A stretch of DNA of 64,000 nt from Balneolaceae bacterium (GTDB lineage Bacteria > Bacteroidota > Rhodothermia > Balneolales > Balneolaceae), in the NCBI GenBank assembly GCA_007134695.1, contig SLKI01000015.1, positions 1 to 64,000 of the forward strand, read 5' to 3'. Positions 1 to 64,000 of this stretch are shown here, piece by piece. The notes under the pieces are model-generated. The model was not told where the DNA came from and did no database searches. It saw only the letters and a program-made list of their open reading frames with translations. Position 1 is the stretch's first letter. Every line of letters begins with the position of its first letter. The translations under genes and the position numbers were made by a program.

Positions 1-97
1 ACAGGTTTTAACAACTTCAGCCTGCTTCAAATCCAGGGACAGGGATCGCAGATCTTTAACCACCCCGGACTCAAGTTGAAGCAGACGTTCCTGTTAA
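1..97. other. Window edge, no gene assigned
   Basis: This is the short stretch beyond the metalloprotease stop codon. Both strands stay open here: plus frame 1 runs on from the window edge and stops inside the metalloprotease gene, and one minus frame is open to the edge. Neither gives a recognisable protein. It could hold the end or beginning of a neighbouring gene, but the sequence is too short to decide. Confidence 0.3.
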
Positions 98-2581
98 TCA
101 CGGATCAAGAATCGTTTCAATTCTCCGTTCAATATCATTTAGATGAACACGTGTAGCACGATCCTGCACCAGATTGCCCGTCGACTGCACATCGTCGAGC
201 AGCGTTTCCAGTTGCTCGCGTGCAATTGGACGAATGTCCGACTGGCTGACATTGACTTGAGTCCAGCCGAGGAACTGCCTGAAAGCTGCCGGTATACTCG
301 GAAGCTCCTCGGTCATCAAAAATTCCATCCGCTCGACATAAGCTCGCTGCAGGTTTCTGCGGTGAACATCGATCGGACTGTTGCCGTCGAGCTCACTCCA
401 GATCACCGAACGCACATCATCCATCATTTCAAACGGTGAATAGGTGCCGTCGGCACGACGCTCATATTCGATCAATCGGGCGAGCCGCTGCGGATCGATC
501 AGTTGATTGAGTACACTGACTTGCCGTCCTCTAAATTGATCAATAAAATCGGATTGGTTGACTCTGTCGAGTACGTCGCTATTCATCAGCCATGTAGGTG
601 ACGAAAAGGCATATTCTGCGAGAAAATCAATGGAACGCTGCTGAATCTCTTTTTCAACAGGGGAATATACTACACCTTCCTGATCAAAAGTTTTGTGGTC
701 CTCATAGACTCCTCCGACATTATTCAAAGCGTGACCCATATAGCGCCACCACTGCGTAGCGATCTGACCGTACAGTTCATTAAGGTCATCGTAGTGCGCC
801 ATATCCTCATGAATCCAGTCTATAAGATTCTCAGTAATTACCTGAAGATTGGCCACTCCGTACTCCCCTGCCTTGATCGCATCATCGCCAAGGTCTTCGT
901 TTTGAGACCGCGGATCAACACCACTGCTTGACCCTCCGAAAAAGTAATAGTGGTCATCAGCTCGTTCAACAATCCAATCGTGGAGGATTTCGCGCTGACG
1001 ATCAGCCGGTTCGTCACCAAACCAGGAGTACCCCCATTTGATCGCCCACTTGTCATAGGTTCCAACCCTCGGCATAAAATTGGTCACTCCATCACCGGGC
1101 TGAGCGATATAGTTAAATCGTGCGTAATCCATAATCGAGGGAGCTGTACCATGATTGTCCGTATATGTAGGCGAACGCAGTGAATCAACAGGCACTGCAT
1201 GACTCGAACCAAAGTTGTGGGGAAGACCAAGCGTATGGCCGACCTCGTGGGCGGAAACAAATCGAATCAGTTCACCCATCACATCTTCATCGAATTCGGT
1301 TCCCCGCGCTTCCGGATTGGCAGCCGCCGTTTGTATGAAATACCAGTTTCGCAGCAGGTTCATCACGTTATGATACCAGCCTATACTCGAAGTGATAATC
1401 TCACCTGAACGCGGATCGTGCACATGAGGCCCATAAGCATTCTGAATCGGTGAAGCGAAGTAACGGATCATCGAATAACGGGCATCTTCCGGATTGAACT
1501 CCGGATCCTCTTCTTTCGTCGGAGGCAATTTCCCCATAATTGCGTTCTTGAAACCTGCTTCTTCAAAAGCCGGCTGCCAGTCGTCCACTCCTTTAATCAG
1601 CCATTTTCGCCACTGTTCCGGAGTTGCAGGGTCGATATAGAAAACAATAGGCTCTTTCGGCTCAACCAACTCCCCGCGCAGATACGCTTCGGGATCTTTC
1701 GGTTCCAGCCTCCATCTTGTAATGTGCCGTACTGTCTCAGCTCTCTGTGCTTCCAAACCATAATCGACTTGAGTCGCGCTGAAAAAACCCACACGCTGAT
1801 CGTGCTGTCTGGGCTGCATCGGTTCTACCGGCAGCAGGTGCATACTGTGGTGGATTTCCAGTGATATAGAATTAGTTGCCGAGTTTGACGGCGGATTGCC
1901 CGCATCATAAGTGAGCAGATGGCGAGCTTCTACATTTTCCGGAAAACTTCGGATATACTCGATAAATGTGCGGCTGCCGTCAAGTCGCCGGACCTGGTAT
2001 TGTTGTCGCTGGCCGCTTGAAATACCAAGTGCCGGCACATCATTCTTATATAGATTATCGATCTCAATCACTACTCCGGTTGAATCCTCATTGAGCGCTT
2101 TGATATCGAACGCCATAATGATCGGCTCAAAATTGGAATTTCGAACCGCCTCAAAGATCGGCAGCGTATCATTGGCCGTATTATTAAAAGATACCCTTCG
2201 AAGCAGAATATCATCTTCGCGCCGTTCCCATCTCAGTACCTGGTTACGGAGCCGCTGCCCTCCGTACCCCATTCCGTCGATTGTTCTGGCAACTCTGGAA
2301 ACTACAAGCATCTCTCTTCCCAGCAAGGAATCGGGAATTTCGTAGTAATAGGTGTCATCCTGTTTGTAGACTGTAAAAAGGCCCTCATCTTTTTCAGCTT
2401 CATCCTGGATCACTTCACTAAACGGCTGGATGCCGTTGCCGGATGGCGGGCCGGGTCGCTCCGGAACCGAAGGCCGCTCAGGCGTATCGGGTTCATCCGC
2501 CGTTCTTTCAAAGATCGCACAACTGCTGAAGAAGAAGACGGATACCGCCATCATCAGGCAGACTTTAAGAATAGAATTCAT
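98..2581 (-). CDS. Exported zinc-dependent metalloprotease (DUF5117/DUF4953 family)
   Basis: Predicted envelope zinc peptidase of 827 residues. The start is placed at the ATG that opens a lipoprotein-like signal (MNSILKV, hydrophobic core, then FFFSSC as lipobox). The reading frame is open 26 codons further upstream, but those residues do not look like a signal. The catalytic HEVGHTLGLPH motif lies at about residues 445-455, with the gluzincin/metzincin-style third His. A Pro-rich linker follows the signal, and the middle part matches the DUF5117/DUF5118 plus DUF4953 layout by recognition. The substrate is unknown. It lies 118 bases downstream of argH on the same strand. I see no convincing terminator between them, so read-through from the arg operon is possible, though the functions are unrelated. 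Confidence 0.85.
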   Translation of the reverse strand: MNSILKVCLMMAVSVFFFSSCAIFERTADEPDTPERPSVPERPGPPSGNGIQPFSEVIQDEAEKDEGLFTVYKQDDTYYYEIPDSLLGREMLVVSRVARTIDGMGYGGQRLRNQVLRWERREDDILLRRVSFNNTANDTLPIFEAVRNSNFEPIIMAFDIKALNEDSTGVVIEIDNLYKNDVPALGISSGQRQQYQVRRLDGSRTFIEYIRSFPENVEARHLLTYDAGNPPSNSATNSISLEIHHSMHLLPVEPMQPRQHDQRVGFFSATQVDYGLEAQRAETVRHITRWRLEPKDPEAYLRGELVEPKEPIVFYIDPATPEQWRKWLIKGVDDWQPAFEEAGFKNAIMGKLPPTKEEDPEFNPEDARYSMIRYFASPIQNAYGPHVHDPRSGEIITSSIGWYHNVMNLLRNWYFIQTAAANPEARGTEFDEDVMGELIRFVSAHEVGHTLGLPHNFGSSHAVPVDSLRSPTYTDNHGTAPSIMDYARFNYIAQPGDGVTNFMPRVGTYDKWAIKWGYSWFGDEPADRQREILHDWIVERADDHYYFFGGSSSGVDPRSQNEDLGDDAIKAGEYGVANLQVITENLIDWIHEDMAHYDDLNELYGQIATQWWRYMGHALNNVGGVYEDHKTFDQEGVVYSPVEKEIQQRSIDFLAEYAFSSPTWLMNSDVLDRVNQSDFIDQFRGRQVSVLNQLIDPQRLARLIEYERRADGTYSPFEMMDDVRSVIWSELDGNSPIDVHRRNLQRAYVERMEFLMTEELPSIPAAFRQFLGWTQVNVSQSDIRPIAREQLETLLDDVQSTGNLVQDRATRVHLNDIERRIETILDP

Positions 2582-2699
2582 AAGTAGACGTAGTTGTTTT
2601 GTATTAAGTAAGAGAAGAAATTTAAATGAGCTGTAAGGTGCTGTATCATTACGAAGCAATCAAGCAAAAAACCAGATGAATTGTAAAAAAATGAAACGT

Positions 2700-4073
2700 C
2701 TACAGCATTTTCCGCAACCGATCCAGTCCCGGATTACCGGGTGAACCCAATTGTGTATAGCCCTCCAGCCTTGCGTCCGGATCGATATCAAAGGTCCCCT
2801 CTTGCAGTTGACCCTTCACTTTCCGGTAGGCTTCTCGAAAGCTGTATCCCTGCTCCTTGACCAGCCGGTTGGCCTCTTCGGCCGCCATCATTTCCGGAGT
2901 ACAGGCTTCACGCATCGCCTTCTCATTCCACTGGATCGCATCCACAAGAATTGATGAAGCCTCCAGTAACGATTCGGTCAATTCAAACGCCCGAATCACC
3001 GGCTCCTTGGTCAGCTGAAGGTCCCGGTGATATCCCGATCCGATCTGCTGAATGATACCCCGAAGCGTAGCTTCATGCCCTTGCATCAGGGCGTTCTTGC
3101 CGCGTACAAGCTCTGCCAAATCGGGGTTCTTTTTATTCGGCATGATACTCGACCCGGTACAGACAGCCGGATCCAGATCGATCAAGCCGTAAGCTTCGCT
3201 GCTATACTGAATAATGTCGTCGGCCAGGCGCGCCAGCAGAGAGGTGATGCCGGAAAGGTACTGCACCAGCTGCATCTCCACCCATCCCCGGCTCAACTGG
3301 GCTGATGCGGCACTTATCAGCGGCCTTATAAAACCGAGAGCGTCTGCCTCCTCATCCCTGTCGAGGTCAATGGTCGTCCCGAAACCGGCGGCTGTACCCA
3401 GCGGTGAGCGGTCTGTAAGCTCCCGAATGCCTGATGAAGCCTCCATCTGAAGGATGATGAGTTCGGCATAACCTGCCAACCACTGTCCGCCGCTGGATAG
3501 CATCGCCTTCCGGGTATGCGTATAACCCGGCATCGGCAACCGCCGCCCCTCCTCTGCCTTATCGAGAAGCCGGCCGGCAAACTTCCCGGCAAGCTCCAGA
3601 ACTTCTCCGAGTCGATCCTTTTCGAACAGCCTCATAGCGGTGAGCACCTGATCATTTCGGGAGCGCCCGGTGTGGATCTTCCCCCCAACCCCCCCGAACC
3701 TCTCCGTCAGCCAAACTTCAATCGCCGTATGACCGTCCTCATGCTCAGCGAGAATCTCAAACCGGCCATCTCCATGCAGCTCACCGATCTCTGCCAACCC
3801 GCCCTGCAGCGACTCTGCCTCCTCATCGCTCACCAGCCCGGCCTTGCGCAACTGCTCCAGGTGGACGGACGATGCCTCCAGATCGTAGGGCAGCAGAACC
3901 TGATCCAGCTCGATGTCGTTGCCGACCGTGAACGCTTCGACCCGCTTCTCCAGGCTTCCGGCTGTAGTATTTCCGGCTGCATCCTTCCCTCCGACCGCAC
4001 CACCCTTACTCTCCGCCGAACCGCCCTTCCGCCGAGAATCATCTCCGTTATCCGCCTTCCAAAGCTTACTCAT
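2700..4073 (-). CDS. argH: Argininosuccinate lyase
   Basis: Splits argininosuccinate into arginine and fumarate, the last step of arginine synthesis in the cytoplasm. The protein has 457 residues, normal for the family. The fumarase/aspartase superfamily signature GSSIMPNKKNPD is present, along with TGRSRNDQV and the HTHLQ-equivalent TGYTHT-like region (MPGYTHTRKA). Odd point: between the usual N-terminus (MSKLW) and the conserved VEAFTVGND there is a Gly/Lys/Ala/Asp-rich insert of about 30 residues (about residues 8-38) that looks like a flexible low-complexity linker. It is the third gene of argF-argG-argH, 56 bases after argG, and is presumably controlled by the attenuator upstream of argF. 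Confidence 0.95.
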   Translation of the reverse strand: MSKLWKADNGDDSRRKGGSAESKGGAVGGKDAAGNTTAGSLEKRVEAFTVGNDIELDQVLLPYDLEASSVHLEQLRKAGLVSDEEAESLQGGLAEIGELHGDGRFEILAEHEDGHTAIEVWLTERFGGVGGKIHTGRSRNDQVLTAMRLFEKDRLGEVLELAGKFAGRLLDKAEEGRRLPMPGYTHTRKAMLSSGGQWLAGYAELIILQMEASSGIRELTDRSPLGTAAGFGTTIDLDRDEEADALGFIRPLISAASAQLSRGWVEMQLVQYLSGITSLLARLADDIIQYSSEAYGLIDLDPAVCTGSSIMPNKKNPDLAELVRGKNALMQGHEATLRGIIQQIGSGYHRDLQLTKEPVIRAFELTESLLEASSILVDAIQWNEKAMREACTPEMMAAEEANRLVKEQGYSFREAYRKVKGQLQEGTFDIDPDARLEGYTQLGSPGNPGLDRLRKML

Positions 4074-4129
4074 CGTCTCACTCCTGCATTAACATGATAG
4101 ATTCAATCCGATCGCTGCCATCCTGTGTG

Positions 4130-5452
4130 TTACTTTTCAGTTACCAGCTCCTGACCGGAACTCTCCGGTACCGGGTTCAAACCCTGCTGATCAGCCGCTA
4201 CCTGCTGTTTGAGCTGATAGGAGGATTTTTGCGGCAGATTCCACAACTCGATAAATCCGGGCGACGCATTCTGGTTGAACGCCTCCGACCGATTGAACGT
4301 CGCCAGATTCTCGTCAAAAAGCGACCATGGAGAGGTCAATGCGACCACATCACAATTGCCCTTGTAGAGCCTGAGTGTTACCTCGCCGGTCACCTTGGAG
4401 TTCTGCTCATCAATATATGCACGTATGTTGTCCATCACAGGTTCAAAATATTTAGCTCCGTAACAAAGATAGGCCCACTTCTGGTCGATCATCGTTTTCA
4501 GTTCGTTCTCCTCCCGGGTCGATACCAGTTGTTCGAGCTTTTTGTGTGCACTGATAAGGATATGTGCGGCCGGATTCTCGTAGATCCCCCGCACTTTGAG
4601 CCCCACTACACGATCTTCGATCAGATGGAAACAGCCGACCCCGTGAAATCCACCGATCTCGTTGAGATTGCCGATCAGGTCGGCCGGGGCCATCTCCATA
4701 TCATCGAGTGATACCGGCTTGCCTTCTTTAAATCCGATCTTGACAAGCTGCGGTTCGTCCGGTGCCTTCTCCGGAGTATTGCACCATTTGAGAATCTTCT
4801 CCAGCGGCGGAATGTTGGCGGGATCTTCAATTTCTCCGCCCTCCCCGGTGTTGGCCCACATATTCTCATCGTACGAATAGGGCGATTTTTTGGTCTGTTC
4901 GACCGGAATTCCGTGCTTTTCAGCATAGGCGAGTTCCTCTTCGCGGCCCATCCCCCACTCCCGCACCGGAGCGATGATCTTGAGATCGGGGTTGAGGGTT
5001 GTGATGTAGCTCTCGAATCGAACCTGGTCGTTCCCTTTTCCGGTGCAGCCATGGGCGATCACTTCGCAGCCATATTCAGCGGCCACCTGGACGGCGAGCT
5101 GAGAGATCATCACTCTTCCGAGCGGGCAGCCGAGAGCATACCCTCCCTGGTAGTCGGCGTTCGCCTTGACCGATTCCAGGCAAAGTTCGGCGAACTCCTC
5201 TTTGGCATCGAGTACGACCGCATCAGCCGCCCCCAGGTTGATCGCTTTCTGTTTGATCTGTCCGAGATTGTCGGCTGTTTGTCCGATATCGACCGTGAGG
5301 GCGATCACTTCACACTCATACTCCTCTTGGATCCAGGTAAGCATAACGCTGGTATCGAGGCCGCCGGAATAGAGGAGCAGGCACCGGTCGAAGGTCCCGC
5401 TTTCAGCTTCGTGGGAGGCAACTTTTTTGTAGGTCTGGTTTGTTGTTTTCAT
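4130..5452 (-). CDS. argG: Argininosuccinate synthase
   Basis: Joins citrulline and aspartate with ATP to give argininosuccinate. The ATP-pyrophosphatase P-loop LLLYSGGLDTSV lies near the N-terminus, and the GCTGKGNDQVRFE and ALGCPLGRVMI blocks are typical of ArgG. The start is set at ATG 5452 (MKTTNQTYKK), giving 440 residues. The frame extends 27 codons upstream into the argF end, but that extension is not family-like. The gap to argF is 65 bases, and argH follows. The C-terminal 30 or so residues (Gln-rich, after the LWNLPQKS block) extend beyond the usual end of the protein and look disordered. Confidence 0.95.
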   Translation of the reverse strand: MKTTNQTYKKVASHEAESGTFDRCLLLYSGGLDTSVMLTWIQEEYECEVIALTVDIGQTADNLGQIKQKAINLGAADAVVLDAKEEFAELCLESVKANADYQGGYALGCPLGRVMISQLAVQVAAEYGCEVIAHGCTGKGNDQVRFESYITTLNPDLKIIAPVREWGMGREEELAYAEKHGIPVEQTKKSPYSYDENMWANTGEGGEIEDPANIPPLEKILKWCNTPEKAPDEPQLVKIGFKEGKPVSLDDMEMAPADLIGNLNEIGGFHGVGCFHLIEDRVVGLKVRGIYENPAAHILISAHKKLEQLVSTREENELKTMIDQKWAYLCYGAKYFEPVMDNIRAYIDEQNSKVTGEVTLRLYKGNCDVVALTSPWSLFDENLATFNRSEAFNQNASPGFIELWNLPQKSSYQLKQQVAADQQGLNPVPESSGQELVTEK

Positions 5453-5517
5453 CGTTCTTAGCTGTTTGGTATTGAGTTTTCTATAAGAATTTTTGTGTTC
5501 CAGTTGTATCCGACCGG

Positions 5518-6459
5518 TCATGTGCAAAGCCATCCGAAGACTCCTTTGGATACGACCATCCGGTTTCTGGCTTGCTGATGCACCCAGGAGTTGGAGTGGT
5601 CGATCACCTCGTCGGTAACCTCGATTCCGCGGTGAGCCGGCAGGCAGTGCATAAAACCGGCACCGTTGTTAGCTTGCTCCATCAGTTTCCCATTCACCTG
5701 GTAAGGCTTGAAATGGTTCAGCTTCTCCTCCATCATATGCTCCTCGCCCATCGAGACGAAGGTGTCGGTGTAGATCACGTCGCTGTTTTTGACCGCTTCG
5801 GCCGGTTCGAACGTATGGGTAAATGAGCTGCCGTGGTCTACAGCAAGAAGGCCGAAATATTGAAGCTGATCCTGGCTCCAGTAGTATTTCTCCGGCCCGG
5901 TAAAACGGACGTCGTGGCCAAATTTCAGTGCGATCTCGATCAGTGAGAAGGCGACATTGTTGGCATCTCCGACAAATGTGAGGGCCACTTTCTCCTCCCG
6001 GCCGAACCGCTCCTGAAGGGTTAACATGTCGGCAAGGGCCTGCATCGGGTGATGCTTGTCGCACAAGGCGTTAACTACCGGGATCTCGGCGTAATCGGCC
6101 ATCTGTTCCAGCGTCTCGTGCGCATAGACCCGTGCAAAAATGGCATCACACCACTGGGAGATGTTCCTCATGGTGTCCTTGATCGACTCTCGGCTTTCAT
6201 AGGGGTCCTGTTCGGTCTCGAGAACAACCAGAGGATCAGCCTGGATTACATTGCCTCCCAGGTGGTTAATGGCCGCTTCGGTACCCACACGAGTCCGGAG
6301 TGACGGTTTTTCGAATACAAACAGGATGTTTTTGCCCTGAAGCACAGGTTTCGGTTTCTCCTCCAGCGCCAGGCTCAAATCGATCAGCGACTGAAGCTGG
6401 TCGGCTTCGCACTGGCCGACGGTTAAAAGATCGTTCATGGGTAGTACAGAGATAGACAT
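5518..6459 (-). CDS. argF: Ornithine carbamoyltransferase
   Basis: Carbamoylates ornithine to citrulline. The carbamoyl-phosphate loop appears as FEKPSLRTRVG, a known variant of STRTR, and the ornithine-side signature HCLPAHRG is intact near the C-terminus, as is the KYYWSQDQ/DTFVSMGEE region. The length of 313 residues fits. Bacteroidota often carry N-acetyl- or N-succinylornithine transferases instead, so the exact substrate should be treated as likely rather than proven, although HCLPAHRG favours ornithine. It is the first gene of the arg operon. The 107 bases between its ATG and the attenuator terminator hold no further structure that I can see. Confidence 0.88.
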   Translation of the reverse strand: MSISVLPMNDLLTVGQCEADQLQSLIDLSLALEEKPKPVLQGKNILFVFEKPSLRTRVGTEAAINHLGGNVIQADPLVVLETEQDPYESRESIKDTMRNISQWCDAIFARVYAHETLEQMADYAEIPVVNALCDKHHPMQALADMLTLQERFGREEKVALTFVGDANNVAFSLIEIALKFGHDVRFTGPEKYYWSQDQLQYFGLLAVDHGSSFTHTFEPAEAVKNSDVIYTDTFVSMGEEHMMEEKLNHFKPYQVNGKLMEQANNGAGFMHCLPAHRGIEVTDEVIDHSNSWVHQQARNRMVVSKGVFGWLCT

Positions 6460-6566
6460 TGGGTTCAGCAGTTACGGTTTTAGGGTTTGAAATTGGATTC
6501 GGGTAAACGTTTAAGGCGGGAAAGGAACCGGCTTGCGGAAAGGCGTAAGCCAAAAAAGTGTCAAAC

Positions 6567-6601
6567 AAAAAAAAGCCCGCTCAAAACTGGTTTGAGCGGG
6601 C
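6567..6601 (-). terminator. Attenuator terminator upstream of argF
   Basis: On the minus strand an 11-bp perfect stem (GCCCGCTCAAA pairing with TTTGAGCGGGC, plus-strand arms 6591-6601 and 6575-6585) encloses a 5-base loop. It is followed directly by eight U residues. This is a textbook intrinsic terminator. It lies between the Arg-rich leader ORF and argF, so it must be bypassed for argFGH expression. Confidence 0.9.
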
Positions 6602-6645
6602 GTGCAAGAAGTTCCTTAAGAAACTACACTCATCTCACGCGCCCG
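6597..6645 (-). promoter_or_regulatory. Antiterminator pairing of the arg attenuator
   Basis: In minus-strand RNA the segment CGGGCG inside the leader ORF (plus 6640-6645) is the exact complement of CGCCCG, the outer 5' arm of the terminator (plus 6597-6602). The pairing continues after one mismatch with 6 more pairs, two of them G-U (6633-6638 with 6604-6609). This gives 12 of 13 pairs enclosing a small 6-bp hairpin (6610-6625). The same CGGGCG can instead pair with CGCCCG just upstream (6648-6653, over Arg and Pro codons). These are the mutually exclusive 1:2, 2:3 and 3:4 structures of a ribosome-controlled attenuator. Pairings were read by eye; folding energies were not computed. Confidence 0.75.
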
Positions 6646-6701
6646 TACGGGCGGCGACGGCGAAGAAGAGTAGCGTTGATATTTTCGCTTGTGTAGTTCA
6701 C
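6630..6701 (-). CDS. Arginine leader peptide (23 codons)
   Basis: A short ORF starting GTG and ending TGA encodes VNYTSENINATLL, then RRRR, PYG, R, V and R. Six of its last ten codons are Arg, four of them consecutive (CGC CGT CGC CGC at 6651-6662). It ends 28 bases before the terminator stem. Stalling on the Arg run would cover the upstream CGCCCG and free CGGGCG to block the terminator. Translation to the stop would cover CGGGCG and let the terminator form. The start codon is inferred: the frame stays open upstream, but the sequence there does not look coding. Confidence 0.8.
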   Translation of the reverse strand: MNYTSENINATLLRRRRPYGRVR

Positions 6702-6708
6702 GGCTAAC

Positions 6709-6738
6709 AGTATAAAAACTTCCGGAAACAAAATGCAA
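6709..6738 (-). promoter_or_regulatory. Putative promoter of the arg leader and operon
   Basis: On the minus strand a TATACT -10 element (6709-6714) lies 18 bases from a weak -35 TTGCAT (6733-6738). The expected start of transcription falls at about 6702, at or one base before the leader GTG, so the leader peptide mRNA could be leaderless. It does not match the TAnnTTTG pattern seen at the tRNA gene, so confidence is moderate. Confidence 0.45.
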
Positions 6739-6985
6739 CAGGGTTTCTGAAATTTTCTGATGCGGTCTTGATATTTTGGTTCAAAGCCCTTTGAATCTTT
6801 CCGCGGCATACGGAGGAGTTGAGCCGAGCAATCCAGGCTTACGGGACAAACCACACCCGGCATCCAGACACATTCACAAACCCGCATCACCTGAATGAGA
6901 AAACCGCTGATTTTGTTACCTTATCGACTCCCGAAGAAGGGATCTGATCGTTGCAAACAATCTGCACGCTAATTCAAACAGCTAA

Positions 6986-7558
6986 ATGAAGTCCAAAATC
7001 ATGCTAAAACGAATTGTTACACTGATCACACTTGCACTTTTTATCTCGGCTTGTGAAGAGCAGCAGGAGCTGCCCGAACCGGTGGAAGATGTTCCGGTTT
7101 ACGACCGACTGATCGCCGTGATCCATCCGACCGAAGGAAACGACACCCAGGGAGTTGTCACTTTCAGCCGCGAAGGGGACGATGTGCGAGTTGTCGCCAC
7201 CGTCGACGGCCTGGATGAAGAAGGGCTTCACGGATTCCATATCCATCAGTATGGAGACTGTTCGGCGGAAGATGCTACATCAGCAGGTGGACACTTCAAC
7301 CCGTACGGCATGCCTCACGCAGGCCCGACAGATGACGAGCGGCACATGGGCGATCTTGGCAATCTGGTATCGGACGAGAATGGTATCGCAACGCTGGACT
7401 ATATTGATCCGGTCATCGAACTGGATGGAGAGTTTTCGATTGTCGGCCGGTCGGTTGTTGTACACGCTCAGCAAGATGACCTGGAAACCCAGCCAACCGG
7501 TGACGCCGGCGCCCGGCTCGGTTGCGGCGTAATCGGTATTGCCGAACCGGTCGATTAA
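6986..7558 (+). CDS. sodC: Cu/Zn superoxide dismutase, lipoprotein
   Basis: Converts superoxide to hydrogen peroxide and oxygen in the periplasm or on the outer membrane. A hydrophobic signal with lipobox LFISAC (Cys at about residue 23) is followed by an acidic linker and the SodC domain. Metal ligands are visible in GFHIHQYGDC and GGHFNPYG, further His in the HAGPTDDERHMGD block, and in SVVVHAQQDD. The disulfide partner lies in the GARLGCGVIG block. The length of 190 residues is normal. The ATG at 6986 is used; the in-frame ATG at 7001 also gives a good signal. The gene stands alone, 95 bases before the downstream peptidase ATG. Confidence 0.93.
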   Translation: MKSKIMLKRIVTLITLALFISACEEQQELPEPVEDVPVYDRLIAVIHPTEGNDTQGVVTFSREGDDVRVVATVDGLDEEGLHGFHIHQYGDCSAEDATSAGGHFNPYGMPHAGPTDDERHMGDLGNLVSDENGIATLDYIDPVIELDGEFSIVGRSVVVHAQQDDLETQPTGDAGARLGCGVIGIAEPVD

Positions 7559-7652
7559 TCCGATTTTTCAGTACCATTCAAAGGCGGAACCGATCCACAA
7601 GAAGTGCAGCCTGATGTTACAAAACCAACTCCAAAAACGAACCCGCTACATC

Positions 7653-9638
7653 ATGATGACACGATCTTTTATTCCCTCTCTTATCGTTTCACTGGCGTTT
7701 TTGTTTTCGCTCCCGCTGACCGCAGATGCGCAGCAACCTCTGTCGGCCGAAGATATCGCTAATATTGAAAGCGTCGGTGCAACCGTGCTTAGCCCGAATG
7801 GCGAAACCATCGCATACACTTTGAGTGTTCCGCGAACCGACGACGAGCCGGTGGGGACAAACTATAGTGAGCTTTATCTGATCGACGCATCCGGAGGAGA
7901 CCCGGTTCCGGTGGTCGAGCGGCCGGTAAGTGCTGCCTCACCGCAGTGGGGTGATGACGGTCGCCTCTATTTTGCCGCGACCCTGGAGGAGCATCACTCA
8001 AGCCGTCAGGTCTACTCGGTAAATGAATCGGGATCCGACCTGCAGAGACATACCGATGCAGATCATGGGGTGGGAAGCTATGCGTGGAGTCCGGACGGCA
8101 ATTGGCTCGCGTGGTCGGCCAGCGATCCGGTTCCGCAGGATCTTCAGGAGAAGAGGGATCGCGGATACGATATGATTGTCGTCGGAGAGGATGAGCAGTA
8201 TACACGCCTCTGGATTCAGCCCCGCGATGGCGAGGCCGAAGTGGTGACACCTGCAGATCTTTTTGTCCGGGATTTTGAGTGGTCACCCGCATCCGACCGA
8301 CTTCTGCTTCGATCGAGTGACCGGCCGGGGCCGGATGAAGATTTTATGTACAGCCGGATCGATGTGATCGATCGTGAGGGAGAGAAGCTCTATGAAATTA
8401 TGACCTCTCCGAAAAAGAAAGGGATGATGAGCTGGTCGCCAGACGGCAGCCGTGTAGCAATTCTGGCAGGTAAAGTTTACAGTGATCCGCTGGCTCAGCG
8501 TATCTGGGTCGCTTCGGCCGACGGCAGCGACAAGCGCGATTATACACCCCGGGATTGGGAAGGGACACCGGAATGGATCTCCTGGAAAAATGATGAGACG
8601 CTACTGTTCAATGCGGTGGTTCGTTCCTCCACAAAGCTTTACCGGTATGAGCTCGGCACAAAGGAGTTGGCAACCCTGGCCGGGGGTGATGAAGAGATTT
8701 TCCGGAGCGTCAGCCTGTCGGCAGACGGTGAACGGTTTGCTGCTGCTGTAAACACCTGGCAACAGCCGAATGAGGTCTATACCTACAGCTTTTCGGATGG
8801 ATCGTTTGAGAGACTGACCTGGCATAACGAATGGTTTGCCGACCGGGATCTCGGCCGGCAGAGTTCGATCACCTGGAAAGGGGCCGACGGGCTGGAGATC
8901 GAAGGGGTGTTGATCAAGCCGGTCGGATACACTGAAGGGGAGCGCTATCCGATGGCTATTCTGCCGCACGGCGGACCGGAAGGGATCAGCATGAACGGCT
9001 GGAACACCCGTCCGCTCTATCCTTCACAACTGCTGTCCGGCGAGGGGTATGTGGTCTTTAAGCCCAACTACCGGGGCAGCGGAGGACGCGGAACCTGGTT
9101 CGCATCAGCAAACCACCGGGATCTGGGCGGCAAGGAGTTTGACGACGTACTGCTGGGTATCGATCACCTGGATAAAGCCGGGCTGATCGATCCGGATCGA
9201 GTGGGTATATCAGGAACCTCGTACGGCGGGTACTTTTCGGCCTGGGCAGCAACCCGCCATAGCGACCGGTTTGCCGCCGGAATCACATTTGCAGGGCTCT
9301 CGAACTGGATCTCCTTTACCGGCACGACCGATATCCCCCATGAGATGTCGGTGGTTCACTGGGATCTCTACTGGTTTGACAATCCGGGTCAGCATTGGGA
9401 CCGTTCACCGGTTGCCTGGCTGAACCATGCCGACACGCCGCTTCTGGTTGCAACCGGGCTGGCAGACACCCGGGTTCATCCCGAACAGTCGATTCAGCTT
9501 TATCAGTTTTTGAAGATGAAGGGAGTTCCGACAGGGCTGGTACTCTATCCGCGTCAACCGCATGGATTGACCGAGCGGGCCCACAGGCTGGATTTTATGC
9601 ACCGGGTAGCGAACTGGTTCAACGAACACGTAAAGTGA
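7653..9638 (+). CDS. S9 family (prolyl oligopeptidase-type) peptidase, exported
   Basis: A serine peptidase of 661 residues with an N-terminal signal peptide (MMTRSFIPSL, hydrophobic core, ADAQQ cleavage region). A TolB/WD40-like beta-propeller with repeated SPDG and SADG turns fills the first 400 or so residues. The alpha/beta-hydrolase domain follows. The triad is visible: nucleophile in GTSYGG (Ser523), Asp605 in GLADTRVHP and His637 in RQPHGL. This is the acylaminoacyl-peptidase/DPP layout, so it probably trims short peptides in the periplasm. The start was chosen by the signal peptide; the frame is open further upstream and overlaps the end of sodC. Confidence 0.92.
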   Translation: MMTRSFIPSLIVSLAFLFSLPLTADAQQPLSAEDIANIESVGATVLSPNGETIAYTLSVPRTDDEPVGTNYSELYLIDASGGDPVPVVERPVSAASPQWGDDGRLYFAATLEEHHSSRQVYSVNESGSDLQRHTDADHGVGSYAWSPDGNWLAWSASDPVPQDLQEKRDRGYDMIVVGEDEQYTRLWIQPRDGEAEVVTPADLFVRDFEWSPASDRLLLRSSDRPGPDEDFMYSRIDVIDREGEKLYEIMTSPKKKGMMSWSPDGSRVAILAGKVYSDPLAQRIWVASADGSDKRDYTPRDWEGTPEWISWKNDETLLFNAVVRSSTKLYRYELGTKELATLAGGDEEIFRSVSLSADGERFAAAVNTWQQPNEVYTYSFSDGSFERLTWHNEWFADRDLGRQSSITWKGADGLEIEGVLIKPVGYTEGERYPMAILPHGGPEGISMNGWNTRPLYPSQLLSGEGYVVFKPNYRGSGGRGTWFASANHRDLGGKEFDDVLLGIDHLDKAGLIDPDRVGISGTSYGGYFSAWAATRHSDRFAAGITFAGLSNWISFTGTTDIPHEMSVVHWDLYWFDNPGQHWDRSPVAWLNHADTPLLVATGLADTRVHPEQSIQLYQFLKMKGVPTGLVLYPRQPHGLTERAHRLDFMHRVANWFNEHVK

Positions 9639-9771
9639 TCGTTTTACAGCACGACTGTTGATCCGGGCCGTGATAAATGCAGGTCACTATATAGAGTCGG
9701 CCGATGGGAAAATTGTGCCGGGACGGAGTGGAAATAGTCCCGAACGGGGTGGCAAAAGTGCCGGGCGGAGA

Positions 9772-11238
9772 TCATCCTGTCTCCGGTTTCCAGGAGCGAA
9801 TCCCTTCGCGGATCACCTCATCGAGCCGGTCCACAGAAACGCGATCCTGCTTCATGTCGTCCCGGTAACGGATCGTGACCGTCTGATCCTCCAGCCCGTC
9901 GAAGTCAACGGTGATACAAAACGGAGTCCCGGCTTCATCAAGCCGCCGGTAACGTTTGCCGATGGAGCCTGATTCGTCGTAGAAGACGGAATACTCCTCT
10001 TGCAGGTCGCTTTCGATCTTTCTGGCAAGTTCCTTGAGTTCCGGTTTCTTGATGAGTGGGAAGATACCGGCCTGGATGGGCGCCAGTTTCGGATGCATCT
10101 TGAGAACAGTACGCGTTTCTCCTTCGACCTCCTCTTCCCGGTACGCATCGCAGAGCACCATCAGCAGACATCGGTCGAGCCCGATCGAGGTTTCAACCAC
10201 GTAGGGCACATACCGCTCTCCTTTTGCCTGGTCGAAATATTCCATCTTTTTGCCGGAATACTCCTGGTGGCGCGACAGGTCAAAATCGGTCCGGTTGTGT
10301 ACCCCCTCCACCTCCTGCCAGCCGATCGGAAACTTGTACTGGATATCGGCGGCGGCCCGGGCGTAGTGAGCCAGTTTATCCTCGGGGTGATCTTCGGCTC
10401 TCAGATACTCATTACGGATTCCGATCCGCTCAAACCATTCGAGCCGTTTCTTCAGCCACTCCTCATAGTGCTTTTCATCGGTGCCCGGCTCTACAAAATA
10501 TTGCATCTCCATCTGCTCAAACTCCCGCATCCGGAAGACAAATTGCCGGGCAACTACCTCGTTGCGGAACGCCTTGCCGATCTGCGCAATACCGAACGGG
10601 ATCTTCTGCCGGGATGTGTCCAGTACGTTTTTGTAGTTAACAAAGATCCCCTGGGCGGTTTCGGGCCTCAGATAGACCGCATCGTCATCGTCGGCCGAGG
10701 AGGCTGCACCAAACTGTGTTTTGAACATCAGGTTGAACTGGCGGACCGGCGTCCAGTCGAAGGCGCCCGAGTCGGGGGCGCGGATTTCGTTCTCGAGGAT
10801 CAGTTCTTGCAGATCTTCACACAGACCTTTTCGGCTACCGGCCGTGTCGAGTTTCTCCTGCAGCTCATCGGCCTGCTTCTGTTTGCCGTCGCTCTTCAGT
10901 TTTTCGATCTGCTGCTCAATCAGCATGTCGGCGCGGTATCGCTTTTTCGACTGCTTGTCGTCGATCATCGGGTCGTTAAACCCTTCGACGTGGCCGCTCG
11001 CCTCCCACACTTTCGGATGCATGAAAATGGCCGCATCCACCCCGACGATGTTGTCGTGACGACGAGTCATCTCATCCCACCACGCTTGCTGCAAGTTGCG
11101 TTTGAGTTCTACACCAAGCGGGCCGTAATCGTAGACGGCTCCAAGCCCTCCATAGATGTCGGAAGATTGAAAGATGATCCCTCTCGCTTTCGACAGAGAG
11201 ACGATTTTATCCAGACTGTCCAGGTGTGTAACTGCCAT
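9772..11238 (-). CDS. glyS: Glycyl-tRNA synthetase, single-chain class II type
   Basis: Charges tRNA-Gly. With 488 residues, it is the alpha2 type used by Bacteroidota, archaea and eukaryotes rather than the alpha2-beta2 GlyQ/GlyS. The class II motif 2 region (FRNEVVARQFVFRMREFEQME), the motif 3 sequence ETSIGLDRCL and the N-terminal SSDIYGGLGAVYDYGPLG block are clear. The C-terminal anticodon-binding domain ends with TVTIRYRDDM. Its ATG faces asd across a 304-base divergent gap. Its end faces the S9 peptidase with 133 bases between, in which no clear terminator is seen. Confidence 0.95.
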   Translation of the reverse strand: MAVTHLDSLDKIVSLSKARGIIFQSSDIYGGLGAVYDYGPLGVELKRNLQQAWWDEMTRRHDNIVGVDAAIFMHPKVWEASGHVEGFNDPMIDDKQSKKRYRADMLIEQQIEKLKSDGKQKQADELQEKLDTAGSRKGLCEDLQELILENEIRAPDSGAFDWTPVRQFNLMFKTQFGAASSADDDDAVYLRPETAQGIFVNYKNVLDTSRQKIPFGIAQIGKAFRNEVVARQFVFRMREFEQMEMQYFVEPGTDEKHYEEWLKKRLEWFERIGIRNEYLRAEDHPEDKLAHYARAAADIQYKFPIGWQEVEGVHNRTDFDLSRHQEYSGKKMEYFDQAKGERYVPYVVETSIGLDRCLLMVLCDAYREEEVEGETRTVLKMHPKLAPIQAGIFPLIKKPELKELARKIESDLQEEYSVFYDESGSIGKRYRRLDEAGTPFCITVDFDGLEDQTVTIRYRDDMKQDRVSVDRLDEVIREGIRSWKPETG

Positions 11239-11542
11239 AAATTGCTTTCCCTAACTCGATTTGTCGCATGATCGTGTTGACAGGAGGCCGCTATGCTCGG
11301 GCTGTGTTTAGATATTCATCAAAAACCCGTTCGAAACTCCTGCAAATGAAGGCAGAAGATATGAAAAATTGCACCTTTAATTAATGAGTCAACTCTGCCT
11401 ATCTTTGGTGCTTCAGTACAAATCTTTAACTACAAACGTTGCAAGTTTCAAGTGTTGTGAAACCTGGGCGGCTGATTTTTGCCTGAACACACTATTTTCC
11501 GGGAGTTTAATTTACCGGGATATGTTAAAAACCTGATACCTG
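11239..11542. other. Divergent intergenic region glyS/asd
   Basis: This 304-base gap is non-coding and carries the promoters of two divergent genes. The only clear element is a plus-strand TATCTTTG (11400-11407), listed separately. No riboswitch-like structure, repeat or terminator was recognised in the rest. Confidence 0.5.
11400..11407 (+). promoter_or_regulatory. TAnnTTTG promoter element upstream of asd
   Basis: TATCTTTG is an exact match to the Bacteroidota -7 consensus TAnnTTTG. It sits in CTATCTTTGGTG, a 12-mer identical to that upstream of the tRNA-Gln gene. No TTG occurs at the ideal -33 spacing (TTTAA instead). The asd leader would be about 130 bases long. Confidence 0.45.
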
Positions 11543-12622
11543 ATGAACAGTTTGAAAGCCGGAATTTTGGGCGCGACCGGAGCGGTCGGCCAAAAGTTTA
11601 TTCGATTATTGGAAAACCACCCCTGGTTTAAAATTACCGCCCTTGGCGCTTCCGGGCGTTCAGCCGGCAAACCGTACAGGAAAGCGGCCAACTGGGTTGA
11701 GCCGGTACCGCTGCCCGAATCGATTGCCGGATTGGAGGTCAGGGAATGCAAAACCACGAATTTTGATGATGTGGATTTTGTTTTTTCGGGCCTCGACTCC
11801 TCGGTTGCAGGAAAGATAGAAAAGGAATTTGCCGCTTCAGGTATTCCGGTTATATCCAACGCAAAGAATTTCCGTATGCATCCCGATGTGCCGCTTCTGG
11901 TGCCAGAAGTCAACCCGGACCACATCGATTTGATCGATCGGCAGGAGTTTTCCGGGGATGGCGGCTGGATCGTCACTAATCCCAATTGTGTAGTGATCCC
12001 GCTGGTCATGTCACTTAGCCCACTCGAAAAAGTGTATGGAGTTGAATCGGTGATACTTACATCGATGCAGGCGATTTCCGGGGCAGGTTATCCCGGAGTG
12101 CCAAGTCTCGACATCCTCGGAAATGTTCTTCCCTTTATTCCGGGTGAAGAACCGAAAATTGAGAGTGAACCCCTGAAACTGCTCGGCACTCTGGAGGAGG
12201 GCAAGGTTCGGGATGCAGGATTTTCCATCCGCGCAACGGCAACACGTGTACCGGTAAGAAACGGTCACCTTCTTTCGGTGAACGCTTCTCTGACACACAA
12301 ACCGTCCGGACTCGAAGAAGTTATAGACCTGTTTGAAAACTGGCAGAGCCCCCTTGCCGAGCATGATCTTCCGTCTGCACCTTCCCGGCCTCTTTGGATG
12401 CATAAAAATAACGACCACCCACAACCGCTTCTTCATGCTGAAGAAGAGAAAGCGATGCGAACATCTATCGGAAGGGTAAGGGTTGACGATAACGGCACCG
12501 TCTCATTTGTGGCTATGGCCCACAATACTGTTCGAGGGGCAGCTGGTGGCGCTATTCTCAATGCCGAACTACTCGTTGCCAAAGGAAAGCTCACTCCTGC
12601 TGCGGAGAGGTCACCCGGTTAA
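11543..12622 (+). CDS. asd: Aspartate-semialdehyde dehydrogenase
   Basis: Reduces aspartyl phosphate to aspartate semialdehyde, the branch point to lysine, threonine, methionine and diaminopimelate. The N-terminal NAD(P) loop GATGAVGQ, the catalytic Cys149 in TNPNCV and the blocks SMQAISGAGYPG and VPVRNGHL identify it. Length (359) and sequence fit the archaeal/fungal-type branch of the family. Its last 32 bases overlap the end of the convergent small gene on the other strand. Confidence 0.93.
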   Translation: MNSLKAGILGATGAVGQKFIRLLENHPWFKITALGASGRSAGKPYRKAANWVEPVPLPESIAGLEVRECKTTNFDDVDFVFSGLDSSVAGKIEKEFAASGIPVISNAKNFRMHPDVPLLVPEVNPDHIDLIDRQEFSGDGGWIVTNPNCVVIPLVMSLSPLEKVYGVESVILTSMQAISGAGYPGVPSLDILGNVLPFIPGEEPKIESEPLKLLGTLEEGKVRDAGFSIRATATRVPVRNGHLLSVNASLTHKPSGLEEVIDLFENWQSPLAEHDLPSAPSRPLWMHKNNDHPQPLLHAEEEKAMRTSIGRVRVDDNGTVSFVAMAHNTVRGAAGGAILNAELLVAKGKLTPAAERSPG

Positions 12623-12992
12623 ATCGACGGGCGGAAATCGCCTGGCGTGCATCATAAACCAGTTGCCTGAGCTGTTCCCGGTATTTGGTCTGAATTTTCA
12701 ATCTTACACGACCCGATTCGGCGTTTGGAAGTTCATCTATCAGTTTTTTTGGACGAACGGCCAACTCCAGCCGAAGTGCCAGCCACCAATCCTGAATCTC
12801 CAGCGAAACGAGCCTGTCCAGCCCGATGTTTAGGACCCGATCACCGGTTTTAACTGAGATGCCGAGTGCATCCCGGATGTGGTATTCAAGCACAAGCCGG
12901 GCTCCGTCAAATCGCATCCATCCTTCCGCTTCCTGAAAACCGAGCGTAATATCCGTAATTCGAAATGGGACAGAATGGGGCTGTATGTCCAT
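12591..12992 (-). CDS. Conserved-looking protein of unknown function
   Basis: A 133-residue soluble protein with no signal peptide. It alternates hydrophobic and charged residues like a beta-rich domain (ITDITLGF, ARLVLEYHIRD, DRLVSLEIQDWW) and ends in a helical Arg-rich tail. I do not recognise the family. The codon pattern and ATG start support a real gene, as does the lack of any competing ORF in the region. It converges on asd with a 32-base overlap. Function unknown. Confidence 0.6.
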   Translation of the reverse strand: MDIQPHSVPFRITDITLGFQEAEGWMRFDGARLVLEYHIRDALGISVKTGDRVLNIGLDRLVSLEIQDWWLALRLELAVRPKKLIDELPNAESGRVRLKIQTKYREQLRQLVYDARQAISARRFNRVTSPQQE

Positions 12993-13047
12993 CAGAGAGT
13001 GATTCTGGAGGTCCGACTAACTTTTTGAAAAAAATATAAATTTTTTT

Positions 13048-13076
13048 GTAAGGAATTGGGTTCCCGCGGATCATAC
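13048..13076 (+). promoter_or_regulatory. Two-block motif GTAAGGAATT-N11-GATCATAC, copy A
   Basis: The 10-mer GTAAGGAATT (13048-13057) and the 8-mer GATCATAC (13069-13076) are separated by 11 bases. The identical pair with identical spacing occurs at 61994-62022 upstream of recN. Both are preceded by AAAAAAATAT and followed by hairpins ending in a terminator. The arrangement suggests the -35 and -10 boxes of an alternative sigma factor, but no sigma class was assigned. Confidence 0.45.
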
Positions 13077-13103
13077 TTGTAGAGAACACAGAGATACGAC
13101 TTT

Positions 13104-13134
13104 CTCGGGAGTTTATTGAGCAACCACTCCCGAG
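13104..13134 (+). ncRNA. Hairpin in a candidate small RNA or leader
   Basis: A perfect 9-bp stem, CTCGGGAGT (13104-13112) with ACTCCCGAG (13126-13134), encloses a 13-base loop. It lies between the two-block motif and the terminator at 13149. Transcription from about 13080 would yield a product of about 100 bases with two strong hairpins. It could be an independent small RNA or a 5' leader of the surface-protein gene at 13254. No ORF of note is present. Confidence 0.4.
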
Positions 13135-13148
13135 TGTCCTTCAAAAAA

Positions 13149-13185
13149 GGCCGGGACTGACCTCCCGGCCTTTCTGCTTTTATTC
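13149..13185 (+). terminator. Intrinsic terminator upstream of the lamin-tail protein gene
   Basis: An 8-bp perfect stem, GGCCGGGA (13149-13156) with TCCCGGCC (13163-13170), encloses a 6-base loop. It is followed by the T-rich tract tttctgctttta. Six A residues precede it, so weak function on the other strand is possible. It lies about 70 bases before the next plus-strand gene. Confidence 0.75.
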
Positions 13186-13253
13186 TGCAAAGTATTTGGT
13201 ATCTCAATGTGTTAACTGTACTGTTTCAAGTTTAATCAAGAGAGAAGAGCGGC

Positions 13254-15320
13254 ATGCCGCAAAAAACGATTACGTCCGGAAAAACCCTTATTGAAAAGGC
13301 AGCACTGCTCTGCCTGGCTGTTCTGATCTATTTGCGTCCTGCAGCGTCAGTTGCACAGTTCGTCATTATCGATGAAGATTTCGAGTCGCGCAACTTGACA
13401 GCGGGCGAGGTGGCCTGGAGCGGCGACATCGAAAACTTCGGATTTGCCTCGGAACGCGGCAATACCCTGCTGCAGCTGCAAGCCGATCCCTCTTCATCCC
13501 GCTCGCAGCTTCGGACCCGGTCCGACGCGGCTTACGGCAGTTGGGAGTTCTATTTTCGACAGGAGTTTTCGGCCAGCAATGTGAATCGAAGTTTTATCTT
13601 TCTGATGGCCGACCGATCCGACTTGAACTACCTGGACGGCAGCCCGGTCAGCGGATATGCGATTCGGGCCGGCGAGAATGGTGAGCCGAAAAAGTTACGC
13701 CTGATCCGGTTCGACCAGGGCAGGCAAACAGAGATTCTCGCATCGGAAACTCACCTTGAACCGGGCCGCGGATATCGTGTCAGGGTAACCCGTAATCATG
13801 AGGGTGAATGGGCGCTTTATGTGGCGTCGGGGCATGGGTCCGAACCTCGCTTTGAAACCGGCGGGATCGTGGACAACACCTACAGCGAGGCGAGTTGGTT
13901 CGGACTGCTTGCGAGGTATACATCACGTAATACCGAGGCGTTCTATTTCGATAATTTCCGGGTCATCAGTACTCCCCTGCCACTCCAGGTCGAATCGGTG
14001 AAGCCGGCCGGGCGCCGGAAGCTGGAATTGAGCTTCAACCGGGAACTGGATGAGAGTTCGATAAGAGCCGGAGCCTTTCATTTTGATTCGGGCATAGAGC
14101 CTGTTCGAGCTCATTTGGCTAGTTCGGCTGTGGTAGAACTTGAATTTGATGAAACACTTGCGGGCGGGCCGGATGTGCTGAGGATTAGCGGAGTCCGCGA
14201 TCGTCATGGCCAGGAGACCGATCCGGACCGGATGCACAAGATTCTCATCACATTCTCTGCCGAACCCGGTGATGTGGTTATTAACGAGATCCTCTTTGAT
14301 CCCATCAGGGAGATCCGACATAACGACGGAACCGTCGATCCCGGGCAGTCGGAATATATCGAGCTTTACAACCGGACCGATTATGCAGTAGACTTGACGG
14401 GCTTACATCTGCGAGACCGGCTGAACTACGACGGGGAGGGGATCATAAAGCCGGCCGATCATCCGGTTGGCAAGTCGTCCGGAGTATTTAAAAAAAGATC
14501 CTCCGGCGGGTCATCAGGCCTCCCGGTCAATGAATCGTCGGGTGTTCCGTACGACACTCCGGTAAACGGTCAGGCTGCTGACGATTCGGCCCAGGCACCA
14601 GCGATCTGGATACCGGCCGGCGGATATCTGCTGCTCTATCCCGAACCGGAGGAGGCCCCTTTTTCTGAATCAAGGGTCGCCCGGTTTTTCGAGCTGCCCG
14701 ATGAATTGATTCCACCGGCTGTGCGCTTCGACCGGACGACGCTGAGCCTGCCCCGCTCCGGCCGGCTGATCGTCCTCTCCGACTCCGCCGGAACCGTTCT
14801 CGACCACGTCGACTACCGGGAGAGCTGGCACAATCCCAACCTGATCGACACCCGGGGGATCGCCCTGGAGCGGATCCACCCCGACCTGTCATCCAATGAC
14901 CCTTCCAACTGGGGCTCCACCGCCGATCTCAAGGGAGGCACGCCCGGCAGAGAGAACACACTGTTTCAAAACACAGAAGAGTTGCCGGAAAACGGTGAGG
15001 CCGGATCGCTGACACTGGCTCCCAACCCATTTTCTCCCGACGGAGACGGCGAAGAGGACCATCTTTTTATCCGGTACAGGCTGGACGAACCGGACTATCT
15101 GATCCGGGTGCGAATCTTCGACCGATACGGAAGGCTGGTGCGAACACTCACCGACAGCCAGCCTGCCGGGTTCGAGGGAACGCTGATCTGGGATGGGCTT
15201 GCCGACGACGGACAGGAGAACCGGATCGGAATCTACATCATCCTCTTCGAAGCCTATAACAGTACAACCAGCAGAAACCGGTCGTTCCGGGAGGCGGCTG
15301 TTCTGGCGCGGAGATTTTGA
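13254..15320 (+). CDS. Exported lamin-tail-domain surface protein with FlgD-like C-terminus
   Basis: A protein of 688 residues, secreted by an N-terminal signal (hydrophobic core at about residues 14-30, ending SVAQF). The first 230 residues form a beta-rich, LamG/jelly-roll-like region. A lamin-tail (LTD) domain begins at about residue 340 (GDVVINEILFDP, then YIELYNRT). The C-terminal 100 residues carry LAPNPFSPDGDG and VRIFDRYGRLVRTL, typical of FlgD-like Ig or gliding-associated C-terminal domains used at the cell surface. A Ser/Gly/Pro-rich low-complexity insert interrupts the LTD region at about residues 403-446. Role unknown; probably adhesion or extracellular nucleic-acid/polymer handling. 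A GAGAGAAGAG stretch precedes the ATG. Confidence 0.8.
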   Translation: MPQKTITSGKTLIEKAALLCLAVLIYLRPAASVAQFVIIDEDFESRNLTAGEVAWSGDIENFGFASERGNTLLQLQADPSSSRSQLRTRSDAAYGSWEFYFRQEFSASNVNRSFIFLMADRSDLNYLDGSPVSGYAIRAGENGEPKKLRLIRFDQGRQTEILASETHLEPGRGYRVRVTRNHEGEWALYVASGHGSEPRFETGGIVDNTYSEASWFGLLARYTSRNTEAFYFDNFRVISTPLPLQVESVKPAGRRKLELSFNRELDESSIRAGAFHFDSGIEPVRAHLASSAVVELEFDETLAGGPDVLRISGVRDRHGQETDPDRMHKILITFSAEPGDVVINEILFDPIREIRHNDGTVDPGQSEYIELYNRTDYAVDLTGLHLRDRLNYDGEGIIKPADHPVGKSSGVFKKRSSGGSSGLPVNESSGVPYDTPVNGQAADDSAQAPAIWIPAGGYLLLYPEPEEAPFSESRVARFFELPDELIPPAVRFDRTTLSLPRSGRLIVLSDSAGTVLDHVDYRESWHNPNLIDTRGIALERIHPDLSSNDPSNWGSTADLKGGTPGRENTLFQNTEELPENGEAGSLTLAPNPFSPDGDGEEDHLFIRYRLDEPDYLIRVRIFDRYGRLVRTLTDSQPAGFEGTLIWDGLADDGQENRIGIYIILFEAYNSTTSRNRSFREAAVLARRF

Positions 15321-15421
15321 GGCTGCTTGTTCAGCGCAAAAAGCAGGAGAATATCAAGAATCTGAGAGGTAAACTGAAATGGAAGGGAGATCTGGACGAC
15401 ATGAGAGTGAATGAACCATGA
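15311..15421 (+). pseudogene. VapB-type antitoxin, 3' remnant only
   Basis: In the frame ending TGA at 15419-15421 the sequence reads EILRLLVQRKKQENIKNLRG, then KLKWKGDLDDMRVNEP. This is the characteristic C-terminal segment (LRGK-W-GDLD-MR) of a VapB-family antitoxin. No ATG, DNA-binding N-terminus or earlier part exists: the frame runs into the end of the lamin-tail gene. The stop overlaps the vapC ATG (ATGA), the normal coupling of a vapBC pair. The antitoxin has therefore lost its front half. Confidence 0.65.
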
Positions 15422-15607
15422 TTATGGTTGATACCAGCGTCTGGATAGATTACTTCAATGGTGTAATCACGAAGCAGACTGATATACTTGTTGACGCACT
15501 ATCCAATGATGATATCCTTCTGGGCGACATCATTCTGGCAGAACTCTTGCAGGGTTTCGAAAAAAATTTGAATTTTCGAGACCACTTCTTACTTTTTCGC
15601 AGACACA
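15418..15607 (+). pseudogene. VapC PIN-domain toxin, 5' remnant
   Basis: The first 60 or so residues are a clear PIN domain start: MIMVDTSVWIDYFNG with the first catalytic Asp, then DIILAELLQGF with the catalytic Glu. After about residue 62 similarity ends and the frame runs into the cobalamin riboswitch, stopping at 15819. The C-terminal half with the remaining acidic residues (the D-L-IA and D-DF motifs) is missing, so the ribonuclease is almost certainly dead. The 133-codon open frame is an artefact of reading through the riboswitch. Confidence 0.75.
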
Positions 15608-15611
15608 CCAA

Positions 15612-15850
15612 GATGGTGTCTGGTTCTTCCGAATCGGAAGATGAAAAGGGAATCCCGTGTAAACCGGGAGCTGTACCCGCAACTGTAAACCTCTGCCGCC
15701 TGTTATTTTACAGGCCGGCACATGCGACAAGCCTTACCTGGCCACTGTTCGCGCTTCAGTTCACATTACATCTGTACACTTTACTTCTGAAGCGCAAACG
15801 GGAAGGATGCTTGTTGTGAGGGGAGCCAGGAGACCTGCCAGTCATCGAAC
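15612..15850 (+). ncRNA. Cobalamin (B12) riboswitch
   Basis: The conserved blocks of the class I cobalamin aptamer appear in order: GGTGTCTGG at 15614, GATGAAAAGGGAAT at about 15640, GGGAGCTGTACCCGCAACTG at about 15666, the variable arm, GGGAAGGATGC, and the B12 box GAGCCAGGAGACCTGCC at 15823-15839. It precedes the TonB-dependent receptor and BtuG-like gene, which makes vitamin B12 repression of uptake the natural reading. No intrinsic terminator follows, so control is probably at translation initiation. Boundaries are approximate. Confidence 0.92.
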
Positions 15851-15891
15851 TGTTGAGCCTTCGGGTAAAAGGCTTGCGAACAGAACGAATA

Positions 15892-17874
15892 ATGACCTTC
15901 TCGTCCTGCACGGCGTCTCCATCTCTATTATTGAAGAGCATGATGATTCCGGTACTGTGCTGGTTGTTCACGGCCGGACCGGACCTGGAACCGTTCCAGG
16001 GGGAGCTGCTCGCTCTGCCCGGAGATACGTTGCCGCCACTGGTCAGCGACACCCTTTTGCTCGAGGAGATTCAGGTTCAATCGACTCGTATCCGCGAACC
16101 GATCCGATATCAGCCGGTTTCCATTCAATATATCGATTCGCTGCGTCTGTCCTCCTACCGTACCCAGTCGATCTCGGCAATCCTGTCTCGCTACTCCAGC
16201 CTGTTCATCCGGGATAACGGGCCGGGCGGCCTCGCAACACTTTCGCAGCGAGGCCTTTCTCCCAGCCAAACCCAGGTCCTCTGGGAAGGGTTCCCGATCA
16301 ACAGCCTCTCTCTGGGGCTCACCGACCTATCCGTGATTCCAGGGGGGCTTTTCAATGCGGTCGAAGTCAGTCCGGGCACCCCGAGCAGCGCCTTCGGCGG
16401 AGGGAGCCTGGGAGGCACTGTCTTTCTCTCATCGAGCGAAACCGGTCCCTCAAATCACCTTGAAGCCACACAGTCGGCCGGAGCCTTCGGTATGCGAAGC
16501 ACCCAGCTGCGCCTCGGGCACTCAAGCGGCGACTGGTCGTTCTCCCTGCGGGGGTTCTATCACACAGCCGAAAATGATTTCCCCTATTTCAACCGGGCGA
16601 CCCAACAAGAAGAGCACCGGTCCCACAACGCGGGCAGGTCGGGCCACCTGACCGGGACGGCGAGCTACCGGCTTTCTCAAGGAAAGGCCTATACTACCCT
16701 GTGGGTATTCGACCGTCATGAAGAGATTCCCGGAAGTGTACTCGCCGGCAATACCGAAGCTGTTCAAACCGACCGTGGTCTCCGATGGGTCGGCGGGGTT
16801 GACCTGATGTCCGGCGGCTGGAATATGACTCTGGGGAGCTTCCTCGATCAAAATCGGTTCACCTACGAGGACCCACCTGTTCAAATCGACTCCCGGTTTG
16901 ATATGACCCGCTGGCTGAACGACCTCTCATTTGAAAAGCCCTCGACAGGGCGCATCGTTTGGCAGGGCGGACTGAGCGGAGGCCTGGAACGTGTTGCGAC
17001 CAATAATTTTGCCTTCGATCCTCGACGTCTGCTGTTGGGAGCCCACCTGAGCCCGGTCATCCGGCTTCAGGGCCCCCGTATCCGGATCAGTCCGTCGGTC
17101 AGAGGCGATCACTATTCCGGTATCGGCACTGCGTTGAGTCCTTCGCTGGGGTGGAACTGGGAGGGGATCGAAAACCGTCTTCACCTGAAAGGGATGGTGA
17201 GCCGGGACTTCAACCCGCCCTCATTCAACGATCTATACTGGGTGCCCGGAGGAAACCCCGACCTGAACCCCGAACAAAGTTTCAAAACCGAAATCGGCAC
17301 GCTCCTTCTGCTTCGCCGCTACACGATCGAATCTTTCAAATTCACCGCCTACCGAATCTGGCTGGAGGATGGAATCTTTTGGTTCCCCGACAACGAGGGG
17401 ATCTGGTCCCCCTCCAATGTAGAAGAGGTCGATGCCTATGGAGTGGAATCAGAGGTGAGTTTTCGCCGGCAGATCAACCCGGTAGATCTGCAATGGAATC
17501 TGGGGCTGGACTGGCGACGATCCGTAATTGCCGCTCCGCGATTCACCGGTGACCAGGCCGTCGGCAATCAGATGCGCTATGTACCGGAGTGGACTTTCCG
17601 GGGGGACTTCTCGATCCGCATGGCCGACATCCTGCTCCACGCCAACTACCGCCGAACCGGTCAACGTTTTACGACCGAGGACCACACTTCGTCGCTCGAT
17701 ACTCATCAGATTTTCGATCTCTCGATTTCCGCAGAGCAGGAGTGGAGGAGCGCCCTGTGGCATGCCCGCCTGTCGATCGGCAACCTTCTCGACGAACAGT
17801 ATGAAGTGATCCGCTGGTTCCCGATGCCGGGACGCCATTTCGAATTCTCCATTGGAATTCGCTTGCCGGGATGA
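15892..17874 (+). CDS. btuB: TonB-dependent outer-membrane cobalamin receptor
   Basis: Energy-coupled transport of cobalamin across the outer membrane. The plug domain is seen at about residues 60-180 (ILSRYSSLFIRDNGPGG, LSQRGLSPSQTQVLWEGFPIN), and a 22-strand-type barrel fills the remainder with many aromatic-ended strands. Substrate is assigned from the upstream B12 riboswitch and the downstream BtuG-like gene rather than from sequence alone. The start is uncertain: ATG 15892 gives a hydrophobic signal with one Lys, ATG 15940 has a GAAGAG ahead of it but leaves almost no signal, and the frame begins with TTG at 15853. The last residues (SIGIRLPG) lack the common terminal Phe. Confidence 0.85.
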   Translation: MTFSSCTASPSLLLKSMMIPVLCWLFTAGPDLEPFQGELLALPGDTLPPLVSDTLLLEEIQVQSTRIREPIRYQPVSIQYIDSLRLSSYRTQSISAILSRYSSLFIRDNGPGGLATLSQRGLSPSQTQVLWEGFPINSLSLGLTDLSVIPGGLFNAVEVSPGTPSSAFGGGSLGGTVFLSSSETGPSNHLEATQSAGAFGMRSTQLRLGHSSGDWSFSLRGFYHTAENDFPYFNRATQQEEHRSHNAGRSGHLTGTASYRLSQGKAYTTLWVFDRHEEIPGSVLAGNTEAVQTDRGLRWVGGVDLMSGGWNMTLGSFLDQNRFTYEDPPVQIDSRFDMTRWLNDLSFEKPSTGRIVWQGGLSGGLERVATNNFAFDPRRLLLGAHLSPVIRLQGPRIRISPSVRGDHYSGIGTALSPSLGWNWEGIENRLHLKGMVSRDFNPPSFNDLYWVPGGNPDLNPEQSFKTEIGTLLLLRRYTIESFKFTAYRIWLEDGIFWFPDNEGIWSPSNVEEVDAYGVESEVSFRRQINPVDLQWNLGLDWRRSVIAAPRFTGDQAVGNQMRYVPEWTFRGDFSIRMADILLHANYRRTGQRFTTEDHTSSLDTHQIFDLSISAEQEWRSALWHARLSIGNLLDEQYEVIRWFPMPGRHFEFSIGIRLPG

Positions 17875-17937
17875 ACAAGGTCAATGGACCCAAACAGATC
17901 AACCTAAACCCATACAAAACAACATCAATAAAACATC

Positions 17938-19047
17938 ATGAAACTCAATTCAAATCACACATTCAATCGATATTCATCAGAAATCAGTTTTCGAATCCCG
18001 GTTCAGGTGCTCGGAGTACTCCTGGCCGTCCTGGTTTTTACCGCTTGCAGCGATGACCCGCTTGAAGATGCACTGGAGGTCGAGCTGTCCGGAGTGCTGG
18101 TCGCCAACGAAGGAAATTTCAGTGAGCCCGACGGCTCCCTGACCCAATTTGATCCGGAAAACGGTCAGGTAATTCAACAGAAATTCGAACAGGCCAACAA
18201 CCGGGAACTGGCCGGCATCATCCAGTCGGTCGTTCGAGGTGGAGAAAGGCTCTACATCGTCACCAACAATATCAATAAAGTTGAAGTTGTCGATGCGCAG
18301 ACCCTGGAGAGCCTCGAGACGATCACTTTCGACAACGGACTGACCCCGGCAGGTTTTGCCTTTGCGTCCGAGTCCAAAGGATATATCAGTGATCTGTTCG
18401 GAAATTCCGTCGCTGTCCTGAATCTGGAAACGTACGAGGTAACCGACACCCGGATTGATGTCGGCATGGCCCCGCAGGATATGGTCGTATCCAGCGGTCG
18501 CCTATTTGTTGCCAACAGTGGCTTCGGCGACGATCAGACCGTCAGCGTCATCGACATCGACGCCGATGAAGTTGTGAGTACCATAGAGGTCGGCAATAAT
18601 CCTGTACAACTTACAATAGACAGCCAGGAGAGAATCTGGGTCGTATCTCATGGAAAAAGGGCCTTTGAAGAATCCGAAAACGATATACCGGGCCGAATCG
18701 ATGTGATCGATTCCTCGACCCTTCAGTTGATTGCCACCGTCGAAACGGGTGGTTTCCCAACCGCATTGACGCTCAGTGAAGAGCTGGATCTGGCATGGGT
18801 CGTCAACGAAGACCGGGTTCACCAGATCGAGTTGAGCAGCATCAATATGCTCGATGAGAGCTTCATCTCGCGCAGCTTTAATGGCATCGGTTATTCAACT
18901 GTAGAAAACCGACTCTATCTTGCCCACAGCCGGGGATTTGTCCAGGCGGGACAGGCGATCATCTACGATCTGGAGGGAGCGGCAGTAGATTCGTTCCAGG
19001 TTGGAATCGCACCCTTCGACTTTTTATTTCAGGTTGAAGGGGATTGA
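17938..19047 (+). CDS. btuG: BtuG-like surface beta-propeller lipoprotein
   Basis: A 369-residue lipoprotein (lipobox VFTAC at about residue 37) followed by a YVTN/YncE-type seven-bladed beta-propeller with repeated blades (VEVVDAQTLES, NSVAVLNLETYEV, QTVSVIDIDADEV, GRIDVIDSSTLQL). In Bacteroides, BtuG is a surface propeller lipoprotein encoded beside btuB that captures B12 with very high affinity and hands it to BtuB. Gene order, riboswitch and fold match that system, so the same job is inferred here. It starts 63 bases after btuB and shares its riboswitch-controlled transcript. B12-contact residues cannot be judged by eye. Confidence 0.75.
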   Translation: MKLNSNHTFNRYSSEISFRIPVQVLGVLLAVLVFTACSDDPLEDALEVELSGVLVANEGNFSEPDGSLTQFDPENGQVIQQKFEQANNRELAGIIQSVVRGGERLYIVTNNINKVEVVDAQTLESLETITFDNGLTPAGFAFASESKGYISDLFGNSVAVLNLETYEVTDTRIDVGMAPQDMVVSSGRLFVANSGFGDDQTVSVIDIDADEVVSTIEVGNNPVQLTIDSQERIWVVSHGKRAFEESENDIPGRIDVIDSSTLQLIATVETGGFPTALTLSEELDLAWVVNEDRVHQIELSSINMLDESFISRSFNGIGYSTVENRLYLAHSRGFVQAGQAIIYDLEGAAVDSFQVGIAPFDFLFQVEGD

Positions 19048-19099
19048 GCTAAAAAAACGTTGAAAGCGGTACCGAGCATTAATAAGGAGCACTATAAAG

Positions 19100-19339
19100 C
19101 TATTGATCAAACATCAGGTCGAAAATTACCGACCGCGGATTGTTTCCGTATAGATACACAAATAACCGAAGGGTACCTGCTGTCGTTTCGACCATATCGA
19201 AATGACGGATGTATCGGTCGTCAAATTCAGATTGATAGTAATCCCTAATAGAAAATGTAGTTTGCCAGTCCCCCTCGTTTTCGTACTGGAATTCATCAAA
19301 AGAGAATATCCACGTTTTTGAACAACTCATCCCCATCAT
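19100..19339 (-). CDS. Small ORF overlapping the end of a propeller gene
   Basis: A 79-codon ORF that overlaps the last 44 bases of the propeller gene in another frame. The product (IFSFDEFQYENEGDWQTTF, SEFDDRYIRHFDMVETT) is hydrophilic and protein-like, without signal or Cys. It may be a translationally coupled small gene or a former C-terminal extension separated by a frameshift. No family recognised. The propeller upstream already has normal length without it, which slightly favours an independent ORF. Confidence 0.35.
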   Translation of the reverse strand: MMGMSCSKTWIFSFDEFQYENEGDWQTTFSIRDYYQSEFDDRYIRHFDMVETTAGTLRLFVYLYGNNPRSVIFDLMFDQ

Positions 19340-20402
19340 TATCCATATCTAACGATATCCGAACCATTCGGGAATTCATCTGGTCTAACAAGTACAGTTT
19401 CTCACCGAATATCTTACCCGTTTTATGAGCCAGCGGCCTGTCACCAATTCTTAGTTTATAGTTCGCTACTAATTGATTGCTCTCCAGATCTATCACAATC
19501 AAATCACCTCGAACACCCATAAACAATAGGTGATCTTTCACTGCAAACCATCGTTTAAAATGTCGAACAACTTCTTCACGCTGGAGATAATCTGACGCTC
19601 TTTCTGGTGGTCTATCATAAAAATTTGCCACATATAAGCCGGTTAATTCGATAGAGTCCAAATGGTTTAATTCATCATCAAAAACAAGGATAAATGGCAA
19701 TCCAATATAGCTGACATAGATACGCCCAATGGTATCGGAACGGATAATAACACCATTTATAACCAAAGGCTGCTCGCCTAATGGAACAAGCCGGGGCATA
19801 AATTCTCCTGTTTTTACGAATGGTGGATCAGCGCTATATGTAACTACTACTGACTCCTCCAATCTGGTCAGATCTGGGACCAGAAGAACATTTTCCGTTA
19901 CATCTAAAAAACCGCGATAATTTCGTGCGATTGCATGGATCATCTCCATCTCTTTATTAAATACTTGAATACGTGAATTTCGAGAATCTAATACAAAAAG
20001 ATATTCGGAGTTGGCATTGATTTCACTCGGTCGGTTAAATTCCCCCGGCCCTCGCCCTTCTCTTCCGAAGAACTCTATTGATTTATTTGCCTCATGCACC
20101 CTGATGATTCTGTGACCTGCAATATCTGTCAGATATATATACCCATCTGCGACTTCAAAATCCGTAAGATCTGCATGAATCTTGTCTGCGAGTTCTACGG
20201 AACTTTCATCCATGGTAATCTCAATCGGTTCTGCTTCCTCTACAGCAATTTTTCTGAACTCCCCGGGATAGGTGCTGTTTATAATGTCTTTATATACAGC
20301 ATGTCTGGAGTCCTCTCTATTATCACTGCAGGATAGTAATATGAATGCAAAAAAGAATAAAATTGAACTTATATACTGAACATTAAGAAATGATTTTTGC
20401 AT
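19296..20402 (-). CDS. 6-bladed beta-propeller lipoprotein, module copy 1
   Basis: A 368-residue lipoprotein (ILLSC lipobox at about residue 25) of the 6-bladed NHL/TolB-like propeller family (DUF5128-like, recognised by pattern). Blade motifs include GYIYLTDIAGHRIIRV, GREGRGPGEFNRP and YLFVLDSRNSRIQVF. It is paralogous to the gene at 22827: both share PRL(V/I)P-G-QP, then YIGLP or YVGLP, then LFDD or VFDD, and GREGRGP-EF. It is placed 24 bases after a small Cys-rich exported peptide, so the two are very likely co-expressed. AT-rich compared with flanking genes. Function unknown; probably displayed on the outer membrane. Confidence 0.8.
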   Translation of the reverse strand: MQKSFLNVQYISSILFFFAFILLSCSDNREDSRHAVYKDIINSTYPGEFRKIAVEEAEPIEITMDESSVELADKIHADLTDFEVADGYIYLTDIAGHRIIRVHEANKSIEFFGREGRGPGEFNRPSEINANSEYLFVLDSRNSRIQVFNKEMEMIHAIARNYRGFLDVTENVLLVPDLTRLEESVVVTYSADPPFVKTGEFMPRLVPLGEQPLVINGVIIRSDTIGRIYVSYIGLPFILVFDDELNHLDSIELTGLYVANFYDRPPERASDYLQREEVVRHFKRWFAVKDHLLFMGVRGDLIVIDLESNQLVANYKLRIGDRPLAHKTGKIFGEKLYLLDQMNSRMVRISLDMDNDGDELFKNVDILF

Positions 20403-20426
20403 ATACTTAATTTTAAAGAATTTTTG

Positions 20427-20699
20427 CTAACACATTCCCCACCAAGTAATCGTTTCTTCATACTCTCCTTCGTCATCATAAAAATCAACTTCACATCCAC
20501 ATATACAACCGTCAGCAGTGCAATTGACCTCATCTCCAATAGCAGCGCAGCCACCTTCACACCCTCCACCACATGTTACATAGTCAGAATCAGAAGGTAA
20601 ATCCGAACCAGCAGATGAATACACACTTGCAAAGAATAGAAGAGTTAGTGCTAGTACTATAAATGTCATCACGTATGGCGTATATAATTTATGATTCAT
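20427..20699 (-). CDS. Small Cys-rich exported peptide, module copy 1
   Basis: About 90 residues from ATG 20699 (MNHKLYTPYV); an ATG four codons earlier is also possible. A strong hydrophobic signal (FIVLALTLLFFASV) is followed by a mature part of about 60 residues with eight Cys (CGGGCEGGC, NCTADGCICGC and a final Cys) and the acidic motif YDDEGEYEET. The paralogue at 24010 has YDGDGNYEGT in the same place before a Cys. By size, export and propeller neighbour it resembles the NVEALA-type peptides of Bacteroidales, but that motif is absent. It precedes the propeller gene by 24 bases. Function unknown. Confidence 0.7.
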   Translation of the reverse strand: MNHKLYTPYVMTFIVLALTLLFFASVYSSAGSDLPSDSDYVTCGGGCEGGCAAIGDEVNCTADGCICGCEVDFYDDEGEYEETITWWGMC

Positions 20700-20809
20700 A
20701 GCTTTCTCCATTTCTTAAGCATTACATATACATAAACCTAATTTAATTGAAATAAATCAATACGCACATGAGCTTATTATTTTATGTAGATGTGCATAAA
20801 TTGAAGTAA

Positions 20810-21124
20810 CTAAGAATTGTTTTTTCTGTGTTTAGCCCACCATAGCCATTTCAGAATTCCGTTCGACCCGGTTATCCCAATCTTTTTACAAATATTGTTT
20901 CTATGACTACGAACAGTACCTTCGGCTTTTTTAAGTTTATCTGCAATCTCACCACTCGTCAAACCCTGTTCAATTAAGTCCAGCACCTTGGCTTCAATAG
21001 GTGAGAGTTTTTTCAATGCTTTCTGATATGAGAGCCATAACATCTGGTGGTTCTCACTTTCGCGCCCCCTGCTATCCGAATTCTTTCCCAATCCTAATGA
21101 AGAGTCGTTCTTCCTTTTCTTCAT
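20810..21124 (-). CDS. HTH-only LuxR-type regulator, module copy 1
   Basis: A 104-residue protein with a charged N-terminal tail (MKKRKNDSS) and a single LuxR/GerE HTH domain at about residues 38-95 (LSPIEAKVLDLIEQGLTSGE, then IADKL, GTVRSHRNNICKKIG). No receiver or ligand domain is present. A good ribosome site (CCGGAGG) lies 5 bases before the ATG. The paralogue at 24358 starts with the same nine residues. It heads the peptide-propeller pair 110 bases downstream, so local control of that pair is the obvious inference. Confidence 0.8.
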   Translation of the reverse strand: MKKRKNDSSLGLGKNSDSRGRESENHQMLWLSYQKALKKLSPIEAKVLDLIEQGLTSGEIADKLKKAEGTVRSHRNNICKKIGITGSNGILKWLWWAKHRKNNS

Positions 21125-21232
21125 AAACCCTCCGGTTTTTAATGACGTAGTTACCTGCAGTATAAATACAAGAAACTTGATGCCTCTAACTATTACAAAT
21201 CCTAAATTCAGGATAATCTAATAATTATAAAT

Positions 21233-21388
21233 TCACACAGCTTTTCCTGCCAACGCTTCCAGACGCTCTATAATCTCTCCGACATAATTGTGGTGTTCCG
21301 GCTTCATCAGCACGCTGCGCAGGATCGCAACCTGATCACTGTCGGATTCATATTCGGGGTGCAGGCTCACTTTTTTAAAGAATTGCAA
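21233..21388 (-). pseudogene. Fossil of the 3' end of the PLP decarboxylase gene
   Basis: Reading minus, the last 42 codons match the C-terminus of the decarboxylase at 24778 with 36 of 42 residues identical (HPEYESD, VAILRSVLMKPEHH, ERLEALAGKAV, then TGA). The six changes are mostly conservative (E/D, S/N, F/Y, L/I). Similarity fades just beyond SLHPEY at about 21375, directly after the stop of the 405-residue propeller gene. The stop lies 109 bases before the LuxR ATG, exactly as in the intact locus. It marks the edge of a segmental duplication and has no start codon. Confidence 0.85.
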
Positions 21389-21396
21389 ATACCGAC

Positions 21397-22614
21397 CTAC
21401 TCCGGCAACTCAAGTGAAAATCGCCGTACAACAGGAATGTCTTCGGGATATTCGATCAAGTAGAAATCCCCCTCCCGATCCATCCAGTTAACGAGGGGCT
21501 TTTTGATTGACCGTTCTTTATCGGTAATTGTAAATAAAAAATCATGTAGCAAAACATTGCCTTGCAAATCAAAAACCTGAGTGTACAAATCCAATGGATG
21601 CCGATCGGATTCCTCTGCTCTCTCGTAGCCCTCTCGCCACTCCAAATAAAAATGAATGAGCCGATCGCCGTCAAGCTGAAACAATCCACCATCCATACTC
21701 AACTGCCTTCCCATAAAGGCTTCCCCGCCATGACTGATGCGAGTCGCCCGGGCAATCCGATTCTCCAGTGCTCTCTGGTATCGAGTAAAAGAATCAAACA
21801 CTTCAAATGGCTCGATGTTTGGCTCAATTCCACGAAATGCCCCATCAAACTCCCATTGACCATTCCGGTTTTGATACACGAAAAATTTTCCCAGATACGT
21901 ACTGGGGGTAAAAACCAGCTTTTCCTCCCCATCCAATAGTAGAAAGCTTCCTGGATGCCACTGCATAAAACCGTGTAATAGTCGATTTTTCGTATCCACC
22001 TGTTTGATTGGAAAGAATGATTCCTTTCGTTCTTGAAAGTCCCGGCTGGCTATGTGAAACAGATCTCTATCCTCAATCGGAGTCTCCTCCCTTGACGAGG
22101 TATTGAAGAATAGTGCTAGGAGATTCTCATTCACCAAGTAGCGGATCGCCTGCGGATAGAACTGGTCCGACATGTTATACGGATGGGATTCGACAAACTC
22201 ACCTTCTTTCGTGATGGTAATATACTTCAGGTTGCCGCGATCCATCACCACAAAATGCTCTTCCGGGGTAAGTTCCACCAGCTCCATACTTAAAAACTCG
22301 CCAGGTCCTCGTCCTCTCCCACCAATACTGCGGAGGTAGGCTCCGTCCCGGTCAAACACTTTGATCTCAAGACTGCCCTGGTCAGCAATATAGATGTTGC
22401 CCTCCGAGTCGGTCCGGACAGCCAGTGGCCGGGCCAACTGGTGGTCGATCGACTGGTCCGGCAGGCCGATGGCAAGATCACTCTGCCATTCAATGGTTTG
22501 CGGCCGTTCCGAATCAGCCTCCTCCTGATCCGGGCTGCAGGCAGAGAGAAGAAGCAGGCACAGGATTATATAGACTGAAATAAAACCACTCCAGTTACGG
22601 AATTTGCCACCCAT
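21397..22614 (-). CDS. 6-bladed beta-propeller lipoprotein between the module copies
   Basis: A 405-residue lipoprotein (LLLLSAC lipobox at about residue 26) with NHL-like blades: NIYIADQGSLEIKVFDRDG and GGRGRGPGEF are clear. It is related in fold to the propellers at 19296 and 22827 but clearly more distant, and its DNA is less AT-rich. It has no Cys-rich peptide of its own, and 212 bases separate it from the upstream propeller gene. Its stop abuts the decarboxylase fossil, so it may have arrived with, or been exposed by, the rearrangement. Function unknown. Confidence 0.78.
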   Translation of the reverse strand: MGGKFRNWSGFISVYIILCLLLLSACSPDQEEADSERPQTIEWQSDLAIGLPDQSIDHQLARPLAVRTDSEGNIYIADQGSLEIKVFDRDGAYLRSIGGRGRGPGEFLSMELVELTPEEHFVVMDRGNLKYITITKEGEFVESHPYNMSDQFYPQAIRYLVNENLLALFFNTSSREETPIEDRDLFHIASRDFQERKESFFPIKQVDTKNRLLHGFMQWHPGSFLLLDGEEKLVFTPSTYLGKFFVYQNRNGQWEFDGAFRGIEPNIEPFEVFDSFTRYQRALENRIARATRISHGGEAFMGRQLSMDGGLFQLDGDRLIHFYLEWREGYERAEESDRHPLDLYTQVFDLQGNVLLHDFLFTITDKERSIKKPLVNWMDREGDFYLIEYPEDIPVVRRFSLELPE

Positions 22615-22826
22615 AAACTTACATCTTTAATAAATGTGATGGCAGAAAAAAGGTCATGGCTAGATTTAGTCAATTTACTAAAAACTGAGTCCAAACCACT
22701 TATATCATGATCCCATCACACTATACAAAGAAAACATTGAAAAACATCTCACAGTGATCCTATGGAATACGATTCAAACTTGTTTTCCGAAATTCTTCAT
22801 CTCATTCCAGTTGGTAGAAAATCCTG

Positions 22827-23930
22827 CTACAAACCGATCTTAGTAAGGGGAAAACGATACACCCCATCATCAAAAGAGGAAGTGAGATACATAAACTGTT
22901 CATCAAGATCAATAATACGAATGAGTACTCCATAGTCATGTTCTGCTGCTACTTCCGGATCTTCATATTCCAACTTATAGCGCCCCTGAATACTAAAACT
23001 TGCCCTATCCTTTTTAAGAATGGTAATGATGTTAGAATTGACAACCATCAGGTAATTGCTCTCTATCCATGTGATGTTCGTGGTAATAACACGTACTCCT
23101 CTTTCCTGGCCGACATCGGTTTCCGGGTCCAGGGAGGGAATATGACCTGCAAATTTCTCTGTTTCAAGAACAATAGTATAGTTATGCCTCAACGTATCAT
23201 CGAACAAGAACAGATAGGGAAGTCCCACGTAGGCAACTACCATGATCTTATCATCACTGATATCCGCTAAAAAATTATTAACCGCTTGGGGCTGCTGACC
23301 CGGCGGGATAAGCCGCGGAAAGAAGGTGCGAATTCTTCGTTGGTTGGAATCGGTGCCTACCAAACTGATCAAATTGTCGGCTTCTCGGGTCGTTTTTAGC
23401 AGCATATATTCATCGGTGGCAGGCAGTTCAATATAATGACTGATAAGTGTAAGTTCGACATTTGGGCTGCTAAAGCTTCTCTGATAGTCCATCGCATGAT
23501 CATACACATTAATGCGGGCATTACCCCCATCTGTGATGAAAATATAATGGTTGTTTTTAGCTACATTTGTGATAATATCAAATTCATTAGGTCCGCGACC
23601 TTCTCGGCTAATCTTCGTTACCAGGTTTCCCTTCCGGTCAAATTGTACGATAAATGGAGCATGCCTGGTTATCACATAAAAAAAACGATCGGTATGGACC
23701 AGACTTACCGGATTGGAAATAAACACTTCCTGCTGTAGCAGGGCTGGCGAATTAAAGTGAATAAACCGCTCTGCATACACCGTATCAATCGGATGCTGAT
23801 CCAGATCTACACGCTCCAGGGGTGCCTGCTTCAACATGGTGTTTAAGGTTTTCGATTCGGTGACAATGACCTCATCCCGGGAGCAGCCACAAAGCAAAAC
23901 AACTATCAATAGACAGGCCAGCTTATTCAT
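22827..23930 (-). CDS. 6-bladed beta-propeller lipoprotein, module copy 2
   Basis: A 367-residue lipoprotein (LLCGC lipobox at about residue 16). Blade signatures include SREGRGPNEF, IFITDGGNARINVYD and YVGLPYLFLFDD. It is the paralogue of the gene at 19296 and of the same length, but sequence divergence outside the shared blocks is large, so the duplication is old or has evolved quickly. It follows the Cys-rich peptide gene by 79 bases. Surface display and partnership with the peptide are inferred from this repeated gene order. Confidence 0.8.
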   Translation of the reverse strand: MNKLACLLIVVLLCGCSRDEVIVTESKTLNTMLKQAPLERVDLDQHPIDTVYAERFIHFNSPALLQQEVFISNPVSLVHTDRFFYVITRHAPFIVQFDRKGNLVTKISREGRGPNEFDIITNVAKNNHYIFITDGGNARINVYDHAMDYQRSFSSPNVELTLISHYIELPATDEYMLLKTTREADNLISLVGTDSNQRRIRTFFPRLIPPGQQPQAVNNFLADISDDKIMVVAYVGLPYLFLFDDTLRHNYTIVLETEKFAGHIPSLDPETDVGQERGVRVITTNITWIESNYLMVVNSNIITILKKDRASFSIQGRYKLEYEDPEVAAEHDYGVLIRIIDLDEQFMYLTSSFDDGVYRFPLTKIGL

Positions 23931-24009
23931 AAAATGGACTTAAATTTAAAGGGTACCCGGAGCCCTAAAGCCATATCTCCTGAGTACCCTCATTTAGATA
24001 CCTGGTTAA

Positions 24010-24264
24010 CTAATTTGCCTCGGGAAGTGAGCAGGGTTCTTCTCCACCACAAAATGTACCCTCATAGTTTCCATCCCCATCGTAAGAATAGATTTCACCA
24101 CCACAATCAAGGGTATAATGCCACTCTTCGGATGTTTGGGTAAAGTTGAAGGTACACCCATTGCAGTGATGCTGCGATGTACAAGATGTACTAGAAGCTC
24201 CTACATTGCTATAAATGAACACCATACCAAAAGTAAACAGTATAGTTAAGAGAATCGTTTTCAT
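24010..24264 (-). CDS. Small Cys-rich exported peptide, module copy 2
   Basis: An 84-residue protein: MKTILLTILFTFGMVFI signal, then a mature part of about 60 residues with six Cys (SCTSQHHCNGC, LDC, TFCGGEEPC) and the motif YSYDGDGNYEGT. The even Cys number in an exported protein suggests disulfides. It is related to the peptide at 20427 mainly through the Cys-(spacer)-YDxxGxYExT-(spacer)-Cys pattern; the rest has diverged. It lies between the LuxR gene (94 bases upstream) and the propeller gene. Function unknown. Confidence 0.7.
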   Translation of the reverse strand: MKTILLTILFTFGMVFIYSNVGASSTSCTSQHHCNGCTFNFTQTSEEWHYTLDCGGEIYSYDGDGNYEGTFCGGEEPCSLPEAN

Positions 24265-24357
24265 AACAACCTCAATTAATTTAAATTAACAATACAATTA
24301 CATCTTAAAAAAAGTGCCCACCTCATTTAAAATTCAATACGTATTCATACGTAAAAA

Positions 24358-24669
24358 TTACGTATTCCAATTTCTAACACACCATTTGTATGCAGTAAAC
24401 CATTCTTTCTTCAGGTCTAATTTACCTTTAATTTTCTCCTTATGTTTTTCCACGGTCCGAGGAGAGATATCCAATTCTGAGGCAATCTCTTTAGCCGTTT
24501 TCTGTTTTGCAATAAGTTCCAATACTTGAATTTGCCGTTTCGTCAGGATATCCAGGGCTTGTTCTTTGGTTATTTCTCCATCTTCTGATGACTGATTTTT
24601 ATTGTCGCCCTTTGCTCCATCCAAACGCTTCCCTTTTCCGGACGAAGAATCGTTCTTCCTTTTCTTCAT
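24358..24669 (-). CDS. HTH-only LuxR-type regulator, module copy 2
   Basis: 103 residues: a charged low-complexity tail beginning MKKRKNDSS, then a LuxR HTH at about residues 40-97 (LTKRQIQVLELIAKQKTAKE, then IASELDISPRTVEKHKEKI). Like its paralogue it lacks any sensory domain. A ribosome site (CCGGAGG) lies just upstream. The start is 109 bases from the decarboxylase stop, the same spacing as in copy 1. Probably controls the peptide and propeller genes that follow. Confidence 0.82.
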   Translation of the reverse strand: MKKRKNDSSSGKGKRLDGAKGDNKNQSSEDGEITKEQALDILTKRQIQVLELIAKQKTAKEIASELDISPRTVEKHKEKIKGKLDLKKEWFTAYKWCVRNWNT

Positions 24670-24777
24670 AAATCCTCCGGTTTAAATTGACGTTTTAGCC
24701 TGCCTTATATATTCAAGAGACATGAACCACCTGATTGTTACAAAATTTATGATTAGAAAAGCCTAATATTTATAAAT

Positions 24778-26325
24778 TCACACTGCTTTTCCTGCCAACG
24801 CTTCCAGGCGCTCCAGGATCTCTCCGGCAAAAGAGTGGTGCTCCGGCTTCATCAGCACGCTGCGCAGGATTGCAACCTGTTCACCGTCGGACTCATATTC
24901 GGGGTGCAGGCGGCAGAAGTGGTCAGCCGAAACGCTGCAAAGGCTCAGGTAGAGCCGGCTCTCCGGATCGTTCATCCCCCGCTGCATCACCTGCCTTGAA
25001 AGGCGGCTCACCCCGGAGGTTTTTTTCTCACCCGGTACCGGAAAATAGGTGACGATGTCGAGCTCCGGTTCGGTGTAAGGTCTGTAGCTTTCGGACTCTG
25101 TCAGCTCTGCATGCAGGGCCATCGCCGCCCGGCGGCATTCCAATAATACTCCGACCAGGCCGGCTGGTTCGCCAGCTCCACCGGAACGCCCGGGCCCCTC
25201 CGCACCTGACTCCACATCTTTATTGTCATTTCCGGCCCCACTGTCTCCACCATGCCCCTCCCTTCTGTCAGCTTCAAAATCCTCAGCTGGAGCACCATCC
25301 GCACGATCCGCTCCACCTTTAAGCGGCAGAAGCTCGAGCGTCAGCCACAGCCCGGCGGCCGAGGCGCCGGCACGGGAACACTCCAGGGTGATCTCGCCCA
25401 GATGAAGGTCGTCGGAAGTAAAATAGGTATAGGGAGAGTCATGCTTGTAGAATCTGCCGACGTCCGGGTCTTTGAAGAGCACACTGCCGCAACCATAAGG
25501 CTGCAGGCCGTGTTTATGAGGGTCGATCACAATGCTGTCGGCCTCTCCGATCAGTTCCCACGGGTCAGAACGGATTCCTTCCCGGCCGGCCAGTAGTTTG
25601 TAAAATCCGCCGTAAGCCGCATCTACATGAACCCGGATCTCCCGCTCACGCGCCCAGGGCAGAAGCCGGTCGAGCGGCTCCACCCGGCCCAGCCCCGTCG
25701 TACCCAGCGTCACCACGAGCGTCCCGATCTCATCCGCCTTCGCGTCGAGAAACTCCAGATCCGGATTCCCCTCCGCATCGACAGGTACTGTGATGTGAGG
25801 AATGCCGAGCACCCGGCTCATCCGCTCATGCGTGTAGTGGGCCTGCCCGGTCGAGGCGACCGCTTTGCCCGGATGCAGTTCCCGGCCGATCCACAACGCT
25901 TCGAGATTGGCAACCGTCCCGCCCGAAGTCAGGTGGCCGAGAAATGATTCTCCATAACCGGCCATCCGGGCCAGCTTCGCCACTACCTCCTTCTCCATTT
26001 CGGATGTGGGAGGGCCTCCGTCAAGGGCGTGGTTGTTCGGATTGATCGTCATTGCCAGAGTCCAGGCAAGCCAGGCGACAGGATGAGGCGGTTTGAGCAT
26101 CTGGCCTGCATAAAGGGGATGGTGAAACGGATAGTTGCCTTCGAGCCGCCTGGTAAACTCGAGAACCGCATCCTCCAGCCGCTCCGGTTCGATATTTGCC
26201 GTGCCGGAACCTTCTCCGACGTTGCGAACGGCTTTCTCCAGATCAAAAGAGCTGCGCCAACGGTCAAGCCGCTTAAGCGCCTTTTCCAGAATCGGCAGAT
26301 AGGGTGCGAATTCATTTGCAAACAT
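24778..26325 (-). CDS. Pyridoxal-phosphate-dependent group II amino acid decarboxylase
   Basis: 515 residues of the glutamate/aspartate/aromatic amino acid decarboxylase superfamily. The PLP lysine is Lys271 in DPHKHG, the cofactor-stacking and Asp region is VHVDAAYGGFY (about residues 232-242), and LTSGGTVANLEALW binds phosphate. The substrate cannot be set by eye; aspartate or tyrosine/glutamate are possible. Odd point: a low-complexity Gly/Asp/Ala/Glu-rich insert of about 50 residues (about 337-388) interrupts the C-terminal part. Its last 42 codons are duplicated at 21233. DUF3078 lies 13 bases upstream, possibly in the same transcript. Confidence 0.88.
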   Translation of the reverse strand: MFANEFAPYLPILEKALKRLDRWRSSFDLEKAVRNVGEGSGTANIEPERLEDAVLEFTRRLEGNYPFHHPLYAGQMLKPPHPVAWLAWTLAMTINPNNHALDGGPPTSEMEKEVVAKLARMAGYGESFLGHLTSGGTVANLEALWIGRELHPGKAVASTGQAHYTHERMSRVLGIPHITVPVDAEGNPDLEFLDAKADEIGTLVVTLGTTGLGRVEPLDRLLPWAREREIRVHVDAAYGGFYKLLAGREGIRSDPWELIGEADSIVIDPHKHGLQPYGCGSVLFKDPDVGRFYKHDSPYTYFTSDDLHLGEITLECSRAGASAAGLWLTLELLPLKGGADRADGAPAEDFEADRREGHGGDSGAGNDNKDVESGAEGPGRSGGAGEPAGLVGVLLECRRAAMALHAELTESESYRPYTEPELDIVTYFPVPGEKKTSGVSRLSRQVMQRGMNDPESRLYLSLCSVSADHFCRLHPEYESDGEQVAILRSVLMKPEHHSFAGEILERLEALAGKAV

Positions 26326-26338
26326 ACAGGTCGGATTG

Positions 26339-27247
26339 TCAGCGTGATACCAGGTTGACCGTCAACCCTGCCGACAGCACCTGGCTCACCTGAAGCCTTT
26401 CGGAAAAATCGTCGTCGTAGATCATTTCGAACTGAAGTGTCATCTGCAAGTAGTTGTTGATTCGGCCAACGAGTTGATTGGAAATCAACAGATCGGTGCG
26501 GCGCAGTGGACGGTTGAGATTGGTAAACGTTTCGAGATAACCGGTGTAGCGCACATTCTCCATAATCTCGGTGTCTACATTGATCCCAAAAGTAAAACCG
26601 GCCTCGTTAAAAAACCGCTCTCCCGGATCCAGTCCATACCGTTTCGACAGGGCCGTGTCACGGACAAAAGTCTGCTTCAGGCCGAGGCCCGCCTCCACCG
26701 AGAATGCCTCCGTCGGAATATAGGCAACTCCAACGTTTTGCGTCATATAGGCCGGGGCCAAAAAATCGGAAATCAGAATATCCTCCCCTTCCGGGCCCTC
26801 GCCATAACGGAAACCGCGCCCGAACTGCGATTCGAAATTGATGTTGGAATAGACACTGAAATCAACAGCTTCATCTCCAAGATCATAGAGAAACCGGTTT
26901 CTCAGCGAGATGCGGTCGTCGGTTTTCCGGACTCCCTCATCCTGGAGTCTCGACTCCCCATATCGGGTATGAAGCTGCATCGAGTAGGAGAACTCTCCGC
27001 TCCGGTAGTGGCTGGTCAGCCGGGAAGAACCGACTGCACTCAGGCTGTTGACTCCGCCCTTCGACCAGTTGGAATAGGCAGCCTGGGTGCCGTTCAGGGC
27101 GGCAATCCACTGCACCGTCCAGCCATCCAGCGTGTCCGGAGGAGCCAGATCTCCGGCTTTGGCTTCAGTAGATGCAAGGACGAACAGTAACAGGGCCAAA
27201 ATCCCGGCGAGTGCAGGTAGTTGTCCAGATAATCGCTCAATCTCCAT
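26339..27247 (-). CDS. DUF3078 outer-membrane beta-barrel protein
   Basis: 302 residues from ATG 27247 (MEIERLSGQL), which opens a signal peptide ending in EAKA. The frame is open 28 codons earlier, but that part lacks signal character. The family's N-terminal block appears as AALNGTQAAYSNWSKGGVNS, followed by repeated amphipathic strands with aromatic ends, as in outer-membrane barrels. Role unknown. It precedes the decarboxylase gene by 13 bases and follows pyrR by 111 bases. Confidence 0.82.
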   Translation of the reverse strand: MEIERLSGQLPALAGILALLLFVLASTEAKAGDLAPPDTLDGWTVQWIAALNGTQAAYSNWSKGGVNSLSAVGSSRLTSHYRSGEFSYSMQLHTRYGESRLQDEGVRKTDDRISLRNRFLYDLGDEAVDFSVYSNINFESQFGRGFRYGEGPEGEDILISDFLAPAYMTQNVGVAYIPTEAFSVEAGLGLKQTFVRDTALSKRYGLDPGERFFNEAGFTFGINVDTEIMENVRYTGYLETFTNLNRPLRRTDLLISNQLVGRINNYLQMTLQFEMIYDDDFSERLQVSQVLSAGLTVNLVSR

Positions 27248-27358
27248 TTGATCAACAGTTAGATTCGGTTGATGTAAACTAAATTCAGATGATTGCCCAT
27301 CTATCTTTTTTGCAGTAGGTACAACGTTCAAATTGCAACCGGTACTGCAAGCGGCAGA

Positions 27359-27883
27359 TCAGTCTTCCTGTCTTTTATACAGGTAGACGTGGTCAGCTCT
27401 CTCATTCTGAACCGTCATCTCCACATGTTCGTTCGGTTTGGTCGGGATCTCCATACCGGAAAATGAAGAGTGAATCGGCAGAGAGCGGTGCCCCCGGTCG
27501 ATCAGAACGGCAGTATAGACGTTGGCAGAATCTTCCCCGATAAGCTGTTTCATAGCCGAAAACATCGTACGTCCGGAAAACATCACATCATCGACCAGCA
27601 GTATAAATGAATGGTCAATATCTTCATCATTTTTGATCTCTTCGGCATCCCCGGCGGCCTGATCCACTCTCAGGTTGTAGATCCCCATATCCTTCAGCCC
27701 CAGGGTTGCAAGCTGCTCATAAATTTCACGGGCAAGGGCCAATCCCCGTTCATTCAGCCCAACAAGGCAGATCCGCTGATCCTTGACTTTTTCCGCCACC
27801 TGGCAAGCGATCCGTTTGACCGTCCTGCGAATGCGGCCGGAATCCATCAGCACCAGTTTTTTTTCATTCTTTCCCACCGGCAA
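27359..27883 (-). CDS. pyrR: PyrR-type phosphoribosyltransferase
   Basis: The PRPP-binding loop ILLVDDVMFSGRTMFSA and the N-terminal IRRTVKRIA and LVGLNERGLALA blocks are those of PyrR, the uracil phosphoribosyltransferase and pyrimidine regulator. 174 residues, normal. Start choice: TTG (27883) or GTG (27877) gives the family length; ATG 27847 would clip the usual first strand. I see no pyrimidine-type attenuator in the window, so here it may act mainly as an enzyme. Confidence 0.82.
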   Translation of the reverse strand: MPVGKNEKKLVLMDSGRIRRTVKRIACQVAEKVKDQRICLVGLNERGLALAREIYEQLATLGLKDMGIYNLRVDQAAGDAEEIKNDEDIDHSFILLVDDVMFSGRTMFSAMKQLIGEDSANVYTAVLIDRGHRSLPIHSSFSGMEIPTKPNEHVEMTVQNERADHVYLYKRQED

Positions 27884-28056
27884 TCGGGTTTGATTTTAGA
27901 GTAGCTCTAATCTATCCAATTTTGCTACATAATGTGAAACAGAATGTGTGCAAGAAACGTTGTAAGTATTGAGACATGATTGCTCAAGTGAGAGAATCGG
28001 TTCTCATGAATAAACAACCATCATCAAAACCTGTATTTGCAAATCGGAGGGTACCT

Positions 28057-28335
28057 ATGAATAGAATGAAAAAGTTCTTGCTGATCACCGGAACATTCGT
28101 AACCGGAATTGCCGCGGGAATGTTGTTATCACCCAATTCTGGAAAAGAGAACTTGCGCAAATTCCGCGAGAGTTCTCGCGATGCTACCGACTGGGCCGAG
28201 AGAAAAGGAAAAGAGCTGGCCACCCGAGGAGAAGAATTGGTCTCCAAAGGGGAGGAGTTGATGGCCAGAGGAGAAGAGAAAGCCCAGGAGCTATCCGATC
28301 GTTTTAAAAAAGAGGTGAAAAAGCACTCCTCATAA
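28057..28335 (+). CDS. YtxH-domain protein, membrane-anchored
   Basis: 92 residues. The start is fixed by a strong ribosome site (CGGAGG, 6 bases before ATG 28057); the frame is open from 27976 but lacks such a site. One membrane segment (FLLITGTFVTGIAAGMLL) followed by SPNSGKENLRKFRE is the YtxH signature, then a charged amphipathic helix with the repeat (K/A)GEEL(V/M/A). Such small proteins are linked to envelope or general stress. Divergent from pyrR. Confidence 0.8.
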   Translation: MNRMKKFLLITGTFVTGIAAGMLLSPNSGKENLRKFRESSRDATDWAERKGKELATRGEELVSKGEELMARGEEKAQELSDRFKKEVKKHSS

Positions 28336-28365
28336 GGTAGTTCTTCTACTCATATCAGGGCATTT

Positions 28366-28410
28366 TTTCGCTCATGCCGGGGGTGGTTCTCCGCCCCTTC
28401 AAGAGCGAAA
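28366..28410 (+). other. Two-part hairpin after the YtxH gene
   Basis: The outer stem TTTCGCTC (28366-28373) pairs with GAGCGAAA (28403-28410). The inner stem GGGGTGG (28380-28386) pairs with CCGCCCC (28391-28397) around TTCT. No T tract follows on either strand, so it is not a standard terminator. It may stabilise the 3' end of the mRNA. Confidence 0.4.
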
Positions 28411-28507
28411 CTCCACTCGGTCGTAGTTTAAATTAACAGTTCGTTTTAATGAAGTTTGCAACCGGAATTTTTCCGGAATGAGAGGAGTTTGTCAGGTGAT
28501 TTCATTC

Positions 28508-28538
28508 TTGATTGGTTTGCAACACATTTCTATCTTTG
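28508..28538 (+). promoter_or_regulatory. Promoter of the tRNA-Gln gene
   Basis: TTG (28508-28510) and TATCTTTG (28531-28538) with 20 bases between fit the Bacteroidota -33 TTG / -7 TAnnTTTG promoter. The tRNA begins 24 bases further on. This is the best example of this promoter type in the window. Confidence 0.7.
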
Positions 28539-28561
28539 GTGTCTGTCAAATTTATTGACAT

Positions 28562-28632
28562 TGCCCGGTCGTCTAATGGCAGGACAGCTGGTTTTGGTCC
28601 AGTCAGTGGGGGTTCGAATCCTCCCCGGGCAA
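28562..28632 (+). tRNA. tRNA-Gln (anticodon TTG)
   Basis: A full cloverleaf can be drawn. Acceptor TGCCCGG pairs with CCGGGCA, the D stem is GTC/GAC, and the anticodon stem GCTGG/CCAGT encloses loop TTTTGGT with anticodon TTG at 28594-28596. The T stem GGGGG/CCTCC has loop TTCGAAT, and the discriminator is A. The 3' CCA is not encoded. Confidence 0.95.
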
Positions 28633-28755
28633 CGAATTCAGACGCCCCGGTTTTTCCGGTAATTTTTTGTTGAGCAGTCTCCTGGGGACTTCTGAAATAA
28701 AGGATGCCTGTAAAGCCATCCTTTTTGTTTTATAAACTCATGATACCAGGATAGC

Positions 28756-29688
28756 TTGGATACGCCATTAGCAATATTTGCCGGAAGAAGCAATTTGGCT
28801 TTGGCAAGAGCGGTCGCTGAAAGATACGGCACCGGCCTTGGCAATGTGACCATTAAATCTTTTTCCGATGGCGAGCTCTACGTCAAGTATGAGCAGAGTA
28901 TCCGGGGCGAAGATGTTTTTGTGATTCAATCGACACCACCGCCCGGCGACAACATCGTCGAGCTGCTGTTGCTGCTTGATGCGGCCAAACGGGCGTCGGT
29001 CAAACGGGTTACCGCTGTTATCCCCTATTTCGGGTATGCACGGCAGGACCGCAAGGATCGGCCGAGGGTGTCGATCGCATCCAAATTGATGGCCAATGTT
29101 CTTTCAAAAGCTGGAGCCGACCGTATTCTGACGATGGATCTGCATGCAGATCAGATCCAGGGTTTTTTCGACATTCCGGTCGACCATCTGTACGCAAGCC
29201 GGATTTTCGTCGACTATTTTACCGAAAATCCAATTGAAAACCTGGTTGTGGTGGCCCCCGATGTCGGAAGTATCAAAATGGCTCGTTCCTACTCAAAGAA
29301 GCTGGGAGCCGGGCTGGCGTTTATCGACAAAAGACGCCCCAAACAGAATGTGGCCGAGATCATGAATATTATCGGTGAGGTGTCTGGCAAACATGTATTA
29401 ATTGTCGACGACCTGGTCGATACGGCCGGGACACTGACCAACGCTGCAGTTGCTCTTAAGGAGCGGGGCGCATTAAGTGTTCAGGCCACTTGTACACACC
29501 CGATCCTGTCGGGGCCGGCTTATCAGCGGATCGAAGATTCACCGATCGATAAATTGCTGGTGACCGATACGGTACCGCTGAGAAAACCGTCACAAAAAAT
29601 CAATGTATTAAGTGTGGCAGGAATTTTTGCTGAAGCGATCCAGCGTATCCATACCAATGATACAATCAGCGCACTTTTTGACGATTAG
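28756..29688 (+). CDS. prs: Ribose-phosphate pyrophosphokinase
   Basis: Makes PRPP from ribose 5-phosphate and ATP for nucleotide, His and Trp synthesis. 310 residues. Conserved blocks are seen: FSDGELYVKY, PYFGYARQDRKD, TMDLHADQIQGFFDIPVDHL and the PRPP loop LIVDDLVDTAGTL. The start codon is TTG, six bases after AGGA; no ATG or GTG is available in frame without losing the N-terminal strand. It is followed 36 bases later by rplY, with pth and hppA beyond. Confidence 0.95.
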   Translation: MDTPLAIFAGRSNLALARAVAERYGTGLGNVTIKSFSDGELYVKYEQSIRGEDVFVIQSTPPPGDNIVELLLLLDAAKRASVKRVTAVIPYFGYARQDRKDRPRVSIASKLMANVLSKAGADRILTMDLHADQIQGFFDIPVDHLYASRIFVDYFTENPIENLVVVAPDVGSIKMARSYSKKLGAGLAFIDKRRPKQNVAEIMNIIGEVSGKHVLIVDDLVDTAGTLTNAAVALKERGALSVQATCTHPILSGPAYQRIEDSPIDKLLVTDTVPLRKPSQKINVLSVAGIFAEAIQRIHTNDTISALFDD

Positions 29689-29724
29689 AAGAGTTTTTCA
29701 ACACATACATAATGTTTAGAAGTC

Positions 29725-30444
29725 ATGACCAAGCCAGATGTAATACCATTAGAAGGTGAAAAGAGGGATACCGGAAAAAGAAGTTCTTCAAAACTTCGCG
29801 AAGAGATGCGGGTTCCCGCTGTTCTTTATGGACCGGAAATTGAAAAGAATATCCATTTTCACGTCGACGAACTGAAACTCGAAGAGATTCTTTCTACCAG
29901 CCAGACCAAGCTTCAGGAACTGAAGGTTGACGGCAAAACCTACAACACCTTGCTGAAACGCGTCGAGTATGATCCGATAACAGACCGGCCGCTTCATGTG
30001 GATTTCTACGTGCTGGCAGAAAACCGCAGAGTTACTTTGCGGGTACCGGTTCGGCTTAAAGGAACACCGGTTGGCGTAGTCGACGGAGGCGGAAGGGTTT
30101 TCCAGCCACTCCGCATCGTTCGGGTCAACGTGCTTCCGGAAAAGATACCGGCTCAGTTCGAAATCGATATCAGCGACCTGGAGATCGGTGACTCGGTCAA
30201 GGTGGAAGAACTCGATATGGAGGGGATCACTCCAATGGACGACCCGTCCCGGACCATCGTAACCATCACACCTCCGAAGTCGGAAGAAGTATTTACAACG
30301 ACGGTTCCTGTCGAAGAGGAAGAGCTCGACGAAGAAGAGCTGCTCGAAGGCGAAGAGGCCGAAGTCGCCGAAGGCGAAGAAGCTCCGGAAGGAGAAGAGG
30401 CCACTGGCGAAGAAGGCGACGAGGACGAGGAAGAGTCCAAATAA
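29725..30444 (+). CDS. rplY: 50S ribosomal protein L25, CTC/TL5 type
   Basis: Binds 5S rRNA. 239 residues with the N-terminal L25 domain (about 1-95) and the C-terminal TL5/CTC beta domain (about 100-185: VPVRLKGTPVGVVDGGG). A long acidic Glu-rich tail (about 190-239) is typical of this form in the FCB group. The order prs-rplY-pth is common in bacteria. pth starts within 31 bases. Confidence 0.94.
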   Translation: MTKPDVIPLEGEKRDTGKRSSSKLREEMRVPAVLYGPEIEKNIHFHVDELKLEEILSTSQTKLQELKVDGKTYNTLLKRVEYDPITDRPLHVDFYVLAENRRVTLRVPVRLKGTPVGVVDGGGRVFQPLRIVRVNVLPEKIPAQFEIDISDLEIGDSVKVEELDMEGITPMDDPSRTIVTITPPKSEEVFTTTVPVEEEELDEEELLEGEEAEVAEGEEAPEGEEATGEEGDEDEEESK

Positions 30445-30475
30445 TCAACCGAACTCACACAACGGCTTGTGGGGA

Positions 30476-31033
30476 ATGTCACTTATTGCAGGATTGGGTA
30501 ATCCCGGCCGGGAATACGCCGGGACCCGGCATAATATCGGGTTTGAACTTGTCGACCGGCTGGCAGAAGTTTTATCGATACCGCTGCAGCCCGCCGGCGG
30601 CCTGTATATGGCCGGTGAAGGATCATTTAAAAGCAATCCTGTACAATTGATCAAGCCACTAACTTTTATGAACCGAAGCGGCAGTGCAATCAGGAAAGCT
30701 GTTAATCGGTTTCATACGCCTCTGGAAGAGTGTCTTGTCTGTTATGACGATATTAATCTGGAACCGGGCCGCATCAGGCTGCGCGCCAAAGGAAGTGCCG
30801 GAGGGCACAACGGCCTCACCAGTATTATACAATCGCTGCAGACCGATCAATTCCCTCGCCTCAGAATCGGCATCGGCAACAACTTTTCACGCGGCCGTCA
30901 ATCCGACTACGTTCTCTCACCTTTTACCAACGACGAGCGCAAGATCATGAACGAAACACTGGATTACGCAGTGGATGCGGTACTCGAGTTTATACGAAGC
31001 GGAATCGAACAAACCATGAATCGTTTTAATTAA
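30476..31033 (+). CDS. pth: Peptidyl-tRNA hydrolase
   Basis: Recycles peptidyl-tRNA released from stalled ribosomes. 185 residues from ATG 30476. Signatures: IAGLGNPGREYAGTRHNIGF with the catalytic His, PLTFMNRSG, CYDDINLEPGRIRLR and GSAGGHNGL. A TTG three codons earlier is an alternative start because GGGGA lies right against the ATG. Third gene of prs-rplY-pth; hppA starts 21 bases after its stop. Confidence 0.95.
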   Translation: MSLIAGLGNPGREYAGTRHNIGFELVDRLAEVLSIPLQPAGGLYMAGEGSFKSNPVQLIKPLTFMNRSGSAIRKAVNRFHTPLEECLVCYDDINLEPGRIRLRAKGSAGGHNGLTSIIQSLQTDQFPRLRIGIGNNFSRGRQSDYVLSPFTNDERKIMNETLDYAVDAVLEFIRSGIEQTMNRFN

Positions 31034-31054
31034 TCTTAATCAAACTCAATAACC

Positions 31055-33271
31055 ATGAGTACAATCTTCTATCTAATACCTGCTGCAGGATTGCTCGCTT
31101 TGCTGTTTACCTACATCAAATCGAGTTGGGTATCGAAACAGGATCAGGGTGATGAAAATATGGCCCGTATCGCCGGCCATATTTCCGAAGGAGCGATGGC
31201 GTTCCTCCGGGCAGAATATAAAACCCTGTCTATTTTTGTCATTCTGGTCGCGCTCCTTCTCGGCTACCAGGGGCACGTGACAGAAGGGTCTACATACATG
31301 ATCGCCGTCTCCTTTATTGTCGGCGCTATCTGTTCGGGCCTTGCCGGATTTATCGGAATGAAGGTAGCCACAAACGCCAACGTCCGAACTACCAACGCCG
31401 CGCGAAGAAGCCTTGGAGAGGCACTTCAGGTTGCTTTTTCAGGTGGATCGGTCATGGGTCTGGCTGTAGTCGGCCTCGGCGTACTGGGCCTCAGTCTTCT
31501 GTTCCTGCTCTTTGGATGGCAGTATGACCTTCACGGCCAGGTGACGGATGCCGATACTCAGACAGTACTCGCTCTGGTGATTACCGTCATCACAGGATTT
31601 TCGTTCGGAGCTTCCTCCATTGCACTCTTCGCACGTGTGGGCGGAGGAATCTACACCAAAGCGGCTGATGTGGGTGCAGACCTCGTTGGTAAAGTGGAAG
31701 CCGGTATACCGGAAGACCACCCGCTCAACCCTGCAACGATCGCCGACAATGTAGGCGACAATGTAGGTGATGTAGCCGGAATGGGAGCCGACCTTTTTGA
31801 ATCATTTGTGGGATCCATTATCGGTGCCATGGTTCTCGGAGCTGTCTTCTTTACCCTGTTTGAGGGAGAGGGCGGAGCCGCACTCGGAGGAATGAGTGGT
31901 GTCTACCTGCCGCTGCTTCTGGCTGCCACAGGTATCGTCACCTCCATCATCGGAACCCTGTTCGTTCGGGTCAAAGAGGAAGGCGGCGACCCGCACAAGG
32001 CTCTCAACATCGGTGAGTTCGGATCGGCTATATTGATGGCGGTGATCTTCTACTTTTTGATCACCTGGCTGCTCCCTTCGAGCTGGAGCTACAACGATCC
32101 GCTCTACGGCCGGGTATTTGAGTACACCTCTCTCGGTGTCTACATTTCTGTAATCATCGGCCTGTTCGCCGGCCTCGGCATCGGCCTTATTACCGAATAT
32201 TACACCGGGTTCGGTAAAAAGCCGGTTATCGGTATCGCCGAACAATCGATCACCGGCCACGCAACCAACATTATTTCGGGCCTTGGTGTCGGAATGCTCT
32301 CTACCGGAATTCCGATCCTTATTATCGCATTCGCAATCATGGCATCATTCCACCTGGCCGGGCTTTATGGAATTGCGATTGCCGCTGTCGGAATGCTCTC
32401 CAACACCGGAATTCAGCTTGCGGTAGACGCTTACGGACCGATCTCCGATAACGCCGGTGGAATCGCCGAGATGTCTGAACTTCCGCCGGAAGTTCGGGAG
32501 CGTACCGACCGTCTTGATGCGGTTGGCAACACGACAGCCGCCATCGGTAAAGGTTTTGCGATCGGTTCCGCCGCTTTGACAGCACTGGCACTCTTCGGCG
32601 CCTATATGACCTCGGCCGGTATCCAGAGCATTGATATCTCCGAAGCCAATGTAATGGCCGGGATCTTTGTCGGCGGTGTTTTGGCCTTTGTCTTTTCGGC
32701 GCTCTCGATGAACGCTGTGGGACGGGCTGCCAAATCGATGATTCAGGAAGTTCGGCGACAGTTCAACGAAATCGAACCACTCAAAAAGGCACTTGCCGTG
32801 ATGCGCAAGAACGAAGGCGTCGACCAGAAAGAGTGGTCAGATGAAGACAAAAAGACCTTCGAAGCTGCCCATGGAACCGCCGAATATAAAAAGTGTGTCG
32901 AGATTTCCACTCGGTCTGCCCTGCGCGAAATGATTGCACCGGGACTTCTGGCTGTAGCAGCTCCGGTAATCGTCGGATTTGTTTTCGGTCCGCAGGCACT
33001 TGGCGGACTCCTGGCTGGCGTCACTACAGTTGGTGTACTGATGGCGATCTTCCAGGCAAATGCAGGCGGTGCCTGGGACAATGCCAAAAAGATGATCGAA
33101 GCCGACATCCAGATCGACGGTGAGACCTACAGCAAAGGTTCCGATGCTCACAAAGCTTCGGTAACCGGCGACACGGTGGGTGATCCGCTCAAGGATACAT
33201 CCGGGCCTTCACTCAATATTCTGCTGAAGCTGATCGCCGTTATTGCACTGGTGATCGCCACGGCACTCTAA
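31055..33271 (+). CDS. hppA: K+-dependent membrane-bound ion-pumping pyrophosphatase
   Basis: Couples PPi hydrolysis to H+ and/or Na+ export. 738 residues and about 16 membrane segments. Catalytic signatures: [20 protein letters not shown], the DNVGDNVGD acidic motif, and the C-terminal [20 protein letters not shown]. The K+ marker is Ala495 in GNTTAA (K+-independent enzymes have Lys there), so it should be K+-stimulated. Whether it pumps H+, Na+ or both cannot be told by eye. It lies 21 bases after pth, and a strong terminator follows 124 bases after its stop. Confidence 0.94.
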
Positions 33272-33395
33272 GAGAGGGCCTCGGAGGGTTCATCAAATCA
33301 GAGCTGCAGGAATGTTCTGATGCGGTAGAAAATCAGCTCTCAGCGTGCCGGTCGAACTGTTAGAATAAGGTGACAACGGCACGAAAAAGAATCAG

Positions 33396-33429
33396 CCCCG
33401 GGGGATATAACCCCGGGGTTTTTTATTTT
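33396..33429 (+). terminator. Terminator after hppA
   Basis: An 8-bp GC stem, CCCCGGGG (33396-33403) with CCCCGGGG (33411-33418), has loop GATATAA and is followed by TTTTTTTATTTTAT. Upstream, GTGCCG (33345-33350) and CGGCAC (33377-33382) can form a further stem. The terminator ends about 28 bases before the next gene's ATG. Confidence 0.9.
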
Positions 33430-33456
33430 ATACAAGCTTATTTTATTTGTGACATC

Positions 33457-34119
33457 ATGGATATTTTTAAACTGATTTATGAGCACGACCTCCGGCTCGA
33501 CCGTTTACGCGAACGGCAGACTGATCGAAAAACACCCGAGACAGGTTCATCGATCGAGGCGTTCCTGAAGCCGGACCCGACCTATTCCAAATTTTATATC
33601 ACCGGCACTCGAATCGACAAACCGGAATTCGGCCTCGATGTTCTATCCCGTTACACCGATCTGGTCGACAAGTTACAGGCGGGCCTGGAACCCTGCCGTT
33701 ACTTTTCTCCATCCGGGGAAGTTGACAGCTTCCATGAGTTGGTCAACGCACTTGACGTATGGCAGGCCGGCCTACTGACCCGGCAAGGTGAACCGGAAAG
33801 CGATCTGGAACAACTGGCTATTGACCACGAAAGTAACGTAGGCCATAAAAAAGATGCGTTACGACAGGCATTGAAACGCAATGAACTGGTTCTCTATAAA
33901 GAGCAGGCAAAAAACGGGTTTGACCTTCACCTCTTTACCGAAACGAACATCTACCGGAATCTTTTCTACCCCCTTCAGAAGCTGGTAAATGACTCTTTTC
34001 GCTTCTTCAGTATCAACGGTAAACGGATCCGCTCAGAACAGAAGTTCTATTTTGAAACCTGGGCTCTGGACCGGCCCCCTCACGGAATCGAAGAGGTCTT
34101 TAAAGAGACTGTTCTCTGA
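33457..34119 (+). CDS. Uncharacterised protein, 220 residues
   Basis: The start is set at ATG 33457 (MDIFKLIYEHDLRL); the frame is open further back but only across the terminator. The product is soluble, with no signal or membrane segment. The N-terminal half is mixed (FYITGTRIDKPEFGLDVLS) and the middle and C-terminus are helical and charged (KKDALRQALKRNELVLYKEQ). I do not recognise the family. Codon use matches its neighbours. It is a short single-gene unit; the convergent methyltransferase gene follows. Confidence 0.6.
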   Translation: MDIFKLIYEHDLRLDRLRERQTDRKTPETGSSIEAFLKPDPTYSKFYITGTRIDKPEFGLDVLSRYTDLVDKLQAGLEPCRYFSPSGEVDSFHELVNALDVWQAGLLTRQGEPESDLEQLAIDHESNVGHKKDALRQALKRNELVLYKEQAKNGFDLHLFTETNIYRNLFYPLQKLVNDSFRFFSINGKRIRSEQKFYFETWALDRPPHGIEEVFKETVL

Positions 34120-34208
34120 GCTGTCGATGCTGTGTGCGCCTTGTATCACTCGACCTTTAAAGTCTGGTCTAAAATCATCTCTTTAGCCATTAGACGACCG
34201 GGCAGCCG

Positions 34209-34949
34209 CTACTTCTTCCTCACCACCATCAGCAGCCGGGTACTGGATTCGGGATTAAAACTGCCTCCGTGATAGTCCCCGAAAATCTTTTCGATCTCGA
34301 AACCGGCCCGATGAAACTGCTCCAGAAACCACTCCAGATCGTAGAGTTTTACCCGTTCCGTATAGACTTTCGGTTCCTGCATCTCCTCTCCTTCAAAAGT
34401 GATCCTCTTGTGGACCATATCGTTTTCAATGTAGCGCCTGATCTGGTAGGAGATCTCCCTGAACTCTCCACTACCTTCCGGTTCATAGTTACTTCTAACC
34501 CAATCGGCGTTCAGGTAGTCGATCATAAAAATTCCCCCTCTCCTCAACATTTGATGGACACTGCTAAAAACTTTCAGGTTTTCCTCATCATCTTCAAAAT
34601 ATCCAAATGAAGTGAACAGGTTAAAAACTGCGTCAAATTCTCCGGGCAGCGGATCTCTCATATCTCCGACCCGGAATGTTACATTCTCCAGGCCTCTTGC
34701 TTCGGCCTTTTCCCTCGCTTTACGGATCGCCTCTTCCGCCTGGTCGATACCTGTCACCTGATAGCCTTTTTCGGCCAGAGTCAGCGAATGACGACCGCGC
34801 CCGCATCCCAAATCCAGGATTCGGGTGTAAGTCGGCTTCGGAATTATCGACTCAACCAGCTCTACCAGTCTTGCCGCCTCTTCCTCATTCCGATTCGCAT
34901 ATAAAAGATCGTATAACGGACTGTCGAACCACTCTTCGAACCAATTCAT
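34209..34949 (-). CDS. Class I SAM-dependent methyltransferase
   Basis: 246 residues. SAM-binding motif I is ILDLGCGRGRHSLTLAEKGY (about residues 43-62), followed by VTGIDQAEEAI, FRVGDMRD and the motif around FDAVFNLFTSFGYF. The C-terminal part resembles members acting on small molecules or proteins of unknown type. The substrate cannot be named. It is a single gene, divergent from pyrF with about 150 bases between. Confidence 0.85.
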   Translation of the reverse strand: MNWFEEWFDSPLYDLLYANRNEEEAARLVELVESIIPKPTYTRILDLGCGRGRHSLTLAEKGYQVTGIDQAEEAIRKAREKAEARGLENVTFRVGDMRDPLPGEFDAVFNLFTSFGYFEDDEENLKVFSSVHQMLRRGGIFMIDYLNADWVRSNYEPEGSGEFREISYQIRRYIENDMVHKRITFEGEEMQEPKVYTERVKLYDLEWFLEQFHRAGFEIEKIFGDYHGGSFNPESSTRLLMVVRKK

Positions 34950-35102
34950 ACAGGGCGGTTGATTACCAGGTTACTCTTCATAAAAACGACTGACGGCCAA
35001 CATCCTGACGCTCGATACCGGCGGCCTGAATATATGAATCCGAAATTCAAGTTATCGGATTAATCTTTATCTTCACGGCCGTCAACCTACGAAAATCACT
35101 TC

Positions 35103-35945
35103 ATGGAGTTTAACAAAAAGCTGCACAAAGCTGTACAATCAGCCGAGTCCATTCTCTGTGTCGGACTCGATCCCAATCCAGCCCGGATTCCGGACTCTTT
35201 CAAGGCGCACTTTGACAAACCTGAAACGATGGTCGTCGAGTTCTGCAGCCAGATCATTGACGCTACCAGCGCCTACTGCTGCGCCTTTAAACCGAACCTG
35301 GCTTTTTTTGAAGCCTTGGGTGCACGCGGCCTTGAGGCCTTCCAGTCTGTTCTGAATCAAATCCCGGATGGCAAAATCGTCATTGCAGATGCAAAGCGGG
35401 GGGATATCGGCTCAACCGCCGAATTCTATAAAAAAGCCTATTTCGAGCAGTTCGACGTAGATGCCATAACACTCAATCCGCTGATGGGTTTTGATACGCT
35501 CGACCCTTTTCTTGATCGTCCCGACAAGGCAGTTTACTCCCTGGTATTGACATCCAACCCCGGATCGAACGATCTTTTGCTGAGGCGGTTCGAAGGCCGT
35601 CTTTCCCTGGCAGAATACATTGCCGGGCAGTTATCGAGAAAGTCGGAAAAGAGCGCCGGCCATCTTGGCATGGTGATCGGCGCCACCCACTCCGATGCAC
35701 TTGAACAGGTTCTTGGATCCTATCCGGAAGCTTCACTGCTGATACCGGGCATCGGTTCCCAGGGCGGCTCCGTATCGGACCTGGAGAGATCTCTGGCTGC
35801 CCATAAAGGGATCCCGCTTGTAAGCTCCAGCCGCTCGATTCTCTATGCCGGCGAGGGAGGGAATAAGTGGAAAGATGATGTTGCAAAAGCGGCAAAAAAG
35901 ACCAGCAAGGAGCTTAAGTCGATCACCAAACGTTTTCTGGAATGA
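35103..35945 (+). CDS. pyrF: Orotidine 5'-phosphate decarboxylase, type 2
   Basis: Last step of UMP synthesis. 280 residues, the length of the type 2 branch. The catalytic DAKRGDIGSTAEFYKKAYF block with the Lys-Asp network is clear, along with LCVGLDPNP, LTLNPLMG-like ITLNPLMGFDTL, LTSNPGSNDL and IPGIGSQGG near the phosphate site. It is followed by rnhA 80 bases later on the same strand. Confidence 0.94.
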   Translation: MEFNKKLHKAVQSAESILCVGLDPNPARIPDSFKAHFDKPETMVVEFCSQIIDATSAYCCAFKPNLAFFEALGARGLEAFQSVLNQIPDGKIVIADAKRGDIGSTAEFYKKAYFEQFDVDAITLNPLMGFDTLDPFLDRPDKAVYSLVLTSNPGSNDLLLRRFEGRLSLAEYIAGQLSRKSEKSAGHLGMVIGATHSDALEQVLGSYPEASLLIPGIGSQGGSVSDLERSLAAHKGIPLVSSSRSILYAGEGGNKWKDDVAKAAKKTSKELKSITKRFLE

Positions 35946-36025
35946 CAGCACTTACTCAGCCCTCATCCGGCTGAAGTAACAGGCCGAATATCATAAGTTC
36001 TCAACCCTCAATATTTCTTATCAAT

Positions 36026-36472
36026 ATGACCCGCAAGCCAGAAGTCACGATCTACACCGACGGTGCCTGCAGCGGTAATCCGGGGCCGGGCGGCTGGGGA
36101 GCTCTTCTGATCTGGAACAGCAGGGAGAAAGAGATTTCCGGCGGTGAGCCGGAGACTACCAATAACAGAATGGAGATGACAGCTGTGATCAAAGCTCTTC
36201 AGAGTCTGAAGAAGCCGTGCCGCGCCAAGGTTCACAGCGACAGTGCATTGCTGGTCAACGCTTTCCGAAAAGGCTGGATCGACGACTGGCAGATGAGAGG
36301 ATGGCGCAAATCAAATAAAAAACCGGTTGAAAACCGGGATCTTTGGGAAGAGATGCTCAAAGCGATGGAACCTCACGATGTGAGCTGGATCAAAGTAAAA
36401 GGGCATGCAGACAACGAACTGAACAATCGAGTCGACCGTCTCGCCGTAGAAGCCTCGAAGAGATATCAGTAG
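36026..36472 (+). CDS. rnhA: Ribonuclease HI
   Basis: Degrades RNA in RNA-DNA hybrids. 148 residues with the start YTDGACSGNPGPGGW (catalytic Asp), NNRMEMTAVIKAL (Glu), VHSDSALLVN (Asp) and VKGHADNELNNRVDRLA (His and final Asp). All catalytic acidic residues are in place. It converges on tsaD with 31 bases between. Confidence 0.95.
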   Translation: MTRKPEVTIYTDGACSGNPGPGGWGALLIWNSREKEISGGEPETTNNRMEMTAVIKALQSLKKPCRAKVHSDSALLVNAFRKGWIDDWQMRGWRKSNKKPVENRDLWEEMLKAMEPHDVSWIKVKGHADNELNNRVDRLAVEASKRYQ

Positions 36473-36503
36473 CTTGTGAGCGAAACTTACTTCCGTTAAT
36501 TTT

Positions 36504-37502
36504 TCAGGGCATTCGGGCAAACGGCCGGACACCCAGACCCAACTCCTCTTCACCGATCGCCTCCTCTTCCATTTTCATCAATCCGGTAATGGCGATCATC
36601 GCCGCATTATCCGTACAATACTCCATTCGCGGAATCAATAGCTCAACCCCCATTACGTCGGCAGCCGATTTTGCCTTTATTCTGAGCATACTGTTGGCCG
36701 AGACCCCGCCTGCCAGCATTACCGTCTCCACTCCGGTCTGCTCAGCCGCCCGGCGCAGTTTGACCGAAAGCACTTCGGTAATCGCCTGGCTCACACTTGC
36801 ACAGATATCATCAAGATGGTTCTGTACAAAATCTTCCCCCTTCTCCTCCACATAGTAGAGCAAACTGGTCTTTAGGCCGGAGAAGCTGAATTCAAACCCT
36901 TCGCGAATCATTGCTCTCGGGAAGCTGTGAAAGTCCGGATCTCCATTCTGCGAACGGCGATCGATCTCCGGGCCGGCCGGATAGGCAAGTCCGAGCAGTT
37001 TGCCGATCTTGTCGAACGCTTCACCGGCCGCATCATCCCGGGTTTTACCCAAAACCCGGTGGTCGAACGGACGTGGAACATGAACCAGCCGCGTATGTCC
37101 ACCGGAAACGATCAGGCAAACAAACGGGTATCGAGGCTCATGGTCTATGAAATTGGAATAGATATGTGCATCGATATGGTTCACCCCGACGAGCGGTACC
37201 CTGCATGCAAGAGAGAGTCCTTTGGCAAAGCAGAGGCCGACCAGAAGGGAACCCATCAGGCCGGGCCCGCTGGTTACGGCAATCAGGTCGACGTCGTCGC
37301 GATCTGTACCCGCCTCCTCCAGCGCCTGTTTCACAGTCGGCGTTATTCGGGTGTGATGGGCACGCGAAGCCAGTTCCGGAACAATTCCGCCAAATTTCTC
37401 ATGGATGGTTTGTGATGCGATCACATTGGAACGGATCCCGTCCGGTGTATAGACCGCCGCTGCAGTTTCATCGCAGGAAGATTCGATACCCAGTACGATC
37501 AT
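36504..37502 (-). CDS. tsaD: tRNA threonylcarbamoyladenosine transferase subunit TsaD
   Basis: Transfers threonylcarbamoyl to A37 of ANN-decoding tRNAs. 332 residues from ATG 37502; a TTG two codons earlier is less likely. Signatures: LGIESSCDETAAAVY, the metal-binding VNHIDAHIYS (HxxxH), VSGGHTRLV, and C-terminal CTDNAAMIA. This is a universal housekeeping gene. The last 10 residues end GVRPFARMP. Confidence 0.95.
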   Translation of the reverse strand: MIVLGIESSCDETAAAVYTPDGIRSNVIASQTIHEKFGGIVPELASRAHHTRITPTVKQALEEAGTDRDDVDLIAVTSGPGLMGSLLVGLCFAKGLSLACRVPLVGVNHIDAHIYSNFIDHEPRYPFVCLIVSGGHTRLVHVPRPFDHRVLGKTRDDAAGEAFDKIGKLLGLAYPAGPEIDRRSQNGDPDFHSFPRAMIREGFEFSFSGLKTSLLYYVEEKGEDFVQNHLDDICASVSQAITEVLSVKLRRAAEQTGVETVMLAGGVSANSMLRIKAKSAADVMGVELLIPRMEYCTDNAAMIAITGLMKMEEEAIGEEELGLGVRPFARMP

Positions 37503-37706
37503 TTGCAAAGAGATTCAGAGCTGTAATAAGTTCTCAAAGAATGGCAGAATTTTTTGCCACCCTTCACAGATAAACAGGAAAATAAGCAGAAGTATGGTTT
37601 GATGAAGACAATTTGAACAGAACTTGCCAGAATCCCCATTTTCTCCTTTTTTAGAGCACCTGACCAGAGTTTATAAAACCAACCCGAAACTGAAAACGCA
37701 ATAGAT

Positions 37707-38732
37707 ATGAAGATTCAAAGTGTTACAACCCGGCTTGTCGGTGCGATCCTGCTGTTCGCTCTTCTGATGACAGCTAACCCTGCAGCAGCCTATTTCCTAT
37801 CGGATCCGGAAGAAGAAACCGTTAAGTCCGATGAAGGGGTAGAAACAGCGAACCTGACTCCGCTTGAAATCAATCGGGATCAACTTGTCGAAATGGCGGT
37901 TACCGGCTATGTCCGTGAACCCTTTATCACCAGTGCCGTCTACAGAATTTCACCCGAAGGTACGGTGAGATCACTTCCAGGTACCGGCAGCATTACCTAC
38001 AACTACCGCGTCGGTGACTCGGCAGTCGATATGGCTGGTGATCACGTCGAACCTTCCGTCAGTATCACTAATGACGGTGCGGATCAGCGTGCACTTAACG
38101 TACTGGCCCAGATCGGAAACAAAGTTCAAGTTATTTCGGGTGAGGCGCGTGGCCATGCAGGTACGGTGATCGGTAAGCATGGCGGAATTGAAAATGTGAT
38201 GGTCGAGTTCGACGACGAAGTGTATGATCTGCTTAATATCGGTGACAGGATGCAGCTTCGTGTTGTAGGCCTCGGAATGGAAGCGCTAAACGGCAACGAC
38301 CTCCACATGCGAAATATCTCCCCGCGACTTGTGGACGCACTGACTGAGAACGGCATGGGCTTTGACGATGATGAAAAACTGGTTGTGCCGGTTACTCACA
38401 TCATCCCGGCCAAGATCATGGGATCCGGCCTTGGGCGAAATCAGGTCCACTCCGGTGACTACGATATTCAGATGTTTGACGAAGGGATCGTTGAGCGATA
38501 CAACCTTGATCAATTGCGGTTTGGTGATATCGTAGCGATTCAAAATGCCGACAATGCACATGGCCGGATCTATCGCGAGGGCGCCTGGACAATCGGAGTG
38601 GTCGTACACGGCATCAGTACGGTTGCCGGACACGGGCCCGGGGTAACTGCCCTGATCACCTCCCCTTCAGGCCAGATCGAACCGTATATCGATGAGCAGT
38701 CTAACCTGAAATACCTGCTTGATTTGCGATAG
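37707..38732 (+). CDS. DUF4438-domain protein with signal peptide
   Basis: 341 residues. An N-terminal signal (RLVGAILLFALLMTANPAAA) is followed by a DUF4438-type body. A KOW/SH3-like stretch (GEARGHAGTVIGKHGGIENV) lies at about residue 150, and conserved glycine-rich blocks (SGLGRNQVHSGDYDIQM, HGISTVAGHGPGV) follow. DUF4438 proteins usually lack a signal, so export is notable here. Function unknown. A strong terminator follows. Confidence 0.75.
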   Translation: MKIQSVTTRLVGAILLFALLMTANPAAAYFLSDPEEETVKSDEGVETANLTPLEINRDQLVEMAVTGYVREPFITSAVYRISPEGTVRSLPGTGSITYNYRVGDSAVDMAGDHVEPSVSITNDGADQRALNVLAQIGNKVQVISGEARGHAGTVIGKHGGIENVMVEFDDEVYDLLNIGDRMQLRVVGLGMEALNGNDLHMRNISPRLVDALTENGMGFDDDEKLVVPVTHIIPAKIMGSGLGRNQVHSGDYDIQMFDEGIVERYNLDQLRFGDIVAIQNADNAHGRIYREGAWTIGVVVHGISTVAGHGPGVTALITSPSGQIEPYIDEQSNLKYLLDLR

Positions 38733-38806
38733 TTGCCGCTTGAACTTCTGCTGATCGTCGGCTGACTTGCCGATGGCGGTCTTCATGATGGCCGGTATTA
38801 AATCAG

Positions 38807-38880
38807 AAAGGGGCCATTCGACGCCAGCATCCGGGATCTGATCCCGTTTCGCCTGAAGTCGAATGACCCCTTTTTTTTGT
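38807..38880 (+). terminator. Terminator after the DUF4438 gene
   Basis: A long stem AAAGGGGCCATTCGAC (38807-38822) pairs with GTCGAATGACCCCTTT (38858-38873) with one mismatch, and is followed by a run of T. The loop carries its own hairpin, CGGGAT/ATCCCG. A very strong intrinsic terminator. Confidence 0.9.
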
Positions 38881-38905
38881 GATTGACCATTTTTAGTGAT
38901 GAAGA

Positions 38906-38930
38906 CAGGCCGATTCAGAACATCGGCCTG
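38906..38930 (-). terminator. Hairpin downstream of dnaK, possible terminator
   Basis: A perfect 9-bp stem CAGGCCGAT/ATCGGCCTG has a 7-base loop and lies 70 bases beyond the dnaK stop on the minus strand. No clean U tract follows, so termination efficiency is uncertain. Confidence 0.45.
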
Positions 38931-38999
38931 GCAGAATCGGAGAATGTGCACTGACCTCACAGAATCAGGTCAATACACCGGCCTGAAAAATATGGAATA

Positions 39000-40946
39000 C
39001 TACTTCTTCTCCTCATCTTCCTCATCCTCGTCTACCACTTCGAAGTCGGCGTCCACTGCATCGCTTTCAGCGGGCTCTTCGGTTGCCTCTTCACCGGCAG
39101 CTGCACCGTTTTCACCGGCAGCTTCACCCTGCTCTTGAGCCTGTTCGCTTGCCTGGTAGATCTCCTGGGAAGCGTTGGCCCACGCCTGGTTGACCTCTTC
39201 GATCGCGGCGTCCAGCTCATCCATCTTCTCCTCATTCTTCAATTTTTCGAGATTGTCAACCGCCTCTTCGATGCGGGTCTTGTTCTCTTCGGAGATCTTT
39301 TCGCCGTACTCATCGAGTTGTTTTCTGGTGGAAAAGATCAGGTTGTCGGCCTTGTTCATCTTTTCAACCTGTTCTCGAATCTTCTTATCCTCTTCGGCGT
39401 GTTCTTCGGCAGACTGCTTCATCTTGTCGACCTCCTCTTCGCTCAGACCGGAACTCTGTTCGATTCGGATGCTCTGCTCCTTGCCGGTGCCTTTATCTTT
39501 GGCACTAACACTAAGGACACCGTTTGCATCGATATCGAAGGTCACTTCGATCTGCGGCACTCCGCGCGGAGCCGGGGGTATGCCGTCGAGATGGAAACGT
39601 CCTAGTGTTCTGTTGTCCTGAGCCTTGGCCCTCTCACCCTGCAGCACATGAATCTCCACACTGCTCTGGTTGTCGGCCGCGGTTGAAAAGACTTCCGTCT
39701 TACTGGTTGGTATTGTCGTATTCGACTCGATCAGCTTGGTCATCACACCGCCGAGAGTTTCGATACCCAGAGTCAGTGGTGTTACGTCGAGCAGTACCAC
39801 ATCGTCAACATCACCAGACATCACGCCACCCTGAATGGCAGCACCCACGGCGACCACTTCATCGGGGTTGACGCCCTTACTCGGCTCCTTGCCGAAGAAC
39901 TCCTGGACAACTTCCTGAATCTTCGGAATCCGGGTCGAACCACCGACCAGAATCACCTGATCGATCTCCTCTTTTTTCAGTCCGGCATCCTTCATCGCTT
40001 TTTCACACGGGCCAACGGTGCGCTGCACCAGATCGTCCACCAGTTGTTCAAACTTTGAACGGGTGATGTCGATATTCAGATGCTTCGGCCCCGAATCGGT
40101 TGCCGTGATGAACGGCAGGTTTACATTCGTTTTCTGGGAGCTGGAGAGCTCGATCTTGGCCTTTTCGGCAGCATCCTTGAGACGCTGCATGGCCATCGGA
40201 TCCTCCTTCAGGTCAACACCTTCATCCTTCTTGAACTCGGAGGCAAAAAAATCGATCAGTTTCTGGTCAAAGTCGTCGCCGCCCAAGTGTGTATCTCCGC
40301 TGGTCGACTTGACTTCGAACACACCGTCGCCCAGTTCCAGAATGGATACGTCGAACGTACCTCCACCCAGATCATAAACAACGATCGTCTGATCATCCTC
40401 TTTCTTGTCCAAACCATATGCCAGGGAAGCAGCTGTCGGTTCGTTGATAATTCGTTTGACGTCGAGTCCGGCGATTTTTCCCGCCTCCTGCGTCGCCTTC
40501 CGCTGCGCGTCGTTAAAATAGGCGGGTACAGTTACAATCGCGTCGGTCACTTTATCGCCGAGATACTCTTCTGCAGTCTGTTTCATCTTCTGGAGCACCA
40601 TCGCCGAAATCTCCTGAGGTGCGTAAAGGCGGTCGTCTACCTTGACCCGGGCCGTTCCGTCATCCGCTTTGGCCACTTCGTATGAGACCTGGCCGATCTC
40701 CTCTTTCACCTCGTTGTACATACGTCCCATAAATCTCTTGATGGAGGAGATCGTCTTTTCGGGATTTGTGATCGCCTGACGCTTGGCCGGGGCCCCGACC
40801 AGCCTCTCGCCATCCTTGGAAAAAGCGACAACCGAAGGTGTGGTCCGCCCTCCTTCCGAGTTCTGGATCACCACCGGTTCATTCCCTTCCATGACGGCAA
40901 CACAAGAGTTCGTCGTTCCCAAGTCAATTCCTATAATCTTGCCCAT
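39000..40946 (-). CDS. dnaK: Chaperone DnaK (Hsp70)
   Basis: ATP-dependent protein-folding chaperone of the cytoplasm. 648 residues: nucleotide-binding domain with [28 protein letters not shown] and VGGSTRIPK; then linker [13 protein letters not shown], substrate-binding domain and a Glu/Ala-rich disordered tail ending in [10 protein letters not shown]. It lies 106 bases downstream of hsp20 on the same strand, suggesting a heat-shock unit. No grpE or dnaJ is adjacent. No CIRCE element was found upstream. Confidence 0.97.
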
Positions 40947-41052
40947 AATTCTGTCTGATTTTGATTTTAAATTTCAATTTCAAAAATGTGGTTGATTTCC
41001 TGAATCTGGATTCAGTGTAATTAGCTGATCCACGGTGTAATTTGGCCCGGGA

Positions 41053-41478
41053 TCAGGAGATCGGAATGGATGTCGAATCACCGGCATCCTCACTCTTTGG
41101 CATGGTAATTCTTAAAACACCATTTCGGAACGATGCAGATGTGTCCGACAGGTCTACATGATCCGGTATGGCAAAGGAGCGGGAGAACGCTCCGGTACTT
41201 CGTTCACGACGTTTGAGCTTCTCATCCTTGTTCAGGTTCAGCTCTCGTTCACCGCTGATTTGAAGTACGTTCTCTTTCAGACTGATCTGGATCTCCTCTT
41301 TTTTCATGCCGGGCAGATCAACCTCGATTTTGTATTCGCTGTCCGATTCTATGATATCGCACCCTGGAGAGAAATCTCCCCCGGCATCCTGAACCGGTAC
41401 AATTCGTTCAACAAATTCCTGTATGTCCCGGCCGAGCCGCGACAATTTTCTTTCAAGGTCTACACTGAAATCGCTCAT
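41053..41478 (-). CDS. Hsp20/alpha-crystallin small heat-shock protein
   Basis: 141 residues with a core alpha-crystallin domain at about 38-135: YKIEVDLPGMKKEEIQISLK, LQISGERE, then a C-terminal beta strand NGVLRITMPKSE and an IPIS tail (the I-x-I oligomer motif). Acts as an ATP-independent holdase. Upstream on the minus strand a TTG and TACCTTG pair gives a weak promoter-like match; no known heat-shock operator is seen. Precedes dnaK. Confidence 0.93.
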   Translation of the reverse strand: MSDFSVDLERKLSRLGRDIQEFVERIVPVQDAGGDFSPGCDIIESDSEYKIEVDLPGMKKEEIQISLKENVLQISGERELNLNKDEKLKRRERSTGAFSRSFAIPDHVDLSDTSASFRNGVLRITMPKSEDAGDSTSIPIS

Positions 41479-41707
41479 GATTCAGATGGTTTTTTCAAGT
41501 TCACAAGGTAAATAGCAACCATGGTGCCAACATTCGAGAGCCGGATTTAAACTGACGTATTGGCATGGAAGTTTTAAAAAAAATGAGGGCATGTCAGAAA
41601 TCCAGACCGATCGTGTCGTACAGACGGGCCAGTTTCCGTTCTCCTGTCATTTTTTCGAACGGATTATTCGGCGTATGAAAATCTCCAAAACGGCGGTCCT
41701 GAATCCA

Positions 41708-43009
41708 TCAGGATGAGGATTTACTGAGCTTCTGCAGATCCTCCCAGAATTGCGGATATGATATGCTTGCCGACTCAGCATTTCGGACCACTGACGCTCC
41801 GTCGGCCATCAAACTGATCACTCCGGCTGCCATGGCAATTCGGTGATCGTGCTCGCTCTCAAACTCTGCGATGTCGGGCTGATGAGTTCCTCTCCCCTGA
41901 ATGACAATGCCATCGTCTCTCTGCTCAAATCGTTCGCCGGCTGCTGCCAGAAGCGACTCCATGGCCGTTAACCGGTCGGTCTCTTTATACCGGAGCTCTG
42001 CAGCACCTGTAATCTCCGACCGGCCTTCTGCAAAGGCCATCGCCACCATCAGCACCGGTAGTTCGTCGATGCAGTTGGGTATGAGTGACGGATCGAGTCG
42101 AACTGCTTTCAGGCTGGAACTGCGAACAGTGATTTCGGCTACCGGTTCGGGCCCTTTAGACTCCATCTCCCGGATTTCAATATCTGCCCCCATCTCCTGC
42201 AATACATGAAGTGCTGCTATTCGTGTGGGGTTAATACCTGCTCCCGAGAGGTGAATTTCCGCATCAGGATGAACAGCCCCTGCTACCAGCCAAAATGCAG
42301 CGGCTGAAAAATCGCCCGGAACCCTGTATTGCTGAAGCGGAACCGGGTGCTCCAGGCTGCTCCGAATCATTCGCTTGCCATCCATGTCTTCCACAGGAAG
42401 GCCGAGCAGACGTTCGGTGTGGTCACGGCTGGGAACTGTTTCCACCACTTCTGTTGGCTTCTCTCCGAACAAACCGGCCAGCAGAACGGCAGATTTAAGC
42501 TGGGCACTCGCTATCGGAAGCGGATAGCGGATCCCTCGGATGCCACGGCCGGAACCGATAACAAGCGGAGCAAACTCCCCGTCACGTCCGTCGATTTCTC
42601 CTCCCATCTCTCTCAGCGGCTCGATAACCCGCCTCATCGTCCGCCGGCTCAACGACGAATCGCCAACCAGTCTCGACGCTACCCCGGCTCCGGCGAGAAT
42701 GCCCGACATCAAACGCATCGTTGTACCCGAGTTTCCGCAGTCCAGATCCCTTTCGGGAGCTGTAAAACCGTTTCTCCCCACACCGTCAATCCGAAGAAGA
42801 TCACCCTCCATTTGAATATTCACACCAAGCTGCTTCAGACAGGAGAGCGTACTCTGGGGGTCGTCTGCATCAGAAAAATTCTGAACCCGGCTGGTTCCTT
42901 CGGCCAAGGCTGCAAACATGGCAGCACGGTGTGAGATCGATTTGTCCGGCGGCAGTTCCAGCCGGCCTTCGAGCCGGCCGGTACCGTGAACGGTCTGCCT
43001 CATCGTCAA
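41708..43009 (-). CDS. aroA: 3-phosphoshikimate 1-carboxyvinyltransferase (EPSP synthase)
   Basis: Sixth step of the shikimate pathway. 433 residues. Signatures: DKSISHRAAMFAALAEG, LDCGNSGTTMRLM, SSLSRRTMRRVIEPLREMGG and LRYKETDRLTAMES. Its ATG overlaps the TGA of the TPR gene by four bases (ATGA), so it is translationally coupled. The frame after its stop stays open for about 35 more codons, noted in the findings. Confidence 0.96.
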   Translation of the reverse strand: MTMRQTVHGTGRLEGRLELPPDKSISHRAAMFAALAEGTSRVQNFSDADDPQSTLSCLKQLGVNIQMEGDLLRIDGVGRNGFTAPERDLDCGNSGTTMRLMSGILAGAGVASRLVGDSSLSRRTMRRVIEPLREMGGEIDGRDGEFAPLVIGSGRGIRGIRYPLPIASAQLKSAVLLAGLFGEKPTEVVETVPSRDHTERLLGLPVEDMDGKRMIRSSLEHPVPLQQYRVPGDFSAAAFWLVAGAVHPDAEIHLSGAGINPTRIAALHVLQEMGADIEIREMESKGPEPVAEITVRSSSLKAVRLDPSLIPNCIDELPVLMVAMAFAEGRSEITGAAELRYKETDRLTAMESLLAAAGERFEQRDDGIVIQGRGTHQPDIAEFESEHDHRIAMAAGVISLMADGASVVRNAESASISYPQFWEDLQKLSKSSS

Positions 43010-45999
43010 CTCCTCTCCAGCAGATTTGCAGCGCGGACAGCCGCATCTGTCCCGGGGTAATTATCTCGAATATCATTAAGCAGACTGACCGCATCACCCC
43101 GGCGTCCCTGAAGAATGTGAATCTCCGCCGACCGGTATTTGGCTTCGGCCACCCACTCGATAAACGCTTCAAATAGGACGCTGACTCTGGAATAGGCCGA
43201 AAGTGCCTGACTGAAATCCCGCTCCTCGTGGTAAGTTCTGCCGATCATGAACTGCGCTTCGGCTCCCACTTCGGTTGTGTTGCGGCCGGCAATCCGGCGG
43301 TACATTTCACGAGCTTCTCGATACTGTCTCTCGGCAAAATGGACATTGGCCAGCCCAAGATTCGCCGCATCATTATCGGGGGTCGCTTCCAGTACCGATT
43401 CGAAGTAACTGTGTGCAGCATCTGTGTTGCCCGCAGCCAGGCTGGCCCTTCCAAGACCCAGTTGCGACTCCTGAAAATATCTCGAGCCTTTTTCACTAAG
43501 CTGACGATAATATTCAAGGGCCGAAATATACTGCCCTTTATCGTAGCTCAATTCGCCCAGCCTTGCCAGTGCCGATGCGGCCCTCTCCGAATCGGGAAAC
43601 TGTTCCACAATGGTATTAAATTCTTCAACGGCCAGCTCTTCCCGGCCGGTCCTCAAGTAGGAGTCGGCCAGATTGTAGTGGGCGTCCGGGAGCAAGTCGG
43701 TTCGGTTGGTGATTCGGATGTAGTGACGAAATTCATCCACCGCCGCCTGAAAATCCCCGGACCGCAGCCGGTTTTCCGCCTGGCGGTAGCGAAGCTGATC
43801 GGCTGTCGAGGTGGTCGGGTTGTCGGCCAGAAACTCCTCAAGTACATCAGTACTGGTGTCGTCTCCGCCGCCCGAAAGTTGTGCAAACTGAATCCCGTCG
43901 ATAGCTTCAAGAACGTAATCGCTTGAGGGGTACTGTTCGAGAACTTGCCGATATGCCTGAATCGCCTCTTCAAAGTTTCCGGCGTTGTAGTAGGCATCGC
44001 CGATATTATATTGGGACCGGGCCGCCCATTCGGTCTGGGGAAATCGGTCGATCACCGTCTGAAACTCCTGAATCGACTGATCGTAGTTGCCGGTATTCAG
44101 GTAGATATATGCGACATTGTACTGCGCCTGTTCGCGAAGAAAACTGTAGGGATAAATTCTGAGCAGCCGCCGAAACTCGGTAACCGCATCGAAATTCCGG
44201 TTCATCCGGTAGTAACTGTTGGCCACCTGAAACATGGCATAGTCGCCCCCGGGCTCGGCCCCTATCGCTCCGTTATAAAATTCCAGAGCCTGTTCATACT
44301 CACCCAAGGCGAACCAGGAATCCCCGATTCTAAGCTGTACGTCGGTTTCATAAGGATAGAGGGCGATCGACGGGGGGTCGAAATTCTCCTGGAAATCGAC
44401 AAACGGGTCGATCGCCTGCTCAAAGTCCCCCATCATAAAATAACTCCAACCCAGGCCGTACCGAGCAGCACCTCCCAATTCGTGGTTCGGATATTGATCG
44501 ATAAAGCGCCGGTACTGTTCCGCGGCCGGCCCGTATCGGCCGAGATGATAGTGACTGTCGGCACTCCAGAAGAGCGCTTCGCCCCCCAGCTCCGAGTTTT
44601 CCGACGACTCCCGGTAAACCGCTTCGAATTGCGGTTGAGCCTGGTTATATGCCTGGTTGCTATACTGAACCCAGGCGCGCTGAAAACGAGCTTGCAGCAA
44701 GATCTCCCAGTCTATATCGGTCAGCTCTTCGGCGATCTCGAACGCCTCGATCGCTCGTGTATATTCGGCGTTTGCGTAGTATGCTTCGCCCAGCAATGTG
44801 ATCACCTGTCCGGGATTTTCGAGCTGTTGCCAATTTTGTGCCAGCGGTCTCAGGACTTCAATCGCCTCCACATTTCGGCCCACTTCCATAGCCGTCAGCG
44901 CCCACTCATAGTAGGCTCTTTCCACAAAAAGACCTTCCTGAAAACGTTCACCGAACTCCCGAAAGGTTTCAAGAGCACGCCTGTACTGATTTGCCATCTT
45001 TTCATTGACTGCCTGGTAATAGAGCACTTTACGTGCTGTTTCATCCACACCTTCGGAAGCGCGTTCAAACGACTGGTAGGCCCAGTGATAGATACCCTGT
45101 TTGTGAAAAACCCAACCCAGGCCGTAGTGAGCCAGCCGGGCACTCTCCTCATCATCCACACGGTTCAGATAATACCGGTAGTAGCGCGACGCTTCCTCCA
45201 GATGATCGAGCATATTAAAACTCTCGGCAATCAGATAGACCGCCCTCGTTAATTCTTCACCTCCCAAATCGGGAATAGCCGCTTCGAATGCCTCAATTGC
45301 CTCCTCATACCGATCCTGCAGATAGTAGGACTCTCCGAGAGCCGTACCGATCCTGCGCGTCATCACATGATCGGGATACCCGCGGCGCAAAAGTTCAAAT
45401 GCATCGGTTGCCCGGTCATACGCCTCCTCTTCCAGGTAGAGTCTCCCTCTGGCATAGAGGGCACGCGGTGCCCACGCCGAATTCGGATCAGATTCCGCCA
45501 CTTCAAGGAACCAGCTCCTTGCTACGTCATAAGATTGGTCGTCGGCTGCCGTTTCGGCCAGTTGGTAGATAAGCTCGGTCTTTCTCCTCTGAGTCATTGG
45601 CAGTTCGAGGGCCCTCTCAAACGTATTAAGAGCTGCACGATACTCTCCTGCGGCTCTCTGTTTATGACCCAGGTCCATCAGCAGCCAGGCAGAATGGCGG
45701 CTGTTCGGATATCTGCGGACGAACCATTCAGTATGCTCTTCCACAAGGGTAGAGTCGAGGTGAATTTCGGTCAGCGTCAGGTAATATTCTGCCGATTCCC
45801 GAACGGTTTTAGTTTCTGCCGCCTCGGCCGCCCGGCGGAGTGCCGGTGCCGCTTCGGCATAAAGCCCTTCCTGGAAGAGCTGCAAAGCTGTCTGAAACGT
45901 GTGTGTAGGGGATCGCTGGAGATCCTGAGACCAGACATTGTTTGCTGGCCCGGCATAGATTGAAATAAGTAGCAGTAGTAAAGTCAGTTTTCGAATCAT
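43006..45999 (-). CDS. Exported tetratricopeptide-repeat protein (997 residues)
   Basis: The signal peptide (LTLLLLLISIYAGPA, cleavage near WSQD) is followed by about 20 or more TPR units across the whole length (repeats of the type A-YNIGDAYYNAGNFEEAIQAY and QLRIGDSWFALGEYEQALEFY). It should be a periplasmic scaffold; some units resemble the YbgF/BamD-like tol-pal TPRs. Partner unknown. It is the middle gene of CBS-TPR-aroA, 10 bases after the CBS gene and overlapping aroA. Confidence 0.88.
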   Translation of the reverse strand: MIRKLTLLLLLISIYAGPANNVWSQDLQRSPTHTFQTALQLFQEGLYAEAAPALRRAAEAAETKTVRESAEYYLTLTEIHLDSTLVEEHTEWFVRRYPNSRHSAWLLMDLGHKQRAAGEYRAALNTFERALELPMTQRRKTELIYQLAETAADDQSYDVARSWFLEVAESDPNSAWAPRALYARGRLYLEEEAYDRATDAFELLRRGYPDHVMTRRIGTALGESYYLQDRYEEAIEAFEAAIPDLGGEELTRAVYLIAESFNMLDHLEEASRYYRYYLNRVDDEESARLAHYGLGWVFHKQGIYHWAYQSFERASEGVDETARKVLYYQAVNEKMANQYRRALETFREFGERFQEGLFVERAYYEWALTAMEVGRNVEAIEVLRPLAQNWQQLENPGQVITLLGEAYYANAEYTRAIEAFEIAEELTDIDWEILLQARFQRAWVQYSNQAYNQAQPQFEAVYRESSENSELGGEALFWSADSHYHLGRYGPAAEQYRRFIDQYPNHELGGAARYGLGWSYFMMGDFEQAIDPFVDFQENFDPPSIALYPYETDVQLRIGDSWFALGEYEQALEFYNGAIGAEPGGDYAMFQVANSYYRMNRNFDAVTEFRRLLRIYPYSFLREQAQYNVAYIYLNTGNYDQSIQEFQTVIDRFPQTEWAARSQYNIGDAYYNAGNFEEAIQAYRQVLEQYPSSDYVLEAIDGIQFAQLSGGGDDTSTDVLEEFLADNPTTSTADQLRYRQAENRLRSGDFQAAVDEFRHYIRITNRTDLLPDAHYNLADSYLRTGREELAVEEFNTIVEQFPDSERAASALARLGELSYDKGQYISALEYYRQLSEKGSRYFQESQLGLGRASLAAGNTDAAHSYFESVLEATPDNDAANLGLANVHFAERQYREAREMYRRIAGRNTTEVGAEAQFMIGRTYHEERDFSQALSAYSRVSVLFEAFIEWVAEAKYRSAEIHILQGRRGDAVSLLNDIRDNYPGTDAAVRAANLLERS

Positions 46000-46009
46000 C
46001 TACGTTGAT

Positions 46010-46678
46010 CTATACATCCAGGTAACGTATCAGCTCTTTGGCGCGGTCGGACATATCGAACTGTATCAGCTCGCTGTGGGTTTCCGAACGGATCTGATAT
46101 CCGTGCCGCCTGAGTGTCTGGCTGACTATGGAAGAATCCTTTACACTCAGTTTGAACGAAACCAGGAAATTTTCGTTCCTGCCTTTCGGCGCTTCCACCG
46201 CAACACCAAGAATTCTTGCACTTTCCGATTCGATCAAATGAACCAGATGGCTGAGGGAGTAGTCGCTTGGGCTTACTTCGACCGATATAACGGAACCCTG
46301 TTCTGAGATGTTAAACATCTCGGAGAAGATCTCGAGAATCCGCTTCTTTTCGACAACTCCGATGAAGGTCTGCTCAGAATCGACGACGGGTAACAGCCGA
46401 ATTTCATGAGCCAGCATCAACCTTGCCGCTTCAAAAATGTGGTGATGGGGATAAACTGCAACCGGAGTGTCCAGATCAAGAGATGAGACGGTAGCATTCG
46501 CATCTGCACTGTCAGAAAGCTGCTCACTCAGAATCTGTCCGATCAGCTTTCCGGTCGTTTTTTCCACTACCGGCAGCAGGCCGGTCTGCCAGGTTTCCAT
46601 TCTTTCACGAGCCTGTGCAACCGTGTCCGCCGGATTGAGCGGTAAAAAATCTGAATTGATTATCTTTTCTACAATCAT
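46010..46678 (-). CDS. CBS-domain protein
   Basis: 222 residues. Two CBS repeats occupy about 1-125 (DTVAQARERMETWQTGLLPV, then HHIFEAARLMLAHEIRLLPV). An ACT-like domain follows (about 135-220, QGSVISVEVSPSDYSLSHLV), typical of AcuB-like regulators that bind adenine nucleotides and perhaps a small ligand. First gene of the three-gene unit with the TPR protein and aroA. Confidence 0.85.
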   Translation of the reverse strand: MIVEKIINSDFLPLNPADTVAQARERMETWQTGLLPVVEKTTGKLIGQILSEQLSDSADANATVSSLDLDTPVAVYPHHHIFEAARLMLAHEIRLLPVVDSEQTFIGVVEKKRILEIFSEMFNISEQGSVISVEVSPSDYSLSHLVHLIESESARILGVAVEAPKGRNENFLVSFKLSVKDSSIVSQTLRRHGYQIRSETHSELIQFDMSDRAKELIRYLDV

Positions 46679-46814
46679 GATACACCTACACTGAAATCAA
46701 TCTGTTTTCAACTTCATACCGGAGTCCGGTCTGATTCATACTGAATCTGTCCTGATTGATGCCGGAATCCAGCCTGACAATGCCGTCTGCCTGGTGTTTT
46801 GTCAGAACCCGGAA

Positions 46815-48125
46815 TCAATTACCCGAAGATTGCCGGGATTCATCGGTCGATATACCATTCACCCGTTTTAGCATCTCTTCCAGCTTTTTCCGGTCTTTCC
46901 TGGCAATCGTGCCTTGTATGATCACCTCGTCATCTTCAAATGATTCATCTTCAACCACTGCGATATCGTGCAGATGAGAAGCGATTTTGTAGTGAGTTAA
47001 CGGTATTTTAAACTCGAAATCAATATAATCTTCCTCGATCAGCTCTTCTACCCGATCTTTTAACTTTGAGAGCCCGATCCCCCGTTCGGCAGAGACGAAA
47101 AGCGCCTCGGGCCAGACCCGTTTCATCCGGGAAAGGTCTTCGGGAGGCAAGGCGTCGATCTTGTTAAAGATCAATAATTTTTTCTTCCCTTCTGTGCCCA
47201 GCTCCTTGAGAGTCTGGTCGACCACTTCGATATATTCTTCAACCGAAGGGGCGGTAGCATCTACCACATGGAGCAAAATATCGGCTTCCCGCACTTCGTC
47301 TAACGTCGACTTGAAGCTCTCTATCAGATTGTGGGGAAGCTTCCGGATAAAACCAACCGTATCGGAGAGCAGGACGTTATGACTGTCGAGCTCCAGTCGG
47401 CGGACTGTCGAATCGAGTGTCGCAAAAAGTCGGTTCTCCGCCAGTACCTCTGTCTCGGTCAGGGTATTCATCAGGGTCGACTTTCCGGCATTGGTATAAC
47501 CGACCAGAGCCGCCCGTGTCATCTCTTTTCTCCCTTTTCGCTGAGTAGTTCTCTGACGGTCCAGTTTTTCCAGTTTCTCTTTGAGTACGGCGATCCGCCG
47601 GCCGATCAATCTTCGGTCGGTTTCGATCTGGGTTTCTCCCGGTCCTTTCGTCCCAATCCCGCCTTTTTGTCGCGACAGGTGGGTCCAGAACCGGGTCAGC
47701 CGGGGCAGTAAGTACTGTAATTGTGCCAGTTCCACTTGGGTTTTGGCCGCAGATGTTTTGGCACGGGATGCAAAAATGTCGAGAATCAGGCCGCTGCGGT
47801 CAAGAACTTTGGATTGTGTCTCCTTTTCGACATTCCGAATCTGTGTCGGACTCAAATCATCATCGAAGATCAGCACGTCGATCCCGAGTTCATCAACAAG
47901 CATCTTTAATTCCCTGAGTTTCCCTTTGCCGATGTAACTCGCCGGATCGGGGTGCATCCTGTTCTGCAACACTTTATCTACGGTTTGAGCACCCGCTGTG
48001 AGTGCCAGCATCTCCAGCTCATCAATATACTCTTCGGCCTGTTCCCGAAGTGTATCTCCGCCGTAGATGCCGATCAGCAACGCCCGTTCTTTCTCAAGTT
48101 GATTTGTTCTGGTTTCTTCAAGCAA
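46815..48125 (-). CDS. hflX: Ribosome-associated GTPase HflX
   Basis: Splits stalled ribosomes during stress. 436 residues. The N-terminal HflX domain contains DPASYIGKGKLREL and IFDDDLSPTQIRN; a coiled-coil linker contains GPGETQIETDRR; the G domain contains GYTNAGKSTLMN, DTVGFIRKLPH and FNKIDAL. The C-terminal extension of about 60 residues is usual. Last gene of an operon with the 196-residue membrane protein and the BatA-domain protein. Confidence 0.95.
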   Translation of the reverse strand: MLEETRTNQLEKERALLIGIYGGDTLREQAEEYIDELEMLALTAGAQTVDKVLQNRMHPDPASYIGKGKLRELKMLVDELGIDVLIFDDDLSPTQIRNVEKETQSKVLDRSGLILDIFASRAKTSAAKTQVELAQLQYLLPRLTRFWTHLSRQKGGIGTKGPGETQIETDRRLIGRRIAVLKEKLEKLDRQRTTQRKGRKEMTRAALVGYTNAGKSTLMNTLTETEVLAENRLFATLDSTVRRLELDSHNVLLSDTVGFIRKLPHNLIESFKSTLDEVREADILLHVVDATAPSVEEYIEVVDQTLKELGTEGKKKLLIFNKIDALPPEDLSRMKRVWPEALFVSAERGIGLSKLKDRVEELIEEDYIDFEFKIPLTHYKIASHLHDIAVVEDESFEDDEVIIQGTIARKDRKKLEEMLKRVNGISTDESRQSSGN

Positions 48126-48144
48126 GGGGGAATGGGGGATTAAA

Positions 48145-48735
48145 TTATTTCACCGTACTCGTATCGATCAACGACTCGGCTTCCGTACGGATTGTTTTCC
48201 CGAGCTTGTAAGATACGATTTTCTGAAACTCCTCCTGCTGCGAAGCAGGAATATCGAGTTCCAGCCGGATGGACCGAATCGATCTCCTGTGTTCCGGATG
48301 TGACTCCTGATAAAAGAATATATAACGGCTCTCCACATCCTGCTGTTTCTCTACAAAATCCGTTATCTGAAACCAGGGGACGGTTTGAGAGGGGTCGTTG
48401 ATATTCTTGACAATCCCGTGGTCGGTAATATACCGTTTGGAGGCAAAAAAGCTGGCAGCAAACCAGTTGATACCGATCCATGCGTAACAAGCCGCAATTG
48501 GATAGTATTCGGCTAGTGACTTTTGCCAGGCAAAGAGTGTAACAGCAATAACAGACATCAAAAAAAGTGTGGCAAAAAGCGGGTAACCGAACAATTTACC
48601 CGCCTTCCAGCTCTGGCGGACATTTCGTAATCGAACAACATTCAGTACGGAATAGGCTGATAAAAATGTCGAGCCGAGCGTAAATGCGGCAAGAATCAGA
48701 ATAAAAAGTCCGTGTATATCTGTCGTCAGTTGCAT
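48145..48735 (-). CDS. Membrane protein of unknown function
   Basis: 196 residues with three or four membrane segments in the first 105 (GLFILILAAFTLGSTFL, YPLFATLFLMSVIAV, IAACYAWIGINWFAASFF). A cytoplasmic PH-like beta domain follows (YITDHGIVKNINDPSQTVPW, then FEK-like strand IRSIRLELDIP). The layout suggests a DUF5673/bacterial PH-type protein. It starts 2 bases after the BatA-domain gene and ends 19 bases before hflX. Confidence 0.7.
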   Translation of the reverse strand: MQLTTDIHGLFILILAAFTLGSTFLSAYSVLNVVRLRNVRQSWKAGKLFGYPLFATLFLMSVIAVTLFAWQKSLAEYYPIAACYAWIGINWFAASFFASKRYITDHGIVKNINDPSQTVPWFQITDFVEKQQDVESRYIFFYQESHPEHRRSIRSIRLELDIPASQQEEFQKIVSYKLGKTIRTEAESLIDTSTVK

Positions 48736-48737
48736 AA

Positions 48738-50849
48738 TCAGGCGATCGATTCCGCTTTAAACAGCCTTCCCACAATGGATTCGGCTATCAGCAGCCCCAC
48801 AGCAGCCAGAATAAACCAGAACCAAAGCTCTCTGTCCCGGCCCGCAGTGGCCAGCAACTCCTCAACTTGCCGTTCTCCGTCGATCTTGTGGACTGTTATC
48901 CGGTCCGCATGTTGACTCAACAGAGTTGTGAACTGCTCTTCTTCTAACGCAGCCAAATCGGACTCCATTGTGTTCTGGTTCACAGCAATATAAAATTTTA
49001 CATCGTCCGTGATAATCTCGGCAATTCCGGGCAGCCAATCTTGCGCCTCGTCTACAATCATCAGACCCTGAAAACCGGGTCTTCGTTCCGGTATCAAACG
49101 CTCCCCTCTCAGTTCAACAATCACCTCGTCGGGTGTTCTGTCCAGGTGATATTCAAAGCGTTCTCCCAGCTGATGTTCACTCAGCCCCCCTTTTTCTCCC
49201 GCCGCAAGGTAACGTACAAGCCGGTAAATCAGCGGAGCGAATAGCGGTTTGACCGAAAAATTTGACCAGCCCGGACTGCTTCCGATACCTGAAACGAGCA
49301 GAACACCTTCCCCGACCGGCCTCTCAAACAGCACTGCCTCACCGTTCTCGGTCTCCAGAATCCGATAACTCCCGGGAGTTTCCGAGACCCTCAGGTTATA
49401 TCGATAGAAAATTTCCGGAAGATTGACTCTCAGTTCTTCATCCTCCTCGATTTCAAACATATCGTCCAGCACCGGATGCCCCCGCCTCGGACTGGCCAGG
49501 CGGTCAATCGGATCGAACGAACCGTAACGTCCTTCAATCCCATCAATTCCCCCCGCTCCGGTTCGCTCCAAAAACCGTTCGTAGGTCCGGACATCCCCCA
49601 TCTCGGAGGGCAAAAAGAAAACACCGCCGCCGGTCTGCAGATAACCGATCAGGTCATCGAGTACAAATCCGGGAATCTCCCGAACTTCATCGAGCAGCAA
49701 CATATCCGGCCGCTCCGATCCCGTCCAATCGACCGATTCCCAGCCGGCCTCCTTCATCTCAAATGGTTCACCCGATTCCAGCACCGCTTCAAGTACCGGT
49801 TTGATGAAAGAGGGGTAAGCCCGGCTCTCCTCATCCGGCCCGATGCGAGTGATCCGCCGGTTTTCGGGAATATTCAGAGAAAACCAGCGCTGGTTGTCGA
49901 ACGTCAATTCATCTCCTTCGAGCCGCAGTGAGCCTGTAATCCGGCGTTCACCGCCCGGCAACAGTTCGAACAGATACTCTTTCGACTCTCCGCCCTCCAG
50001 CTCAACAGGATGCTCTCCAGCCACACGGTTATTGTATTCAAGACTCAGAAAGTGATTTCGAACCGTGCCGGGCCCAAAATTTTTAACTTCTGCCACAAAT
50101 GTAACCGGTTCGTCAGCGCTCAAAAACTCATCGCGAAGCTCCAGATTTGTAACCGCCGCATTGTGGGTCGACCCTTCGCCTACCCGAACCAATGTCAATT
50201 CAACACCTTCAGCAAGCGGGTCTTCATGCTCTTCAACAGCTCTGAACAGCGTCCCTTGCCCCCCTGTAACCAGATAGATCTTCTGACGACCGTCGCTGTG
50301 GCTTTGCAGCCGTTCAGATAGCCCGGCCAGACGTTCATGCAGATAATTACCCATATTGACCGCTTCCAGCCTCTCAATCTGACCCGCCGCCTGTCCCCGT
50401 GACATCGACGGCATCCCGAGAGGCGGGCCGTGCGTGACTTCCAGGTCGAACCTGATATCGCTATCTGCCTGCCGGATGATCTCTGCAGCCGCCTCTTTTG
50501 CCTGTTCGATATAGGGGCCGTGCCGGTCGATCCTTTCCATGCCGGGACTATTGTCGATCAATATCCCGATCAGCTGCGGACTCCCTTCTGCACCGGCCGA
50601 ATCGAGGCCGGTTGGAATAAAAGGCCGGGCAAGAGCAAAGGCCAGCATCAGTATTGCTGCCATTCGAAGTGCAAGCAGCAGCCATTTTTTAACACGGAGC
50701 CGCTTCAGGGCACCAGACTTCAGCGAGTCGAAAAAAGTCAATGTAGAAAACCGAATCGTTTTCGGTCTTCTCAGATGAATCAAATAGATTAACAGCGGAA
50801 TTGCAGCTGCCAAAAGTCCCAGCAAGAAGAGAGGGTTCAAAAAACTCAT
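48738..50849 (-). CDS. BatA-domain membrane protein
   Basis: 703 residues. The N-terminal BatA domain (FLNPLFLLGLLAAAIPLLIY, then RRPKTIRFSTLTFFDSL and a second membrane helix) leads into a von Willebrand A-like region (LIGILIDNSPGMERID). A large extracytoplasmic part with a glutamine-amidotransferase-like middle (LLLDEVREIPG, GGGVFFLPSEMG) follows, and a membrane helix lies near the C-terminus. Such proteins are common in Bacteroidota aerotolerance-like loci, but BatB-E and MoxR are not adjacent here. First gene of the operon leading to hflX. Confidence 0.82.
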   Translation of the reverse strand: MSFLNPLFLLGLLAAAIPLLIYLIHLRRPKTIRFSTLTFFDSLKSGALKRLRVKKWLLLALRMAAILMLAFALARPFIPTGLDSAGAEGSPQLIGILIDNSPGMERIDRHGPYIEQAKEAAAEIIRQADSDIRFDLEVTHGPPLGMPSMSRGQAAGQIERLEAVNMGNYLHERLAGLSERLQSHSDGRQKIYLVTGGQGTLFRAVEEHEDPLAEGVELTLVRVGEGSTHNAAVTNLELRDEFLSADEPVTFVAEVKNFGPGTVRNHFLSLEYNNRVAGEHPVELEGGESKEYLFELLPGGERRITGSLRLEGDELTFDNQRWFSLNIPENRRITRIGPDEESRAYPSFIKPVLEAVLESGEPFEMKEAGWESVDWTGSERPDMLLLDEVREIPGFVLDDLIGYLQTGGGVFFLPSEMGDVRTYERFLERTGAGGIDGIEGRYGSFDPIDRLASPRRGHPVLDDMFEIEEDEELRVNLPEIFYRYNLRVSETPGSYRILETENGEAVLFERPVGEGVLLVSGIGSSPGWSNFSVKPLFAPLIYRLVRYLAAGEKGGLSEHQLGERFEYHLDRTPDEVIVELRGERLIPERRPGFQGLMIVDEAQDWLPGIAEIITDDVKFYIAVNQNTMESDLAALEEEQFTTLLSQHADRITVHKIDGERQVEELLATAGRDRELWFWFILAAVGLLIAESIVGRLFKAESIA

Positions 50850-51037
50850 AAGCGGTCAACCGGGCGGAATACCGGGATTACCATGAAACAATTTTTCTTA
50901 TCTTTAATAAGCTATACCAATAACAAAACGTTATCAAACTTATTATACCGGTTTCAGAATTGGGAATACCGATGACAACCTGGTCAATGCCGGTAACGGA
51001 TCGGGCAGATTCCTGATTGGGAAGAGCGATTGATTAT

Positions 51038-53722
51038 ATGCGCAGATGGATCCTATTTGTATTACTTGCAGGGCTGCTGACTGTATCCTGCAGTCCGAAT
51101 GAGCCGTCGGACTGGCGTGAGCTGATCCCTGACCGAACGCCGTTTCTGCTGTTGCCTGATGAGGGCGAAACTCTGGAGGGGCTTCTGGGCTCTCCATATA
51201 TTCCCCTCCTGGACGATTTGAGCCCCGCCGCATTTCATCTGGCCGGCCAAATCAGCGACCACAGCGATTCGGAGCTGCCACTTGCAGCACTTCTGCTCTA
51301 TCCCGATACCTCCAACGACTGGCACCCGGTTTGGATCACCCGGACACAGGCCGGGTTTGTTGAGACGCTGACCGGCCTCTACCACCGGCCTTTTACACAA
51401 AACAATTACCGGTTCAATCGGTACAAGATTGAGATTCTATCGATCTCAAATCGCTCCCTCTATCTCGCCGAACTTGGCCCATACACAATTATCAGCGAAT
51501 CGAGTCGAGGTGTGGAGGATATCATCCGTACATTCAGCGGAGAACTGAAACCGATGGAGCTGAAAAACGCCGACACCTCTCCGGGCTCCCTGATCGTAAA
51601 CACTCCCAGCCTGGAGTACTGGATCGCCCAACTGGCGCAAGTCACCTACCGCCCCTATCTCTACGATCTTTTCAAGGGTTCTGGCCCGATGACCCTCCGT
51701 TCGCCCATCGGCTTTACAGATGATACCGACGAGGAGGCTGTTGTTCATGCCGGAATTGGAGGTGCTTCACCGACCGGGCAGGAAAATCTGCTCTGGAAGC
51801 TGCAGGGTGAGTTTCATCTCCAAGAGGATTTCTCCTCTCTGTTACACAGCGTCTCATATCCTGCCCGTTCCATCAATCTGGACCGCTATCTGTCAACACA
51901 GATTGCGGCAGTCTCCATATTTCATCTCGAACCGGCCCAAAGCACCGATCCTGATATCGAACCCGAAAGCGAACTGGATCACTATTTGATGGAAGAGGTT
52001 TCGCTCTTTCGCGATATCGCCTCGACACTGAGCAGCGAAACTGCCTATGCCGCATACGCCGAGTCCGGCTTTATGTCCTCCAGTGAATTTCTGTTTCTGC
52101 GCCGTCTCGACAATCCGTCCCAACTTCAGGGCCTGCTCGACCGGCTGACCGAAGAAGAGCTGATCCTCGAAGAGGGGGGGATATGGCATGTAAACAGCCG
52201 CCTGTTCGGAAACCTCCTTGGTACACAGCTGGCACCTTTTACCAGCTTCTATATCGGAATTCGGGGCGAAGCAGCCGCCCTCTCCAGAAGTCGGTCCCTG
52301 ATTGAAAGGTCTGAAACCGACTTTATGCGGCGAAATGTCCTTTATTATGATGAGAGTTATCAGGCGATACGAGGTTCATTCCCCGAACAGGTAAGCTCCT
52401 TCACCCTGGTGAATGTTCCCGAATTCAACAGCTACGTACAACCCTGGCTCGACCCGATGAACAATTTCGGCGCACTCGGATCCCAGCTCGATGTACTGAC
52501 CATCACGACGGGCAGAGAGTCGGAAGATGCGCCGTTACAAATCGATATCTCAAGTTTCGAACGGGAAACCATAGAAGAACCCTACAGAGACCGATGGATA
52601 TTCACCGTCTCAGACCGCCTGACCGGACCGCCTGCACTGGCCAATATCACAGGCAATTCCCGTGACGAACTGATTTTTGCGACTGAGTCTGGATCGATCT
52701 ACGTAGTTGCTGCTGATGGGTCCGAAGTGATGCATACCTCCACTGTTCCGGACCGTCCGGTCGGCCCGCCGGTGATCTACGACTGGTACGGTAATAACCA
52801 GCATGTGATCATGCAGGCGGCCGGCGAGAGAATCTATGCCTGGAATGAGGCAGGCAGCCTGCTTCCAAATTTCCCAGTAGAGATGGATGAGGCGGTCACT
52901 TCCCCGCTACAAGTGATGGATGTGACAAGAAACGGGATGGCAGAAATGATTGTGACCACAGCCGACCGCCAGGTCCATATTCTCGACCACCGCGGTGAAA
53001 ACATTTCGGGCTGGCCTCAAACCGCCAACAGTGTCATTCGCAGTAAACCGCAATTCGAACAATTCGGGCAGCAACGAGCGCTTCTTGCATTTTCGCAAAA
53101 TGCATTACACGTCTGGAACCTCTCCGGCTCGCTTCGCGACGGATTTCCGATATTTATCGAAGCGGAATTCAACGGTTCACCTATTCTACACGGGGAGCAT
53201 ATTCTGGGTTCCGGCTCCGACGGCCGGCTATATGCGATCGGTACAGAACCTCTCTTTGATCCGAATCTGGCGGCTTCTTCCGATAATGATTCACTCCTCG
53301 TTCAGTCTCTTGAAGTTTCTAACAGAAGCCTGAATCGCCCGCCCTCAATCTACAACCGGATGATTCGGGTGGATGAAGAGCTTGTACGGGAAGATCTGAT
53401 CCTGACTCAGGCCGAAAACGGCTCTGTACAAGCTTTCAGCAGCAGTGGTGAACTCAGATTCAGCCAGAGTATGGGGCAGAATGCTTCGGACAGCGCCTCC
53501 CCGATGATACTCGACCTGAACGGTAATAATCGACAGGATGTAGTCGCACTCTCGGAGCCGGGACGGCTATTTGCCTGGGACCTAATCAATGGTGAGAGGC
53601 TGGAAGAGTTGCCGGCGAGCGGAATGCAATACCCCCTTTATATAGATCTGAATAACGACGGCAATATCGAAATCATCGCTCAGACCCGGGAAGGCCTCAG
53701 GGTTTGGTCGATTTTCCACTGA
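51038..53722 (+). CDS. Large lipoprotein with C-terminal beta-propeller
   Basis: 894 residues from ATG 51038 (MRRWILFVLL), opening a lipoprotein signal with lipobox TVSC. The first 500 residues are DUF3352-like in pattern (LGSPYIPLLDDLSPAAFHLA, AALSRSRSLIER). The last 370 form a PQQ/VCBS-like propeller with repeats (GSIYVVAADGS, RQVHILDHRGENISGWPQ, LNGNNRQDVVAL, LNNDGNIEIIAQ). Probably an outer-membrane or periplasmic scaffold. It is divergent from the BatA operon and stands alone. Confidence 0.75.
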   Translation: MRRWILFVLLAGLLTVSCSPNEPSDWRELIPDRTPFLLLPDEGETLEGLLGSPYIPLLDDLSPAAFHLAGQISDHSDSELPLAALLLYPDTSNDWHPVWITRTQAGFVETLTGLYHRPFTQNNYRFNRYKIEILSISNRSLYLAELGPYTIISESSRGVEDIIRTFSGELKPMELKNADTSPGSLIVNTPSLEYWIAQLAQVTYRPYLYDLFKGSGPMTLRSPIGFTDDTDEEAVVHAGIGGASPTGQENLLWKLQGEFHLQEDFSSLLHSVSYPARSINLDRYLSTQIAAVSIFHLEPAQSTDPDIEPESELDHYLMEEVSLFRDIASTLSSETAYAAYAESGFMSSSEFLFLRRLDNPSQLQGLLDRLTEEELILEEGGIWHVNSRLFGNLLGTQLAPFTSFYIGIRGEAAALSRSRSLIERSETDFMRRNVLYYDESYQAIRGSFPEQVSSFTLVNVPEFNSYVQPWLDPMNNFGALGSQLDVLTITTGRESEDAPLQIDISSFERETIEEPYRDRWIFTVSDRLTGPPALANITGNSRDELIFATESGSIYVVAADGSEVMHTSTVPDRPVGPPVIYDWYGNNQHVIMQAAGERIYAWNEAGSLLPNFPVEMDEAVTSPLQVMDVTRNGMAEMIVTTADRQVHILDHRGENISGWPQTANSVIRSKPQFEQFGQQRALLAFSQNALHVWNLSGSLRDGFPIFIEAEFNGSPILHGEHILGSGSDGRLYAIGTEPLFDPNLAASSDNDSLLVQSLEVSNRSLNRPPSIYNRMIRVDEELVREDLILTQAENGSVQAFSSSGELRFSQSMGQNASDSASPMILDLNGNNRQDVVALSEPGRLFAWDLINGERLEELPASGMQYPLYIDLNNDGNIEIIAQTREGLRVWSIFH

Positions 53723-53740
53723 CCTGCAGCAAAGTAAACC

Positions 53741-54637
53741 TTAAAGCACATCCGCAAGTGCCTCCTCAAGATCAGAAAAGCGGAAACCGAATCCCGCATC
53801 GTTCAGCCGGGCCGGTACTACATTGAGGCTTCCGAGAACCGGGGCAGCCGCTTCGCCAAGAACCAGCTTCAACAGGGGTTCCGGTACTCGGAAAAATGAA
53901 GGGCGGTTCATTACACGGCCCATGGTTTTTGCCAGTTCATTCATCGTCACACTGTTTGGGCTGCAGGCGTTATAAGCACCGTTAAACTCTTCGTGGTGTA
54001 GAGGAAAAAGGATAGCATTACAGATATCCTCCATATGGATCCAGGGCAGATATTGACGGCCGCTGCCGATCGGCCCGCCGACAAACATCATAAAGGGAAG
54101 CCTCATTTTGCCAACAATACCGCCTCCCTGTTCCAAAACGGGTGCAATTCTTGCGATGGCAACCCGTATTCCAGCCTCCTCAGCCTCCCGGGCAGCATCT
54201 TCCCAATCCTTGCAAACCCGGCCCAGAAAATCATCGGCCGGTTCACCCGATTCGTCGATCGGTTTTGACCCTTGCTGTTTGTAATAGTTGACACCGGAGG
54301 CAGAAATCAGAAGCCCGGGTGGGTTCTCTGCTTTTTTGATCACTTCGGCCAAGCGGCTTGTAAGCCCTGCCCGGCTGTCGTAGATCGACTTTTTTACCTT
54401 CTCGGTCCATCGAAAGCCAAAAAGATTCTCCCCGGCCAGATTGATCACGACATCTGCCTTATCCATCTCGGAGACCAGTCCGGAATCCCAGGAGATAAAA
54501 CGCTGGTTATCTGCATTTTCACCGCGATAATTCTCTGGATTACGGGTCAGAATCGCCAGGTCATGCCCTTCTTTCAACAGTGTGGATCGTAAATAGGTGC
54601 CAATAAATCCGGTACCACCGGTTATAAGAAAATTCAT
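53741..54637 (-). CDS. TIGR01777-type SDR epimerase (YfcH-like)
   Basis: 298 residues. The Rossmann motif ITGGTGFIGTYL opens the protein; VINLAGENLFGFRWTEKVKK and SASGVNYYKQQ mark the SDR39U1/YfcH family, and the C-terminal DUF1731 segment (PVLGSLNVVPARL, FRFSDLEEALADVL) is present. The substrate is not known for this family. It converges on the large lipoprotein with 18 bases between. Confidence 0.92.
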   Translation of the reverse strand: MNFLITGGTGFIGTYLRSTLLKEGHDLAILTRNPENYRGENADNQRFISWDSGLVSEMDKADVVINLAGENLFGFRWTEKVKKSIYDSRAGLTSRLAEVIKKAENPPGLLISASGVNYYKQQGSKPIDESGEPADDFLGRVCKDWEDAAREAEEAGIRVAIARIAPVLEQGGGIVGKMRLPFMMFVGGPIGSGRQYLPWIHMEDICNAILFPLHHEEFNGAYNACSPNSVTMNELAKTMGRVMNRPSFFRVPEPLLKLVLGEAAAPVLGSLNVVPARLNDAGFGFRFSDLEEALADVL

Positions 54638-54826
54638 GAAAGCTCGCTTAATTGATTTTACGTCAATTTAGCTAAAATCCTAAACAGGAATGAGTTGAGA
54701 ATGGTTCACTCCGAATATCTGAAACAAAAAATCCCGAATCGAATTATATCAGGTAAAGCATTTGTTTAAATAGTCCGTATTTTGAAGTAAGATTTCCAAC
54801 AAAGAGAAGAAGAGTAGTCCGTTATC

Positions 54827-55663
54827 ATGAAGAGAGAGTTAAATCAAATATTCAAGCTTTCAGCACGCCTGCCTGGCAGGCTGCTTGTCCCGATCCTTCT
54901 CGCGGCCGTCACCTGCATTCACCTGTTGCCCAATGAAAATATGCTGGCTGAAAATCGGGTCGACCCTGTCGATACACTGTTGGTCGACGCCCTGAAGTTG
55001 AGCAATAATGGAAATGAATACCAGGCCCTCGAGCTCTATCAACAGATTTTGAACAGAGAACCCGGCCACTACGAAGCTCTCTGGAATGCAAGCCTGCTGC
55101 TCACCAGGCTTGGACGTCAGCAAAAGACCGGAGACCAGGTGCTTAATTACTACAACCGGGCTCGATTTGTCGCCGATCAATGCCTCCGGCACCACCCCGA
55201 CAAGCCTCGCTGCCATTATACCTACGGACTGGCGCTCGCCGGAATTGTCGACGAAATTCCAACGTCGGCACAACGTATCGACTATATCTGGAAGGTGAAA
55301 GAGCATGGTGAGAAAGCACTCGAGTCCGATCCGGATTACGCACCGAACTGGCATCTTCTCGGAATCCTTCATTCAAAACTTTCCACCCTTTCGAGAGCTG
55401 AAAAACTGGGCGCTAGAGTACTCTTCGGCCGGCTTCCGGAGGGATCCACGGCCGAAAGAGCGGAAGAGTATCTGCTCAAAGCGATTGAGCTCGACCCGAA
55501 CACTATTCTGTTTCACCTGGACCTGGCGCAACATTACCAGGAGACCGGCCAGCCGCAAAATGCCCGTCCTCACCTGGAGAGAGCGCTGGCTCTGGAATCC
55601 AGTCACAAATTTGACGACCTCAACCAGGAAGAAGCTCGAGAGAGGCTGAAAGCGGTACAATAA
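54827..55663 (+). CDS. Exported tetratricopeptide-repeat protein (278 residues)
   Basis: The N-terminal signal (LLVPILLAAVTCIHLLP) is followed by four or so TPR units (YQALELYQQILNREPGHYEA, DYAPNWHLLGILHSKLS, AEEYLLKAIELDPNTILFHL). A periplasmic helper of unknown partner. It is a single gene facing the cdsA operon, with 26 bases between their ends. The 189 bases upstream are AT-rich and contain no recognised structure. Confidence 0.78.
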   Translation: MKRELNQIFKLSARLPGRLLVPILLAAVTCIHLLPNENMLAENRVDPVDTLLVDALKLSNNGNEYQALELYQQILNREPGHYEALWNASLLLTRLGRQQKTGDQVLNYYNRARFVADQCLRHHPDKPRCHYTYGLALAGIVDEIPTSAQRIDYIWKVKEHGEKALESDPDYAPNWHLLGILHSKLSTLSRAEKLGARVLFGRLPEGSTAERAEEYLLKAIELDPNTILFHLDLAQHYQETGQPQNARPHLERALALESSHKFDDLNQEEARERLKAVQ

Positions 55664-55689
55664 AACCCTGCCACCCGATTACGGACGCA

Positions 55690-56490
55690 TCAAAGTACCC
55701 ATCTCAAATAGATATAGACTACAGGTGCAGCAAAAATCAGTGCATCAAAACGATCCAGAAAGCCTCCGTGGCCGGGCAGAAGATGGGAGGAATCTTTTAC
55801 ACCCGCCAGCCGCTTGAGCCGGCTGCCGATCAAGTCCCCTGCCGGCCCGAAAAGACTCACCAGCAATACCATCGGCATTCCGGCTGCAACCGAAACGGGA
55901 TAGTCTTCTGCAGATAAATAGACGATCAGAAAGCCGGTCAACGCACCGGCAAACCCGGAGGCAAAACCTTCCCAGGTTTTATTCGGGCTGATGCGGGGCG
56001 CCATCGGATGCTTGCCGAAACTGCGTCCGCCGAAATAGGCAAACATATCGTTACCCCAAATCATCAGAATCAAGGTGAATATGAGCAACAAGCCGGCTGA
56101 TTCCCCTCCCATCAACCGGATTTCGTAAAAAAGAAGCAACCCCAGAGGAGCGTAAAGGCCGCAGAAGAGGGTGACGAGCCAGCGGGATGAGAACTGCTCA
56201 CTTCGGCCGGCAAGGGCCCTTAATGTTACAAGCAACATCAGAGAAGCAACGACAAGTGTCAGCCAGAGTGGCTGCCAGGCGAAGGTCCAGGTAAACAGGG
56301 CGATCAGTACGGCTGCCAGGCTGTAAGCCCGAAACGGCATCTTGTCGAACAGATTCACCATTTCGATCATGGCGAGAAATGCAATTGTTGCAGAGAGCAG
56401 AAAAAAAGGTGTACCGCCTGTCCAGACCAGGTATAGAAAAAGAGCGGCAGCGGGTATCCCGAAAAGCACTCGCTTGGTCAGTTCACTCAA
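55690..56490 (-). CDS. cdsA: Phosphatidate cytidylyltransferase
   Basis: Makes CDP-diacylglycerol for phospholipid synthesis. 266 residues, about eight membrane segments, and the C-terminal signature SRLKRLAGVKDSSHLLPGHG followed by GFLDRFDAL, with its Asp and Lys residues intact. Also APRISPNKTWEGFASG. Its ATG overlaps the stop of the DUF2007 gene (ATGA). Last gene of the long envelope operon. Confidence 0.95.
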   Translation of the reverse strand: MSELTKRVLFGIPAAALFLYLVWTGGTPFFLLSATIAFLAMIEMVNLFDKMPFRAYSLAAVLIALFTWTFAWQPLWLTLVVASLMLLVTLRALAGRSEQFSSRWLVTLFCGLYAPLGLLLFYEIRLMGGESAGLLLIFTLILMIWGNDMFAYFGGRSFGKHPMAPRISPNKTWEGFASGFAGALTGFLIVYLSAEDYPVSVAAGMPMVLLVSLFGPAGDLIGSRLKRLAGVKDSSHLLPGHGGFLDRFDALIFAAPVVYIYLRWVL

Positions 56491-56879
56491 AACTCCTCCT
56501 CATCTTCGGACCTCTTGCCCTCAGACCTTTCATCTTCGTTTCTATCACCTTCGGGACTCTCATCTTCGAACTTGTTCCATTCCTCATCCAGCTCATCCCC
56601 TTCCGGAAAATCTTTTTCCAAATCCACCTCGTCGCTTTCGAGCTTTTCGAGAGCACGGCGAGCCCGTTTTTCATACTCCTTCGGTACATAGAGATAGACC
56701 ATCGAGGTCTCACCGATATTGAGATTAACTGACGAATCACGTTTAGAGAGAATGTTGGATGGAATCCTGAGGTTGGCCAGGTAGTTTCGTGCGAGCGCTA
56801 CCTCATATTCTGTACCTCGCTCCAGAATACAGACCCAGTTTTCCACCTCGTTAGGCCGCGGGCCATCGAAAAAACCCAT
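56487..56879 (-). CDS. DUF2007-domain protein with acidic tail
   Basis: 130 residues from ATG 56879 (MGFFDGPRPNEVENW); the frame is open further but overlaps the CPBP gene. A DUF2007 domain (about 14-80: CILERGTEYEVALARNYLAN, VYLYVPKEYEKRAR), a putative signal-transducing or ligand fold, is followed by a Glu/Asp/Arg-rich disordered tail with EDER/GKRSEDE repeats. It begins one base from the CPBP stop and overlaps cdsA. Confidence 0.8.
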   Translation of the reverse strand: MGFFDGPRPNEVENWVCILERGTEYEVALARNYLANLRIPSNILSKRDSSVNLNIGETSMVYLYVPKEYEKRARRALEKLESDEVDLEKDFPEGDELDEEWNKFEDESPEGDRNEDERSEGKRSEDEEEF

Positions 56880-56880
56880 T

Positions 56881-57804
56881 TTACTGCTCCTCGCTTGCGT
56901 GTTTAAATAGTTGAACAAGTACAAAAGCGGTAAGTATACCACTTGCCAATAACACCCAAATCGGGGGCAGCGTTTCTGCACTCATTTCGGTAAAGACAAG
57001 CTCCGGGTAATGTGAACCGGCAAGAACCGCTGCTCCATTATTGATGAAGTGGGCAACTATGGCAGGAATCAAACTTCCGCTAAGCCATGTAACCAGTGCA
57101 AGCAGAATCCCCAGTGTGGCAAGCGGGAGGAGATGGGTCGCCTGCAAATGAAACAGGCCGAAAACCAGGCCCGATATTACTATTGCGGGCCAGATTCCCC
57201 AACTTTTCTCAAAGGCGCGCTGCACGTAGCCGCGAAACATCACTTCTTCGCAAACAGCGGGTACCAGTGCGATATTGATCAGCGCCATCAGGACCATACC
57301 GTCTCCGGTCAAAAAATTCTCGATCATCTCATATTGAGATTGCTGAAGTTCGGTGAAGGATTCGGGCACCGGTACCAGAGAGTTGAGATAACCGATCAGA
57401 AGTACGATCGGCTGGACTACGACAAACAGTACTGCAGCCAAAAGCGTCATTCGAACTGTATTGGAATTGGCCTTCAGCCTCAGAAAGGAACGCTTCTCCT
57501 GTTTCTGTGTATGAAGTCCGGCAACCAGCCAGGTGGCAAGCCCCAGAAACAGGATCTGTCCGGTACTGTTGCCAATAAATAGTATATCGACTCTCTCAGT
57601 TAACAGCTCCAGAAAATCTCCGCCGGGCTCTGTGATCAACAGTAAAACAACTGCGACTATACCGGCTGTAATCTGAAACAGGATAAAGGCGACAACTATC
57701 CAGATCATTGCCATCGCCCAGTGAGAAAAGCCGTTCCGCACCACCCAGCTTTGCTCGCCGGATAGTGGTGTATGTTCAGGAACCTGTTGTGGCTGGTTCA
57801 TCAA
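56881..57804 (-). CDS. CPBP-family intramembrane protease
   Basis: 307 residues with about eight membrane segments. The glutamate motif CEEVMFRGYVQRAF (EExxxR), the FGLFHLQ histidine motif and the final HFINN motif of ABI/CPBP (Rce1-like) proteases are all present. Target unknown. Sits between DUF4199 (16 bases upstream) and DUF2007 genes. Confidence 0.9.
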   Translation of the reverse strand: MMNQPQQVPEHTPLSGEQSWVVRNGFSHWAMAMIWIVVAFILFQITAGIVAVVLLLITEPGGDFLELLTERVDILFIGNSTGQILFLGLATWLVAGLHTQKQEKRSFLRLKANSNTVRMTLLAAVLFVVVQPIVLLIGYLNSLVPVPESFTELQQSQYEMIENFLTGDGMVLMALINIALVPAVCEEVMFRGYVQRAFEKSWGIWPAIVISGLVFGLFHLQATHLLPLATLGILLALVTWLSGSLIPAIVAHFINNGAAVLAGSHYPELVFTEMSAETLPPIWVLLASGILTAFVLVQLFKHASEEQ

Positions 57805-57820
57805 CTCTTATGAGGATCGA

Positions 57821-58408
57821 TTAGATGGTTTCCTCTTCTTTGGCGGCAAAGAGCTTGACACCCAGCATACCGGTCAGCAGGTTGAGAAGGCCGGTGATAG
57901 GAATACCCCAGGCGAGTTGCTGAAGGATCGACGTATCACGAATGCCGGCAGCCATCGAGTCGATCATCTGCTCTCTTGCATCCGCCGGCATATCCATCAT
58001 TTCAACATTGGCGACCACACTGTCGAGGATTTTTTCGGTATAATCCGGATCGATAAATAGCCAGAGTTCATTGAGGACCGCACTGGCCAGTACAATCACC
58101 CCGCCGGTCAGAAAACCGACCAAAGCACCGCGACCCAATTTAATATGGGGAGTCACATCCCGGGTATAGTGCCAGACAGTAACCATTCCGGCGATACAGG
58201 TGGCTAAACAGACAACCAGCCCGCTCATTGTCATCGGGGTAACAAACGATCCGCTGGGTTCGGATGTGATCTGCATATATCCGAACGCTATATTGATTAC
58301 AAATGCTACTAAACTGAAAATTCCTCCGACCAGCAGAACAGACGTCCAGTATGATCCGTCCTGAGGGGTCGAACTATCGGTGGTGTAACTTGTTTCGGTC
58401 TGATCCAT
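57821..58408 (-). CDS. DUF4199-family membrane protein
   Basis: 195 residues from ATG 58408 (MDQTETSYTT). Four membrane segments (VLLVGGIFSLVAFVINIAFG, MSGLVVCLATCIAGMVTVWH, GALVGFLTGGVIVLASAVL, LLTGMLGVKLF) with a soluble loop between the third and fourth match the DUF4199 layout of Bacteroidota. It overlaps the end of the DUF2085 gene by 35 bases. Function unknown. Confidence 0.8.
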   Translation of the reverse strand: MDQTETSYTTDSSTPQDGSYWTSVLLVGGIFSLVAFVINIAFGYMQITSEPSGSFVTPMTMSGLVVCLATCIAGMVTVWHYTRDVTPHIKLGRGALVGFLTGGVIVLASAVLNELWLFIDPDYTEKILDSVVANVEMMDMPADAREQMIDSMAAGIRDTSILQQLAWGIPITGLLNLLTGMLGVKLFAAKEEETI

Positions 58409-58871
58409 AATCCTGAGTTTTCGACTGGTTATTGTTTTGGCCCCTGAACTGATCGGCCACCATGTAGACAAATCCCGCTCCCAAAATGGCCCCCATTAAA
58501 AATCGAGAGAAGTTGGAACTGTTCCAAACCGTGAATTGCCCGGCCATATAATCGCCGATCTGGATTAATACTGCAAGCGTCAATACGGTACCGGCGGCCC
58601 GGAAGTTGCATCCGGACCGAAGGATGGCCGGCATCAGAATCCACCCGGCCAGCAGGGCAGTGAAAATACCAAAGCAGCGAGCATTAACGGCCATCGGCAC
58701 TCCGTTTATCGTAAAAGAGCGCTCGGGAAGCTGATGACAGACGCCGACAAACATTTGGTAATTCCACGAATCGTAGGCAGCCGGACGGTCCCAGACTCCG
58801 TTACCGAGCGACAGGAGAAACAGCCCTGTCAGCCCGATGAGAATGCCAATATAAAGGTGTGAATATTGCAT
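58374..58871 (-). CDS. DUF2085-family membrane protein
   Basis: 165 residues from ATG 58871 (MQYSHLYIGIL). Membrane segments flank the family signature CHQLPERSF and VNARCFGIFTALLAGW with conserved Cys, His, Arg residues that may bind a metal. Function unknown. Thirteen bases after the thioesterase gene; overlaps DUF4199. Confidence 0.82.
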   Translation of the reverse strand: MQYSHLYIGILIGLTGLFLLSLGNGVWDRPAAYDSWNYQMFVGVCHQLPERSFTINGVPMAVNARCFGIFTALLAGWILMPAILRSGCNFRAAGTVLTLAVLIQIGDYMAGQFTVWNSSNFSRFLMGAILGAGFVYMVADQFRGQNNNQSKTQDYGSDRNKLHHR

Positions 58872-58884
58872 GAATGGAAGCCCG

Positions 58885-59334
58885 TCAGGCCTCTCCGGAA
58901 TCAGATAATTTCTGAAGAAAATGATCGGGGGCTCGCCTCGGTTTTCGGCTCTCAACATCAGAAAAAGCGAGTGTCACCTTGCCAAACACGTGCGGTGCAC
59001 TCTGCCGGTCGGTATAGACTCGGTAGAAGGTATGCAGTCGTACGAGGGGTGGTTCAAAGATGGTAACTTCTACACGCATCTCTTCATCGTAGAAGACCGG
59101 TGCTTTATATTCCAGGGCGGCTTCGGTGACCGGAAGCATCACCCCTTCTTTCTCCATTTCACTGTATGGCATCCCGAGACGACGGATCATTTCTGTCCGG
59201 GCAACCTCAAAATACTCCAGATACCGGCCGTAATAGACATATCCCATCTGGTCGGTCTCCCCGTAACGGCTGCGAATCCGGTGTGTATATCTGAAGAGGG
59301 GGTCCTGTTCTGGAAACCGGAGGAGTTTACTCAT
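58885..59334 (-). CDS. Acyl-CoA thioesterase, YbgC-like hotdog
   Basis: 149 residues. The 4-hydroxybenzoyl-CoA thioesterase-type start [29 protein letters not shown] is split here as [20 protein letters not shown] with the catalytic Asp in [23 protein letters not shown] follows. Probably hydrolyses acyl-CoA or acyl-ACP for envelope lipid turnover. Its start overlaps the accA stop (ATGA). Confidence 0.9.
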
Positions 59335-60308
59335 GATTTCTTGCCGGCAGGTTCCTCTTGCCTGACTTCATACCGGCCCATCGCAGTATACTTGTCGACC
59401 CTCTGATTGACTCTATCTTCCGGAGAGAGTTTTTCCAGCCTTTCCAGGCTCTTCATAATCTGTTTTTTTACAGCTTCGGCGGATGCATCCCAATCCCTGT
59501 GAGCACCGCCGAGCGGCTCCTCGATCACTCCGTCGATGATTTCCAGTTCTTCCAGATCCTTGGCGGTCAATCTCAGCTCCGAAGCCGCCTGCTCCTTGTA
59601 ATCCCACGTCTTCCAGAGAATGGAGGAGCAGGACTCGGGAGAGATGACAGAATACCAGGTGTTCTCCATCATATAGAGTTCATTGCCCATCCCGATACCG
59701 ATTGCACCCCCACTGGCTCCTTCACCGATCACGATCGAGATGATCGGAACCCTGAGGGTAGCCATCATTTTCAGATTCTTTGCGATCGCTTCGGCCTGGC
59801 CGCGCTCTTCCGCTTCAAGTCCTGGAAATGCGCCGGGAGTGTCGAGCAGTGTCACGACTGGGATATCGAACTTTTCGGCGAGCTTCATCAGTCTGAAGGC
59901 TTTGCGGTACCCTTCGGGATTGGCCATGCCGAAGTTCCTGTATTGACGATCTTTGGTATCTCGCCCTTTCTGATGGCCGATCCACATCACCGAATTGCCG
60001 TTGACCGATCCCAGCCCTCCAACAACCGCTTTGTCATCCTTATAATAGCGGTCCCCGTGCAGCTCAATAAACGTTTCGGAGATTCGGTGAATATAGTCCA
60101 ATGTATAGGGCCGCTGCGGGTGCCGTGCAAGCTGCACTCGCTGCCAGCGTGTAAGGTTGCCGAAAATAGACTGACGGAGCTGGTCGGCTTTCTTCCGGAG
60201 GCGGTCGATCTCCGGCTGAAGCACCTTGTCTTCGACGGAAAGTTCCCTTAACTCTTCAATTTTCTTTTCCAGTTCGACAATCGGTTTTTCAAAATCCAGA
60301 TAATCCAT
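59331..60308 (-). CDS. accA: Acetyl-CoA carboxylase carboxyltransferase alpha subunit
   Basis: First step of fatty acid synthesis. 325 residues from ATG 60308 ([13 protein letters not shown]). Signatures: [68 protein letters not shown]. accD is not in the window. 204 bases follow gldC without a gene; the thioesterase overlaps its stop. Confidence 0.96.
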
Positions 60309-60512
60309 AAGCGGGTGCAAAAGTTTGTGAGAAAGGTTTGAGCAACGGCTGCCGAATCGAATCCAGTTAATATTCGAATTGTATATTCAGCCGAGTGAAT
60401 GAACTTATTGCCGGTAAACCGGCTGCACAGACCGAACAACAATATAAAAAGGGATCGGTAAGAGTTAATAACCCGAATTCCATGATTTCTGTTCAGTTCA
60501 GATTCCGGTATT

Positions 60513-60848
60513 CTACTCCCTGATCTCCATTTTTTCGGCAAAATGGTCGCAAAAATCCCTCATATCACCGCTGATTCGCTCGTCATCAATCGATTTTTCC
60601 AGTGTATCGGCCATGGTGACCAGCGTCTGATGAAAAAAGATCTTCATCTCATCGACAGTCATCTCGCGCGTCCAGAGATCGAGCCGAAGCGTATCCTTGC
60701 TATTGTGGTCCCACAGGGCGAGTATCATCGCACGGCAGATCGCTTCTTCATTCCCCGGATCGTCGGTGGCTTGCCAGCGAATCAGTTCCGGTACATTTTC
60801 CTTGTCCAGCTCGACGGTAATGTTAATCTCTTTTTTTTGATCAGGCAT
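60513..60848 (-). CDS. gldC: Gliding motility-associated protein GldC
   Basis: 111 residues from ATG 60848 (MPDQKKEINI). The whole protein matches GldC of Bacteroidota: VPELIRWQATD, then LALWDHNSKDTLRLDLWT, MTVDEMKIFFHQTLVTMAD and the end MRDFCDHFAEKMEI. GldC is a small soluble protein tied to GldB and gliding/T9SS, though it also occurs in non-gliding species. Its start overlaps the rluD stop by 8 bases. The longer open frame upstream is only the antisense shadow of rluD. Confidence 0.9.
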   Translation of the reverse strand: MPDQKKEINITVELDKENVPELIRWQATDDPGNEEAICRAMILALWDHNSKDTLRLDLWTREMTVDEMKIFFHQTLVTMADTLEKSIDDERISGDMRDFCDHFAEKMEIRE

Positions 60849-61866
60849 CGAATTCCGTTTTAGGTTTACAGTGTTCTCTGAGTGTTTCCAGTACATGTGA
60901 AAAATCTCTTGGAAGCCGGGAATCGAACTCCATATACTTGTTCTTGCCGGGATGAAAGAAGCCGAGTGATTTTGCATGCAGAGCCTGGCGGGGCATCTCA
61001 CGGAATAGATTTTCAAACATCTTTTTCCGGCCGCCGGTATTCTGTCCGTATCGGACCGAATTGCCCCCGTAGGTCCGGTCTCCAAATATGTAATACCCTT
61101 CATGCTGCATATGCACACGAATCTGATGGGTTCGGCCGGTTTCGAGTTTTAGTTCGACAAGTGCCAGAAAATCGAAATACTCGAGTACGCGATAGTGCGT
61201 GACGGCAAACTTCCCTTTCCCTTCCGGCAAAACGGTCATAATCTTCCGGTCCTGGGGTGAACGCCCGATATAGTTTCGGATCGTACCTTTTCTGGGTGGT
61301 TTCCCCCAGACAATTGCCCAATAGGTTCGATCCACATCTTTTTTGGCAAACTGCTTGCTGAGTCGCTTATGAACCTCATCCGTTTTGGCAACGACAAGGA
61401 GGCCGCTCGTATCTTTGTCCAGCCGGTGTACGATCCCGGGCCTCAGACCTTCAGCATCGATCGAAGAGAGATTCTTTCTCGTATGATGGAGCAGGCCGTT
61501 GACGAGTGTCCCCTCCCAGTTTCCGAAAGCGGGATGTACAACCATATCGGGATCTTTGTTGACGACGAGCAGTTCTTCATCTTCATAGACGATATCCAGG
61601 TCCATCTCTTCCGGTTTGGCTTCCGGCGGCGGCGGTTTTGGCAGGCTTACTTCGATCACATCACCCGGTTGCATGATGTAAGAGGCTTTCTCCTGCTTGC
61701 CGTTCACCCAGACAAATCCATCTTTAATCGCTTTCTGCACTTTATTCCGGCTGGCATTCTCGATAAACGAAGTGATATACTTGTCGAGCCGAATCTCCTT
61801 TGTCTGCCCCTCGGGAACATGGAGCACATACTCGGTTTTCTGAGGATGTTCTTTTTCTACCAGCAT
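60841..61866 (-). CDS. rluD: Ribosomal large-subunit pseudouridine synthase, RluD type
   Basis: Makes pseudouridines in helix 69 of 23S rRNA. 341 residues from ATG 61866 (MLVEKEHPQK). N-terminal S4 domain (RLDKYITSFIENASRNKVQK), catalytic motif GIVHRLDKDTSGLLVVAKT with the Asp, and ALVELKLETGRTHQIRVHM. First recognised gene of the envelope operon; gldC overlaps its end. Confidence 0.94.
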   Translation of the reverse strand: MLVEKEHPQKTEYVLHVPEGQTKEIRLDKYITSFIENASRNKVQKAIKDGFVWVNGKQEKASYIMQPGDVIEVSLPKPPPPEAKPEEMDLDIVYEDEELLVVNKDPDMVVHPAFGNWEGTLVNGLLHHTRKNLSSIDAEGLRPGIVHRLDKDTSGLLVVAKTDEVHKRLSKQFAKKDVDRTYWAIVWGKPPRKGTIRNYIGRSPQDRKIMTVLPEGKGKFAVTHYRVLEYFDFLALVELKLETGRTHQIRVHMQHEGYYIFGDRTYGGNSVRYGQNTGGRKKMFENLFREMPRQALHAKSLGFFHPGKNKYMEFDSRLPRDFSHVLETLREHCKPKTEFDA

Positions 61867-61993
61867 AGATCTAAAATATAAAAAACGAACGTTTGTATGG
61901 GCAGATGACAGAGATTCCATCCAGGCCCTCTGCCGGAATACCGGCCTTGAAGAATGCCGCCTGAGCGAAAATTTTTAGCATTTAAAAAAATAT

Positions 61994-62022
61994 GTAAGGA
62001 ATTCAATTTAAAATGATCATAC
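61994..62022 (+). promoter_or_regulatory. Two-block motif GTAAGGAATT-N11-GATCATAC, copy B
   Basis: Identical to copy A at 13048 in both blocks and in spacing, and again preceded by AAAAAAATAT. It lies 172 bases before the recN ATG and ahead of two hairpins. Read as a promoter, transcription would begin at about 62028. Confidence 0.45.
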
Positions 62023-62047
62023 AGTCAGTACCAATTTAAAACTGTCT

Positions 62048-62074
62048 GGTTCGAAAGCGGCATGCTTCTGAACC
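62048..62074 (+). ncRNA. First hairpin of the recN leader
   Basis: GGTTCGAAAGC (62048-62058) pairs with GCTTCTGAACC (62064-62074) around GGCAT, with 10 of 11 positions pairing (one G-U, one mismatch). It lies between the two-block motif and the terminator. A 13-codon ORF (ATG 62062 to TAA 62103; MLLNLFILIKGGS) starts in this loop and stops at the terminator base; its reality is unproven. Confidence 0.45.
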
Positions 62075-62101
62075 TATTTATTTTGATCAAGGGAGGGTCA
62101 T

Positions 62102-62158
62102 AAAATCCGCCGGTAACTTGTCGTAACGATATGTTCACCGGTGGATTTTTTATTATTT
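62102..62158 (+). terminator. Terminator directly upstream of recN
   Basis: A 13-bp stem AAAATCCGCCGGT (62102-62114) pairs with ACCGGTGGATTTT (62137-62149), one G-U pair, with a 22-base loop. The T-rich tract TTTTTATTATTTT follows. The recN ATG is at 62166, only 7 bases after the tract, so any recN mRNA begun upstream must read through it. Confidence 0.85.
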
Positions 62159-62165
62159 TCGGGTC

Positions 62166-63872
62166 ATGATCAAATCGCTTTACATCAAGGATTTTGCTCT
62201 GATCGACGAGCTGGAGGTGGAATTTGGCAAAGGGTTAAACATTCTCACCGGAGAAACGGGTGCCGGAAAGTCGATCATCATCGGGGCACTGAATATGATC
62301 CTCGGAGAACGGGCCGACACCGAAGTGGTGCGCCAGGGCTCGGACAAGGCGATTGCCGAAGCGATTCTTCATATTGGAGAGGACCCTTTTATCCGATCTA
62401 TCCTGCGGGAAAATGCTGTTGATTATTCTGAAGAACTGATTCTGCGCCGGGAGATACGACAAACGGCAAGCCGCGCATTTATCAACGACACCCCGGTCAA
62501 CATCGGAGTCCTGAAACGGGTGGGGACTTTTTTGGTCGATCTTCACGGACAGCACGATCATCAATTTCTGCTTGACGACGAGAATCACCGTTCGGTCATC
62601 GATCGAAGGAAAGAGGTCTCCGAATTCCTCGACCCCTACCAGGAGGCCTGGAGAGAGATGTCGGAACTTCGAGAACAGCTCGGAAATTTGCGCCGGAGGG
62701 AAGCTGAACTGCAGGAAAAGACCGAACTTTATCGGTTTCAGGCCAGAGAGCTGGAGGAAGCAAAGTTAGACCCGGAGGAGGAAGAGCAGGTAGAAGTGGA
62801 GATGAAGCGGCTGGACAATGCCGAAGAGCTGAGCCGAAAAGTGGAACAGATTACCGAAATCGGATCCGGTGAGGACCTCGGGCTGCTGGAGTTGCTGGAC
62901 CGGGTCAAACTTCATCTGGAAGATGTAAGTCGAATTGAACCGGACTTTGAGTCCTACCTCGATGAGGTCAATTCAGCCCGCATCAGCATACAGGAGGCGA
63001 TCTATTTTGCCGAACGCTACCGCGATCGGATCGAATTCAATCCGCAGCGGCTTGAAGAGCTCAGACGCCGCCAGTCGGAGCTGAATCGACTGAAAAAGAA
63101 ATACTCCCGGGACCTGACGGGCTTGATCGATTATCTCGAGGAGATTCGCAATGAACTGGATCTGGCAGAAAATTTTGATGTGGAGATCGAAGCGCTCGAA
63201 AACCGGGTCGCAAACCAGGCCGAACTGTTGAAGGAGCGGGCGGCAGCTCTACACGAAATCCGTCAATCGACCGGCAAGAGCTTGAGCGGCGAGATCGAAG
63301 AGGAACTCAAGCGTCTCGGTATTCCCCACCCCTCGTTCGAAGTGCGGGTCGACTGGCTGTTTCGGGATGAGGGCTGGATCGAGGTCGACGGCCGCCCGGT
63401 GGAGTGCACATTGCATGGTTGCGATGACGTTCGGTTTTTCATCTCAACCAACAGGGGTGAGGAGCCGCGGCCGCTTGCCAGAATCGCCTCGGGCGGTGAG
63501 ATCAGCCGTGTAATGCTGGCTCTTAAGTCGATTATGGCGCAGGAACAGCGCCTGCCTGTGATGATTTTCGACGAAATCGATACAGGTATCAGCGGCAAGA
63601 TTTCCGAAAAAGTGGGGCGTTCGATGCGGCAACTTTCCGGCAGCTGCCAGATCATCTCCATTACCCATCAACCCCAGATAGCCAGCCAGGCACATCATCA
63701 TTACCGGGTTGAGAAACTGGAAGAGGCCGGCAGAACAGTCACCCGGATTATTCCGCTCGACCGAAATGAACATATCCGGGAGGTTGCCGGCCTGATGAGT
63801 GGTGAGGAGATCACCAAAGCGGCATTAAGCAGTGCCGAAGAGTTGATCGAGCGCAACACGAATGGCGGGTGA
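62166..63872 (+). CDS. recN: DNA repair protein RecN
   Basis: SMC-like ATPase acting in double-strand break repair. 568 residues. Walker A GETGAGKSIIIGALNMILGE near residue 30, a long coiled coil (about 155-380), the ABC signature LASGGEISRVMLAL (written here as LARIASGGEISRVMLALK) and Walker B PVMIFDEIDTGISG. No Shine-Dalgarno-like sequence lies before the ATG, which directly follows the leader terminator. In many bacteria recN is damage-induced; no SOS box is visible. Confidence 0.95.
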   Translation: MIKSLYIKDFALIDELEVEFGKGLNILTGETGAGKSIIIGALNMILGERADTEVVRQGSDKAIAEAILHIGEDPFIRSILRENAVDYSEELILRREIRQTASRAFINDTPVNIGVLKRVGTFLVDLHGQHDHQFLLDDENHRSVIDRRKEVSEFLDPYQEAWREMSELREQLGNLRRREAELQEKTELYRFQARELEEAKLDPEEEEQVEVEMKRLDNAEELSRKVEQITEIGSGEDLGLLELLDRVKLHLEDVSRIEPDFESYLDEVNSARISIQEAIYFAERYRDRIEFNPQRLEELRRRQSELNRLKKKYSRDLTGLIDYLEEIRNELDLAENFDVEIEALENRVANQAELLKERAAALHEIRQSTGKSLSGEIEEELKRLGIPHPSFEVRVDWLFRDEGWIEVDGRPVECTLHGCDDVRFFISTNRGEEPRPLARIASGGEISRVMLALKSIMAQEQRLPVMIFDEIDTGISGKISEKVGRSMRQLSGSCQIISITHQPQIASQAHHHYRVEKLEEAGRTVTRIIPLDRNEHIREVAGLMSGEEITKAALSSAEELIERNTNGG

Positions 63873-63879
63873 GCGTGAT

Positions 63880-64000
63880 GTTCGGCGATAGGAGTGCGAT
63901 GAACCCGGCAAAGCAGAGGGAGACGATCAAACTGGCGGCAGCCGCAACTCCATCAATTGAGCCGGATGGAGAGCGATATCACCGAGGCCGTCGGCAATCT
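63880..64000 (+). other. Window edge after recN
   Basis: A plus-strand frame is open from ATG 63880 (MFGDRSAMNPAKQRE) to the edge. A minus-strand frame ending at about 63934 (IADGLGDIALHPAQLM) is equally plausible as the C-terminus of a convergent gene. Too short to choose. Confidence 0.25.

Follow-up and report, generated by a model that had tools for sequence, protein, structure and literature searches.

The argFGH operon of a Balneolaceae bacterium is preceded by an RNA leader that is best read, with a probability of about 0.9, as a ribosome-mediated transcription attenuator responding to arginyl-tRNA and governing the operon. The leader lies in a 64,000-nucleotide stretch of genomic DNA (here called the window, and meaning the whole of that stretch). 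An earlier note on the same DNA had seen in it the logic of the his and trp attenuators applied to arginine, and that proposal is now supported by the conservation of the leader's elements, by compensatory changes in its pairing strands, and by control loci that have no such leader.

Leader elements ahead of argF

The leader covers approximately 135 nucleotides of the minus strand ahead of argF-argG-argH. Its elements, and the genes that follow, are:

6733..6738, minus strand: -35-like element TTGCAT; the spacing of its TTG is conserved in argF-type leaders
6709..6714, minus strand: -10-like element TATACT, 18 nt past TTGCAT, read from the sequence
6701-6630, minus strand: leader ORF MNYTSENINATLLRRRRPYGRVR, 23 codons, GTG start, stop codon TGA, read from the sequence
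6651..6662, minus strand: Arg codon run CGC CGT CGC CGC (codons 14-17), the proposed sensor
3' part or end of the Arg run, minus strand: strand 1, CGCCC (extended, CGCCCG)
6634..6646, minus strand: strand 2, the CGGGCGCGUGAGA region at the end of the leader ORF, pairing partner of strand 1 or strand 3
6597..6609, minus strand: strand 3, UCUUGCACGCCCG, antiterminator partner and the terminator's first arm
6601-6575, minus strand: intrinsic terminator stem-loop GCCCGCUCAAACCAGUUUUGAGCGGGC, 11 pairs, -20.1 kcal/mol
6574-6567, minus strand: U tract of eight U, directly after the terminator stem
5518..6459, minus strand: argF, ornithine carbamoyltransferase, first gene of the operon (NCBIfam TIGR00658, 310.7 bits, above cut-off)
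4130..5533, minus strand: argG, argininosuccinate synthase (NCBIfam TIGR00032, 453 bits)
2700..4073, minus strand: argH, argininosuccinate lyase (NCBIfam TIGR00838, 274.6 bits, just under the 279.5 cut-off)

The arrangement as first read is real and exact. The 23-codon ORF that had been claimed, with four consecutive Arg codons and two more after them, is present in full (Arg at codons 14-17, 21 and 23), as is the strong intrinsic terminator with its eight U, and the dual pairing attributed to CGGGCG within the ORF is precisely as described: its alternative partners are the preceding CGCCCG and the CGCCCG of the terminator arm, and the second interaction, between strands 2 and 3, extends to 12 of 13 pairs, two of them G-U. 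The placement directly before argF-argG-argH likewise stands, the gene identities having been confirmed by NCBIfam. The terminator sits between the leader ORF and argF, about 108 nt before the latter, and is the sole terminator-like site on either strand in a scan of 6400-7000. On the other side of the leader, at 6986, the neighboring gene (a SodC-like superoxide dismutase) is divergent, and the terminator therefore belongs to no other minus-strand gene. The fold of the leader beats 200 of 200 shuffles (z -2.7), and a chance origin is excluded because the leader is conserved in 24 relatives. Elsewhere in the window, a cobalamin riboswitch (15604-15856, plus strand, 85.7 bits) immediately precedes, and overlaps at its start (15853), a 673-aa ORF that looks like a TonB-dependent receptor.

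Conservation among relatives with the same argF

An ArgF search of 92 genomes of the host family turned up close relatives, at 56-67% identity, in 27 others; relatives with the same argF and a contig extending far enough upstream number 24 in all. A search with argF of 84,980 named genomes gave one relative only. Comparison of the upstream regions, which the earlier note had put forward as a check, found the Arg-run ORF, the terminator and the competing antiterminator all kept in 24 of 24, with compensatory changes. The relatives' leader ORFs start with ATG, are 19-21 codons in length, and carry four or five consecutive Arg codons. Seven further genomes, from two other families, have the same layout, their runs holding three Arg codons or more, and in nearly all leaders the run begins at codon 12-15 despite unrelated flanks. 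Two loci (L030 and L031) are no counterexamples: their argF is a different one (33% identity), located behind argD without a leader, and belongs to another gene cluster.

Two further features of these leaders may be recorded. Their Arg codons, in the argF-type and in the second, argG-type form described below, are nearly all CGC or CGT (233 of 272 counted), unlike those of ten large ORFs of the window, in which the commonest Arg codon is CGG (33%). A block, RRGRAYTTATC, is conserved before the terminator in argF-type leaders (e.g., L003 and L012; around 6606-6618 in the window), and its AAGGA portion lies within the antiterminator loop.

A covariance model built from the leaders of the argF-type relatives refinds those of the family with E values of 1e-13 to 1e-31 and, in the window's own genome, has this site as its single match, even when E values up to 10 are allowed. 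Applied to 396 genomes of the phylum, the model (R1) gave real matches in families f2 and f4; most of its weak matches there were discarded, having neither an Arg run nor an arg gene. Within the family, the sole other match at the level of these leaders is a relic in genome G043 (L056 / L215), reading RRRRCLLGM, in which an Arg codon CGC has become TGC and GGGCG has become GGGCA. Neither an argF of this type nor argG was found in that genome, and downstream of the relic there is a weak, six-residue match to the end of ArgF. To judge from these remnants, the decayed leader is probably a regulatory relic that outlasted the loss of its operon.

Covariation of the antiterminator

Antiterminator and terminator are mutually exclusive, and the antiterminator helix has changed in a manner that preserves it. 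In core alignment A2, which was made by hand with bulges removed by hand and so leans towards structure, 85.6% of the helix cells are paired and 7 of 12 pairs carry changes in both partners; none of 500 shuffles does as well, and neither shuffles nor slides attain the values of the helix for pairing, double changes or covariation. An independent test set each leader's strand 2 against the strand 3 of every lineage. A leader's own two strands pair better than mixed ones, permutations doing as well only 3 times in 20000 for the argF type, 116 in 20000 for the argG type, and 159 in 50000 for distant members of the class. Individual leaders illustrate the changes: in L009, L010, L016 and L025 the terminator arm CGCCUGC replaces GCCCGC, and strand 2 has changed to match, as has the last terminator arm; L027 has GGGCGAAAUACUU as strand 2 and AAGUAUUCGCCC as strand 3. 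The proposed protector hairpin of strands 1 and 2 (CGCCC:GGGCG) is present in the argF type, where four of its five pairs never vary, so that covariation is uninformative for it; no equivalent was assigned in the argG type.

A proposed kinetic switch

The ORF, its pairing strands, the terminator, and their conservation and covariation are observed; from them we infer that the ORF is translated, that ribosomes stall in it, and that the operon responds to arginine. When arginyl-tRNA is plentiful, the ribosome would pass the four Arg codons and reach the stop codon, covering strand 2; strand 3 would then pair with strand 4, the terminator would form, and transcription would end before argF. When arginyl-tRNA is scarce, the ribosome would stall within the Arg run and cover strand 1, leaving strand 2 to pair with the newly made strand 3, so that no terminator forms and argFGH is transcribed. 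In a leader that is left untranslated, strand 1 would pair with strand 2, and the terminator would again form.

For a ribosome at the Arg run and one at the stop codon, the RNA beyond the ribosome was folded with the last arm of the terminator not yet made, and the E. coli trpL and hisL leaders served as yardsticks. In 49 of 49 leaders the terminator's first arm is more sequestered with the ribosome at the Arg run than with the ribosome at the stop codon (mean 0.59 stalled vs 0.25 at the stop). The values for the window are 0.51 and 0.12, and trpL exhibits the same pattern (0.62 and 0.0); the two states of hisL are not separated in this simple calculation. At equilibrium, the complete window RNA favors the terminator in both states (0.95 stalled, 0.98 at the stop), as does complete trpL RNA (0.94 and 0.95), and folding of full argF-type leaders did not separate starved from fed states. 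Since the terminator wins at equilibrium in every state, the switch must therefore be kinetic, and decided as the RNA emerges. Many argG-type leaders flip even at equilibrium, with the terminator near 0 when the ribosome is stalled and above 0.85 when it is at the stop codon.

Transcript start

The leader transcript appears to start at its own ORF. In 24 of 25 argF-type leaders the start codon of the ORF has a TTG 35-37 nt ahead of it, and if this TTG belongs to a -35 element, transcription starts at the start codon or only a few bases away, leaving the ORF leaderless or nearly so. In the window the predicted start is at about 6702, at or beside the leader start codon, and the leader mRNA is thus probably leaderless, as judged from promoter-like spacing. 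A strict sigma-70 scan reported no promoter site at the window's leader. A-tracts occur upstream in many of the argF-type leaders (the window, L002-L028). The start codon is GTG in the window and ATG in all relatives; on a transcript that is probably leaderless, the GTG may be poorly translated and the leader accordingly weakened.

A second form ahead of argG, and its spread through the class

Other families of the order have a different kind of argG, with about 30% identity to the ArgG of the window. At 18 of 20 loci in families f2, f3, f4 and f56, the cluster led by this gene is preceded by an ORF with an Arg run (e.g., RRRRFRRR or RRLRRRR) and then by a terminator. The leader sequence is unrelated to that of the argF type. 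Here strand 2 (UGUGAAGAUUGUGUC) pairs with the first arm plus the loop of the terminator (GGCAGGAUCUUCGCG); in L143 and L145 the partners are GAAGGA and UCCUUC, and in L067 they are GAAGAAUC and GAUUCUUC. In six more families of the class (f5-f10), 9 of 9 loci examined show an Arg-rich ORF before argG, and in each a terminator-like hairpin and an antiterminator can be assigned, e.g., GGAACCGGCGC vs GCGCCGGUUCC in L172. Small ORFs were identified with regular expressions that look for runs of Arg, and three loci fail or are borderline by that definition: the Arg runs of L144 and L082 are weak or borderline, exceptions to the pattern, and L146 (genome G451) keeps a terminator and antiterminator-like strands before argG, with a leader ORF that has no Arg run.

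Elsewhere in the phylum, i.e., in Bacteroidota outside the class, the Arg leader ORF is absent from 31 of 31 argG loci. The Arg leader is absent as well from 21 of 21 host-family loci with the other argG (L147-L150 and L153-L169, from other genera of family f1). In one representative of this group, G014, ArgG shares 54-67% identity with many ArgGs found outside the class and 48-53% with those from other families within it. Because it is nearer to genes outside the class than to those within, the comparison suggests that an incoming arg cluster has replaced the attenuated one in the genera that lack the leader.

Taken as a whole, it seems somewhat more likely than not that arginine biosynthesis is controlled across the class by leader-peptide attenuation instead of ArgR, in two forms of unrelated sequence that precede two kinds of arg cluster and are carried on leaderless transcripts, with the attenuator missing from lineages in which argG is like the genes found beyond the class. 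Locus L066 (G297, 1501-1617), from a different family of the phylum, has a candidate histidine leader peptide, MRNQNTHHHFYTCPQAS, and a terminator before a hisG look-alike.

What is conserved, and competing explanations

The end of the leader ORF is conserved in the argF type as a C-terminal PxGV, which would be expected if the product were an arrest peptide, poly-Arg or bound arginine stalling the ribosome from within the tunnel in the manner of the fungal arginine attenuator peptide or SpeFL. Runs of basic residues can slow ribosomes, which also counts towards this explanation. The residues ahead of the run vary freely, however, with only the Arg identity kept, and RNA strand 2 accounts for the conserved end: L139 and L142 have their stop codon ahead of strand 2, yet that strand (GAAGAUUGUGUC) is kept outside the ORF and is therefore conserved as RNA. 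Arrest by free arginine would, moreover, stall ribosomes when arginine is high and so switch expression on, the opposite of what a biosynthetic operon requires. Nascent-chain arrest is accordingly considered unlikely.

The attenuator reading also fits the codons of the run itself. In nine argG-type leaders of one family, the seven Arg codons have 1, 0 and 7 variable sites at codon positions 1, 2 and 3, respectively, and flanking codons in the same leaders are variable at all three positions. This third-position variation within the run has the appearance of selection on Arg codons and would be a sign of translation in the argG-type leaders. It also argues against a terminator that acts constitutively, or a short leader RNA that is stable and works in trans, in which the Arg run would be a by-product of GC-rich pairing. 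The strength of the terminator (-20.1 kcal/mol) and its dominance at equilibrium are what such a constitutive element would exhibit, but a compensating antiterminator incompatible with the terminator, and a position before arg genes, are not, and this explanation is less probable again than peptide arrest.

Least credible, to the point of dismissal, is an arginine repressor binding DNA or RNA, or a T-box, with the terminator as its target: these are the usual bacterial controls for arginine (T-boxes as cited in PMC1262725), but none of the 92 host-family genomes encodes ArgR (9 of 14 controls give a signal), a T-box covariance model has no match in the window's genome (5 of 14 controls give one), and no Rfam family reaches its cut-off at the leader at gathering or relaxed thresholds. 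The best amino-acid leader family there is Trp_leader (RF00513), with 17.3 bits against a cut-off of 41. Among 18 relatives the sole Rfam match was NsiR1 in L064 (39.8 vs 39), which is borderline and was taken as a chance hairpin similarity.

Relation to known systems

Leader-peptide attenuators are textbook controls of the trp, his, leu, ilv, thr and phe operons, and arginine biosynthesis is customarily assigned to ArgR or to T-boxes. Like the window's leader, E. coli trpL and hisL combine a short ORF carrying a run of the cognate codons, a four-strand switch and an intrinsic terminator with a biosynthetic operon downstream. The window's leader differs from both in its Arg codons, in its target argFGH, in its sequence, and in an ORF that is probably leaderless.

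Arginine is sensed by leader peptides in several other settings. In the Salmonella speF leader, consecutive Arg codons of orf34 sense arginine and switch the RNA structure (PMC6386406); a leader ORF with consecutive Arg codons is shared with the window, but speF encodes an ornithine decarboxylase for putrescine, and control is exerted via Rho and RNase G with no intrinsic terminator. The rbfL leader peptide of S. aureus similarly has Arg codons in a short ORF that sense arginine limitation, but it acts by blocking the ribosome binding site of a biofilm regulator, and limitation represses instead of inducing (PMC13009471). An upstream leader peptide has been reported, and attenuation proposed, for Pseudomonas carA (as cited in PMC4997734); there, according to the same citing source, attenuation is attributed to pyrimidines, arginine acts transcriptionally, and carA serves both pathways, unlike the window's operon. 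The fungal arginine attenuator peptide, as cited in PMC2928234, is comparable as an upstream peptide that responds to arginine and precedes a gene of the arginine pathway, but it is eukaryotic and translational, and depends on arrest by the peptide sequence at high arginine.

For bacterial arginine biosynthesis itself, a study of Actinobacteria that searched upstream of arginine operons saw no conserved RNA structure there (PMC1262725), and what that source says of other bacteria includes arginine control by T-boxes. The main text of a Flavobacterium transcriptome study describes leader-peptide attenuation before amino-acid operons that it leaves unnamed (PMC9723704), and an arginine case may be among them. 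No leader-peptide attenuator for a bacterial arginine biosynthesis operon was found in the literature searched, from which subscription journals were mostly absent; within that compass, the earlier suggestion that an arg attenuator of this kind may be new is supported. The mechanism is thus a known one, and its arginine specificity, the RNA family and the class-wide spread appear to be new.

Recognition of the leaders annotates a small ORF that otherwise goes unannotated and an RNA family absent from Rfam. If confirmed, the attenuator would fill the arginine gap among leader-peptide attenuators and would explain how arginine synthesis can be controlled in a large group of bacteria without ArgR. 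It would also provide a well-sampled regulatory RNA in which the logic has been kept while the sequence has been almost wholly replaced.
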